Assembly: GCA_029582155.1 (NCBI GenBank)
Contig: CM055899.1
Coordinates: 58,693,349-58,757,348, forward strand
Source: Panopea generosa
Lineage: Eukaryota; Mollusca; Bivalvia; Adapedonta; Hiatellidae
DNA length: 64,000 nt
Direction: 5' to 3'
In this document: in pieces, positions 1 to 64,000 of the stretch
Layout: each line of letters begins with the position of its first letter
Position numbering within the stretch: position 1 is the stretch's first letter
Notes under the pieces: model-generated
Told to the model about the DNA's origin: nothing
The model's input: only the letters and a program-made list of their open reading frames with translations
The model's database searches: none
Translations under genes and position numbers: made by a program

Positions 1-350
1 TATTAACAATAATCTAGTAGTAAACAACATTATTAGTGTTTCCCCTAAAGCAGCAAGCCGCCCTGCCCTTTTCTTATACCGCCACGCTTAAAAAATTAAT
101 GCCCCGCAGTGCTTTTTTCAATAAACAATGATAAGACACCGCTGTGAAGAATAAAGGTACCTCCCCGCTGTGTTCCTTTATTGGCTAAACACTACACGCG
201 TCGTTAGGTAATTTCCAATATGCGTACACACACGATTAACACGTGGTTCCCTCTTTTTGTGCATTATCATATTATTCTTTCATAGACCGCGGAACCATTA
301 GAATGGTTCTCATTTCAGCTATACAATTATAACAAACTAGGAAGCCAGCG

Positions 351-352
<2 letters not shown>

Positions 353-394
<42 letters not shown>
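353..394. repeat. (AC)21 dinucleotide microsatellite
   Basis: An uninterrupted AC run of 42 bp. It is the sole reason for the C-V-C-V run in the − strand open frame here. Confidence 0.98.
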
Positions 395-398
<4 letters not shown>

Positions 399-1280
399 CA
401 TGTGCGATTGTTTTGATAAGCAACTGAAGGTGTTGACAATGTTTTTCACAAGATTTAAAAAGGTGTCGGCATTACCTTTCAATTGACTCATTAACCTCAC
501 AATCACCTGAAGTCTATGGAGTATGTATGCAATCAATCGGAACGAAACACTTAATTAAGTATGTCACAACCATTTCTAGGATCAAGACAACTAGAAATAG
601 ATCGCAGTGTATAGTAAGGGCTTTATGCAAGTAAGCAAAACAACGAAATCGTAAATGGTTTTCTCAGCATCTTATTTCAACAAAGCATGAATAAAATCCC
701 CACTTAAAATGGTTTATTTTGTACATAAATTGAAAATAAAATACGAAAAAATCACCCGGATGTTGCCCTCCATACATAAACAAATTTGAGAAACCCGGTC
801 TAAAAGTCGGCGCCTTCAAAAGTTGGATCTCAAAAAATCGGTGCATCGGTTATAGCGGTCCCGTTTATTATAGATGTTTAAGACTTAACTACTAATGTTT
901 CCTTTTATAAAATTTATATTTATTTGGAAACACACTGACACCTAATGAAAATTACAGAATCAAACATTAAAAATGCTAACTTCTCAATTGTATTAACTTT
1001 TAAATATGACAAGTTGTCCATTTATCAACACTCCTTTACTATATTTTTATGGCAACATTGTTCTAATATGGGATAGAAACATATATTTGAATTGCACTTT
1101 ATAAATGGATAGTTGGATACTCCCTGTTTCTCAGTATCTTATTTCAACAAATAAAATCCCCACTTAAAATGGTTCAATTTTTTAACATAGATTGAAGCAT
1201 TGTGTAAATATAGTATTCATCTTATAAGGGTACTTGAACTATCAAATATTGTTGAATTAGTTACTTTATAATTGATTAAT

Positions 1281-1410
1281 AATAAGGCTACTACAATAGT
1301 ATCATATTATTAATAATGCTACTACAATATCATTAAGGAACTATAGTATATCCTTCTATAGTTCCTTGATATCATGTTTTATTAATACATGATATTGTAA
1401 TAGCCTTATT
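1281..1410. mobile_element. Palindromic MITE-like hairpin
   Basis: The outer ends AATAAGGCTACTACAATA (1281) and the reverse complement of TATTGTAATAGCCTTATT (ending 1410) pair almost perfectly. Inner arms around the GGAACTATAG core at about 1336–1365 also pair. No coding capacity; read as a short foldback element. Confidence 0.6.
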
Positions 1411-2221
1411 TAAGGTGATTCATACATTTACCAAAACATACATGTATCATACTTGTTATTAGTGCTGAAAATGGTGCTCAACACAACACGCAATAAAGTA
1501 ATGACCTTTTTTTCTATTATTTTGTACGCGCCAAAAAATGCCCTTTTTCAATTGGTACCCTGCCCTATTTCAATCCTGGGGGAAACATTTATTATAGCAA
1601 AAGCAATGTGTAGATGACTCAAATTTTGAAAAATGGTTCTCTGATATATATAACTCCTGTACTGAATTATGTAAAAGCTGCCCAAAGCTGTGTGCAGCAA
1701 CAATAATATGTAAATGACCAAGCCTGACTAAAGGAGTGGATTGACAGCTTCATTATTTCTATAATAGACTGGCTATCTCAGGAGACGCACTAGAAAATGA
1801 CCCTGCAGTGTCATTTTGAAATCGTTTAACCCAGATGTATACAATACCTGCAATTTAAATGATTAATCACTGAGTATTCAATGATGTAACATTTTTGTTA
1901 AAATAGTGTATGATTAAATTTTTTATATGACCCTGGATCTTGACAGTATATCTGATGTAATGTGTTTGGCTCATTTCTAATATTATCAGTTTTATCATAT
2001 GACATCATATCATAATGACTGGCATTACAGTTATCAGCATGTTGCTTACAGGCGCAGATTCAGGGCTCAAGCACATAATCTTGGAAAACGAAATATGTTC
2101 GGTTTCAAACTACCCAAATTCTTACGGTAAATACCCACCGCTAAGGCACCACCAAATGAACTACTTGATGAATTATGAAGTTGAGTAAAGTTCTTAATGG
2201 TCATAGAGTTGGTTATCTTCA

Positions 2222-2574
2222 TGGGTTCTACATGACCGAGTGGTCTAAGGCTCTGTTGTCTTGTGAACACTTATCTTTCACCACTGAGGTCGTGAGTTTG
2301 AGGTCATGAGTTTGAGGTTGTGAGTTTGAGCCAAGCTTGGTTAAAAAACTTTGTGCAAGGAATTTTGCCATTTACTTACAGAAGGATGAGGGTTAATCTC
2401 AGAGATTAATTCTGAGCTCTTCTTCCACCAATAAAACTGGATATGCCATATTGAGGGCTTGGAGTTGATCTAGTTTTAGTATCGATAGGAAGATAGACTG
2501 GTTATGAAGTATTGCACTAAATATATATAACCTGTCACGTGGCGAAAATGATGTTAAACCTCACTAAAAAAAAA
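2222..2574 (+). mobile_element. tRNA-derived SINE, family A
   Basis: The head resembles a tRNA A box (accgagtggtctaaggc) followed by a B-box-like stretch (gtgagtttgagcc). The body then runs to the tail shared by many copies here: 'ggatatgccatat', a 'gatgttaaacc' motif and an A-rich end. Other family-A copies lie at about 22905, 31490, 33430, 38209, 39525, 43335, 45797, 51270, 52195, 55527 and 56208. Confidence 0.75.
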
Positions 2575-3220
2575 ACCTTCCACCCCAGCCCTCACCGCCA
2601 CATATATTTATTCTAATGTTAAAACAAATTTTACTCTTAGCTTTTAGTCATTAGCTAACAATGTACATTCAGATCTTGTAGTCAGATCAGCTATACATTG
2701 TTTACTTGCCAGTCAGTCAATTTTAAATAGGAATGGTCTCCAAACAGGACGCATGCAAGAAATAATAATAATAAAACATGAACGAGCTTATGATGAAAGA
2801 ATTTAAGTTTATAGGGTTAAATGTCAACTGTATACTGCATATAAATCCAGCTGACATAGTATAAATGCACAAAATCTCAAAACATGTACCTGTATATTCA
2901 AACACAATTTGTCTTTCACTCAGTGAGGTCATGCCTCTATCTTCAATGTGTGTCATTGAACTATATATTAACCTTCAGCTGCTAGTTAACTGCTAATGGT
3001 AGTTGTGAAATACTGGTAATTCTGACAGAAAACATGCTGGTATATCCACTGAGATGACATTCTCTTTGACAGATGGCGTAATCAGCTGTAAATTACACAT
3101 TATCACTTGTAAACCAACGAGAACTGTTTTTATTTGTTTTCTTGGTTATAATATGATAACTTGGAAGACGAGATTTATTAAACATTGATTTAAAATGGTT
3201 TAAAATTCTTTTATTTTCAG

Positions 3221-3278
3221 TCCCCTGGCGAGAAGCAGCTCTTATGATCCTAGTTTCATCAACAAGATGAAAAATTCT
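3221..3278 (+). CDS. POR: POR exon: linker before the FMN domain
   Basis: One base completes a codon, then 19 codons end in FINKMKNS, matching the linker just before GRN[10 protein letters not shown] in POR proteins. Acceptor ttattttcag and donor gtaagt. Partial gene start; the preceding anchor exon is not in the window. Confidence 0.9.
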
Positions 3279-6200
3279 GTAAGTGCTAGCTAAACATTCA
3301 TTCAAGGGTATATTGTGAATTAAACGCAGAACTGCTATATACAAACAAAGCAGACGATAAAGCTGTTTTACATTGAACTCGAATTATTGATTTGTTTAAA
3401 TATTTTACAAATTCCCAAAGTCTGACGTCTTTTCTATTTTTTCTGCGTTTCTTAAATGCTGATAAATTTTGTCCTGGATTATGACTATCAAGGTTATTAT
3501 CGAGGACTCGCTGTACTTGTGTGCACAACTGAATATCTGTGTATATATTTAATCAAGTCATGCTTGGTTTATCATATTGGACTGGAACGCACTTAGCACT
3601 AGCTGCAGTAGACAAAGATAAACTATTGAGACTTTCACTTTGTTATACCCACAGGGGAATTATACTTTATATATAGGGATATAGAACATATATTTTAACT
3701 AGCCCCTGTGGTTATACCATAGCGGTGGTTGGTATATGGTGGTTGCTGCCAAGAGTGTCTACCTTGTATGTGACAGGTTTGGGGTTTGATTCCCTGCCAG
3801 GTTGTACCAACACTTGCAAAATGGTACTAGAATCTTCCTCGCTTGACTGTCAGCATTAAGTGGGTGTCATACCATTTACCTGTGGCATGATACTCTGCTA
3901 TGGCAGTCCGCATCATGTGTAGAACCTGTACTGAGTGTTGTTTTTTGAGAGGTAATGTGTCATGCTGCGGACCCCTAATGTAAGCGGCCAACACTCTATC
4001 CAGTGCCTCACTTTAATATATCATTTAATATCACTGATGGTATATAATGAGTTTTTATTTCATTAAATATCATACAGTCAGGTCATGGGAAATGTAGCTG
4101 GTTAACACAAGTCAGTGACAGTGACGGTCAGTTACATGGGTGTGACTGACTATACTTATATGTACTAAACACAGGTCAGTGATGGGTTCATGATACATGG
4201 GTGTGCCTGACTGTACTTATATGTACTAAACACAGGTCAGTGATGGGTTCATGTTACATGGGTGTGACTGACTGTACTTATATGTACTAAACACAGGTCA
4301 GTGACAGGTACATGCTACATTGGTGTGACTGACTGTACTTATATGTACTAAACACAGGTCAGTGATGGGTTCATGTTACATGGGTGTGACTGACTGTACT
4401 TTTATGTACTAAACACAGGTCAGTGACAGGTACATGCTACACGGGTGTGACTGACTGCACGTATATGTACTAAACACAGGTCAGTGACAGGTATATTCTA
4501 CATGGGTGTGAATGATTGTACTTGTATGTACTAAACACAGGTCAGTGACAGGTACATGCTACACGGGTGTGACTGACTGTACTTATATGTACTAAACACA
4601 GGTCAGTGACAGGTACGCTACACGGGTGTGACTGACTGCATTTATATGTACTAAACACTGGTCAGTGACAGGTACATGCTACACGGGTGTAACTGACTGT
4701 ACTTATATGTACTAAACACGGGTCAGTAACAGGTGCATGCTACATGGGTGTGACTGACTGTACTGATATGTTGTAAACACATAGAGGTATAAATATGTGA
4801 ATGTTTTTGATGGATGGTTGGTTGGTTGGTACATTATATACCTAAATCCAAATAAAATTCACTACATGGGACACAGACACAGACAAAGAACGCTGTATTT
4901 AACTATGAATTGCAAGTTTTCAAAACAATTGTTTTTGTTCATTTATATATCTATACCCCCCCTGAGTGTTCATAGTTATATATTGTTTCAAAAGTAACTG
5001 AGTACAGGTGTCATATAATATCTTCACAGGCATGCATACACAATTGTTATAATAAAGATATCACACTGAGTTTTCTAGGTATAGAGTACTTGAGGCCATT
5101 AATAGTTATAATCATTGACCCCGATTTTAGCTTACATTTGGAATGGGGGTCAACTCCATTTTCAAACAATTCAGGTTATAATTTATGGCATATTTAGTTT
5201 AAATGACGAATGAAGATTTAAAATAAAAATTAAATTCAATAATGTTTTAAGATTTTAACAGAATTTTTTTCTTCAGATAGGTGTCATCGCATTTTGAGAA
5301 TTAAAGTATGACAATTTCATTGGGGGAGGGGGCATATAGTATCACCGCTGTCGGTACTAATGTTTAATGAACAGATTTAAACCAAATTTGGTGTGTGACT
5401 TCACAGTCTGATAATACAGGTCAAGTTTTTATTTCGTTCTGGTCTGGTGATTTTGACGGAGTTATGCTCCTTTTTCGACTTAGTTGTTGTATGGTGTTTA
5501 GCGTCACTTTCAACATATGGTGACGATGTCTACTTGAGACAGTATTCTAAGCGCTGTCATACTGGAGTATCATGCCGCAGACACATGGTATGATACCCCA
5601 CCCAGTCACATTATACTGACACTGGGCTGACCAGACCTAGATCTCTCCTCTAAATGCGGAGCGTCAAGCGAGGAAGCTTCTAGTACCATTTTTAAAGTCT
5701 TTGGTATGACCCGGCCGGGGATTGAACCCACGACCTTCTGCATGGGAGGAGGACGCTCTATCACTAGACCACGCCGCGGTTTTTCGACTTAGATTATTGA
5801 CAAATGTCAACATATTGGTTTCTGGTCGATGTCTCTTGAAAGATTGGATGGATTTGATTCATATTTGGTAGAAAGATGTATGGTGGTAAACTACAGCTCA
5901 GGTTTGATTTCCCTTAAAATCCCTGCATATTAATTAGGTGTTCTGGGCTCTGATTGGCTGAAAGTTTCCGACCTTTAAAGTCTTTATTTATGGACCGATT
6001 TGACAAAAATTTATATTTGGCTTTATAACAACAAGATCCAGGTCAAGTTCAACAATGGATGGAATTGGCACATATTAATTAGGTGATCTGGACTTTGATT
6101 GGCTGACGGTTTCCTACCTCTAAAATCTTTATTGATGGACCGATTTTGATGAAACTTGATATTTGGCTTTATATCAACAAGACCCAGGTCAAGTTCAACA

Positions 6201-9200
6201 ATGGAAGGAATCAGTGCATATTAATTAGGTGATTTGGACTCTGATTGGCTGATAGTTTCGGACCTCTTGCGATAGTGAAACTTGCTGAAATTTGCGATAG
6301 TTACCATCTAAAATGCAGTTACCAAGCGGGGGCATCTGTGTCCCATGAACACATTTCTAGTTTAATTTCTGTTTTCTGATCTAAGAGTAACTGTAGTATT
6401 ACCTGTAATTTATATTAAGAACTCAGAGAAAGGGTATGAGATATATTTTGGCTTCGTCAAGGAATTATATAGAGAAGGAAAGGTAACTGGTTGAGATTTT
6501 ATGAACGCTTGCATATTCAGCCTAAATCTCGCAATATCTCATTTTCAGTTATCTTAACTTCCATTCATATCAAAAACACAAATAAAAATTCTTACATTGC
6601 AGAATGAAATTGTCATCAAAACAAAACCATTTCCATAAATTTGTGTTCAAATTTGTTGAAGTACTTGTGATTACAATATTTGTACACTGAAGCTAAAATA
6701 ACGACAAATAAATTTTCCTTCAAACCTCAATATCTTGAATTCAAAATTATTTTGCGTGATCAAAACATGTTTAAATACCTAAGATTATATATAACTTACA
6801 GTTTATGTACAAGAAATCAGTTGCCTGTGAATTATGAATCATTAATTTGCAAATTATGAATCCTTTGTGTTCTATTTCATCAACATTTAGTCAGGAGTTG
6901 CAAGTTTCCTATCCTTTTATAACAATTCCTTTGCTTCATATCTAATAGGATGACAAAATTAGTCTTATTACCTTTCTGAACATAGGAACTAAACTTGTAT
7001 CCCATTACTCATATTAGACATAGCAAAGTAGAGAGGACAAAAATAACCTTATAGTGACCTCTGAATAGAGGAATGAGTGTACGATATGATGTACGGCATA
7101 CTGTCTATTCAAATACTGATCATATAACATAGTAGATAAATGAATAAACAGTGTATGCTATATCATTAAGATGATATTTTGATAAATTTGCTACATGCGT
7201 ATGTGCACATGAATTTAGTTGATACAAAATATGATGGGGAAGTTGGCTGAGAAGGGGAACAATAATAGATTGATTATCATTTGAAGTGGATCCATAATCC
7301 TATATCATGTCAATACCATGAATATTTTTTTAAAACTTAAGCTGAAATCAGAGCACCATCATATAATTATTATGAGGTCATCCAGGGAGTAGTAAGAATG
7401 GAGCCCATGTGTATGTAATAAATTCCATTATTACATGTTTAACTTCTAAGACTGGTATATAAACTGGTAGAAACAGAATAAAGTTGTAGCCTTGGTCTAC
7501 TACTAGGCATATTAAAATTTACTTGTGAGAGCCAAAAATCCATATTGATTGTAGGCTGTGTTGCAGAGTGTTTGCTGTTAATGTTAAGCATTTAATTATT
7601 GGTAAAAATAAATGTAAGCAAGATAATTTGTATGATTTGTGAGAGTGAACTTTCTGAACAGTGATTTATACCAGAAAACTCAGTGATTTATACCAAAAAA
7701 CTCAGTGATTTATACTAGTAAACTGAGTGATTTATACCAGAAAACTCAGTGATTTATACCAGAAAACTCATTGATTTATACCAGAAAACTCAGTGATTTA
7801 GACCAAGTATTACTGAAGAGAAGGCTTGATGATGTTGAAGATATACCCACTTACACCATACATGCTCAGTAAATTGCTCACTACTTTGTGGATGACCCTC
7901 ATATCTTATTTCCCCATTTGTAACAAATCTGGTATGATAAAAGTGGTTAAAGAAGATGCACATGTTGCTTAATGGGACAAACGACAAATATAAGAAACTG
8001 TCACTGAAAATTATATTCATATATCTACTCATGGATGCAAAAATGAAATCAAAATCCATTAATTCTAGTAAATTGTTGACATACTGTGAAATCATTAATT
8101 ATCTTTGGTATTAATTTTTGTTGTTTTATGTTCAAGGACATATTCGTAGGGACTTAATTTTGTTGAAAACGAATTTTAGAGAATAAAAATGTCATGTCAG
8201 TAACCACGATCTGGTAAACCTACTAGTTATTGTGCATTTTTAAGTGAGTATACATTTCTGATATGAAAAAAAACAACAACACTTTAAAAAAAACTTCTAT
8301 GTGGAATTCTTTTTTTACCATGGAAGTCCAAGACCTTATTACTTATTTTTATAAAGAACAAATAACAAAATTCAACTGTGTATTGAGACCGTAGGGCATA
8401 TCTCTTGGTTAATGGTAATACCGCATCTTATTTCATACATGTATTTGTGTCAATATGATAACACATATGAAAAATGTATTAATATTTCATAAATTTTAAT
8501 CAGTATGACAAAAAATAAATAAAAATGAAATAACAATTTATATTTTCATTTTGTTCATGACATGACCAGTTTTACAAAAAATGTTATTGATATGAAGTTT
8601 GAGACAGTAGTACAGGGAGATTATTGCCTCCATGTGGATATACATTTATAGGTGTGAAAATTAATTTGATGTGTGAATTTCAGTAAATTTATTTAAACAT
8701 ATGCTTGCGTATTTACTACAGGGATTCTCACTTATATTACATGTAGTATGATATGCCCAAAAATAAACAGTCACCCAAAATAAAGCCCCCCCCCCTACAC
8801 ACACACACATCAATATGAAAGATAAAATAGTAAAATGGCTTAACCATAAACATTTCAAAGTTGAAAAAAAGTCTCATTAGTTGCTGTGTATCTTGTAGTA
8901 TTTTACATATACTTATACATTAACATACACATATAAAAAGTTTAATTTTGATTTCTCCAACCCAAACAAATGACCCTCCCACCTTTTTGCAAAATGCATC
9001 ACCGTAGGGCATTTATTTCATGGTATATTGGTACTGCAGATGTACGAGGTATGTCTCAAAAGTAATAGGACGCATTTAGAAATATACCTTTAAGTGTTTC
9101 GATCTAAACAAAACTTGGCATGGATAATTTTCAATATCTAATCTATAAGCATGCAAAATTTCTATATAGTACACTACCATTTAACATTGATTTTGTCAAA

Positions 9201-12200
9201 TCAAAATGTGTATGTTACAAAGTACGGGGGAGATTGACGTTATTTGTGCGACGTCAAACTGACATTCAAATAAAAGTCTTTTTTTTTTCGAAGTATGAAC
9301 CGCTGTGCAAAACACATTTATTGTGGTACTGAACCCACTTCTGGTACATGACACGATACTATGATGACTCTTAGATCCTAACCACAGAATGTACACTCCG
9401 TCACATGGCCCGGAGGTAATGAAAAGCACTTTTCACAAAGATCTGTCTTGAATCCCAGGAAAACTAAACATGATTTCGGTCGTCCAGATCGCTGATGGTC
9501 AGTTACTTTTGTCTCCCAGTTGGAAACCCATCTGTACAACCAACAGATAAGACTCCAGGATATGCCTTCTGTTGTGTGAAATAAACTTCAGAGTTTCATG
9601 TGGGGTCATATTACACCCAACACAAAATTTTACCATGCCCCAAATTACCACTCTTGGCGTGACGTTGTTTAATTTCTTTACTATTCAAATTCACACTTGT
9701 TACTTTAAAAGTGCGCATAATATTCAAATGTTTATTGATAACGTCAAATTTTTAAATGACATTCGTACATGATCTGAAATTACATCCACTGTTATTTCAT
9801 AACAATTGGCACAATATTGAGGCAGTTGTGTGCTTTTCAAGGCCATATTTTTTTTTAAAATTGCGTCTAATTTCTAAGTCTCCCGTACTTCCAAATTCAC
9901 GTTACTATGGTGCCTTTTGCATGAACTTAACAATACTGAAAGTTGATTTGATGTTTTATGACAATAGAAGATGTGCCCATCTATCCATTGATACCATTGG
10001 TTTGCATGTAACGCCCTAAATACAAAAATGACAGAGCCGTCCTATTACTTTTGGGAAGTAATGTTCCATGGTAACCATCGTTACGATTGGTAATGATATC
10101 AAGTTGTTTTTCTCTCTCCATTTGTTACAGGGTAGAAATGTTGTTGTATTCTATGGCTCACAAACAGGGACAGGGGAGGAGTTTGCTGGACGTCTAGCCA
10201 AGGACTGTGCCGGCTATGGTATGAAGGGCATGGTTGCCGACCCAGAGGAATGTGAAATGGTAAGCATTTGTGAGATTGAGTGTAACAGTTGAAATTCTCA
10301 TTCTCTGTAACCCATATACACACTGTATTACCAGCGTTACTGATGGAAAACAACTTTCCTGATCAACAGACATGTCACCGCAGCGTGGTCTAGTTGTAGA
10401 GTGTAATCGCACATGTGGAAGGTCAGGTGTTGATCCCCGGTCAGGTCATACCAAAGACTTGAAAAATGGTACTAGAAGCTTCCATGTTTAGCACTCAGCA
10501 TTTAGAGGATAGTGTTTTAGATCTGGTAGACCATGTGTCAGTATAATGTGACTGGGTGGGGTATCAAAACCATGTGTACAGCATGATACTCCAGTGTGGT
10601 AGCACTCAATATACTGTCTCAACAAATAGACACTACAATATAACTGAACAACTGTTGAAAGCATGTTAAACACCACACATCAACAACATCAACAGAGAGT
10701 AATAAATTGTCTGTCAGGTTAAGATAAGATATTTGAATACAGTTAATAAGTAATAGTCCTGAAAATGCCATCTTGGTTAGTTTCAACTTCATTGTCCAAG
10801 GTCAGATTGGACATTGGCAATATAGTGTGATATAGCATCTAAAATTTTTCATGATGCATGATAAAAATGTAAATCCCAACTGTGCATGTAACTGAAGTTA
10901 TTGCAAGTTAATGGGTTTTTTTTTCATGTTCTCAGATACAATTTATGAACAGAATTTTGGTTTTGGTTTACCCTGACCTTACTTGACAGTCTTTTGCCAA
11001 AAAGATCAGGCCTGGTTAGCTCAGTTGGTTGCCCGTCGGACTGTCAAACAAGGGGTCATGTAATAAAATCCACACCTGTCCACTCATCTGTGATGATTGA
11101 TATACTACTTAGTTGCGTCTCAATATCATTCTTTAACTGTTGATTCAAGTGGGAAGGCTATCAGTTACTTGAGGTGATTGGTGTACTTGAGTACTGGTTA
11201 ACCTTCCAGGATCTCAGGAAAGAGTGGTTAGGCTAACTGATTGTCTGCTAGCCCTTGACGGCTTAAAATTAGCTAAATATTCTAACAAACACACAAATTT
11301 TGCAAAGTAATTACTGGTAAAATCCCTTGTACAAGCAAGGCCGTGTATATAACACAACTGTATGCCGCCACAACACTGTCACATGCATCCTAGAGATAAT
11401 ATTGTTCACGGACAGTAATCCTGCTTAATTAACAGTCTTGTGTTCCAGAAAACAAACTCCGCACGGAACACGACAGCTAAATTATGTAATCTTACTTAAG
11501 ACTGATAACATGATGGTATTTGGTAACATACTACTTTTGATGTTGTAGATTAGATGATATTTTTATTTGTATAAGGTTAAAATAGGAATATGCCTACCCA
11601 AGTTTTTATTTAGCCTTCTGTTTCACCAACATATGCTTAAATACTTAAAAACTTAAATCTAAAAAAAGCAGCCAGGTGATCATGATTTTGGTTCTAGTAA
11701 AACTGCATATGGTTTTATAGATATTGGTTATTAAATAGGTAAATAACCAGTCAAAACTTAGGTAAGTTTTAAAGTATTGAAATAAAATGTTATCTTAATT
11801 ATATACTTGTGATTTAACTTTTTGTCTTGCTTATTTCTTATATCATGACATTTTTCACTTTTCTTCTAAAAGGGAATTTATCATTGTTTTTCAAAATTTT
11901 AAAATTTGTTAAAAACATTTTTTTCTATATATCATGCCTTTATAAAAATTATACGCACTGACACCCATATCATCAAAAGGATATCTATTTAAACATGCCA
12001 AAGTAATACATGTATATCAAAAAGTGATATCCTAAATTGGGCTATGTTCCCAGGTAAGACTAATATATATTTCCCATTCAAAATTGCAACATATTTTGTG
12101 ATGTATTAAATGAGTAACATGATATCGTTTTGATTTCAATATGATCCATTATACATGTTTACACAGAGTTAAAATCTTAGAAAGAGTCAGAATGACGATG

Positions 12201-15200
12201 CAAAGGTTATAGCGTCAAACAATATTTAAGTGCTGTCTATTTTTAGAATGGGGATTTCGTTTCAAGTTTACCACTCCAATTCAAATATTGATTTTGTCAC
12301 GTTATGGTGGATTTGACATACGAAACCATTCAGATTTTATTTATTAATGATAATGAGGTACTTTTTATCCATTTTAATAATTGTTTTTTTTTTTTAAGAC
12401 ATTCAGCATTTTTTAAGACATTGAGCATTTTTTCCTGATATACTCCCTTTAAAATAGCTTGATGAGTCTTGAAAATTAAATTGGGCATGAAAAATGTTTT
12501 AAAACCTCGGGGCCAGGTCATCTGAAAAATATATCACTGATTCACGTGTCATGGAAGATGGAATTTTACTCCATTGGGAAAACCTGTATCTTTTATTAGC
12601 AGAAATCCTTTTCTTAGGTGAAGTGAAATAAATGATGGCGTTTTAAAATTTCAGGAGGATTTATCCAGATTGTCAGAGATAGAGAATGGCATGGCTATAT
12701 TCTGTATGGCCACGTACGGTGAGGGCGATCCTACAGATAACGCACAAGAGATGTACGAGTGGCTGCAGAACGGAGATGTCGAACTCTCAGGGATGAAATT
12801 TGCTGTAAGTAGCCATTGTCATATTGTATGTGGAACTCTCAGGGATGAAATTTGCTGTAAGTAGCCATTGTCATATTGTATATGAAACTCTCAGGGATGA
12901 AATTTGCTGTAAGTAGCCATTGTCATATTGTATGTGGAACTCGCAGGGATGAAATTTGCTGTAAGTAGCCATTGTCATATTGTGTGTGGAAGTCGCTGGG
13001 ATGAAATTTGCTGTAAGTAGCCATTGTAATATAATTGTGTATGAAACTTGCACGAATGAAATTTGCTGTAAGTAGCCTTTGTAATATCGTGTGTGGAACT
13101 CGCAGGAATAAAATTTGCTGTAAGTAACCATTGTAATATTGTGTCTGGTACTCGCAGGGATGAAATTTGCTGTAAGTAGCCATTGTAATATTGTGTGTGG
13201 AACTGACAGGAATGAAATTTGGTGTTAGAAGCCATTTTAGTATTGTGTGTGGAACTCGCAGGAATAAAATTTGCTGTAAGTAGCCATTGTAATATTGTGT
13301 CTGGTACTCGCAGGGATGAAATTTGCTGTAAGTAGCCATTGTAATATAATTGTGTGTGGAACTCGCAGGGATAAAATTTGCTGTAAGTAACCATTGTAAT
13401 ATTGTGTGTGGAACTCTCAGGTATGAAATTTGCTGTAAGTAGCCATTGTAATATTGTGTGTGGAAGTCGCAGGGATGAAATTTGCTGTAAGTAGCCATTG
13501 TAGTATTGTGTGTGGAACTTGCAGGGATGAAATTTGCTGTAAGTAGCCTTTGTAATATTGTGTGTGGAACATGCAGGGATGAAATTTGCTGTAAGTAGCC
13601 ATTGTAATATTGTGTGTGGAACATGCAGGGATGAAATTTGCTGTAAGTAGCCATTGTAATATTGTGTGTGGAACTCGCAGGGATAAAATTTGCTGTAAGT
13701 AACCATTGTAATATTGTGTGTGGAACTCTCAGGTATGAAATTTGCTGTAAGTAGCCATTGTAATATTGTGTGTGGAAGTCGCAGGGATGAAATTTGCTGT
13801 AAGTAGCCATTGTAATATTGTGTGTGGAACTCGCAGGAATGAAATTTGCTGTAAGTAGCCATTGATTGTGTGTGGAACTCGCAGGGATGAAATTTGCTGT
13901 AAGTAGCCATTGTTATATTGTGTTTGGAACTCGCAGGGATGAAATTTGTTGTAAGTTGCCATTGTAATATTGTGTGTAGAACTCGCAGGGATGAAATTTG
14001 TTGTAAGTAGCCATTGTAATATAATTGTGTGTGGAACTTGCAGGAATGAAATTTGCTGTAAGTAGCCATTGTAATATTGTGTGTGGAACTAACAGGAATG
14101 CAATTTGCTGTAAGTAGCCATTGTAATATTTTGTGTGGAACTCGCAGGGATGAAATTTGCTGTAAGTAGCCATTGTAATATTATGTGAGGAACTTGCAGG
14201 AATAAAATTTGCTGTAATGTCTGTTTTTAATTAATGTGTGTTAAACCTTCTACAGGTGTTTGGTCTTGGGAACAAAACATATGAACACTACAATGCTATG
14301 GGCATATATGTGGACAAGAGACTTGAAGAACTGGGGGCTGAGAGAGTTTTTGAGGTTGGACTTGGTGACGATGATGGAAAGTAAGTATACAGCATATAAA
14401 TATAGAAGAATAATATTAGATCAATTATTTTATACTACGGGTAAATCATTTTTACTCGATTGCAAGGAAAGCTCAGACTGACAGAGCTTATATTAATCAC
14501 TCTTGAGTCTGCTTCATATAAGGTAAAACCAGCACTGAGTTTGTTTTTTTTGAGAAGCATCAGTAGATCAAGCTGGGGATTGAACCCACAACCTCTAGTA
14601 TGAGGGGCTGATACGATTTCCACTACACTATGGCTCCCCTTTAATGAAAATAACTGATCTAGCCTAGAAGTGTTTCTCTTGTTCATTTTGTAATTATTCG
14701 TGAGACGGTGCTCTCTGAAAATTTTCTGTTTGGTATGCAATTAAAAAATGATGTCTTATTCTTCTTTGGATAACTTATATCTGTGATTCATGTAGACTTT
14801 GTATTTTTTTTTTTATAAAAAAATATTCATGTTACATCTGTAGTGAAACATGTTCTTACAACCTAGTCGGATCACACTCAAAAGTATTCCTGGCTAAAAC
14901 TAGCACTAAGCCTTATGTAGTATGACATATTGCATGTCTCTAAGGAGCCTTTTAAAGATATTTTTTTATTTTGTGTCTCCTGAGACTGTAGATTGGATAT
15001 GGAAATAACAAAAAAGGTGACAGACAGACAGACAGACAGACGGACGGACGGACTGGAATTGGTGGTTAGAGATGAATGACAATGAGACGCAATGAGACAC
15101 AATATCATATATCAATCATAATGGAGATGGTGGCCTAGCAGAGATTTGAGCTTTGTCGCGCAACTCAAGCTAAGCAGGCTCAGTAGTGTATATTGGAAAT

Positions 15201-18200
15201 ATATATTAAAGAAGAAGATGATATGAGGATGTAGACGTATAAGTTTTTTTGTTGTGGTTGACATCTGTATATCAATGATCAAAGTATTGAAAAGATGGAA
15301 GTAGTATAAAACAGTAAGTGTCTTATTTTGAACCACATGTATTTCAGTATTGAGGAAGACTTTGTGACATGGAGAGAAAAGTTTTGGCCGGCAGTTTGTG
15401 AACATTTTGGAGTGGAAGCTACAGGGGATCAAGTCAAGTAAGTGATAGTCTTTTTAGCTCACCAGGACAAAGTCAAAGGAGAGCTATTGCCATGACCCCG
15501 GCGTCGTCATCATCGGCATTATCATCTGTAGACACCCAGGTTAAACTTTTGCGTTTAAGTTTAAGATATCTATGCAACCACTCATTGGATGTGAATGAAA
15601 CTTCGCATGTGTGTTCACCATCATCAATGGAACACACAGAGACAAGAACCATAACTCTGGGTTGCATTTTGGCACAGTTACGGCCTTTTTTGGACTTGGA
15701 CACCTAGGGTCAAGCTTTGTTGTCTTCTGACAACTCTTGTAAAAAAAACATAGCCAAATTTTAACAAATCTTTACAATTACAGTAAACCTCTGAAGACCC
15801 CAGGGGTTGATGCATTTATTAAAATGGAGGCATTTATTTGGTCTGGAACACATAGCCAGTAATGAGGCATCTAATGAACATTAAAATGTTTAAACCAAAT
15901 TTGAAATGTACATGCAATTTATTTGTCAGAATGTCAAGTCATTTTATTTTTATAAAAATCACACAAATGGTTGAGGTTGTTTATATAGGGGGTAAATGTA
16001 TATGGTATTGCTAAAAATGTATTTGTTTTAATCTTTATCAGCAATAGATATGGCCATTATAAATTAATTGCTAGATTATCATCCAAAATTTTTCGTAAAA
16101 ACGGGGAGGGCTGGAGGATTTTATTTTTTTAATTTTATTTTTAAAATTTTTATGTTTTTTTTCTACTAAAAAATAAATAAATATTTTTTTTGTTTCATGA
16201 AAATAAAAAGGGTCGGGGCAGCATGAAAATCAGGGGGCGGGCAGGGATGATAATCTAGTAATTAATTTATTATGGCCTATGTAATCTTTTTTTTTATTCA
16301 ATTGTATACTCTCATATTTAGACCAGTTTTTGCAACTTTAATAAGAAGATACTATTTACAAGACTAATCATTGAAGTTCGTAAAATGATGGAAGTGAAAT
16401 TCTAAATGAATTTAAAGACTTATTTTTTAAACTTGCACAAAGAAAGTTTAAGTGAAATGGGCCCTGTGCAACTTTCCTTTGTTGATTCTTTAGTGTTATG
16501 CCAAACATAATCATCTGTATTTTCAGCATACGTCAGTAATTGCAGTTCAGGATTATTTTCTTTCACATATTCTTCAGTGTTATATCATGATGTATATATC
16601 AACAATAGATCATATTTACTATATTTTCAGTATACGTCAGTACACACTTACAGTTCATGATGATTTACCCACTGACAAAGCCTTCAGAGGAGAGATAACC
16701 CGCTTAAGATCTTTTGACAATCAAAGACCGTAAGTGCTATACCACTTTGTTATGGAATGACAAAGTGGTGTTGAATGTTACCCCTGTTTTTTTGTCCATC
16801 TGGTAAAAAATTACTTTCAGGACCCAGTTGTTCAAAGCTCTGTCAGCTTAACCACCTATTAAGTGAAATTTTGTAATTTCAATATTTTTTGTATTTAATG
16901 AATTTATAGCAAATTAAATGCATTTTTAGAAACAAAATGGCATATATTTATAATTTTCAATAAAACAATAACCTAAAACGATGTAAATCTTAAAATAACA
17001 TGATTTGAAAATTTCACTTTACTCAGGGTTAAGCTAACCAAGCTGGGAACCACTAGGCCCAGATCAGTAACGTCTGAAGGAGTGTATGTATTTAAATGAT
17101 ATTTTGTGGCTGTATAATTATAAAATACAGGTCAAGTTCAACATGTGTCTTGTCAATTTTTACAGAAATTTTGGTAAAAAATTTGTTTCTGAAGCTTTGG
17201 GCATTCGTATAGACACATTTCTCTCATTAAAATTGCCATCAATCAAATGTTGTGATCTCTGAAAATATTAAGATCCTTTGGCAATCAAAAACTGAACTAT
17301 TGAACCTGTTTTTTTAGCAAAAATGCTAAAATCAAATATTGTGATGTCTGAAAATAATTAAGTAGGCATCAGCTAAGGTTTTATTCAGCTTGAGAGCTTG
17401 TATTAAAGCATTTCAGATGCCCCTAAACAAGATATACAATATGTACGATACTGTAGTATGATGTTAAGTTTATTATTATATCAAATTGATTGAATGCTGC
17501 CCCTTTAGCACGTCTGACTCAATCTAGGGGTTGTGAGTTCCAACCGCCGCCCGGCTACAGTCTCCGTGATAATTGATATACGACATTGTGTCTCATTGTC
17601 ATTCATCTCTCAGTGCTGATCTATTAAAGTAGGAAAGTTATCAGTTACTTGAGGAGATGAGGTGTGCTCGAGTACTGGTTAACCTTCCAGGATCCCAGGA
17701 AACAGTGGTTAGGTTAACTGATCATCTGTTAGCCCTCGATGGCATAAAAATGACGCTAAATATTTAGTATTCAATTGAATGCTGCTCATATACACTATTT
17801 GATCAAGGAGTGTTCTTAATTGCATTGGAGCTGATTTTTTTAATTGAATAATCTGACATTTCAGATGATTGATAAACGATCAAATTCGCAATCAATTTAA
17901 TGTAGGTTTTCTGTATATAATAACCTGAAATGGTTGCAGGAGTTTGACCTTTGTATCTTTCCCTGGAAAGGGATAGAATTATTCATCTCTGTCTTTAAAA
18001 GTCATGCTTGTAAGTTGGCTTAGGTGAGTTTGATTAGCTGCCTGACTTAATTATCACCCAATCAACGTTCAGTTTAGTATCAGAAAGAACAACAACTCTT
18101 AAACAGTAATTACATGTATAATTCATTGATGAACAAAATTTTATTGTTGGTGATTGTGCCAGTGGCTCTTGATAAGAATTTGATGGTTGATCAGAACAGT

Positions 18201-21200
18201 TCTGCTGGCATCCTCAGTGAAACAATATAATTGTATACACATTTCAGGCCATATGATGCTAAGAATCCATACCTGGCCCCAGTTTCAGTGAACAGGGAAC
18301 TACACAAGGGTGGGGACAGATCCTGTATGCATATAGAGTTTGATATATCTGGATCTAAAATAAGGTAAAGTATACAATCATGTACTTTATTACATTTTAT
18401 TAGCTGTATTTCTATGATAGACTTTTCTGGATCAGGTTAGCTCAGTCGGTAGAGAGTTTGACTATCAATCTGCGGGTTGTGAGTTTGAATCATGGCTGGG
18501 CCAAAGTCTCTGTGATGACTGATATACGTCATTGCTTCTTATTGTCATTTGTCTCTCACCTCTCATTCAAGTGGGAAAATTATCATTAACATGCAGAGAT
18601 ATATATTGATATGTATTTGAGTATCGTTTAACTTTGGGGGTGGGGGATGTAATGCAGTGATATACGGTAATACCTGTAATTAAAGCTTTTTAAAGCTCTG
18701 AACTGCATTATAATTACTGATTCTCATTTCTCACCTTGTACAAATTATAGAAATAAATGTTGACATGACATCAGATATTATAAGGTTATTTTACAGTGTT
18801 TTTTACAATATGGGAATATATTGTATGAGTAAGTATTGTATTTGAAACCATATTGGACGAGAAGGCATACACACAGAGTACAGTTTTCTCCACAATATGT
18901 ACGAGTACAATATATTCTCATATTGTACAAAACACTGTAAAATGATCTTTTTATTCTATACCTCAATCTGAGAGAAATTTATTAGAAGAGTAAATAAAAA
19001 TCAAGTAAATCAACTCAAAGTTCAAAGAGGCAGACAAAGGAAGTTGCAGTGACAAATATTCAAATTTTCTCAACGTCATCATCATGCGAAACATTTTGCC
19101 GGTTGTATGTTTTTATAATTGAAATTTCTTCTAAGTTTATTTCCTTCTTATTTTAAGTCACCATCTTTAATTTTGAACTGTATAGATTAATAGGCAAAGA
19201 ATATTTCTAGTTTTTGTTTTATGCAAACAAAGGCCAGAAAAGAATGTGATAAATAAGTATACAAAAGATTTGAATATGGAATATATATTATAATATAATG
19301 TTCAGATATGAGTCAGGTGATCACGTGGCAGTGTATCCTAGAAATGACACAGATCTAGTTGACGCCATTGGTAAACGTCTCAACGTGGATCTGGACACCG
19401 TGATCACACTTACCAATGTTGACGGTGAGTACATTCCTAACTTAATATATTTCCCGCAAATGCTCTATAAAACATGTTTTGCCTTTTCATATCTGATCTG
19501 GTTACACGCACTAGCGAAACTGACTCCCGTTTTTTGTAAATATTCTTTCTGTAATCATATGAATATTTAGTGGAATATTTTATTGTCCATTATCATGTGT
19601 CACATGGCATGATAATCTACAGTTTTATTTCAGGGTCTATCCCAGTATCTGATGTCTTCAGAATCAGGTCTGTTATACCGTTATAGTGTAAAAGTATGGA
19701 ATTCCCTGCCTGTCCCACAATTCATAGCACTCTAATGTGGTTAATAATTTATCATGTTAATAATAATATTATATACAGTCAAACCTATGTTTAACTTAGT
19801 GGTTACCTCCTTTAGTTTATACTAATTTATTTTAACTCGATTGCGGTGAAAGCTTAGAGCTTATATGAACCGCTCTCGATTCCGCTTCCTGGGTAGAACC
19901 AATACTGAGTGTTGTTTAATGAGCAGCATCGGGTTTAGCTGGGGATGGAACCTGCAACCTCTGGCATGAGCGGCCAACACTTACACTACCACCCCCGCTT
20001 TTAAGCAACCACTTGTGTTAAACAACCACATTTTCTATTTACCATTTTTAGAAATTTACATACCGTTTTAATCGCCTGGTATAAAGCAGCCACTTACCTA
20101 CCCAAGTAGGTCATTTTTGCTGTATCCCTTGACTTGCTGCTAAAGGTAGGTTTGATTGTACATGTATTCACCATCTTTGTCTACAGAGGAGGCCAGTAAG
20201 AAGCATCCATTCCCAAACCCGTGTTCATACAGAACTGCTTTACTGCACTACCTGGACATTACCAGCTGCCCACGGACACATATACTTCGTGAGCTGGCCG
20301 AGTACGCTACAGAAGAGAAAGATAAAGAATTCCTGCTGAAACTTACCTCACCAACACCAGAAGGAAAGGTATGAAGAGATTGATTGATTGAATATTTAAG
20401 GTCATTTTTATGCCATCGAGGGCTTACATATGATCAGTTAAGCTAACTACTGTTTCTGGAATCTTGAAAGATTAACCAGCACTTTAGCACACTCTTAGTA
20501 TGTTTTAAACTGGTCATAAAAAAATGCACAGGTAATTAATTTCTTGTACATAAAATGTATGTCATATGTAATTATCAATGTTTTGAAATTTTTTGACATT
20601 GGAAAAATAGTTTTGAATAAAACATGCAGTTTTAAGCAAATTTCAACCATTTAAATTTTGCTTTCAATAGAACTTCTACAGTTCTAAACACAAATAGTTT
20701 AAATGTTTAATTTGTAAATGCATTTTGACGCAGTGGGGATGGTTGTATGTTTTGTTATTAAAATTTGTCGTTTGGCCCGTTTGCAATTTATTCATTATTT
20801 ATACTACAAATTAATGTTTTGAACATACACCTTACACTTTGACACTGTTAAACACAATAAAATGTAATTTTTTCATGTTTCTAGGCCCTGTACAGTGACT
20901 GGATTATTAAATGTCACCGTAACATACTGGCCATCTTGGAGGATCTGCCATCCTTGATGCCGTCAATGGACCACATATGTGAACTGTTGCCACGGTTACA
21001 GGCTAGATACTATTCAATCTCATCATCACCAAAGGTAAAGTTTGACCTCTTATATCAGAAGTTCTTGATTGAAAATGTTGCGATTATGTATAAACCAGGC
21101 CTTGTGTACATGACTGGTGGCAGTAGAACTGTTTGCTTTTGCCTTTTCTAACACATTATAGGTCGATTTAGATAAGCTGACACCGCAGCGTTGTCTAGTG

Positions 21201-24200
21201 GTACAGCATCTGCCTCACATGTGGAAGGTTGTGAGTTCAATCCTCGGCTGGGTCATTCCAAATACTTAAAAAAATTGTACTAGAAGCTTCCTCGCTTGCC
21301 CTCAACATTTAGGGGATAGTTCCCTATGTCGGTAGTAGCACTCAGAATGCTATCTCAAGTAGACACCGCTGTAATATCCCTGAAAAATTGGTGGAAGTGA
21401 TGCTAAACACAATACAACAAAAACATATGTATTATGTGATGTAGTTGTTGAAAACTGTTTGAAAAGCTGATTGATAGCTAATTCTTTGTAAAGTCAATAT
21501 TTTCATTGATAAGCCAGTTTGCGTTGACTGTAGTATAGGAGTTACGCTCGTCATTTGCACAGTCTGCTGACAAATTTTGTGATTGCTTTTTCTCAGCAAC
21601 CGTTGGCTGGAATTCATTGAAACTCAACAAGTGTCTGGTACCTAGCCTAGTTGTGCATATTGTCGGCATATTGCGCACAAATAGTTTTTCAATGAGTTAT
21701 GGCCCTTTGAATTTTTCATACATATTTTGTGGTCGCTATTTCTGGGCAACCATTACCTGGAAGTCAGAGAAACATGACAAGAGTGATCGGTACCAAGCCT
21801 AGTTGTACTAATCGTCGGCATGTTGTGCGAGAGTAATTTTTCAATGATTTATGGTCCTTTGAATTTTCCAGACATTTTTTTGTGGTCGCTGTTTTTCGGC
21901 AATCATTGACTGGTATTCAGTGACACTTCATAAAATAATTGGTACCAAGCCTAGTGCTTATCGTCAGCATGTTGCATCCGAATAATTTTTCAATGAGTTA
22001 TGACCCTTTGAATTTTTCAGACATTTTTTTTTTTGGTTGCTGTTTCTCGGTAACCATTGGCTGGAATTCAGTGACACTTTACAATCGAGCATCAAACACC
22101 CACATTTGTTACTCTAATTGGTTCACTGTGTCAAAGCAGGCAACAAAAAGATGCTATAACTGTGTCAGGGCACCATCTGGGGGTATTCATCACCTCAGTG
22201 ATATTTCTAATTATGCAAGATATTGAAGTAATTGCATGGTTTTATTTGATCTCATGCAGGATATAAAACAAAAAGGTCTAAATAACAAAAAAGATGATAA
22301 AAATTCATGAAAGTATGTTTTGTAAAAGACAATTTAATTAATATACATACATCATATTGACTGGTTTCAGGAACATGCAACCAGTATCAGTATCACTGCT
22401 GTGTTAGTTGAATACCAGACCAAGACTGACAGAACAGTGAAGGGCGTGGCAACCAACTGGTTGGCCGGCATGAAACCAGAAAATGGAACCAAATGGACTG
22501 TCCCAGTTTATGTCAGGTCAGTACCATTCAACAATGGAATTCCACGTAAATAAGATGTGTTTAATTATTTGACATTCATTGCTGCAACTTTGGCATTTGA
22601 AGTATTCCTTGGTACATTGTAGGATCAGTACTAAGCATATGTAGATAAAGTGTCTAGCAAGGATATCATACATAGCCATGGTGGATGATCAATCTCACTG
22701 AACACAGCCTTTTTTTCTTCATATCTGAAGTGACCAAGATAAGGCATATTCTGCAGATCTACCTTTAAATTCACAGGTAGATTTACAGAGTAAGACAAAT
22801 ATAATTAAAAAATTGAGGCAAATGGTTACTGCAACCTTATGATGTAACACGAAATTCACACTGATAAATCATTGAAATCTCACTCAAAAAAATTTCGCGG
22901 GTCCTCCATGACCAACTGGTCTAAGGAACCAGATCACCATCATTTTATCTCACTGCTGAGGTCATAGGTTTGAATTAAACTCAGCCAAAAATAATTTATG
23001 TGAGAAAATTGGCCAGTTACTTGTTGAATGGCAGTGGTTTTACTCAGTTCATGTGGTCTGACCTGGTTAGCTCAGTTAGTATTCTGACTACCAATCCATG
23101 TGTCACGAGTTTGAACTCTCACCTGGCCGTAGTCTCCGTGATGATTGATATACATTACATCTCATTGTCATTTTGTTTCTCAAATGATATTTTTAATAAA
23201 AACATTTTTTTCTAAACTGATGTTTAACAAAGATGTAAATATTTTTTTAAATGTGTTGTTTCATATTGTAACACTTGCAAATTAATATTTCCACACGATA
23301 TACATCCACGAGTGTAAAGACTGGTTTGATATTTGAGCAAGAGCGACATGTCAGCAATGCAACGTGCCCCTTTAAAGGAAAGATTATTGATATGTTTTAT
23401 TCCAGGAAGTCTCAGTTCCGATTGCCATTTAAGACGACTATGCCTGTAATAATGATTGGACCAGGTACCGGATTGGCTCCATTCAGAGGATTTCTTCAAG
23501 AGAGACATTATCTGAAATCAGAAGGTAAACCTCCAACCAGTGCTTACACGTTACTTTTACACGTTAATGTGTGACTATAAGTATTTGATTGAGATTTCTT
23601 GATAATGTTTCATTCCATGTTTAAATTACAAATTTCTAACAGTATATTAGGTAATGTTTAAAATTTTCAGGTTTTGTTAATATCAGCTTAATTGCTAAAA
23701 TTTACATGAATTGTGGCAATTTTCATAATTTTAAATGTTTTTGAAATCATGAAGCAATAGGTAGTGAAAAGACGCACAACATTTGCTGTTTCATTGACCC
23801 AAGATTATAAAGATATAAGTTATAATTGACTGGTATAGCATTGCTAGATGAACGAAATAAAAGACATGGTGGTGTTGATCAAGAGCATTCACAATATAAA
23901 CATAAGAAATGAACTTTATTTGTTGAACATAGAGGAGACTTGAACTTTAAATGTAACCAGCAAAGTTTATATGAACATAATTCAGGGTTCATTACTTTGC
24001 ATGTGTGTGTATGGGTGTGGGGGCAAGCATGTTAGATGTGTGTGTAGGTTGAAGGGGCACATGCAAGATGTGTGTAGGTGGGGGGGGGGGGCATGTAAGA
24101 TGTGTGTGTTGGGGGGGGGGGGGCATGTAAGATGTGTGGGTAAGTGGGAGGGGGCACATGCAAGATGCGTGTAGGTGGGTGGGGGGACATGTAAGATGTG

Positions 24201-26882
24201 TGTGTTGGGGGTGGGGGGGGGGGGTACATGCAAGATGTGTGTAAGTGTTGGGGGGGGGGGACATGTAAGATGTGTGGGTAAGTCGGAGGGGGCACATGCA
24301 AGATGCGTGTAGGTTGGGTGGGGGACATGTAAGATGTGTGGGTAAGTGGCAGGGGGCACATGCAAGATGTGTGTAGGTGGGGGGGGGGGGGACATGTAAG
24401 ATGTGTGAGTAAGTGGGAGGGGGCACATGCAAGATGCATGTAGGTTGGGTGGGGGACATGTAAGATGTGTGGGTAAGTGGCAGGGGGCACATGCAAGATG
24501 CATGTTGGTGGGGGTGTTGGGGGGGGGGGGGGCACATGCAAGATGTGTGTAGGTGGGGGGGGGACATGTAAGATGTGTGGGTAAGTGGGAGGGGGCACAT
24601 GCAAGATGCGTGTAGGTGGGTGGTGGGCCCATGAAAGATGTGTTAGTGTGGGTGGATAGGGCACATGTAAGATGTGTTAGTGTGGGTGGATAGGGCACAT
24701 GAAAGATGTGTTGGTGTGGGTGGATAGGGCACATGTAAGATGTGTTAGTGTGGGTGGATAGGGCACATGAAAGATGTGTTAGTGTGGGTGGATAGGGCAC
24801 ATGTAAGATCATTCCTTAAAAATATTTCTAGACATTTTATAGTAACACATGTTTAGATAGAATCAACAAATTATGTGAAGTGTGTTGTCCAGTGGTAGAG
24901 CACTGAACCCAGGGTTGTGTGTTCGATCCTCTCCCATGGCTGCATGTGATGTCCATGAGCAAGGCAAAGAAGTTTGTAATCATATGAACCCTAGTGAAAT
25001 TGGATCCCGGCCACCAAATACTAGTGAATGTGAACAAATCTAATTGCAGGTAAACCTGTAGGTGATACGGTGTTGTATTTTGGCTGCCGTTACAAAGCTC
25101 AGGACTTCATCTATGAAGATGAACTGGACGGTTACTTGAAAGATGAGACTTTAACTCACCTTCATGTGGCATTCTCAAGGGACCAGAAAGAGAAGGTTTA
25201 CGTCCAACACCTTCTGAAACAGAACAAGACCGAGATCTGGAAATACCTGGAAAGTGGGGGACATATTTATGTGTGCGGGTATGTGATAGGCTCTGTACTT
25301 CATTACATGCAGGAAAGACTTTGGGTTTTATACATAGATGTGACATTGTGCCATTCATTGGAAACTTATATGTTGAATACTACCAGTCTAATATTGTATC
25401 TCCACTGCACTGCACTCTACTGTTTATGGTATTGTACCACATTGTATTGTATTTTAATGTATGGTATCATATTGAATTATTGTATAGTTTTGTATTGTAT
25501 TGTATTTTTACCTGTACATATTGTTGTAGGTTGAATATCATTCTGCTAATACACAATATGATAATGAATGGACTGACCATTCCTAGAACTATCTTCCAAG
25601 TGCAAAAGCAGAAAGCTATAAGTATCATTTAAGTCTAGTACATATATCATTCCACAGGACAAAGCTACCACGATGTCCAACATGATATTCTGAGTTCTGC
25701 TGAAACAGTTTATGTAATTTCTTGAATAGGAAAATTACATCAATCAGCAGCCTTGCTATTGATTAGCCAATCAAACTATGACAAAAATGTGATAATCTGA
25801 AACTTCATAACAGTAGAACCAAAATAATCTGTTTATGATTAATGCAGTAGTGGTCTAGTGGTTGAGTGGATGCCTCACATGTGAAAGTTCATGGATTTGA
25901 TCCTTGTGCCAAATCATACTAATGACTTAAAAAATGATACAAGACGCTTCCTTGCTTGGGTCTCAGCATTTAAAGGATAGTTTAAGGTCTGGTCTGCCCA
26001 GTATCCGTATAATGTGACTGGATGAGGTATCATGCAATGTGTCAGCATGATACTACGATGTGGCTGTGCTTAGAATACTGTTCTCAAGTAGAAACTGTTG
26101 CAAAATTACTGAAAAATTGTTGAAAGCGACACTAAACATCACATAACAACCCACATCTATTTAGAATTTTTGTAATAGTCATATGTAAAACCTGAAATGT
26201 CATGTACATGTATTGTTATGTGTATTAAAACATTACTAAGGATGACACACCATAAGCCAGTTTTGATTCAGTGTGTTTTTTTTTGCCATTTTTATAGCCA
26301 TTATTGGGCCATATTCCCAATGGCAAATAGTATCTTTTTTTCCCAATTGAGCGGTAAAAATTCCCAATTGAAAGCTTCAATAATTTTAAATTGAAACTTG
26401 CCATAATTCCTTGATAAAATAAACAAAGATTTCCCCATTCTGAATTGAGTATGACATTGATTCTTTAATTAAATGCCCAGAAAAGCAAGTGTACACATTT
26501 TTATGAAGTTACAAATATTTAATGAAAAAGTTTTCCCAATGTTAATGAAAACAGTTCCAAAAAAAAACACTGGTTAACCACCCAGTGGATCCCAGGAATA
26601 ATGCTAAGGTGCGCTGAAAATATGTTGGAAAAAAAAAAGAGGCATAAATTTCGATACAAATGAAAATTTTTGGTATATTTACTAATTTTTTATGTATAAA
26701 ATGATAATATAGTAACAATGATAATTTCTTATTGCAGAGATGCGAGAAACATGGCCCGCGATGTGCACGATACATTGCTTAACCTTATCCAAGAATACGG
26801 GGAAATGGATTCATCCAAGGCTGCTGACTACATTAAAAAATTACAGAACAAGGGACGCTACTCTTGCGATGTTTGGAGTTAG
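3221..26882 (+). CDS. POR: NADPH–cytochrome P450 reductase, 14 exons, N-terminal anchor exon missing
   Basis: Transfers electrons from NADPH through FAD and FMN to microsomal P450s and haem oxygenase at the ER membrane. Join: 3221..3278, 10131..10259, 12655..12804, 14256..14380, 15348..15437, 16631..16729, 18248..18364, 19306..19424, 20187..20368, 20885..21034, 22371..22516, 23406..23524, 25050..25278, 26738..26882. All junctions are GT–AG, all phases agree, and the product is 618 residues against about 680 in the family. Seen in order: FMN site ([39 protein letters not shown]); FAD domain ([27 protein letters not shown]); NADPH site ([42 protein letters not shown]). The catalytic Ser, Cys and Asp and the terminal aromatic shield Trp (DVWS) are all present. 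The first exon begins in codon phase needing two upstream bases, so the ~60-residue membrane anchor is outside the window. Nothing suggests inactivation. Confidence 0.97.
3722..4012. mobile_element. Two overlapping SINE fragments (families C and E)
   Basis: 3722–3925 matches the + strand family-C body (tRNA-like head, 'caaaatggtactagaa', 'catgatactc'). About 3905–4012 matches family E in reverse ('actgagtgttgtt', 'gcggccaacactctat'). Confidence 0.5.
4095..4785. repeat. ~60-bp tandem repeat, about 11 copies
   Basis: The unit contains 'tatgtactaaacacaggt' followed by 'cagtgacaggtacatgcta' and 'gggtgtgactgactg'. It recurs every 60–61 bp inside the first visible POR intron. Units differ by a few substitutions and small indels. 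Confidence 0.9.
5484..5782 (-). mobile_element. tRNA-derived SINE, family C (near complete)
   Basis: Read on the − strand it has a tRNA-like head (gcggcgtggtctagtgatag), a B-box-like 'gggttcaatccccggcc', the body motif 'aaaatggtactagaagc', then 'aatgtgactgggtggggta' and a tail ending in a 'taaacaccat'-like motif. Same family at 10377, 21180 and 25848. Confidence 0.8.
5932..6262. repeat. ~128-bp tandem repeat, about 2.5 copies
   Basis: Units contain 'tattaattaggtgatctgga', 'ttgattggctga', 'cggacctcta' and 'ggtcaagttcaacaatgga'. Degenerate copies follow one another in the first visible POR intron. Confidence 0.75.
6440..6945. repeat. Dispersed repeat family, copy 1 of 3
   Basis: Shares long collinear blocks ('caaggaattatatagagaag', 'tgcagaatgaaattgtcatc', 'catttagtcaggagttgcaa') with 44925–45230 and more weakly with 35690–36425. 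No coding capacity seen and the ends are not defined. Confidence 0.65.
7661..7805. repeat. 22-bp tandem repeat, about 6 copies
   Basis: The unit 'cagtgatttataccagaaaa' plus 'ct' is repeated with few changes. Confidence 0.9.
9043..10055 (-). mobile_element. Degenerate mariner-like element, copy 1
   Basis: The left terminus 'tacgaggtatgtctcaaaag' and the right terminus ending in 'cctattacttttggga' are inverted, and closely match the ~1-kb element at 43475–44504. On the − strand, stop-ridden frames around 9330–9570 resemble the N-terminal DNA-binding part of mariner transposases (a W-V-S/F pattern, then D-L-D-D-R or S-G-R-P-like residues). No intact transposase. It lies in the POR intron and ends only 75 bp before the exon at 10131. 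Confidence 0.7.
10131..10259 (+). CDS. POR: POR exon: FMN phosphate-binding loop
   Basis: 43 codons, phase 0 at both ends, acceptor tttgttacag and donor gtaagc. Contains the flavodoxin loop [19 protein letters not shown] that holds the FMN phosphate. Confidence 0.97.
10377..10690 (+). mobile_element. tRNA-derived SINE, family C
   Basis: The head gcagcgtggtctagttgtag plus the B-box-like 'gtgttgatccccggtca' is tRNA-like. The body and tail match 5484–5782 in the opposite orientation. It follows the POR exon by about 120 bp. Confidence 0.8.
11010..11285 (+). mobile_element. tRNA-derived SINE, family B
   Basis: The head 'tggttagctcagttggt' is a canonical A-box-like start, followed by body motifs 'tgatgattgatatac', 'gagtactggttaaccttcca', 'ggatctcaggaaagagtggt' and the tail 'agctaaatatt'. 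Other copies: 17495, 18430, 23053 (+), and 20385, 31950, 46296 (−). Confidence 0.8.
12655..12804 (+). CDS. POR: POR exon: FMN ring-binding loop [13 protein letters not shown]
   Basis: 50 codons, phase 0 to 0. Contains [13 protein letters not shown] and ends LSGMKFA. Its last ~24 bp and donor gtaagt are the template of the 28-copy array that follows. Confidence 0.97.
12781..14216. repeat. 52-bp tandem array seeded by the POR exon/5' splice site, 28 copies
   Basis: Each unit has about 25 bp equal to the exon's 3' end (aactctcagggatgaaattt then gct) followed by the donor gtaagtagcc and about 20 bp of intron ending in tattgtgtgtg. I counted 28 junction copies including the real one at 12804/12805. 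The units next to the exon are the most like it ('aactctcagg'); distal ones read 'aactcgcagg'. At least two units lost the consensus (around 13221 and the last at 14215). The array fills the intron to about 40 bp before the next acceptor. Confidence 0.97.
14256..14380 (+). CDS. POR: POR exon: FMN domain [14 protein letters not shown]
   Basis: 41 codons plus two bases; acceptor aaccttctacag, donor gtaagt. Carries [16 protein letters not shown] and the acidic GLGDDDG that closes the FMN pocket. Confidence 0.97.
14443..14642 (-). mobile_element. SINE-like repeat, family E
   Basis: On the − strand there is a tRNA-like head near 14640 (agccatagtgtagtggaaat) with a B-box-like 'gggttcaatccccagct'. 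The body 'ctcagtgctggtttta', also seen at 19830–20005, then runs to the terminus. Confidence 0.6.
15348..15437 (+). CDS. POR: POR exon: end of FMN domain
   Basis: Completes N, then [20 protein letters not shown] and GVEATGDQV; acceptor catgtatttcag, donor gtaagt. Matches the end of the FMN domain (ExDFxxWRExFW...[11 protein letters not shown]). Confidence 0.96.
15455..15740 (+). repeat. Dispersed repeat with 'gctcacc...gagctattgccatg' head
   Basis: Starts just after the POR donor with 'tttttagctcaccaggacaa', a type of dispersed repeat I associate with bivalve introns. It gives a chance open frame on both strands. No second copy in this window, so the assignment rests on recall. Confidence 0.35.
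16050..16200. repeat. Dispersed repeat, partner of 32228–32325
   Basis: Contains 'ccattataaattaattgcta' and 'gggagggctggaggatttta'. The same blocks occur reverse-complemented at 32228–32325, so this is an interspersed repeat. Confidence 0.6.
16631..16729 (+). CDS. POR: POR exon: connecting region start
   Basis: Reads (N)[13 protein letters not shown] then [17 protein letters not shown]; acceptor atattttcag, donor gtaagt. Equivalent to the SIRQYEL...GEMGRLKSYENQ-type segment entering the FAD/connecting domain. Confidence 0.95.
17495..17771 (+). mobile_element. tRNA-derived SINE, family B
   Basis: The head is degraded, but the B-box-like 'gggttgtgagttccaac' and the body 'cagtctccgtgataattgat', 'actggttaaccttccaggat' and 'gacgctaaatattta' match 11010–11285. 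Confidence 0.75.
18248..18364 (+). CDS. POR: POR exon: connecting domain
   Basis: Reads (P)[17 protein letters not shown], then [14 protein letters not shown](R); acceptor acatttcag, donor gtaaag. The pattern DAKNP-L--V--NR-L ... H-E-DIS-SKIRYE is diagnostic of POR. Confidence 0.96.
18430..18632 (+). mobile_element. tRNA-derived SINE, family B, 3'-truncated
   Basis: The head 'ggttagctcagtcggtagag' and the B-box-like 'gtgagtttgaatcatgg' are the best tRNA-like promoter elements in this family here. The body decays after about 18632. Confidence 0.8.
18786..18948. mobile_element. Palindromic MITE-like element (~160 bp)
   Basis: Left arm 'ttattttacagtgtttttta' and 'caatatgggaatatattgta' pair with the right arm 'tacaatatattctcatattg' and 'aaaacactgtaaaatgatc'. 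A loop of about 80 bp lies between. Confidence 0.7.
19306..19424 (+). CDS. POR: POR exon: FAD-domain strand [11 protein letters not shown]
   Basis: Reads (R)[14 protein letters not shown], then [16 protein letters not shown]; acceptor taatgttcag, donor gtgagt. Confidence 0.96.
19774..20160. mobile_element. ACAGTCAAACC palindromic MITE interrupted by a SINE
   Basis: Left end 'tacagtcaaacctatg' at 19774 and right end 'aggtaggtttgattgta' ending 20160 match the termini of the 182-bp elements at 35282–35463 and 59962–60143. A family-E SINE (about 19830–20002, − strand) sits inside. The right end stops 26 bp before the POR exon at 20187. Confidence 0.7.
20187..20368 (+). CDS. POR: POR exon: connecting/FAD domain
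   Basis: Reads (E)[38 protein letters not shown] and [12 protein letters not shown]; acceptor ttgtctacag, donor gtatga. Matches the KKHPFPCPTSYRTAL--YLDIT--PRT family signature. Confidence 0.96.
20385..20500 (-). mobile_element. SINE family B, 3' part
   Basis: The reverse-strand tail of family B ('gaatatttaaggtcattttt', 'atcagttaagctaact', 'gattaaccagcac') lies just after the POR donor at 20369. Confidence 0.65.
20885..21034 (+). CDS. POR: POR exon: FAD-binding RYYSISSS
   Basis: 50 codons, phase 0 to 0; acceptor tgtttctag, donor gtaaag. Contains [17 protein letters not shown], which contacts FAD and carries the catalytic Ser. Confidence 0.97.
21180..21423 (+). mobile_element. tRNA-derived SINE, family C
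   Basis: The head 'gcagcgttgtctagtggtac' and B-box-like 'gtgagttcaatcctcggc' are followed by the family body; the tail is 'gatgctaaacacaatacaac'. Confidence 0.8.
21540..22095. repeat. ~155-bp degenerate tandem repeat, 3–4 copies
   Basis: Units recur with 'ggtaccaagcctagt', 'tttttcaatgagttatgg', 'ccctttgaatttttc', 'tttgtggtcgct' and a 'ggaattcagtgacactt'-like end. Located in a POR intron. Confidence 0.8.
22371..22516 (+). CDS. POR: POR exon: FAD domain GVATNWL
   Basis: Reads [31 protein letters not shown] and VPVYV(R); acceptor ctggtttcag, donor gtcagt. GVATNWL is the FAD pyrophosphate loop. Confidence 0.96.
22905..23185 (+). mobile_element. Adjacent SINE fragments, families A then B
   Basis: 22905–23050 shows the family-A head ('gaccaactggtctaaggaac', 'gaggtcataggtttgaat'). 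About 23053–23185 is the family-B head and body ('cctggttagctcagttagta', 'gtctccgtgatgattgat'). Confidence 0.65.
23406..23524 (+). CDS. POR: POR exon: NADPH-binding [12 protein letters not shown]
   Basis: Reads (R)[20 protein letters not shown], then [19 protein letters not shown]; acceptor ttattccag, donor gtaaac. This is the pyrophosphate loop of the NADPH domain. Confidence 0.97.
23990..24810. repeat. G-rich minisatellite in POR intron
   Basis: About 35–75-bp units combine 'cacatgcaagatg', 'catgtaagatgtgtg' and G runs of up to 13. From about 24600 a regular 45-bp variant 'gtgtgggtggatagggcaca' plus 'tgaaagatgtgtta' takes over. The + strand, which is the POR transcript sense, is the G-rich one. 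The long P/H/T/C open frames on the opposite strand are a by-product. Confidence 0.95.
24872..24995 (+). mobile_element. tRNA-derived SINE, family D
   Basis: The head 'gtgttgtccagtggtagagc' and B-box-like 'tgtgttcgatcctctccc' are followed by 'gtgatgtccatgagcaaggc'. The same arrangement lies reversed at 52040–52195. It falls about 55 bp before a POR acceptor. Confidence 0.65.
25050..25278 (+). CDS. POR: POR exon: NADPH domain core
   Basis: Reads (G)[19 protein letters not shown], then [26 protein letters not shown] and GGHIYVC(G); acceptor ctaattgcag, donor gtatgt. FSR...K...Y are the residues that grip the NADP 2'-phosphate, and C is the catalytic Cys. Confidence 0.97.
25848..26152 (+). mobile_element. 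tRNA-derived SINE, family C
   Basis: The head 'gcagtagtggtctagtggtt', body 'aaaaaatgatacaagacgct' and 'taatgtgactggatgaggta', and tail 'cgacactaaacatcaca' match the family. Confidence 0.75.
26738..26882 (+). CDS. POR: POR terminal exon and stop codon
   Basis: Reads (G)[20 protein letters not shown] ... [20 protein letters not shown] then TAG at 26880–26882; acceptor cttattgcag. The C-terminal Trp-Ser matches the canonical end in which Trp stacks on FAD. Confidence 0.97.
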
Positions 26883-27314
26883 ATACAAAAGAGCAATATC
26901 TGCAATATAAACTTTCAAATCTGAAAAAAGTATAGATAGGGAATTACTCGGACAGCAAAGGGACATTACTGTTTGTTGAGACTGTATGAAGTCAAAGACT
27001 TTATATTTAAGAGTTGTCAGCCTTGGCAAATTTTGTGAAGGTATCAGAATTACTTTGATGGTGCTGCCTTATAATTCATCAAAATTTGAATTATTTTCTT
27101 TGCTGCAATATCTATATACATTTTTTAACCACTAACATAAAGCTATTAAAACAAAACTTCCCAAATTTTTTTATAATTCTTTGTTAATTGCTATACAGTA
27201 GAGTTTTAGGAAATATACATTTGAAAATATGATAGTATCTAACTATATGAAATATTATACAAATATTTTTTTTTGTACTTTATATACCAGGATATAACAT
27301 GTATCCATGTATAC

Positions 27315-27465
27315 AATAAAAGGGGGAAAAGTTAATTGCTTCTATTTCCAGTTATCTGGGTATTAATAATGTTTATATTTTTCTAGGAAATGTTTGTATA
27401 TTGAATTCTTATCTATTAGAAGATTGTACCAGTATATCATTTTTTGTAAATTTGAAAAAAATAAA
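27315..27465 (+). terminator. POR: POR 3' UTR with two AATAAA poly(A) signals
   Basis: AATAAA occurs at 27315–27320 and 27460–27465, 433 and 578 bp after the stop. A T-rich and GT-containing stretch follows the second. Either could be used; the sequence alone does not decide. Confidence 0.6.
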
Positions 27466-28576
27466 TGTTTATTTCTGTACGAGTCATTGGAAACGTTTTT
27501 TTAAGATACTCTATTGTACGGTGTATATATAGTATGATTGACACAAAATAATTGCATCCTTTCTGGTCTTGTAGTGTTGTTCATTGTATTATATATGCTT
27601 ACTGCTTCAGGAAATTCAATATACACACTTACAGTCATTGTGTCTATTTTCTGATTTTCTGCTCTGTTATTATTCCTGTCATAATCATTGTACCAGTTGT
27701 GTGTCACTTTTCTGGTTTCCAGGTTAACATCGTCAGTGTAACACTTTCGTGTCAATATTCCTCTTTTTTGCGCACTGGAAAGGGATATCTCCATTTTTAC
27801 CTTGGTTAGATATTTCTGTTTGCCCTAGGGCCGAGAAAAAATTCTCGTGCTGTAACATAACGTCATACATGAAATTCTGATGCTATGACTTATTCATTCA
27901 TAAATACTATGGTATCCTTGCTCTACTATAAAAATAATCAGGAATAAAAACTTAAAAAATGAGTTATATGCCAGAAAAAGTATCTTTTATGGGTTTTTTG
28001 GTGCGGATGGAAAATCGCGTCCCTATGGATAACTGTTTTGGAGGTAACTTGGCAGAGCCTCGTAATGCTAAGACAGTTCTCCCTTGGGACGAAATTTTCC
28101 ATCAACACCTCAAAACCATGAAAGAGGCTTACATTCTATCTACTATACACATTCATGTTACTGTTTGGTCCTTTTTCTAATTTTCAGCTTTGTTGAAGAC
28201 AAAATTAAGTATTTTTACAAATTGGTCAGCAATAATGGATTCTAGCTTGGCAACACATATTTAGCCATTGTAACACTTTGATCACTCTTTTAGTAGTCTA
28301 CCTCAGCTGATTTCTAGACCTGCACTTGCAAGACTTTTGGGTAAGTGAAAAAGTTAACTGGGGCAGTTTTCTTTTCAAGTTTACTTTATATTTCCGACAT
28401 TTTAACCCCTGCCATCCCATTCCATTTATGTTTTGGCTTTTAATGTGTTAAAATTTTGTGGTGTAAAAACCTTATCCCCACTGACCCTTCATTCTGTGGT
28501 AATGCAGGTGATGTGAGTAATCTAGAGAACATGAATATGTGATGTTTGTTGATAGAAATGTGATACCATTCATTTA

Positions 28577-28770
28577 AGGATTAAAAGCCCAATTTTGAGT
28601 TTTCATCAGGTGATGAAAAACATTAGGCCAGTTTAATGTTCATGAAACCCAAAGAAAAACATTAGGCCAGTTTAGTGTTCGCGAAGCCCAAAGGGCTTCT
28701 CGGCAACATTAAACAAGCCTAAAGTTTTTCGTCACCTGATGAAAACTCAAATTCGGCTTTTAATCCTTAT
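28577..28770. mobile_element. Long foldback element
   Basis: The left arm from 'aaggattaaaagcccaattt' through 'catcaggtgatgaaaaacat' and 'taggccagtttaatgtt' pairs with a right arm that is its near reverse complement, ending 'cggcttttaatcctta'. The left arm carries an internal ~45-bp duplication ('aaaaacattaggccagttta' occurs twice), so pairing can occur in two registers. Confidence 0.8.
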
Positions 28771-29389
28771 GTTTACAATATGTTCTCCAGCTATTTTAGA
28801 TAAAACTATTACAATATTTTTGTAATTTTGATATTTAAAAAGCAAATTATATGCATTAAACCGCAAAGCCATTGTCATGAATGTAACAGCAACATTGTCG
28901 ACATACTAAATAAGTGCACACATTTGTAGGACAACTTACGACAATCATCATGTGAAACTAATGGCAACGTGATGTCTCACCAGCAAAACCAAACCATGTA
29001 ACCAATGAAATGCAAACTGGTCCGTTTTAGCTCTGCCCAGCTGCAAGTGTTTTTCATTGGGAAATGAAATGCAGTAAATCTATATAGTTTACATTTAGGC
29101 TGATTTCAGTTGGAATGTAAATATTGTGATATAAGCCAATTAAAAAATTATTTATGATAATATTTTATATATTCATGACACAATTTGTTTTGTAATGGTT
29201 TAAATAAACACAAGTTTATTAAAAAAAAAACAAGTATGCTCGAATTACCAGGTTTTAGACTTTCCATAGTAATAAGTGGATGAACTTCTCAAGATTGGAA
29301 TTGGGAGCTTGGAAGTAAAAATGAGAAGGTACAATGTAGGTGGGTTATCGCTTGGTGTCCAGTCTCAGCAGTAGAAGCAGGAATATGGA

Positions 29390-29660
29390 TTTCAATCTGG
29401 TTCCCTGTTGTAAAAGCATTCATGAGATGGTGATGGGTTTGCCACTGGTCCCTGATTTTGCATTGAAAATGAATGAAATGTCGGGTTGATTTTCCCCTGG
29501 TTCTCTGTCTCTGCCAAGTGAGAGATTTGGTAGGATTTCCCCAATCTCATTGTATAAATAAGATAGTCTGAGTAATTTTTACGATTTTTCATCTCTGCTA
29601 AGTGAAAGTAAGAGGGCAGGTGGGTTTTCTCTAGGTTCCCCATCTCAGGCCATGTGAGAC
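29390..29660. repeat. Degenerate ~70-bp repeat
   Basis: Recurrent phrases 'tttcccctggttctctg', 'ctctgccaagtgagag', 'ttctctaggttccccatctc' and 'gtgagacggtacaaga' suggest a strongly diverged tandem family. Unit borders are not clear. Confidence 0.4.
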
Positions 29661-31250
29661 GGTACAAGAGTTGTTACCTGGTTCTCTGCGGAAAGCTTTC
29701 CCCTGGTGATCTGCTTTCTTCTCCCATGAAGACTGCCTATACATAAACCTTCATTGTTGCCATCTATAATAACTTTCACTAGCCTGGTCTGATGAAAGAT
29801 TGTTTGCTTTCCCACGTTATTTGCCTGCCAGTATTTAGATGACATTTCTGTATATTGTATATTATATATACATGCTATGACTCCTCGGTGAGGAAACCGC
29901 ACCATAACATCCAGTTTAAAGCATGGTGCCTGGAACAGATACTGTCATGTTTATCTGCCAGAACGACATTTAAAGAAATAGTATAAAATGACCCGCAGAG
30001 CAATATATAATACTCTTTACATATACAATGCCTAAATTCATAATTATTGTGAATGTAACTGTAGCCTTTTGAGTACCCATAATATCATTCTGCTAACATT
30101 TTGAATTATAAGTCACTTTTGTCATGAGAAATAGTGGCATACTGTGTGGTCTGAAAATGTAGAGGCAGCTTCCTTAATATTAAGAGGATGATAATTGGTT
30201 AATTAAACATTTATGTTGTACTTTAATAACGTTTGCGATTTGTTCAGTGAAATATGTATTTAGTATATATATAATTATGTTGTGAACAAATTTTCAATTA
30301 TCAAAAACATTATTAGATTTTTCCCAATTTGTTGTACCTTATTGATTGCCAAAATGCTGCCATTGCGTATCAACAATCATTCTTACTGACCTGCCGTGAG
30401 AATGACTCGCTCCACTCACTGGCCTTGTGGCATTGTTTATCCAAGTCAATACAATGAAGTGGTTACTTGGACATAGTCAGCTTGTCTAAGGAAAATGAAA
30501 GTTTAGCAACCAATATGAATAGCTGATTGGATTATCGACTGTGTCCGTTTAATTAAAAGAAATTATTATAAGACTAAATGAAAGCAGGGTAGAAAGATTT
30601 GTGTTGTACATATAAACATGTGAAAATAGCAGACCCCTATACTTTATATCGGAGTTAATTAATTCTAAGATTTATTCGGTTAATTCTTATGCTTTGTTGA
30701 CATATTTATTTTCAGTACAATGTTAAATATAACAAGGATTTTTAGTTAATTTGAATTATTGAATTAAAAGCGAGAAATATTTTTCAATCTTAATTATTTC
30801 TAACTTTCAACTACACAAGGGGCAGTTTCACTTAACATTGCAAGCTGATGTTTTGCTTAACTAAACGGCCTGAATTTCTCTAACTGATTCTAGAACTTAT
30901 CACACATTAGATGACTACATAGTATTAAGGTTTGGACAAATTTTACTATTATTATCAATGTTGTGAAGTTTTAGCATTTCAAAAAGTTGAAGAAAAGTTC
31001 AAGATGTTTAGGAAAACCGAAACCTCCATTTGTATCACATGTGATTTATTGTTTATACAATGTAGTAAATGAAGTATGGGTATAAGAAAATGATAATTTT
31101 GTGTCTTAAATTTTTGAATAGAACCCAAAACAAAGCAAAAAGCAGTTTGATATTTTTTAGCATTTACAAGTTATTTCTATAGTTTTTCTACAGCTATTTT
31201 TATATATAATGATTTGTCAAGACTCTAAATTAGTATGTTGAACACGCATT

Positions 31251-31412
31251 TACAGTCAAACCTGTCTTAAGCAGCCAGTCAAGGGAAGGAGCAAAAGTGA
31301 CCTTTTAAGACAGATGGTTGCTAAATACAGGTTAATTGGCTCTGAAAACATAGAATGGGAAATAGCAAATGTGGCTGCTTAATAGAGGTGGCCACTTACA
31401 CAGGTTTGACTA
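31251..31412. mobile_element. ACAGTCAAACCTGT palindromic MITE
   Basis: Ends 'tacagtcaaacctgtctta' and 'cttacacaggtttgacta' are inverted repeats. The interior has 'cagccagtcaagggaagg' and 'gctgcttaatagaggtgg'. Same family as 35282–35463 and 59962–60143. Confidence 0.8.
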
Positions 31413-31489
31413 TTTACCTTTGAGAAATTCAGATCATTAGCCATATTGTATTTTTTCTAAATTAACCTTCAAACAGATTGTGAGGAAGG

Positions 31490-31705
31490 CCTCAGTGGCT
31501 GAGTGATCCAAGATGCCGTCAAAATCACTAGACCTTCATCACTGAGGTTGTAAGTTCAAGCCGAGTTTGATATAGTTATATGCAGGAGGAGTGTTGCGTG
31601 GTTCTACTAAGATATATTTGGATGTCTTCCTTCACCATTTTAACTTGATATGCCATATTATATAATGAACCATGTGCTGAAAATAGAGTTAAACGCATTC
31701 AGGAA
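31490..31705 (+). mobile_element. tRNA-derived SINE, family A
   Basis: The head 'ggcctcagtggctgagtgat' and B-box-like 'gaggttgtaagttcaagcc' are followed by the family-A tail with 'cttgatatgccatatta' and an A-rich end. Confidence 0.7.
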
Positions 31706-31949
31706 ATAAAAAAAAACAGACTTTCAAGTTGTCTACATCAATATTTATCAATATAGATAAAAAATTGTGTGTGATGAGTTTCCAGTATATGAAACTGCCC
31801 AAAATACCGTTCCAGATTTGTAATGTTTATGACATTGTGACCATGGTAGTGAAATCTGTTGTTAATGAACTACATATATGTGCCGTTGTTGCAAAATGCA
31901 AGTGTTTTTATAATTTTCATCATATCTTCACTCAATTAGTTTGTTTGTT

Positions 31950-32228
31950 TGAATATTTATTGTCATTTTTATGCCATTGAGGACTAATGGATAATCAGTT
32001 AATCCTAACCACTCTTTCCTGGGATCCTAGAAGGTTAACTGATACTCAAGCAGACTCTTTCCCACACTTAACTAATAACTTTCCCACTTGAATAAGCTGT
32101 AAGAGACAAATGAATATGATACACAATGTTGTACATGTATATCAATCATCATGGAGACTGTGGCTGGACGAAGATTCAAACTCACAACCCCTGGACTGAT
32201 AGATGTGCTACCGACTGAGCCAACAGAT
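31950..32228 (-). mobile_element. tRNA-derived SINE, family B (near complete)
   Basis: On the − strand the head 'ttggctcagtcggtagcac', the B-box-like 'gggttgtgagtttgaatc', the family body and the tail 'aatgacaataaatattc' are all present. Confidence 0.8.
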
Positions 32229-32325
32229 TTTTCTTAAAAATAGAAAAAATCAAAAATCAAAAATAAAATCCTCCAACCCTCCCGGTTTTAAGACAAATTC
32301 TAGCAATTAATTTATAATGGCCTAT
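32228..32325. repeat. Dispersed repeat, partner of 16050–16200
   Basis: 'ataaaatcctccaaccctcc' and 'tagcaattaatttataatgg' are the reverse complements of blocks in the POR intron at 16050–16200. Confidence 0.6.
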
Positions 32326-32469
32326 TGCTTTATCACTGAGATGTGAAGGTGTATGTTCTAGCAATCATCCAACTCTGAACAGAATTTGCCGACTCTGATC
32401 CAACAGTTTTAAAGAAATAGAGTTTACACATTTTGCCAAATAGTTAAAATTATATGTCGTCCATCCATG

Positions 32470-33320
32470 AACTTTCTGTTGTGTGCACCCTAGCACCTGC
32501 ATTTTTCATTGGATCTTCACTAAACTTATTTTGTAGTTATATAATCATATCTCAGACAAGTCCTTGAACTGGCCAAATCAGAATATAAATGTCTGAGTAA
32601 TGGCCCTTGAATTGTCAAAAACTGCACTATTTGACCTTGTGTGCACTCTAGCACCAGCATTTTTCATTTGATTCTAACCAAACTAAGACAGTTGTTATAT
32701 ACCATAATATCTTGGACAAGTTCTTGAACTAGCCAAATCGAATAATTAATGTCAGAGTTATGGCCCTTGAATTGTCAAAAAATGCATTATTTGACCATGT
32801 GTGCATTATAGTACTTGCAACTTTCATTTGATGTCCACCACATGAACATAGTAGTTATTTAACCATAATATCTTTGAAAAGTTCTTGAACTTGTCAAATC
32901 GGATAACTACATGTATTGTCAGTTATGGACTTTGAATCATCAAAAATGTGGGGTTTTTTTATGTCGTGTACTTTCAAGCACCTCCAGTTTTAATTTGGTC
33001 CTCATTAAACTAGCACAGTAATTATATAACTATAATATCTAGGACAAATTTTGAACTGGCTATTCGGATAAATATTGTCAGCTTTGGCCCTTGAATTGTC
33101 AAAATTGTGTATATTTATTGTGTGCCCTCCAGCACCCGCAGTCTTTATTTATCTCCAATAAATTTATAGAGTTGTTATGTAACCATATTATATTTGACAA
33201 AATTTTGAATAATTAAGTTGGATAATTAAATGTCGGGCGTTATGGTCCTTGAATTGACAAAAATTGCATTATATGAATTTATGTTCACTCTAGCACCTGC
33301 AAAAATTGTCGTCTGGCATT
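32470..33320. repeat. ~160-bp tandem repeat, about 5 copies
   Basis: Anchors such as 'tgtgcactctagcacc', 'atatcttggacaag', 'ttcttgaact' and 'ttatggcccttgaattgtca' recur at about 32481, 32639, 32799, 32963, 33119 and 33282. Confidence 0.88.
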
Positions 33321-33424
33321 GTCTCCTCTGCCACAGGTGAGCGATTTAGGGTCATTCTGGCCCTCTTATTTCTTTGAAACTGCGACATAAATAGATTACG
33401 TAAGTGATTTTTAAACATATCCAG

Positions 33425-33625
33425 ATTTATTGGTGGAGGAAAACCTCAGATTTATTGGTGGAGGAAGACCTCAGATTTATTGGTGGAGGAAGACCTCAGA
33501 TTCATTGGTGGAGGATCCTCAGAATGAATCTGAGTAATCACTGTCCTGCACCTGGGAAACTTTCTCAAAGTTTTTAGACTGAGCAGGATCCAACATACGA
33601 CCATAGTTGTGAGAGGTGAACTGGA
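33425..33625 (-). mobile_element. SINE family A with internal 24-bp expansion
   Basis: A family-A body on the − strand ('tttggactgagcgggac'-like, 'ccttagcggtgag'-like blocks). Its 'ttattggtggaggaagacct' segment is repeated four times every 24 bp at 33425–33520. Confidence 0.65.
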
Positions 33626-33859
33626 CACATAAGAATTTTACAGTTTGGATTATAAAAATATATGGCTTAGTGTCAATGGAAACTTCGAAGATAACAAATC
33701 AATCCTGTGTTTAATCATTTATTATTTAAAGACTGCAGATCATGATTGAGAAAACATTACATTCACACAAACAAAAATATTTAAATAACAAATACACATT
33801 TATTAAATCGTCTCTCTGAAAATAGAAATATCTTCAATATTTATGCATTGAATATGAAT

Positions 33860-34990
33860 TGTTTAGTTTTTAAGAAAAGTGCTAACAGAGGCCCAAGAGC
33901 ACCTGAATCGAATGCTTCACATAGAATTTGGTGTAAATTCAAATTCTTTTGAAGCAATATGTAATGACAGACACAGGGCAGTTGCAAAAACTTACCTGTG
34001 AGTCATCAGTTTGGGCTAATTAAAAAACCTAATCAGCCCCAGGGATATGGTCGTGAAAGACTGCTTTGCACCAATTTGATAAAAAATCTGTAAACGGTTT
34101 CGGAGCATAAAAACCTGCAAACTCTATCCAATACTAAATGTGTAGCCTCTTACAACATGCATGAGCCACAGTGGTCCTATTCTTGCTGACATTACTCATG
34201 TAGCACCCATGAATCATACAAGGGTTCATTATGAGCATGACAAAATTAAGACTTGTGAAATGAATACATCTCTCATTTTTGTGAACTCCTACCTTTCTAC
34301 AGAGATCAACAGTGATACTTCCCTAACCACTACCTCACAGGTTCACATGAAAAAAAAGTACAGTGCTAACAGAGGCCCAAGAGCACCTGAATCGCTCTAC
34401 TGGAAGCAAATCATTGCAGGATTTATTTTTTTAAGTTCCCTTTGAATTGTGCTAATAAGCCTCTGGCATACAACACATTTTAACCCAGGGAGCCGGCTTC
34501 ACAAACCATGCACATGTAAAATATAAAAGGTCTATGACTTGAATTTCAAAGAAAATGTGTTTAAAAGTTTCCCTTAAAGTGTGCATATAAGTCCTTCAGC
34601 AGGTCCATTTGTGGTTGAATCATGCTGTTTCAATATCTTGTCCAAGATCTTGCAGCTATATTACTGCTGAGCATGCTTGGTTTCAATGATTCAATGAAAA
34701 ATGGGGGTGCTATCACATCAACATGAATTTTTTTTACATCTTCCCTATGTGAAATAGTGACCCCTGTGGTGGCCCTAAATTTAACTCCAGGGACTTGACT
34801 CAAAAACTTGTTTGAGATCTTGTCATTATATTACTGCTGTGTTTGATTGGTTAAGAATCATCGACAAATGAGGGTGCTATTGTGTCTACACAAAAAAAAT
34901 CTATCAAACTCTATGTAAAACAGTGACCCCTGGTGTGGTCCCAAATTTGATCCCAGGGACTTGTTTTTAACAAACCTTTTAAGGGACCTC
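33860..34990. repeat. Dispersed repeat region with duplicated 33-bp block
   Basis: 'agtgctaacagaggcccaag' plus 'agcacctgaatcg' occurs at 33878–33910 and 34362–34394. Two further paralogous segments near 34640–34980 share 'agatcttg', 'attactgctg' and 'ccagggacttg'. No gene seen. Confidence 0.5.
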
Positions 34991-35281
34991 CATGCAATGC
35001 ATGCATGAATTGGAATGAATGAATGAACAGGGTTTTACGGCGTACCAACACATTATAGGTTATTTGACACCAACAGGAAGGAAGATTCCAGGTTCACTCT
35101 ACATGTACAAAAAAAACAAATTAACATACAGGTTGTTGCTTAATACAGGTTAATTTACTCTGAAAGCATAGTAATGGGAAATAAAGATATGGTTGCTTAA
35201 GACAGGTGGCTGCTTAATAGAGGTGGCCACTTACACAGGTTTGACTAATTCATCAAAACATGTTTGGATGGTATCATACAT

Positions 35282-35463
35282 GTACAGTCAAACCTGTCTT
35301 TAGCAGCCAGTTAAAGGAAGGAGCAAAATTGGCCTTTTAAGACAGGTTGTTGCTTAAAACGGGTTAATTTACTCTGAAAGCATAGTAATGGGAAATAGAG
35401 ATATGGTTGCTTAAGACAGGTGGCTGCTTAATATAGGTGGCCACTTACACAGGTTTCACTGTA
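35282..35463. mobile_element. ACAGTCAAACCTGT palindromic MITE, complete (182 bp), with neighbour fragment
   Basis: Ends 'tacagtcaaacctgtctt' and 'ttacacaggtttcactgta'. A partial copy of the same element lies immediately before it (about 35130–35253), giving a near-tandem pair. Confidence 0.8.
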
Positions 35464-35689
35464 CATACATAAAAAGCAGTTTATTTGGCTACTGGTACTA
35501 CATTCCAACTAAATCATAATTATTATGCTTACATATATTATAAATGTAGTATATTAACTGGAATTCATAAAAGCACATTAATTCACAAACAAGAGCACAA
35601 ATATTAATGTAATGGAAAACATGCGAAAAATAATAATGGAATAAACTTCATGAACAAAATCAAAATTTTAACAAACAGTTCAAATTGGT

Positions 35690-36425
35690 TTCAACAAGGA
35701 ATTATATAAACCAGGAAAAGCAACTTATTAGGATTGGTGAAAGTTTTTACATTCATGGAAACCCCTTTTATAGCTGGACTTTAAGCCAAAGACAGCCGTG
35801 CTTATGTCGTCGTGTTCAAGCTTTGCAGTGTTGACCACCGCCAATATGACAATACACGACAGGGACTAATTTCTATTCCTCAAATTTCCTTTTTTCTCTC
35901 CATGTTTTTCAATATGCAAGTAGAAACAAATCAAACATTAACAATACATTGTGGACATTGTATGTCATTTTAAAAAAAATGTTGCGTAAAATAAACCAAA
36001 CACTACAATAATATCGAAGGTGTATGAATATTTATTAAAACTTGGCTATCAGTACTTTTATTAATTATCTCGACTTCCATCCATCTCAGGAGTACAAATC
36101 AAAACTGTTCCGTCGTAGATCGAAAATATCAACAAAATGAGACCATTCACCGCAATTTGTCATTAAAATTAAAAGTACATGTATATCTGATTAGATAATT
36201 GCAACTGAAAAACAACAAAATTAGTTGGGAATTATTTCAAATAGCAATGTTATCAGTTTCAAGAACATTTTGTATAATCAAAACATTACAAAAGAGTTAA
36301 GCTTTACATTCAACTAAATCATTAGTTTCCTGTGAACTCTGAATAATAAATTAATTGGCAAAATAATTAATCCTATGCATGCTATTTTATCACCATTCAG
36401 TCAGGAGACGCATGTATCAAATCCT
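35690..36425. repeat. Dispersed repeat family, diverged copy 2 of 3
   Basis: Collinear but weak matches to 6440–6945: 'caaggaattatataaacc', 'cttccatccatctcaggag', 'tttcctgtgaactctgaat' and 'cattcagtcaggag'. Confidence 0.45.
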
Positions 36426-36689
36426 TCGCTTTACAAGTTCATTGTTTCAAAAACCATGTTTTAACATGCTCAAAACGTTAAATATACTTTAAAACAACCT
36501 TAACTAATTTAAACAGTCTTCATTAAAACAAAGCATTTATTAGTAACACAATATCTTAAAAGAAAAACAACCAACACACAAACAATTGACCTTACGCAAG
36601 AACGACTAGCGCTGTACAGAGTTATAGTCATTTCAATATTCTGATATGGTACTAAAAAAAAACTTAAAAAGTACTACAAAAAACATCAC

Positions 36690-36985
36690 CCATTCACTGG
36701 ATTCAAACATTCGCTTCTTGCATGACAATGTCCCAGGGCACACCTGTCCTTGTAATGGATATTTTGAAATCTTAAGAAAGTTACAGTGATACCACAGCCC
36801 CTTACTTCCCCGACATTGCCCCTTTGGACTTCTTTCTCTTTCTCAAATTGAAAATCTTTCTCTCTGGTCGTAGATATGTGTCACAGCAGGCTCTTGGTTC
36901 CACCGTAAACCAGTGCCTTCGTAATATACCAAAATCAGCCTACTGTGACGCTCTCTGGAATTGGATCCACAGACTAACATAAGGT
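36690..36985 (+). pseudogene. Mariner transposase C-terminal remnant
   Basis: Spread over more than one frame, it reads RFLHDNVPGHT, then after a break APLDFFLFLKLKIFLSGRRY, VSQQALGSTVNQCLRNIPKS and AYCDALWNWIHRL before a stop. HDN-P-H (second catalytic Asp) and D-FLF-LK--L-GRR are mariner-family signatures; the third catalytic Asp position is APLD. Frameshifts and an in-frame stop after 'TCAG...LQ' show it is dead. No terminal repeats found. Confidence 0.85.
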
Positions 36986-37897
36986 ATTTCTAAACAGGTA
37001 GAGTTTTTTGAGGAACCGGGTAGAGTATTTTGAGGAAATGAAATGAAGACATTAGCGATTTAGTTAGTTATTGTGTAGATAGCAAATATTTACACAATAC
37101 ATTTCAAACGCTGTAGTGTTTACATAGACATTGATTGTTTGTCTAAGAAATATGGCAGAAAGCAACCAGTATCGGTTGCTGATTGGATATTCAACTTGTT
37201 TGATTGACAGCCCGCATTTGGGGTCGTATTCACCAACTGTTCTTGAGAATATTCTTGGACTTGAGCTTGAAAATCCAAATTTCAACCTTAGATATCTAGT
37301 TCCCTATGACAGATATAATAAGTGTGAGAGTTTATTTGACTATATATTAGGTGTCTCTTCATGCATGCAAATTTTGGTCTCCAAGTGTGTTTTTCAAAAT
37401 TCACTCTTGAGTTCAAGTCTACGAATATTCTTAAGAATGTTTGGGGAATACCACCCCAGATCAATAAGGACAAAGAAATTCACAAAGACACCCTGTAGAA
37501 TTCAATTGGATAGCAAAACATGTAAGAATCTATCATGGTGACTCCACCACCAAAATAATAAATATCAAAAACATGTAAAAAATAGTTCATAGTATTACAT
37601 ACATGAAAATGTGAAATGTCAAGTATTGGTCCAATTAAAATTGGTTATGGTTTACTTTCTACAGAAATGGGTTCCACAAAAAGTTACATCAAGTAACTGA
37701 TGGTTTTGAAAGAGTGCACCGAAAAGATAACAAACACATGCTCCCCAAATGGAGATTACATGAAAACAGTCTGATTGAAATAAATCATATAAAAATTATA
37801 TAATTCTTTTCGGCTCATCAGTTCACATCTAATTAAATAAAATGAATATCTGCATAAAAACAAGTTTTTGTTCAATATAAGACATTTTAATGTCGCA

Positions 37898-37903
37898 TTT
37901 ATT
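37898..37903 (-). terminator. HIRIP3: HIRIP3 poly(A) signal AATAAA
   Basis: Reads AATAAA on the − strand, 94 bp past the HIRIP3 stop codon. Position is typical; usage is inferred. Confidence 0.6.
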
Positions 37904-37996
37904 CTCATCTTGTACAAAAATGGGAGTATTAAAGGTTTATAGATATGATCTGTCCTTGTGATATGATCTGTCCTTGTGATATGATCGGACTCTCAT

Positions 37997-38145
37997 TTAA
38001 TCGCTGTCAGATCCCGAACCCTCGCTGTCCACGATGCCTTTCAGTCCACCAAATGGATTCTGCACCGATTTTCTTGGTGATGGCATCTTCTTAGGGGTGG
38101 TCACTCTACGGGAGTATTTACTCAAAACCTTCCTTTTGCCTCGAC
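37997..38145 (-). CDS. HIRIP3: HIRIP3 exon 11, C-terminal tail and stop
   Basis: Reads (G)RGKRKVLSKYSRRVTTPKK, then SVQNPFGGLKGIVDSEGSGSDSD and TAA. Matches the family's terminal W/Q-NP-G ... M/LKGI-xS-G-S block. Acceptor caatattcag. Confidence 0.92.
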
Positions 38146-41100
38146 CTGAATATTGAAGAACATGCAGGCATAATAATAGTACTCTACAGAATTTTTTTTT
38201 TTTTTTAACGGGGTTTAACGTCATTTTCAACACATTTCAGGTTATATATATGGCATATCCAGTTTTACTGCTGGAGGAAGTCCTCAGACTGAGTAGAACC
38301 ACAGTCCTTCCGCCAGTAACTGGAAACTTCTACAGAATTAAAAGTCTTGTTTATATTGAGTTTTTCCCATTTATTACGATGACTAGCTGTAGCTCACGAG
38401 GCAGGGCCAAATATACACAAATTGTTTAAAGAAGCAGAAAACAATCTACACAAGAAATTAACACAGAATTATGTCTCGTCTGCGTCACTCTACCACAAAA
38501 TTAGACGATGAAGAGTTTCTACCTATCAATGCAAGACTATGGCTAAACAGTTAACATCAACTAGAGATGCAATATCGTATTATATAGATTTCTGCACATG
38601 AGTTAATAATGTGTAAGGTCAAAGTTAATTAACTTCATTGGTTGAGAACTATAATGTCACGGTAAACTGAAGAAAAGCTGTTTATGAGTACTTATATCTA
38701 TTACATACTTTTGGTGACTGTGTAGAGGTCAAGGTCATCATGACAAAACATGCAATAACACAAGGTCATCATGACAAAACACACCATTACACAAATATAA
38801 GCCATGTTTAGTGGCTCTGGCCCAAACAGTTTGTAGAGGTCATGGTCATCATGACAAAACAAGCCATAACACAAAAATGAGCCATGTTTAGTAGCTCTGG
38901 CCAAAACAGTTTGTAGAGGTCAAAGTCATCATGGCAAAACACACCATTACACAAATATGAGCCATGTTTAGTGGCTCTGGCCAAAACAGTTTGTAGAGGT
39001 CAAAGTCATCATGACAAAACACGCCATTACACAAATATGAGCCATGTTTAGTGGCTATGGCCCAAACAGTCTGTAGAGGTCAAGGTCATCATGACAAAAC
39101 ACGCCATTACACAAATATGAGCCATGTTTAGTGGCTCTGGTTCAAACAGTTTGTAGATGTCAGGGTTATCTGAAAAATTTCTGCATTATTTTGATTTACA
39201 CAACGTTGGATCACATTTGGTGACTCCAGGCCAACAGTTTCTGAGAAATGGAGGTAAACACAAAAATTATATGCTTTGTAGGTAGGCAAAGTAATTCATC
39301 TGTGGAAGTCAAGGTCACTCAAAATAATGCTGCATGGTTTTGGGTAGCTACTCAATACACAACTATAGATCAAATTAGGTGACTATACCAAACAAATTTC
39401 TATCTGATAAACAGAGCTCAACTTACATGTATGTTGGATTGCCAACGCTAACAACTACATAGAAATATCCCAACTCCGGTAAAAATGCAAAGTGTTATAA
39501 ATCCTTACCTGCTATGTGAGAAGATGTTCTATAAACCTGATCCCAGTCCTTCCACAAGTTAATGGCAACTTTCTCACATAAAGTTTTTGGACTGAGCGGG
39601 ACTCAAACCTACGACCTTAGCGGTGAGTGGTTAGTTATCTTGAGAAGTCACCTTAGACCACTCAGCCACAGAGGACCCTCTCATACAATGGAAACCATCT
39701 AGGTATTAAATTGAAATTGTAAAGATTTTTAAAATTGTTACTTTTTTTCCTGATACTTACCGGGTTCTTTAGAAATAATGTTCTGTGAGCTCAGTTCTGC
39801 TGCTTCTTTCTTCAGACGTACCTCCTCAGCCTGCTTCATACTGGGTTTACCTGATAATGTAATCAAACAGTAAATTCCAAACAGTCTAACATTAATTCTC
39901 ATCAGACTACTTTGATTTTAACTCTTTACTCCATAGATATGCTTTTTCCAGCACCAATCACAGAAGGCCTTTGAAAACAGTGCAGGAAGAGTTCAGATAG
40001 CTCGTAACGAGTAATCTAAACACTTCCTGCACTGTTTTCAACTCTGTCAGTTAATATAAACATAATTCACCCAATAATTCAAAAGCCTTCTATATTAGGT
40101 GTCCAAAGGCGTCTACATTAGAGGTGTCCAAAAGCGTCTATATGAAGTAAAGGGTTAAGTGAGAATTTGTATTGTTTATATAACAATCTGTAAATCGTTT
40201 GAAGACGTCAACTGTAGACAGTATAACAAGCAGTGTAACAATAGAATATCATGTCTCAAACATTTGGCACAGACCCCACAATCATTATACCAATGATGGA
40301 TTGACAAGTCCACTAACATGTGCCTTTCAATGCTGCAACCCAATGAGATGATAACAATTCTAACAAAGTTCAAAATATATACTGGCAGTTTCCTGATTTA
40401 GATTTTTTAACTCACCTTTTATAATCATCCTACATGTATGTCCATTTTCCATAAACCTTTTGTTGTTTGCAAAATCAATTTCAATTGTGATCTTTACCAG
40501 ACTGATTCCTCACAAAAGTATCTTACCACAATGTTAAATGCAATGTGTATAATTTTTTTTTGCAGTATATATACAATAGCACTAATTTTTCAATGCACAA
40601 AGTTTATAAAACCACAGAAAAGTTATGTTTTATTTTAAAGTGTCTGTCTTTTTAAGGACTATTCAAGGACCTTTTCTTCACAATTTTCAATTAGAAATAT
40701 TCAAAACTATTTGATGGAAAACATGTTTACATGCAAAAAGATGATAACTGTAGCATGGCGTATTTATCTGACCGAAGCTTTGTATACATTCATTGCTACG
40801 AGATCACAAATTCTGTAAATTTTTAAAAATAAATAAAAAATACTTTAATTTTCCACTTTCATTTCTAAATTTAAAGAGTACCTGAATAATTTAAGATATT
40901 TTTTTTGTCCAAGCACCATTCCAGGACAAATCCACTATTTTAAGAATTCAAGTAGTTTTCAAGGTGTGCCCAGAAATTCATGGAGTTTGCAAAGATTGTG
41001 TTAACCAGTATTTGAAGCACATATATATAAAATTATATATATGCTAAAGGGAGGTAAATGGTGATAATGCCTACCAGTCATGCCCAGGTCCTTCAGCAGT

Positions 41101-44100
41101 TCTTTGAGTCTGACTATTTTCTGCTTGTCTGTTATACAACCCTTCAATTCCCGATCATTTCTAATAAACATCCCACTGGCACGGCAGATCTTTCGTAACT
41201 GTTTCAGATGAGGAGCCTCATTGCCTGATGTGGATTTCTGGAATGGGAAATATAATTTTCATATGTAATGGACCCTGCAGAATAAAGAACTTTAAAAACA
41301 TCCATTGACACATTTTGTAAAAATAAAAAAATTGTTTGGACTAATGAAAAAGCATCAACACTGGGAATTGTTTTCACTAACGATAAAATTAAAAACAAAG
41401 ACTTAAACTACGATCCAAAAATAAAACAATTTCAAAACTGTCTTGATAACTGGAATAAACATAAATTGTCGATATTAGGTAAAATCACAGTAATAAAAAC
41501 ATTTGCATTACCAAAACCAATCTTCCCATTAACAGTGCTTGAATTACCTAACATAAACACTATAAACTTAATCAAAAATAAAATGTTCGAATTTCTGTGG
41601 GAGGGGAAACCAGACAAAGTTAAGCGTAAAACTATTATACAAAATATTGAAAACGGTGGTATGAAAATGATAGATATAGAACTTTTTATAAATTCAATTA
41701 AAGCAAGTTGGGTTAAACGATTAACAGATATAAACAATAAAGGTGCATGGAAGAATATATACGTGTCATCAATTGAAAAATATGGTGGAAACTTCATCTT
41801 TGAGTATAACTTTAATTGCAAAGATGGTAATTTTATGTTTAACGAAATGCCCTTTTTATGTAACTTAATAGAATCATGGTCAAAAATTAATTTCAAAACT
41901 AATATTGAAGATGTTAATATAGAAAAACAATATATATGGAAAATTCTTTCATTAAAAGTAAACGCAGTTTGTTATTTTACAAATCATGATTACAGCTAGG
42001 AATCAAAACAATAAATGATATATATGATTCTAGACATTAGACGTTTTATACTTTTGAATGATTAAAACAATTATACAATATTAGTAATTCAGAATTTCTC
42101 AATTATTTTACTATTACTCGAAGCATACCAAAAAAATGAAAACACATTAATAAAACAGAGAATATAATAGAAACTGAAAAAACACCGTTATTACATCAAG
42201 TGAGGAAATGTAATTCTCCTAATAGAATGCTATATAATATGTAAATTCAGTTAATTAATAACGATAATGAAATAAAACCTCATCTAAAATGGGAAGAAAT
42301 ATTTAACAACCTTGACTGGAAAATCATTCACTGTCTACCTTTCAAAAGTACCCTAGACACAAAACTAAGATCATTTCAATACAAATACATTATGAGAATT
42401 TTACCTACTAACAAGTTTTTATCTAAATGTAAAATAGTTAATTCAAGTCTATGTGAATTTTGTGAGAGATATCCAGAAACTTTAGAACATTTATTTTGGA
42501 AATGTCACTGTGTAAGAGCCTTATGGACTCCGGTCCATAACTTTTGTATTTCAAACAATCAACCTTTCAATATCTGTTTTCAAAATATATTGTTCGGGTT
42601 ATATAACTCTTCATCAGTTGACTTACTTAACTGTATAATATTACTTGCTAAATATTTCATATTTAAGAATAAATACACGAAGACAGTTCCCAGTATTGAA
42701 GCATTCATACCATATCTACAAAAAAAGAAGCAAATAGAAAAACTTATTGCAATAAACAAAAACAAACTTAGGTCACATGAAAATAAATGGGGAAACATGT
42801 AAACTATAATTACGAAAACTATACTGCATACAGCTTCTCATCTTCTCAACTGAAAATTTCTACTTGCCTTATCTGTGCTCTTTCTCTACTCTTTTTTATT
42901 TTCTTTTTATATTCACCCTTCAAATATTACTTGTAAGACATTGTATGCATGTTATGTTATCTAAAGGTATCATGTAATGTGTTAAAAAAATTATATAGCT
43001 TGTATTGATACATGAACAGTTTTTGTATAACATTGTATTATGTCTTACATGGAAAAAAAGATATTCATCAAAAAGAATAAAGAACTTAACGATTTCTGAA
43101 GCTGGGAATATAATTCTCATATGTCATGGACCCTGTAGAATAAAGAACTCAAGGATTTCTAAAGCTGGGAATAGAATTCTCATATGTCATGGACCCTGTA
43201 GAATAAAGAACTTCATGGACCCTGTAGAATAAAGAACTTAAGGATTTCTAAAGATTGAAATATAATTTACATATGTCATGGTCCGGGTAATATACAAGAT
43301 ACCTGCTTTATGTCTATTCATCACTGCACAAATGAATTAATTATAAATTTGAGTCCCGCTCGCTCCAAAAACTTTATGCGTGAAAGTTTCCAGTTACTTG
43401 CGGAAGGATGGTGGTTCTACTCAGTCTTACCCAGTCTGAGGGTTTCGTCTTCCAGTAAAACTGGATATGCCATATACGAGGTATGTCCCAAAAGTAATAA
43501 GACGACCTTGTCATTTTAGTATTAAGGGAGTTACATGCAAACTAATGGTATTGATGGATGATCGACATATCTTCTATTGTCATTAAACATCAAATCAACA
43601 TTCAGTCATCGCTAAGTTCATGCAAAAGGCACCATAGTAACGCCGAGTTTGGAATGTATGGGGGACTTTAAAATTAGACGCCATTTAAAAAAAATATATT
43701 GCCTTGGAAAGCAAACTTCCTCAATATTGTGCCAAATGTTATGAAATAACAGTGGACGTTATTTCAGACCATGTGCGAATGTCATTTAAAAATTCGACAT
43801 TATCGATAAACATTTGAATATTGTGCGCACTTTTAAAATAACAAGTTTGAATTTGATTAGTAAAGAAATTGGACGACATCATGCCTAGAGTGGAAATTTG
43901 GAGTATGGTAAAATTTTGTGTTGGGTGTAATATGACCCCACAGGATACTCTGAAGTTTATTTTACATAATTCTTAAAAAGAATGCATATCCTGGAGTCTT
44001 ATCTATTGGTGGTACAAACGGGTTTCCAATGGTGAGACGAAAGTAACAAACTATCAGCGATCTGGACGACCACATCATATGCGGTTTTCCTGGAATTCAA

Positions 44101-47100
44101 GTCAGATCCTCGTGAAAAGCGCTTTCAGTACCTCTGGGCCATGTGCCTGAGTGTACATTCTGTGGTTAGGATCTATGAGTCATCATAGTATCGTGATATG
44201 TACCAGAAGTTGGTGCAGTACCACAAAAATGGTATTTTGCACAGCGGTTCATACTTCGAAAAAAGAATGACTTTCACTTGAATGTCAATTTGACGTCGCA
44301 CAAATAACGTCAAACTCCCCCGTACTTTGTAACATATACATTTTGACTTCTCAAAATTAATGTTAAATGGTGGTGTACAATATTGAAATTTTGCATGCTT
44401 ATAGTTTAGAAACTGAAAATTATCCACGCCAAGTTTGGTTTGAATTGAAACACAAAACGGCATATTTCTAAAAGCGTCCTATTACTTTTGGGACATACCT
44501 CGTATAACCTGAAATGTGTTGAAAATGATGTTAAACCCCTTTAAAAAAAAAAAAAAATAAAAATAAAAATAAATGAATTATAAAGATTATAATTTTTTAT
44601 GAAAGATAAAGGCTGTATTGTTATAACAAGGACATTTGTAAGCTTAATGCTAAACTAGTCTTACTCATGATAGACTAGTTTGGCACTATTAAAGTCCTCA
44701 AGATGTTTTATAACAATTCAAGGCATTAACTCATTAACATTGATCAAGATCCAATGACAATGGGAGTGCTATAGAACACACAAGAAAACAGAGAGAAGAC
44801 AATCAGGAAAATTGTGAGCTAAAAAATAAAATAACCTTTTGTTATTACCAGAAGTCTTCAGGCCCCAGCTTCACTAAATGTCTCACTTGAGACTTTCAAC
44901 TCATATTTTTGAAATTCTATAATTATATCAAGGAATTATACAGAGAAGGAAAGGCAACTGTTTGAGATTTTGTGAACGCTCTCGCAATATCTTGTTTATA
45001 ATAATCTTCACTTCCATTCATCTCAGGAACACAAATCAAAATTCTTACACTGCAGAATGAAATTGTCATCAAAACAATACTATTTCCAGAAATTTGTGTT
45101 TCAAATTTTTGAAGTACTTACAATTACAAAATGAGTATACTGCAGCTAAAATTTTGTGTGCTGTTTCATCAACATATAGTCAGGAGATGCAAGTTTCCTA
45201 TCCTTTTATACAAGTCCTTGACTATATTAAATTGATCATCTCAGTTGTTATCCTTTACACAAAAGTAAAGATTTGTTAAGACTCTAAATATGTATGGTCA
45301 CTTAAAGTTCGAGTCATCATTAAGAGAACTTTTTTTAGTTGTGGGAAAATCTCAGTTTGAAATGTTATTTAAGTGAAACTGGACCCAGCATCTCTGATTC
45401 AGGTTTGGAAACTTCTGCATGTCCGCTGCTATGACAAGTAAGCATTTTTCCTGGATGAGTAAGATTTAAGAAACCATACCTTAATATTTATTTGATTTTA
45501 ATCGTCCAAATGCTGAAGACAATTAATAAGTATATATGTATTTTAATAATGAAGCTTTAAAAATAACAAATCCCCATAGATGTACATATACAGTTACAAC
45601 ATTTTCAGAAACAAACCTTGTTGTTAGTGTATCTCCTTTGCTTGATGGCTATCTTTGTTTTTGTTTTACTCAGTGGTTCATCTTCATCGCTTTCTGAACT
45701 ACTTTCTTCCAATTGCTGAAAAGACATCATATTAACCGACAAATATTGATACAAAAATAAATAATAGAAAATTGATGGTTAGTTTATTTGTGTGATTTTT
45801 AATGGGGTTTAATGCCATTTCTGGTTAAATATGGCATATCCAGTTTTATTGGCAGAAAAAGACCTCAGAATAGATCTGAGTAGAACCACCATCGTTCCGT
45901 AAGTAACTGGCATATTTTCTCACATAAAAATTTCGGAGTGAATGGGACTCGAACCTACGACCTTAGTGATGAGAAGTAAGTGATCTTGAGATGGTATCTT
46001 GGACCACTTGGCCATAGAGGAACCGTTGATGGTGTTTAAAGAAATGAATTTTATTGGACAGTGCAGGGAGCAAATCAAACCCCAGTGACACCATATAAAG
46101 CAAATACATAAAAGGATTTTACTAAGTTAATCACTGTTTCAACGCTGATTGAAAAACAGTCATTGGGACTCACTATATTTTAGTAAACTTTACCAAAAAT
46201 TAAAAGGCGTCATAATTCCACGCAGACACGAATGCTAAGACGACAAATATCTTTAATGTAGTTTAGATCCACAAATATTCGTAAAGGTATCTATTTTCCT
46301 GAGAGATTAACCAGTACTTGAGCACACCAATTTCCACAAATAACTGATAACTGCATGAAGCAGCAGCAAAGATAACTGACAATTACACTAAACATCATAT
46401 ATCAATTATTAGGGAAACTGGCTGGGTGGGGATTCAAACTCACAACCCGTGGATTGATAGACAAGCTACCGGCTGAGCTTTCCAAGCATTTGTGGATAGA
46501 AGGTCTATTGCACACACACACACATAAATATATATATGAATCTGATTAAAACATACAGCCTTCAGTAGGTAGCTACATGGAAAACTTTTTTCACATAAAG
46601 TTTTTAGACCAAACCAAGCTGGCACACAGACCCTCTGACAGTGGTCACAGAGAGGCAAGTTACCCACACTGCCGTGAAGAACCAAACTTATAGTCAAGCA
46701 ATATTGTATGAAAACGGACAATTTTTTTTAAAAATATTTTCATATTAGACATGAAGATAAATGTATCATCTTATGAATAATGAACGTACATTGTATTAGC
46801 CCTTTTATCCTACTCCATGCTGTGACAAATACCTCAAAACACACTCACTTTATTCTGTTGTTCAGTACTTTTGTCCAATCTGGATAAAGGAATATCTTCT
46901 GATCCATCACTGTCAACTACATCATCTTTACTCGTATGAACTGCGTTCTTCATTTGTACACCACTCATCCCTTTAACAGGAGTTTCTTCCTCAGAATCAG
47001 AACTCTGAAGAAAAAAAAAATTCAAGGAAAAAAATTGTTTATATGGGATTTCATGCCCATTTTAACTCACTTCATGACATTGTTCACTAGTATAAAGGCA

Positions 47101-50100
47101 TGCTATTTTATTTTATAGCAACAGGGTGCAAAATGTATATAAAATAAAAAGGCATATTTTTTTCACACAATGATGGAGCACATTACAACTTTACCAGTGG
47201 TGGTAAACCCAGGGCTCTTACTTTCACTTTTGGGAATGGGGTCGGGGCAACAGGCTTTGGAAAATTAGTGTTTTTTTTAAAAATATTGGGAAAATTACAT
47301 AACACAGGTTTCTTCAATATACGAAACAATATATGTGTAATGTATTTTTTATGTATAAAACGTGATGTTCATCTAGAAGACTACAAAATATTAAAAAATG
47401 GGCAAACAAGAGCCCCAAGACCACAGGAAAAATGCCATCAAATTTATCTGGTGGATGTGCTGTTGCATGACCGTTGGTTAGTTAAATCATTCTGTCAGAC
47501 TAACTAACAACCAAAAGACACAAGGCAAAATGACAAATATGTATAGGGAAACACATGCAAAATATGGACATTAAATCTCATTTATTTAACCTTGCAGCCT
47601 GAGAATTTGATTTAGAAAGCTTGATATATGTACCCAGTACCTCAGTCATGGCTATGTGTGGTGTCCTTAAGCATGATATGTTTCCAGCATATTACGCTTA
47701 GTTAATGTACTCATTTACCCAGGAAAACTTTCACCGTGATTTGTCTAAGTTGTCATAATTTGTTTTGACAATTGAAGTAAAACAAGCAAATTCGGTGAAT
47801 TTATGTCCCCTGCCTTTTCAAAAGATGTGCTTCAGGCATACTTAATTTACTGTAAGGAAACACCCCAAAATACAATTTTTCACAAATTAAAGGGGCATAA
47901 CTATAGAACGACAACTGCCACAATCCCCTTAAAATCAAACTTAGCCTGTGTTTTATCCTTATAAACATCGGTTTAAAATTTCAAAAGATTTGATTCAGGC
48001 CTTCCTAAGTTATTGCACAGAAACCCCATGGACAGACCCAAATTAGTGTCTCCCGCTTTTCGCAAAGTGGACGACAATAAATTAGTTTAACAAAACTATA
48101 AAAAAAGTTTTAATCAAAATAAAAGGAAATAGAAATAAAGTGGATTTTCCATTCACATATACAATGTAGACAGTTCCAGATTATTTTTTTACTTTAGTAG
48201 TGTTCACTCCTTGATTTCAGAATGGACGATTATATAATCAAAACTTAATGTACACATAGTCATCAGTATTTTCACTCAAGCTATCGTTAAATAAATGTTT
48301 ATTTGTTGTGTTCCGACCCCAATACATTCATGTGGATAGGTAGGTGGCTAATTATTATTTTTTGCCAGATTTTGATTTAACATACCGTAGTCATTTTAAA
48401 CAAAAAATGGACAGTAACGAGTAATAAAAAAAATCAACGCTTAAAATGTCAATAGTTTGGGTAAGTTGCAATATTGAGAGACAGAAGGTAGAATGTAGAA
48501 GCACAGCAAACAATATTTTTAAGAATATTTCAATATTTTAAAATCAGGATGGATGCTTTTTGTCAACAAGAAATGGAGTAGTATCATTTTCAAAATATTT
48601 GCATTCAAAATTAATTGTTTCTTTGCTACTTCAGAAAGTTTTCATTTTTAAATATTGGCATACCAAACACTCATTTTTACTACATGGTTGTCAATACTGT
48701 CCTGATTCAATCATTTTTCCTAATTTTGTGTCTGCCATGAGTTATCTGTTGAGTACAGATTTTTAAGATCATCGATTATAGATGTTATAATTTCTTCAGC
48801 GATAACCTGACCCGACGCTTGCTTACATAAATGGAACAATGATTTTTTACTTTGGTGATGCTAAAAACCAGCCAGTTTCCAGCTTACCCAGCCATATTCT
48901 GGCTACAGAAAATATGATATTATGAATATGCACGTATCTGCTATATTTTACCGTATTGTATGTGTTTACTCATGTTAACATGGCAATGATGCTAAAAGAT
49001 GGATAAAAAAATAAATTATATCTATAAAATGAATGTACCCAATTTGTTGTAACATCACTTCTTTTTGTAGGAGTGTCATTATCGGTGCTTATATCTAGTA
49101 TTCGTCTAGGCTTTGTTGCACTGCAACTTGGGAGTTTCTCAGGTGTACTTTCATCTGAAGATGTATCACAGGCATTTTCCGGTTTACAAGACACAGGCAT
49201 ATCTTCACTGCTCGAGTCTGAATCACTAGTTTGAATTTCATTTAAATTTTTAAGTTTTGTATCACTTTTGAAGTCCTCAAAGATATCAATTTTGCACTTT
49301 TTTGTCTTTCTTATTAAAGGCGTGTTTCCTTCATTTTCATCCGACTCATATATTTTATCTTTGTCTTTCTTCTTCTTTCGCATTAACGGGGTATCACCGT
49401 TGCTTTCATCAGATTCATAAGTTACAGCTTTGCCTTTCTTTTGCTTTCGAATTAATGGCGTATCACAAGTGCTTCCAGCAGATTCGTAATTTTTACCTTT
49501 CTTTTGCTTTCGAATTAACGGAGTGTCACCAGTGCTTCCATCAGATTCATAATTTTTACCTTTCTTTTGCTTTCGAATTAACGGAGTGTTACCAGTGCTT
49601 CCATCAGATTCGTAATTTTTACCTTTCTTTTGCTTTCGAATTAACGGAGTGTCACCAGTGCTTCCATCAGATTCATAATTTTTACCTTTTTTTTGCTTTT
49701 GTATTAATGGGGTGTTACTGACGCTTCCATCAAATTCGTAATTTTTACTTTTCTTTTTCTTTCGAATTAACGAAGTGTCACCAGTGCTTTCATCAGATTC
49801 GTAATTTTTCACTTTCCCTTTCTTTTGTTTTCTTATCAATGGTGTACACCCCATGCTTTCATCCGATTCGTAACTCTTCACGTTACTTTTTCTTTTTAAA
49901 CTAGAAGGTGTAACATCAGTATCTGAGTTGTCATCATTTAACAGTGCTGCACCGTTCTTCTTTTTAACAAGTGAAGTATTCCCACTACTGCTGTCAGAAT
50001 CAATGTTTCTACCATCAGTTTTATAATCAGAAACTTCCCTCAGAGGAGTTCTATCTGAGGTATTCGGAAATAATCTCTCCGTTCCTGACAGGTAAGAATC

Positions 50101-53100
50101 AGAGTCACTTTCATACTTTTTCCTTGACAATTTCCCGCTTGTATTTTTCCGCATTTTTCTTCTTTTCTTTGGTTGTGTTTGATTTCTCTCAAGGAGCATA
50201 TCAAAATCTAAATCAACCGCTGCTTTACGTTTTCTGCTCTTTTTAGTCAACAATTTCTCACTGAAATCAGATTCTAATTGCATCTGTAATCTTTGCATTT
50301 TACTCTTTTTCTTCGAGTATGTTTCTGGAGTTCTCGTCAGACTTAGTGGTCCGGAATCTGATTGGTTATCTGGCTCTTTCACAGGAGTAGTCAGCATACC
50401 ATGACAGTTTGAATCGGACTTAATTAACACAACTGGATTCATTTTATTTTTTGTTGATTTCTTACAAGGACTGCTCATGTCTTTAATATGGTCATCTTCG
50501 CTGATTATGATGATTGAATCTGAACTCTCACCATCGAATCCTTTCTTTAGCTCTTCTGTCCTTGTTTCTCTGCCCAAAATATTTTTCATTGCCTTGCTCT
50601 TTCTGTCACCTGTTTAATTTGGAAGAATATCTAATTTAGATTAATATGAATTGTCTGTTTTAACTTAATTGGAAATTTTTTATTAATGTTTGATTTATTC
50701 TTACATCCAACATAATTATTTCAAAACATGGATTTTGAAATGTAAATATATATGGAAAAGACTTTTATTTAAATGGTTATATGTGTGAACACATATATTT
50801 TGTACATGTTAAGGCTGGAAAAAAAAAGACATTATTTTTTTCCCTGGAACAAGTGCAGTGTTTCTGCATATATATCTTATAGATGCATCACGTTTCAATT
50901 CAGTAAATGATGGAAAGTTGATTGAATCACAAAGAGGAAGGTCCCATTTGTAGATAACAGTTGATTCCGTCCTTATATTTTTCTTATTTATGAAAAAAAT
51001 TGTAATACACAGGTCAGCATTTTCTGTTTTATTTGTCAAAGTTTTAGCATAAACTGATACTGGCCATTGAGTGAATTTATCACAGACAGGATTTAGTATT
51101 TGTTCAAAAAAAGAATTTTACACTACAGAGACAATATACAATATTAAACAGCATATCCATAATATACGACGTTTGATATAAATATGCAGTTTCATTGCTA
51201 AAACCAAATAAATATTGGGGATATGGGTGAGGACTTTTTAAACAAAAGTTCCAATTTAAGTTACATTAAGTGGGTTCTTTGTGACAGAGTGATGTGACGT
51301 GGTGTCATCTAATGACCCCTGACCTTTCATCACTGAGTGAGGATTCTGTTCAAAATCTTTATATGATAAAGTTTGCTATTTACTTGGATAACAGTTCCAT
51401 TCAGATTCATACCGACGTCAAACTGGATATAACCTGTCATGTGTTGAAAGTGGTGTTAAACCTCCAGGCTGACTTAACTTTATCATAAAATTGCAAGACT
51501 TTGTTATTACATTTCAAAGTACATGGTATTACGGCTCTTGTTCTATGGACACAAACCTTTCTGATTTTCTCTACTTTTCTGCTTCTTCTCCAATGAAAGT
51601 TGTATTTTTTCTTCTCGTGCTGCTCGGAGACTTTCCAATGCCACCTTAAAGTTGTTATCTGGTTCTGGCTCGCTCTCATCACTAGAGTTCTGCATAGATT
51701 CAGAGTTTGAATCATCCTCAGTGCTTTCTTCTTCATCATCAGTATCTAAATTTAAAAAGCAGGTATGATCAGCAGAAATATTCTAGGCTCACTTTCCACA
51801 ATCTACAAAGACGTGACATATCCGTTGGCAACTGCATTCGCACAAGTATGCTACACTAGTTAAATTTCAATAGCGTTTAACGCTAATCTCCAGTGGTCGC
51901 CAAGGCTGGTAGGTCTGAGGTGCTGCTGTCAAATAAACATTAAACTGAGATTGTTCGTAGGCATCTGTCTTCATCTAAAAACATTAACGTGTTAGTTATT
52001 TATTTTACTTTGATTGTGAAACAAGTTTTTACAACTTAGGCAAATCACGCTTGAAATCTTCCTGGCTATAACCAGTACTAAGCATATGCAAATAAAGTGT
52101 CTTGCTCAAGGACATCACACAAAGCCGTGGCGGAGGATCGAACCCACGACCCTCCGATCATGGGTTTGGTGCTCTACCACTGGACCACACGCTCCACAAA
52201 AAACATTAGGTGATTAAGTTTGCCAGTTATTTATGGAAAGAATCATGCTTCTACTCAGAATCATACTGGGGGCTTTGACCACCAACAAGAAGGATATGCC
52301 ATATATACAATGTAGCATGGCATGCGTTGAAAATGGTGTTAAACACCATTAATACACACAAAAAATCACTTTTTGGGTCCCCGCTGGTCCCTTATTTATA
52401 TCAAATCCCCTTAAAAGATCAATGTCTCAGCTGTTGTCTGAACAATGCTCCAGAGATGGGAATAATTGAAATATACCTGAAATAGATCAGGAAAACAGAA
52501 TTTTTCATTTTCCCATAGTATTCCTATGTAAAAATTGAAGTCCCCATAATGGGCCCCAATTGATCCTAGCCCCTTTATTTGAACTCCTAGTCATAGGAAT
52601 CATTTATACCAAATATGAACAAATTTGATTGGATAGTTTCTGAGAAATAGATTTTTAAATGTAAATTTCCCTATGTTAAACTGACATGTCCCCGGGGCAG
52701 GGCCAATTTTGACCCTAGGGTCATGGCTTGAACAAACTTGATAGAAACTCATTAGATGATACTACAGGCAAAATATCAAAGTTCCAGACTGTGCACTTTC
52801 AGAAGAAGATTTTTGAAACTTTGAAAAAAAAAATACTGATAAACCCCTGGGGTGGGGCTAAATTGACCCAGGGTCATTATTTGACCAAACTTGAGAGAGT
52901 TTTGTGTATAAATGCTTCACACAAAATTTGGTAAAAATATGTCAAGTGCTTTCAGAGAAATAGTTGTTTGAAGCAATTGTTAGCAGACAGACACATGCAC
53001 AAAGTGCAAAAATACAATAAAACTCCTATAATATGACTGCTATTGAGACCAGAAAAAGGTGGCTTAAATAGCAGGGTGGTCTTATTTTGAATTTAAGAAA

Positions 53101-56100
53101 AATTAATACAGTATATGTACAAACCTGAACATGCATTTTTATATACATGTACCGTTTATTGGTTACTTTAAGTTCAAATGCTATTTACATGCTTGGAAAG
53201 TACAGTCGTAACTCGTTATCTCTATGTTGGAGTGAATGCCAAAAAACATCGAGATATCAGAATATTGAAATATATTTTGTTTCAAGATAAACACTTATTT
53301 TAATCAATAATTGTTTTATGTCAAATGTACTTAGGCTTTCATATTACGGTTTGTTCAGTAGAATTACATTGTACACTGTCGTGATAAATGCTTATATCTG
53401 GGTCCTTCTTCGAATTGCTCCGTAGTTTGAGATATAAGTTATTCTGTCAAATTGACTATGAGGCTATTGATTGAATCAAATGATACAATAAACATGCAAC
53501 CCCTCAATCTGATGACACAATCTTTGCAAAAATCTTTCAGTCATTAAAACTCATTTACCGTTGACTGATAATTAATGGTGTCTTAAACAAATTGTGTAAA
53601 AAAATAGCATGCGCTGATTTTGACAAGATTTGGGAAACAAAAAGAATATTTTGTCAACAATTATAATATCAAAACAAACAATCAATTAAAGGTGTAAAAT
53701 GATCAAATGGGAACTAAATTTGGGATCGAGATATCCAAAATTTGAAATAAACAATATTGAGAAAAATGAAATATATTAACATGCGCAAAGAAGGGGAAAG
53801 GTTGGCAACGCCCATCAATATTGACACTACTGGAATATCTTCTCAGGCGATATTGACACAATTGAGTTTCAACTGTACATAATGGTATGTGCAGCATTAA
53901 TATTTATAATTAGTAACCCAATTATATGTATACATACTTTTTTTTTGCTTTGATTTGCAAAAATTAATCAAGTCATTAGTGAAAAATTTCGACAAATATA
54001 TGAACACAGGACACATATACAGTAAAACCTGTGTAAGTGGCCACCATAATTAAGCAGTCACTTGTCTTAAGCAGCCAAATTAGTTATTTTCCATTCCTAT
54101 GCTGTAAGATAAATGTCAAAATAAAAGGCAGCAAATTTGGAGAGTGTTTTTTCCACATCTACTACCAGCAAACACTTTTAACAGATAATATGAACTTGTT
54201 AAATATTACTGTTTTTATTAAAAAAATATTGCTGGATGTAACGACACATACTCCATTTGTCTTGAATGGAATGTTTAATAAATTTAAAATATTACCCCAA
54301 TCACCAAAAAATAATGTTACTTTTTAAAAAAAAAATATTACAAAAAATAATTATTTTCTATTTAATATTCAAGCCCCACCACTATCACAAAACCTTTTTA
54401 TGTTGTATATCAAACTATACTACATTGCTAAAAGTAATAAATACACAAATAAAAAAAATTTGCCATAATCTTTGCCAAAGGGTGAAATATTTTTTTAAAA
54501 TTTACAACCAGTAATTAAGTACCAACATATTCATCAAACACTAGATACTTTCTATTGAAAACTAATTGTGAGATGCAGATAGTTGCTTATAGAAGTATTT
54601 CATATAAACTTTGTCTTTTATCTTTATCAATAATTGTGTATTTACTGGTTTGACTTGGCAATGATATACAAAACTGGAACTGGTAGCTACAACAACCTTT
54701 GTTTAATTGGGTCAGAAATCCTGCAGGTTTTGGAATTAGTGTGTCTAAAAAATGTTTGTGTTTGTGAGACGCATATGTCTTTCACAGTTAAATGTGCTGA
54801 GCAAACCATCTCTGTAAAGAAAGAAAAACTAAACAATATTTGGACGGAGGTGGGGTTCGATCACACAACCTCTGGATAGATAATTGAATGCATGAACCTC
54901 TCTACCACGAGTCCACAGCTTCATTGTGCTACAATTAGTTTACATGAACATAGCGTTAGAAATTGTGACGCATATAATGACATTACAGTTTTACTTTGAT
55001 CAATATCAAAATGACGAAAAACAAATGTTGCATTCCGTTTTATTACACAAATTCCCTTCGATTTTTTACCCACATAATACATGTAGATGAGGTCAACATC
55101 GATATCATAGTTGTTATCCGGATCAATTTTATTTTTATTTTGAACAAAAATTCGCAGATCACAACTTGTTTTGTGGTTTTTTCAGCCATGATGGAAAATG
55201 CAATGTGACGTCACTGCACACTAGAAAACACGTCATGTGACAATTTTACTAAATATAGCTACCACAAATGATTTTCTGGCTGGCAGAAATTCATTGCAGA
55301 AGGTTATGATAGAATATGGTGTTAGTCGTTTTCTACCAAGAACATTACAGATCTAATACCTTATGGTCACTTTTGCTCCTTCCTTCGACTGACTGCTTAA
55401 GACAGGTTTGACTGTATTTGTTGTATTTTGAAAAATTCCAAACATTGGTATTTTCATATTGCACCTATTTGCCCTATGAGTCAACAAAAGAGGGCCATTA
55501 GTGTTTTAATTAAAAAAAAATTTTTGAATGGGGTTAAACGCCATTTTCAATACATTACAGGTTATATATGGCATATGCAGTTTTATTGGTGGAGCAAGAC
55601 CTCAGAATGAATCCAAGTAGAACCACCGTCCTTCCTGTAAGTTACTGGCAAACTTTCTCATGAAGTTTTTGGAGCGAGCGGGACTCAAAACTACAACCTT
55701 AGTGGTCAGTGGTAATACTTAAACCATTCTTGAGATGGCGCCTTAAACCACTCAGCCATGGAGGAACACAAAAATACATGTAAAAAAGGCCAGGTTTGTG
55801 TTTTCACTGACCTAACACTGCAGATACAACATCAGAAAACTGCAATCTTGGTGAGGCATTTCTCTTCTTTTTAATGGGTGATTTTCTTGGTGACTGTGTC
55901 AATACTGACTTATCGTTTGGGCGTTTTGACGGTGGTTTCTTTGGAGACTGGTTCACTTGTTGATCTTGTCTGGCAGATATTTTCATCTCCTTCTTGTCAA
56001 AAACATGGCCTGATATATACATCAATTTAATAAAAAAAATCTCTATTTGTAAGGTAATCATATTTTATATATATACCATCATTATGTATAATAAAAAGAG

Positions 56101-59100
56101 GCAGAATTCATTAAAATAAAATAGCAAAGTTATAATTTTTCTCTCCTCAAGGTTTGTATTAATTTACCACCAATGTCGATTTTAACTTTCAATTCGTTTT
56201 AACAGAGAATTTTTAATGGGATGTTACACCCTTTTTACCACATTTCATGTTATATAATTCTGACATATCCATTTTATTGGACGAGGAAGACCTCAGAATG
56301 AATCCGAGTAAAACCTCTGTTATTCTGCAAGTGACTGGCAAACTTTCTCACATTGAATTTTTGGACCTAGCTGGGCTTGAACTTCATAATACAGCATACA
56401 AGATTATGGCACAAAGGTACAATAACAAACAATTAGTATGCAATCATAACTACTGTGAATCCATTTATATTTTTTCACATTTTTCAGGCTAAAACCATAA
56501 GCAACTCTCACCTTTCCCTCTGTATTTTTTAAAGAATGTAATAGCTTACCTTTTACAATTATTTTGCCATTTTTCTTGTTGTCCAAATGATTTTCCTTAT
56601 TGCCAGGCGAGTCCCCAGGCGCCCCAGGGGAACTATTGGGTGTCTGCTTCTGTGGGAATAAATAATATATAATATATAACCATAATCATGAAAAATAAAA
56701 CAAGAAATGTCACTGTTAAGTGCCACATGTCCCCCAAATGGTCTGTGAAAAATAACAATATATGATATAATAGGTAGCGATGTATCCATGAATATCAAAA
56801 GTAATGGACTAATGTTTCAGACTAGACGTGAATTTCATTTTTTTTTTTTACATTAAAGCATAACCTTGACCTTTGTGTAACCCTGACCTTGACATCTGAT
56901 GTAATGGTCTGGGTATTTCAACAGTTAAATGCAGGTGAAACAGTATCATGACATGCTGATCACTTGTGTCTAGCTTTTTTAAAATCCCTAAATGTAAGTT
57001 ACAGATCAATTGTTGATCAATAGATAAATTGAACCAAGTGTTTTTTAAATCCATCCATGAATGATAAAGTTAAAGGACAAACTTGAAATCTCAAACAGAT
57101 TCAAAGTGTTGTCATACATACTCAAAGTGTGACCGTGTCTAGGTTTTATTTATGACACGTCGTCATATCATCTTGATAAACTGAGCCAAGTTAAAGACAA
57201 AGTCACAGACCAAACACGCAATATCAAACAAATTGAAAGTGTGACCTTGACCTTTGAGGAAAGGTTTTGGGTCTTACATGTGACACTTAATTATGTCATG
57301 TTTAACAACTGAGCCAAGTGTTTTTAAAATATATCCATAGATGACAAAGTTATAGATCAGACAAGAAATCTCACACAGACTGAAAGTGTTTTTAAACAAA
57401 CTTAAAGTGTGACCTTGACTTTTGAGGTACACATGTGGGTCTTACACGTGACACTTTGTAATGTCATGCTGATGAATTCAGCCAAGTGTTTTTGAAATTT
57501 ATCCATAGGTGACAAAGTTTCAGACTGGACACGAAATCTCAATCAGACTGAAACCAAAGTCAAATTGTGATCTTGACCTTTGAATAGGGATTATGGGTGT
57601 AACGCGCGACACACTGTCATGTTATGTTGGTCACTAGTATTAACAAAATCCAACTATGCATGACAAAGTTACAGGCCAGACACAAAATCTCAAACAGACT
57701 GAAAGTATTGTCAAACAAACTTTACCTTTGAGGTATGGGTATGGGTCCTCGTGACAAGTTGTCATGTTATGTTGATCATTTGTAGCAAGTATTTCTAAAA
57801 CCCATCTATGCGTGACAAAGTTACAGACCGGACATGAAATCTCACACAAACTCAAAGTATTGTCAAACATACTCAAATTGTGACTTTCACCTTTGAGGTA
57901 TGGGTGTGGGTCTTACTCATGACATGTCATGATGTTATGATGTCATGATGTTATGTTGATCATTTGCAGCAAGTATCATTAAAATTCATCTATGCATGAC
58001 AAAGTTACAGGCTGGACACGAAATCTCACACAAACTGAAAGTGTTGTCAAACAAACTCAATGTGTGACCTTTACCTTTGACGTATGGGTGTGGGTCTTAC
58101 TCGCGACATGTCATCATGTTATGTTGATCATTTGTAGCAAGTATCAACAGAATTCATCTATGCATGACAAAGTTACAGGCCGAAAACGAAATCTCACACA
58201 AACTCAAAGTGTTGTCAAACAAAATCAAATTGTGAACTTGACCTTTGAGGTTCGGGTGTGGGTCTTACTCGCGACATGTCGTCATGTTATGTTGATCATT
58301 TGTAGCAAGTATCAACAAAATCCATCTATGCATGACAAAGTTACAGGCCGGAAACGAAATCTCACACAAACTGAAAGTGTTGTCAAACAAACTCAAATTG
58401 TGATCTTGACCGTTGAGGTACAGGTGCAGGTTTTACTCGCGACACGTTGTCATGTTATGTTGGTCACTTGTAGCAAGTATCAACAAAAATAAAAATTAAA
58501 TAATTAAACACAAGGGGAAGAATCTTAAAATCTCAGAATTTCCACCAAACACTTTGCAAACAATAATCTTTTCAGGGTTTTCTCTAAAATTTGCGTTATT
58601 ACTAAATGTTTTAGAGAAATAGTGCAGAAAAGGATTTGGTAATGGATGGAATCAAAGGAATATCATTACTCTGTGAAAATCATCAAACCATAACTCGAAC
58701 ACAATAGCACATATTCACTTGGTGGTGATACATCATAGCAAGTTTTATAAAGTTTTAATGTAAGACAGATACAGGCCACAGGCATGGGTGAAGCGGTCCC
58801 AAAATTTTTAGGGAAGCATAAAAAATGTCACAACATGAACCCATATAACAAAGCTATCGTCTTTGAAAGGCATATTTGTATATGGAACAAACAGCATGTA
58901 GCTAAGACAATAATTTACAAACATTTTTAAATTGAACCAAAATTAAAAGATTTGTTTGTCTGCTCTCTCCCTACCAACACATAAAATAGCTGCCTGCTCA
59001 AAATCTAATTCTGATTTTGGAGAAATTTTCATTTTTGTTTAATCCAGGCAATGTAGTCTGATTTGTACTGATTTAATTTATCTTGATTGTGAAGTAATCT

Positions 59101-61430
59101 CAATGAAACAGTCTTGGGCAAAATCCATATAAAGTCTTGTTTAAGACAGACCATCAGGTCGATTATGGAATCAAACCTGTGACCCCTGGTGTGAGTGGCC
59201 AACACTCTACCAACTGCATTAACCCCTTGCAATGACATTTTTTGTGTGTGAGTAAAATTATCATTATGAGAACCAATTTAAAATTATTACAATGGAAATA
59301 TATCTCATTAAAAAAATAAAGCTGTTAAATGATATTGAAGTACAAATCTCTATAAACCAAATACACTTATTTGAAATGATGCCATTCTTTTAAATTTAGA
59401 ATTGTCCAATACAGGTAGTTGTTGTTTAGCAGATAAACAAAACATCCCTAATACGGTGGGTTCCATCTAAAAATAGTATGACATAGTTCCATAATAATAT
59501 ACTGGATTTATATCTAGTTCAACCAAATTTTGAAAACTAGGATTGGAAGAGAGAAAGAAAATAAACGCTATTTCAATGTTGGCCTTGATAGGCAAGTGTA
59601 CCCTTTGTTCCGCAGCATTTTCTGCAACAAACTGATAAACCAAACCATTTATCTTGGACTTTTCTTCTGGTGATAGGTCTCTTCCAACGTGTGTTTTGTA
59701 TTCCACACGGACATGCTTCTTTGTCAACACACTGAAAGAATTTGAAATATTATTACCAAAGATACAGTCAAACATATGGTTTTCAATATTTGTAAACAAG
59801 AGTCCATTACCTGAAGTGTCTTCATTAAAAAGACTCTTTATTAATGCCTAAAATAAATAGAACTTGCTGGTGCACTAAATGCAAAGGTTCCCTAATAATT
59901 TTTTTGAAGCTTTTTTCCACAAATGTTCAGGCCTATTTTTATATATAGACATTAATACATGTACAGTCAAACCTGCGTAAGCAGTCATCTCTATTAAGCA
60001 GCGACTTGTCTTAAGCAGCCACATTTGGTATTTCCAATTGCTATACTTTCAGAGCAAATCAACCTGTACTAAGCAACCACCTGTCTTAAAAGGCGACTTT
60101 TGTTCATTTCCTTGACTGGCTGATTAAGACAGGTTTGACTGTATAAACAAATTCATTTTTTTTCTACAAAAACAAAGACCTACAGCTCTGAAATCAAGGA
60201 AACACAGACATATTTTTTTTTATTGAATTCAAGTTTCTTTTTCCTCGTTAAGTAAAAAAAAATTAGCTTGAATTCAAATTTTAAACAGTATATTGTTATT
60301 CAGTGTAACTTTTAATAATGTTTATTGCATGGATGGATAAACTAAAGTATTTTTTATGTTAGAGAACCAAATTTAGGCGAAGCATTGATTTATTAACATA
60401 CAATTTGAGAAGTTAACAATTTGACACTGTAACAGGCTTAGTTACATTGGATGAAAATTGTCATTTGTCAAGAGTTTTCAAGTGTCAGCTTGGATTTATA
60501 TATTGTGGGATAAACTGATGATGTGTTTGTTATAACCAATCCATATTCAAGATACAATACAGCAGGACAGCCACACACAGAAGTCTTTCATACCATCTGG
60601 TATTCGATAGTGGAAGCAACTTCCAAAGAGCATTGTCAATGCCCCCTACTTTGATGCTTTCAAGTCTGGGATAGTGGCAGCTCTTTACCTATAGACAGAC
60701 TTGATAGATGATACATGACCTTGGCTGCAAGATATTACAAGTGCGCCACATCAACGCAAAGCTTGTGATGGTGTACAGAATAGTCCATGGGCTCATTGAT
60801 ATTCCGTCAGCAATCACTGATATTCCCTCAGCAATCACTTGACCAGCGTCCCTCAACACTTGAGGCAACTCTCTGAAGTTCGTGGTCCCATTCTGCAGAG
60901 TTGACATCTACCGGCACTCCTACTTTCCCTCGGGTACCAGACTTTGGTATAGTCTTCCAGAGTGCATCGCCACAGCCGACACCCTACAGATTTTCAGAGG
61001 AGGGCTGGTCTCTGCACCGTAGAGCAATCATTGTTTTTATCGTTTTTATCTTTTACCTTGTATCATACACCAAATTATACGATGCCACAGTGGGATTTTT
61101 TGCAGTAGTGGAAGGACTGCCAAATAGCAATGATCTAACATTTTTTTAATCTATACATATTGACCATTTCTCACTTTTTTTTCAGTTTTAAACTACAGTG
61201 TGAATACTTGGAAAGGAATATACTTGAATGCGAAAAAAACCCAGTCTTCTCGAGTATTGTTCAGTTTGTTCTTGAAAAATGAAGGCGCAGAACCGCCAAG
61301 AGGTAAACGTTTTTTGGCTTCCTTGGACTATGTCATGAAATTTTAAAAAGACTGTTAATTTCACAATGTTTAGTAGATAAACCTACGTCAAATCAGCACT
61401 TTTCAGAAGATCAGAAACGAACTTTTCCAT
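37997..61430 (-). CDS. HIRIP3: HIRA-interacting protein 3-like H2A–H2B histone chaperone, 11 exons
   Basis: − strand join, 5' to 3': 61430..61387, 59731..59602, 56649..56550, 56009..55812, 51745..51557, 50609..49039, 47004..46849, 45715..45617, 41237..41075, 39850..39761, 38145..37997. All are GT–AG, every split codon matches, and the product is 962 residues against about 556 in human HIRIP3. N-terminus: MEKFVSDLLKSADLT, then VLTKKHVRVEYKTHVGRDLS and PEEKSKINGLV, matching the HIRIP3 N-terminal (DEK-C-like) fold. Middle: acidic Ser/Asp/Glu tracts alternating with Lys/Arg, including nine 21-residue repeats. C-terminus: a CHZ-type segment (LKQLRKICRASGMFIRND, RLKELLKDLGMTGKPSMK), NIISKEPG, and the tail NPFGGLKGIVDSEG. 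In the family this nuclear protein binds H2A–H2B through CHZ and is rich in CK2 sites; function here is inferred from homology. The first exon was chosen because its two leftover bases complete the next codon and the joined sequence fits the family. Confidence 0.9.
38209..38335 (-). mobile_element. SINE family A, 3' part
   Basis: The tail block 'ggcatatccagttttactg' with a 'gggtttaacgtcattttcaa' end lies in the last HIRIP3 intron, only about 65 bp upstream of exon 11 in transcript direction. Confidence 0.7.
38700..39165. repeat. 80-bp tandem repeat, about 6 copies
   Basis: The unit contains 'tttgtagaggtcaaagtcat', 'catgacaaaacacgccatta', 'cacaaatatgagccatgttt' and 'agtggctctggcc'. It lies in the last HIRIP3 intron. 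Confidence 0.93.
39525..39682 (-). mobile_element. SINE family A, 5' part
   Basis: On the − strand the head 'ctctgtggctgagtggtcta' and B-box-like 'gtcgtaggtttgagtcccgc' are followed by family-A body. Confidence 0.75.
39761..39850 (-). CDS. HIRIP3: HIRIP3 exon 10
   Basis: Reads (G)KPSMKQAEEVRLKKEAAELS, then SQNIISKEP(G). The pattern G-PS--K---L--E-EAAE-----NII matches the helix after CHZ in the family. Acceptor cattatcag, donor gtaagt. Confidence 0.92.
39973..40042. repeat. Short inverted repeat (~20-bp arms)
   Basis: 'tttgaaaacagtgcaggaag' pairs with 'cttcctgcactgttttcaa' across a loop of about 30 bp. Confidence 0.8.
41075..41237 (-). CDS. HIRIP3: HIRIP3 exon 9, CHZ histone-binding segment
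   Basis: Reads KSTSGNEAPHLKQLRKICRA, SGMFIRNDRELKGC and ITDKQKIVRLKELLKDLGMT(G). Two helices flanking a basic/aromatic strip align with the CHZ motif region of HIRIP3 that contacts H2A–H2B. Acceptor cccattccag, donor gtaggc. Its 5' edge resembles the 63-bp array at 43075. Confidence 0.93.
41293..43074 (+). mobile_element. 5'-truncated L1/Tx1-like LINE in HIRIP3 intron, antisense
   Basis: Flanked by a 13-bp target-site duplication, gaataaagaactt, at 41280–41292 and 43075–43087. Frames encode the end of a non-LTR ORF2: WTNEKASTLGIVF, SILGKITVIKTFALPK, FEFLWEGKPDKVKRKTI and GGMKMIDIELF, to a stop at 41997–41999. After degraded sequence, 42392–42802 carries CEFC....HLFWKC, the C-terminal Cys/His motif of L1-like elements. 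No endonuclease and only the end of the RT domain remain, so it was dead on arrival and has decayed since. The clade is a tentative call. Confidence 0.88.
43075..43290. repeat. 63-bp tandem repeat resembling HIRIP3 exon 9 acceptor, ~3.4 copies
   Basis: Units at 43075–43137, 43138–43200, a truncated one at 43201–43226 and 43227–43290. Each has 'gaataaagaact', 'aaggatttct', 'gctgggaatataattctcat' and 'atgtcatggaccctgta'. An equivalent unit spans the exon 9 boundary at 41229–41292 on the far side of the LINE. Confidence 0.88.
43335..44545 (+). mobile_element. SINE family A split by a mariner-like element
   Basis: The SINE body runs from about 43335 to 'ggatatgccata' at 43474. Its tail resumes at 44505 ('taacctgaaatgtgttgaaa', 'atgatgttaaacc', A-rich). 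The 1-kb element at 43475–44504 sits exactly between. Confidence 0.8.
43475..44504 (+). mobile_element. Mariner-like non-autonomous element, copy 2
   Basis: Termini 'tacgaggtatgtcccaaaag' and 'cttttgggacatacctcgta' are perfect inverted repeats, flanked by TA as expected for the Tc1/mariner superfamily. The interior matches 9043–10055 in inverted orientation. Stop-ridden remnants of a transposase N-terminus lie at about 43970–44200. Confidence 0.88.
44925..45230. repeat. Dispersed repeat family, copy 3 of 3
   Basis: 'caaggaattatacagagaag', 'ctgcagaatgaaattgtcat', 'atatagtcaggagatgcaag' and 'tttcctatccttttat' match 6440–6945, with an internal deletion. Confidence 0.7.
45617..45715 (-). CDS. 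HIRIP3: HIRIP3 exon 8
   Basis: 33 codons: QLEESSSESDEDEPLSKTKT then KIAIKQRRYTNNK. Acidic stretch then basic, the usual rhythm of this protein. Acceptor tcttttcag; donor gtttgt is non-canonical. Confidence 0.85.
45797..46030 (-). mobile_element. tRNA-derived SINE, family A (near complete)
   Basis: On the − strand the head 'tatggccaagtggtccaaga' and B-box-like 'gtcgtaggttcgagtccc' precede the family body and the tail 'aatggcattaaacccc'. One of the better-preserved copies. Confidence 0.82.
46296..46490 (-). mobile_element. SINE family B, partial
   Basis: On the − strand 'agctcagccggtagct' and 'acgggttgtgagtttgaat' form the tRNA-like head; the body is family B. Confidence 0.7.
46849..47004 (-). 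CDS. HIRIP3: HIRIP3 exon 7
   Basis: 52 codons, phase 0 to 0: SSDSEEETPVKGMSG, then SKDDVVDSDGSEDIPLSRLD and KSTEQQNK. Ser/Asp/Glu clusters fit CK2 consensus sites. Acceptor cttcag, donor gtgagt. Confidence 0.85.
47170..48960. other. HIRIP3 intron stretch, no gene recognised
   Basis: The + strand open frame at 47268–47507 includes 'RAPRPQEKCHQIYLVD' and nearby phrases ('caagagccccaagaccacag', 'ggggcataactata') typical of dispersed repeats. I see no supported exon, RNA or intact element. Confidence 0.45.
49039..50609 (-). CDS. HIRIP3: HIRIP3 exon 6, large low-complexity exon with 21-residue repeats
   Basis: Two bases plus 523 codons: DRKSKAMKNILGRE at the start, several basic patches (KKKSKMQRLQMQ, KKSRKRKAAVDLDFD, QPKKRRKMRKN), acidic S/D runs, the repeat block at 49300–49880, and NLNEIQTSDSDSSSEDMP to TNW at the end. 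Basic patches resemble nuclear localisation signals. Acceptor aaattaaacag; donor gtacat is weak. It accounts for much of the extra length over vertebrate HIRIP3. Confidence 0.88.
49300..49880 (-). repeat. HIRIP3: 63-bp coding repeat, nine copies (21 residues each)
   Basis: Consensus KNYESDGSTGDTPLIRK followed by QKKG. Central four copies are almost identical at DNA level (63-bp spacing), flanking ones are diverged (ESDESMGCTPLIRK, ESDENEGNTPLIRK). Length is always a multiple of three. A mirror open frame appears on the + strand. Confidence 0.95.
51270..51478 (+). mobile_element. SINE family A, degraded
   Basis: The tail 'aactggatataacctgtcat' and 'gtgttgaaagtggtgttaaa' is clear; the head is poorly preserved. 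It ends about 80 bp from HIRIP3 exon 5. Confidence 0.6.
51557..51745 (-). CDS. HIRIP3: HIRIP3 exon 5, acidic tract plus coiled coil
   Basis: Reads (D)TDDEEESTEDDSNSESMQNS, SDESEPEPDNN, then a predicted helix KVALESLRAAREEKIQLSLE and KKQKSRENQK. Acceptor aaatttag; donor gtttgt is non-canonical but gives perfect phase with exon 6. Confidence 0.86.
52040..52195 (-). mobile_element. tRNA-derived SINE, family D
   Basis: On the − strand the head 'gtgtggtccagtggtagagc' and B-box-like 'gtgggttcgatcctccgc' precede 'gtgatgtccttgagcaagac'. A family-A tail fragment follows at 52195–52360. Confidence 0.75.
52380..53000. other. HIRIP3 intron stretch with diverged dispersed repeat
   Basis: Phrases such as 'cttgagagagttttgtgtat', 'tgcttcacacaaaatttggt' and 'gtgctttcagagaaatag' are like those around 33900–34990, so this is probably repeat-derived. 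No gene seen. Confidence 0.4.
53201..53877. mobile_element. Non-autonomous DNA element with ~17-bp terminal repeats
   Basis: Left end 'tacagtcgtaactcgtt' and right end 'attgagtttcaactgta' are imperfect inverted repeats. Interior phrases 'catcgagatatcagaa' and 'gggatcgagatatccaaa' are also paired. No transposase. Confidence 0.6.
54018..55416. mobile_element. ACAGTCAAACC MITE split by a ~1.25-kb insertion
   Basis: Left half (54018 to about 54110) begins 'tacagtaaaacctgtgtaag'. Right half (about 55363–55416) ends 'cttaagacaggtttgactgt'. Intact relatives are 182 bp, so the intervening AT-rich DNA is inserted. It includes a tRNA-like fragment near 54845–54920. Confidence 0.65.
55527..55768 (-). 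mobile_element. tRNA-derived SINE, family A (near complete)
   Basis: On the − strand the head 'catggctgagtggtttaagg', B-box-like 'gttgtagttttgagtcccgc', body, 'ggcatatgcagttttat' complement and the tail 'gcgtttaacccc' are present. It stops about 45 bp from HIRIP3 exon 4. Confidence 0.8.
55812..56009 (-). CDS. HIRIP3: HIRIP3 exon 4, SP-rich basic segment
   Basis: Reads (G)HVFDKKEMKISARQDQQ, NQSPKKPPSKRPNDKS, TQSPRKSPIKKKRNASPRLQ and FSDVVSAVL(D). Repeated SP-K/R sites suggest proline-directed phosphorylation. Acceptor tatatatcag, donor gtcagt. Confidence 0.85.
56208..56400 (-). mobile_element. SINE family A, partial
   Basis: A diverged tail ('gacatatccattttattgga', 'gggatgttacacccttttta') and part of the body lie between HIRIP3 exons 3 and 4. 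Confidence 0.6.
56550..56649 (-). CDS. HIRIP3: HIRIP3 exon 3
   Basis: Reads KQTPNSSPGAPGDSPGNKEN, then HLDNKKNGKIIVK(G). Low complexity; identity rests on its acceptor (tattcccacag), donor (gtaagc) and correct phase with exons 2 and 4. Confidence 0.75.
56840..58500. repeat. ~168-bp satellite, about 10 copies
   Basis: Units contain 'tgcatgacaaagttacagg', 'gaaatctcacacaaactgaa', 'gtgttgtcaaacaaactcaa', 'gtgaccttgacctttgaggt' and 'catgttatgttgatcatttg'. Period is 168–169 bp in the best part (57993, 58162, 58330); earlier units are diverged and variable in length. It lies in HIRIP3 intron 2. Confidence 0.93.
59085..59232 (-). mobile_element. SINE family E fragment
   Basis: On the − strand 'gtagagtgttggccactcac' and 'accaggggtcacaggtttga' form a tRNA-like head; the body resembles 19830–20002. 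Confidence 0.55.
59602..59731 (-). CDS. HIRIP3: HIRIP3 exon 2, conserved N-terminal domain
   Basis: Reads (T)VLTKKHVRVEYKTHVGRDLS, then PEEKSKINGLVYQFVAENAA and EQR. The LT---VR--Y--H-GR-L-PEEK----LV pattern matches HIRIP3 N-termini. Acceptor attctttcag; donor gtacac is weak. Confidence 0.92.
59962..60143. mobile_element. ACAGTCAAACCTG palindromic MITE, complete (182 bp)
   Basis: Ends 'tacagtcaaacctgcgtaag' and 'ttaagacaggtttgactgta' are inverted repeats. Same length as the copy at 35282–35463. It lies in HIRIP3 intron 1. Confidence 0.82.
60560..61022 (+). mobile_element. Non-LTR retrotransposon 3' fragment
   Basis: The broken + strand reading frame gives KILQVRHINAKLVMVYRIVH, GLIDIPSAIT, then LKFVVPFCRVDIYRHSYFPS and GTRLWYSLPECI. 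This 'F-VP-CRTD-Y--S-FPR---WN-LP' arrangement ends many Jockey/CR1/RTE-type ORF2 proteins. Stops and a frame change show decay. It lies in HIRIP3 intron 1. Confidence 0.75.
61387..61430 (-). CDS. HIRIP3: HIRIP3 exon 1 with start codon
   Basis: ATG at 61430–61428 begins MEKFVSDLLKSADL, ending with two bases that complete Thr with exon 2; donor gtaggt. The joined MEKFVSDLLKSADLTVLTKK fits the family's 'M--F----F---DLS-LT' start. The sequence before the ATG (gtttgatatgg) has no other in-frame ATG nearby. Confidence 0.8.
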
Positions 61431-62090
61431 ATCAAACAATATCCGACAATCCCGGCAAAATTCTTAAAAACGGAAGTCTGTGTGCGCATGTATAATCTCC
61501 TCCAAAGAAGAGAGCGTTTTTTGTTCTAATATACCGGAAAGGCAACAGATTACCCAATTGGTCTGAATTCAAATGAAATATATATAAAAAAATTGTAATA
61601 AAAGTTAAATAAATATCTTCTTCTTCTTTTCGACTATATCATGCCTATATATACATGCAATGATCATAGTGTTGTGTTTATATTTATCAGACAGAATCAG
61701 AATGACAAGGTGACGGTTGCCAAGCATTATATGCGTAATGTAGACCTAGTACTTATGTTTAGAATATCGATTCGTTTATATTGTAACGTGGCCGAGCTGT
61801 ATATATTCTCACAGTGTGCAACAAAATTATAAATTAGTAGCGTTATATATTTACATACACTTAGCAAGAACAATTTCTCAATTTAGTCTGAGCTACCTGC
61901 TCAAAAATAAATAATTGGTTTGATTGTTACAAGTGATTTGTGTGGGTCCTTCAGATATCAACTGAGAATCAGCTAATTAATCAAAATACTAACATATCTA
62001 TATTATACACAACAGTTCGTTCGGCCAGACGGTTTAATTATAATACACGTCAGTGTAAACGCTCAGTTGCTCAATGTGATAAACAAGTGC

Positions 62091-62104
62091 GTGTGTGTGT
62101 GGAT

Positions 62105-62135
<31 letters not shown>

Positions 62136-62142
62136 GGGGGGC
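62091..62142. repeat. (TG)n followed by a 22-base poly-G run
   Basis: TG repeats pass into an uninterrupted G22 tract followed by C and GGG. Confidence 0.95.
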
Positions 62143-63119
62143 GGGAAGATACTTATTTGTGAATAACCAAGACATAAATGTACAGACCAAACTACGGCGA
62201 GTGCGCCTAGCTACATTGCAAATCATAGATACAATATCAAGGCCTCTGTAAAACCTATAAATTTGGTGTCGACCATGATTTATATACTATGGAATTACAT
62301 GCAAAACGTCTGGACAGGGTGGACAAATTTACATACATGAACTGATAGCTTTATATGAGTAGGATCTAAGTTAAGGATTCATGACTTCTCACATGCTATA
62401 TAAAGGACAGATTTATAAACCCGTTGGATCATATAGATACAGTTAATTAATATATATTTAATTTCATAAAGGGAGATACCAGTTAGGATACCAATTTTGC
62501 AACAGAATTTCTCTTTGCGGTTTTAGTTAGGGAATGACGTGTTAACCCAAGTCAGAGATATGTAAATCTGAAAGGAAAATGGGTGAAAACATTGGTAGGT
62601 CTATTTGACAATAATTTGACATAGGAAGTATATAGCGATATACGTGTAAGTCCTTGATCTGATCAAATATATATGTCTGTTAATCTGGAATATTTGTTGA
62701 GAGAATATTACCTAAAAGTTGATAGCGCCTACTGTTGAAAATGGTGCTAAGAAAAATTGCCTGCGAAATATTGACATAAAACTATTTTATTTTTGCTGGT
62801 GAGTATAAAATACCTCGAAATGTGTACACAGCATCCATTTATATTTGGCGGTTTGCTAGTACAGCAGATAGCCTAATTTTCAAATCCTCATAAAATTGAG
62901 GTTAACGCATCGTGTGGGATGTGGTTGCCATGCAATTGCTACAATCGCCGGTCGTGGGTGATTGAGCGTCCCTTTCACTGTCTTATCTCTATATTTCTTC
63001 TGTCAAATAAAGTAACATCCTTTTCTTGTGTTTGAAGAAACCGGTTTGAGTCCATATTTTGGTAACTGGTTATTCTATCACTGGCCTTATTTCAGTATTT
63101 TCTGATAAATTTTCTTTCT

Positions 63120-64000
63120 TTATTTACTGAGAGTTAAACAATGTACATGGAGATTTAGCTCCAAACAATATCGAAGTAGACGGAGAGCCAAACAATGTAG
63201 ATAGAGACTGAGAGCCAAACAGTATAGACGGAGATTGAGAGCTAAACAATGCAGATGGAGTCTGAGAGCCAAACAATGTTTATGGAGACGGAGAGTCAAA
63301 CAATGTAGATGGAGATTGAGAGCCAAACAATGTACATGGAGACTGATAGCCAAACTATGTAGATGTAGACTGAGGGCCAAACAATGTAGATAGAGACTAA
63401 GAGCCAAACAATATAGACGCAAACTGAGAGACAAACAATGTACATGGATACTGATATCCAACCTATGTAGATGGAGATTGAGAGCCAAACAATGTAGATG
63501 TAGACGGAGAGCCAAACAATGTAGATAGAGACTGAGAGTCAAACAATGTACATGGAGACTGAGATCCAACCTATGTCGATGGAGATTGAGAGCCAAACAA
63601 TGCAGATGTAGATGGAGAGCCTAAAAATGTAGATAGAGACTGAGTGTCTAGCAATGTAGATTGTGACTGAGAGCGAATCAATGTTTACGGAGACTGAGAG
63701 TCAAACAATAAGATGTCGACTGAGAGCCAAATAATATACATGGAGATTGAGAGTCAAACAATATCGATATAGACGGAGAGCCTAACAATGTAGATATACA
63801 CTGAGAGGCAAAAAATATAGACGGAGACTGAGAGACAAACAATGTAAATGGAGATTGAGAGCCAAACTTTATAGATGTGGATGTAGACTGAGTGTCAACA
63901 ATGTATATGGAGACTGAGAGCCAAACAATGTAGATGGAGACTGCGAGCAAAACAATGTAGATGACGATTGATTGCCAAATAATGTGGATGTAGACTGAGA
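63120..64000. repeat. 30-bp minisatellite, ~29 copies, running off the window
   Basis: The unit 'gagactgagagccaaacaat' plus 'gtagatg/gtacatg' repeats roughly every 30 bp from about 63130 to the last base. Because 30 is divisible by three, the − strand is open for long stretches (63120–63596 and 63678–63950) as L-x-L-H-L/V-H-C-L. I treat it as non-coding. Confidence 0.93.

Follow-up and report, generated by a model that had tools for sequence, protein, structure and literature searches.

Most of what is known about the choice between equal 5' splice sites comes from built constructs and a small number of human loci. In amphioxus, the repeats called mirages are reported for Adh3, the globins BflGb6 and BflGb9, TnC and PGBD5, and regular splicing is reported to be undisturbed by them (PMC3087553, PMC3902484). 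Human F7 has a series of 37-bp repeats in intron 7, the first of which is described as holding the real donor; normally this most upstream site alone is used, which is attributed to oriented scanning (PMC6627357). In human ABCA7, the donor of exon 18 is part of a 25-bp VNTR in intron 18, which has 23.7 copies in the reference and ranges from ~12 to ~427 copies among alleles. Misuse of a donor by one unit is reported there and does not change with the length of the array, and longer arrays show more skipping of the exon that follows (PMC5954066); arrays of this sort can therefore be harmful. For pairs of donors, work cited by PMC5933811 indicates that when two 5' splice sites >40 nt apart are both occupied, the downstream one is favored, and the same source reports that U1 bound downstream of a donor can stimulate that donor.

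We analyzed a stretch of 64,000 nucleotides from Panopea generosa (C6:58693349-58757348, hereafter the window), with genome searches run over the 1.474-Gb assembly (39 contigs). The plus strand of the window encodes NADPH-cytochrome P450 reductase (POR), as found by phmmer with the spliced protein of exons 2 and 3. POR exon peptides were placed between ~10140 and 26879 by reading, and the comparison with known POR covers these two exons. The exon that we call exon 2 (12655-12804, +) has 50 codons, ends in ELSGMKFA in phase 0 and matches human POR (1b1c). Exon 3 (14256-14380, +) starts with VFGLGN and ends before AAA|GTAAGT. When spliced at 12804/14256, the 93-residue query aligns over residues 3-92 with human POR (1b1c; phmmer E 5e-47), and the junction GMKFA|VFGLGN is gapless in that alignment. 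The homology supports the exon end proposed in a first-pass annotation of this DNA, and our coordinates, a correction, place the intron at 12805-14255 and the start of exon 3 at 14256. The intron (+ strand, GT...AG) is 1,451 bp long, of which 1,413 bp are a tandem array. Searched against the whole genome, the exon 2 and 3 protein gave two matches among six scored candidates, and both were these exons.

The array (12776-14217, +) consists of 27 full units of 52 bp and a partial 28th, each made of exon 3' end, donor and intron start. Tandem Repeats Finder (TRF) reported 12777-14217 with a period of 52, 27.6 copies and 90% matches, which bears out the ~28-copy, 52-bp array of the first-pass annotation. 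Most of the steps between the 27 full units (22 of 26) are exactly 52 bp; three are 55 bp and one is 48 bp. Copy identity begins at 12776, inside the exon, so each repeat unit carries ~29 nt of true exon. In unit 2, this exon part is identical to the true exon end at 28 of 29 nucleotides, which, together with the homology-set boundary, supports the proposed derivation of the array from the exon end and donor. The annotation's claim that every unit carries the exon end plus a given sequence is too strong, as GTAAGTAGCC is exact in 22 of 28 units. The left edge of the array is marked by ATGT in the exon (12776-12779, +), which is repeated exactly 52 bp further on at 12828-12831; this match in position suggests that ATGT was the likely microhomology of the first duplication.

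The repeat is confined to this place in the window. With up to 3 mismatches allowed, the 22-mer ATGAAATTTGCTGTAAGTAGCC has 27 matches there, all within the array, and none in 100 shuffles; a second unit pattern with the same tolerance has 22 matches in the window, in the array only. An independent copy of the repeat elsewhere, which the first-pass annotation had named as evidence against an exon origin, was found neither in the window nor by one whole-genome DNA search, of a kind that skips very common words. The intron tail could be read as a further degenerate unit, with a shuffle p of 0.077. The POR array is an exon-boundary minisatellite of the mirage kind, with a unit that spans the exon-intron boundary.

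Other features of the window were noted alongside. A 401-codon ORF runs on the minus strand across the array (12975-14180); we attribute it to a repeat that lacks stops when read that way and do not regard it as a gene. A 63-bp repeat at 49365-49816 (-) lies within a long ORF (48970-50613); its translation is a repeat of 21 residues, for example KNYESDGSTGDTPLIRKQKKG. The ORFs at 41286-42802 (+) look like a broken LINE reverse transcriptase end.

The real 5' splice site, GCT|GTAAGT (12805-12810, +), is set by reading frame and homology and lies in the first repeat unit, with near-identical donors in the later units, as in donor VNTRs of the F7/ABCA7 type. Because the exon ends in GCT, this donor is not an AG/GT site. 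Twenty-seven decoy positions follow (12857-14219, +). GTAAGT is intact in 25 of them, and 23 are identical to the real 9-mer; counting the real site, 26 of 28 positions carry GTAAGT and 24 of 28 carry all nine bases, so that most copies do keep an intact consensus donor, as first proposed. By unit alignment, the two broken donors are in unit 9 (GTTAGA, 13224-13229, +) and in partial unit 28 (GTAATG, 14214-14219, +). The RNA duplex energy computed with the U1 5' end is -7.0 kcal/mol for 25 of the 28 donors, the real one included, and weaker for units 9, 23 and 28. Thus 24 of 27 decoys equal the real donor in computed pairing energy, and sequence strength alone cannot choose donor 1. Since the values for six other donors of POR lie between -5.7 and -10.8, the real array donor is not unusually strong. 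To judge from these motifs, the POR transcript would offer some 26 near-equal, usable donors.

In our frame computation, use of any of the 27 decoys leads to a stop, either in the extension or in exon 3. The first-pass annotation expected every later donor to meet a stop by about 12864, and this is the case for donors 3-28, which run into an in-frame TAG at 12862-12864 (+). Donor 2 differs, because its 52-nt frameshift is first stopped by a TGA in exon 3 (14282-14284, +). The computation also flags a stop for donor 1, but this one falls beyond exon 3, in a segment whose position is approximate, and is not real. We also observed AATAAA 13 bases before the donor GT in units 7, 10 and 28 (13107, 13263 and 14201, +). 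At 14201 the donor is broken and a T/G-rich stretch follows; speculatively, this hexamer could serve as a signal for polyadenylation within the intron, should U1 leave it uncovered.

The same architecture recurs in at least six other genes of this genome, and a seventh is probable. From a genome search for triplets of consensus donors spaced as in an array, we retrieved 54 arrays (18+14+3+11+8, POR excluded). These were taken from the first places listed, with several members of dispersed families left out, and therefore all lie on contigs C1-C3; 9 of the 17 arrays of the AAGGTGAGT search are not among them. In 25 of these arrays, one or more upstream ORFs were compared with Pfam or PDB. The other 29 mostly had no 30-codon frame ending at the donor, or a frame made of array sequence, and some frames of at least 30 codons were left out (L020, L026, L029, L030, L034, L035, L039, L053 and second frames of others). 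Six of the 25 arrays end in a homology-supported exon whose end and donor are repeated, one is weak (L037) and 18 gave no support.

The six exons belong to ORC4 (L031; PDB E 1.9e-7, with a Pfam match below the curated cut-off), NBEA/LRBA (L045; PDB E 3.2e-9, no Pfam match), an M1 peptidase (L046; Pfam E 4.1e-7, above the cut-off), a cadherin (L054), an Ig I-set protein (L060; E 5.9e-10) and HECTD1 (L064; Pfam E 1.2e-13, PDB E 9.3e-13). The cadherin exon had no Pfam match; in PDB it matched CELSR1 with E 7.7e-9 for the whole sequence and no single stretch passing, and cadherin 23 with E 6.4e-7 and one passing stretch. The upstream frame of L037 is probably a TMC-like exon (E 0.069). In each of these arrays the exon end is repeated. 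Identical positions between exon end and second copy number 45 of 48 in ORC4, 32 of 38 in NBEA/LRBA, 35 of 37 in the cadherin, 17 of 18 in HECTD1, 15 of 16 in the Ig array and 16 of 17 in the TMC-like array; in the M1 peptidase array, 16 bases (TTAAATGAAGGTAAGT) occur exactly seven times, real site included. The ladders in the six genes have main spacings of ~33 to 53 bp, and their donors vary among GTAAGT, GTATGT and GTGAGT. Ten antisense far-flank control ORFs, compared with Pfam only, gave no Pfam matches, and eight more controls were excluded as repeat sequence.

No convincing Pfam or PDB homologue was found for the remaining 18 arrays (L016, L017, L033, L036, L038, L041, L043, L044, L047, L049, L055, L056, L057, L059, L062, L063, L065 and L066); for L047, a structure match reached E 0.043 over the full sequence, with no individual stretch matching. 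The frames in question may belong to rapidly evolving proteins, or they may not be exons. Because short exons often lack a findable homologue, six genes is a lower bound. One of the 18 has an unusual unit: L043 (G000:C3:39988500-39992500, minus; array at 2752-3166 in that orientation) repeats 12 times a 34-bp unit of donor, pyrimidine tract, TGCAG acceptor and a few bases before the next donor, and looks like a chain of complete mini-introns. Its two upstream frames had no Pfam match.

Spaced-donor triplets were also counted across the genome against a reversed-pattern control, with 11541 versus 8947 for GGTAAGT, 572 versus 244 for CAGGTAAGT, 1694 versus 474 for AAGGTAAGT, 1663 versus 324 for CAGGTGAGT, 1771 versus 867 for CAGGTATGT and 394 versus 238 for AAGGTGAGT. 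We rejected these numbers as a count of mirages, since the places are not independent and one dispersed 51-bp tandem family fills much of some of the lists. This family is found at many places, which inflates genome-wide counts of donor arrays; examples on G000:C1 are 47250351-47251567, 51920890-51922063 and 58794087-58800199. It carries consensus donors on both strands, AAGGTAAGT one way and CAGGTGAGT the other.

The first-pass annotation suggested that the array grew outward from the junction and that the exon-proximal units are the most exon-like. The second point holds for the first three decoys, which have 1, 1 and 2 aligned differences from unit 1, compared with a mean of 5.2 (range 3-10) in the other 23 full units. 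Exon-edge units are the least diverged from unit 1 and partial unit 28 the most (21 differences, ungapped). Divergence shows no trend with position in the POR array (Spearman p 0.61 aligned, p 0.32 ungapped), and a monotonic gradient of outward growth was not found there. A consistent gradient is also absent among the ORC4, NBEA/LRBA and TMC-like arrays, where the first three decoys versus the rest lie at distances from unit 1 of 7.3 versus 4.9, 3.7 versus 3.9 and 2.3 versus 4.0. Within the POR array, whole blocks have been copied: units 12 and 13 equal units 18 and 19, unit 14 is one base apart from unit 20, unit 16 equals unit 17, and units 7-8 resemble units 10-11. Growth from the junction is thus weakly supported; the absence of a gradient and the block copies fit ordinary minisatellite turnover better than orderly growth from the junction, and the internal duplications point to past instability of the array. 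At columns 6-7 of the unit (12781-14189), where the exon reads CTCTCAG, CG is present in 15 of 27 units and TG in 5 of 27; the TG units would fit CpG decay in a methylated gene body.

We consider it very probable that the POR array is a tandem duplication of the exon boundary that was enlarged by slippage or unequal exchange, with the upstream donor used and the array itself neutral. The first event would have been a tandem duplication with both ends in ATGT that copied 52 bp across the POR exon end and intron start. Rounds of slippage or unequal exchange, some of them duplicating blocks of several units at once, would then have brought the array to ~28 copies. Splicing would use the most upstream donor, as reported for human F7. 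By analogy with F7 and the amphioxus mirages, use of donor 1 is also the most likely choice in POR, because donor 1 alone closes the real exon, and by homology to the reductase the normal protein requires it. The reported preference for the downstream of two occupied donors >40 nt apart (PMC5933811) argues against such a choice. Occasional use of a later donor would cause a frameshift or stop and lead to nonsense-mediated decay. Most probably, the array is a side effect of repeat expansion that can be tolerated since the upstream donor prevails.

An alternative is that the decoys are functional: extra U1 snRNPs along the array would strengthen recognition of the exon, donor 1 would be cut, and the decoys would be kept by selection. 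The stimulation of a donor by downstream-bound U1 (PMC5933811) is in keeping with this idea, and so is the state of the hexamers. Across 27 POR units, counting that of the real donor, 2 of 162 donor hexamer cells depart from consensus, whereas the rate at the other positions of the unit is 0.057. In all five verified arrays tested, and in the probable TMC-like one, mutation is lower in the donor hexamer than in the remaining positions. In a comparison of 36 arrays (the Ig and HECTD1 arrays lie outside the test), the donor-to-rest ratio was lower in the five verified arrays than in 30 other arrays (one-sided p 0.024, or 0.041 with the TMC-like array). A rank test within units on the same arrays was not significant (one-sided p 0.12, or 0.086 with the TMC-like array), and a smaller, earlier version that counted the TMC-like array had given p 0.020, a result that weakened as arrays were added. 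The comparison replaces pooled counts from six arrays (24 of 998 donor cells against 419 of 6801 elsewhere), which had included L047, an array without a homologue. Furthermore, every array but POR was picked up through its intact donors, a bias towards conservation, and a conserved donor core selected in POR was rejected, as a scan of the unit found no significant block (p 0.09-0.65). We therefore regard a function of the POR decoys as unlikely. A broader version, in which a genome-wide set of donor arrays including POR carries decoys selected as U1 landing sites that reinforce the upstream exon, seems to us decidedly unlikely; if true, long ladders of intact donors would be a working splicing element and not tolerated clutter. 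Strong selection against misuse, which the first-pass annotation expected in an essential gene, is not visible either. Frequent and costly misuse should lead the decoy donors to decay. No such decay is seen; if anything, mutation is lower in the decoys than in the rest of the unit, a difference that is not significant in the stricter test. In all, selection is not visible in either direction, with a weak hint of decoy retention.

The stops reached from all 27 POR decoys would also suit a switch to unproductive splicing, in which regulated use of a later donor would produce POR mRNA with a stop and so reduce the amount of POR made. A stop is, however, to be expected of nearly any extension into an intron, and in ORC4 the frame stays open after donors 2 and 3, which would add 51 and 102 nt (17 and 34 codons), so a stop is not common to all these arrays; we think such a switch very improbable. 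Equally improbable is that the array is an artefact of assembly with copies over- or under-counted. Tandem arrays are error-prone, but substitutions and length variants of 48 and 55 bp distinguish the units, so this is not a collapsed stack of identical copies, even if the copy number may be off, and similar arrays are present in at least six other genes. Tolerated growth of a boundary duplication remains our preferred reading.

With some 26 near-equal donors in one POR intron and at least six further ladders that differ in donors, spacings and frame effects, this genome offers natural replicates that could set an upstream-first choice against a downstream preference. The arrays also bear on the growth of introns from coding exons and on possible sequence exchange with exons.

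Among the titles and abstract openings of the literature matches listed (for several searches the best 10 to 20 of many, with search terms that did not name POR), we found no report of an exon-boundary donor array in a mollusc. As described in the sources consulted, the amphioxus mirages resemble the POR array in being minisatellite-like tandem copies of an exon-intron boundary that keep splice signals in many repeats. The BflGb6 haplotypes are reported with 6 and 3 repeats versus 28 in POR, and some amphioxus mirages copy the 3' splice site, whereas the POR unit copies the donor side. Length instability is reported in amphioxus, with somatic instability at Adh3; the POR array is known from one assembly. 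The F7 unit measures 37 bp versus 52 bp in POR, and F7 is reported to have been studied through a patient mutation, cellular models and minigenes. F7 intron 7 has fewer repeat copies than POR. The ABCA7 VNTR is described as starting at the donor GT, and thus its unit is not said to hold exon sequence, unlike the POR units with their ~29 nt of exon; for ABCA7, RNA and population data are reported. Variable minisatellites at exon-intron boundaries are also described in human segmental duplications, where the repeats are linked to new introns (PMC2812944), whereas in POR an intron has been filled by repeats. The POR array therefore belongs to a kind already known from human and amphioxus genes, and what is new is the POR case itself, with its 28 copies and ~26 apparently usable donors, and the recurrence of this architecture in at least six other genes of one genome.
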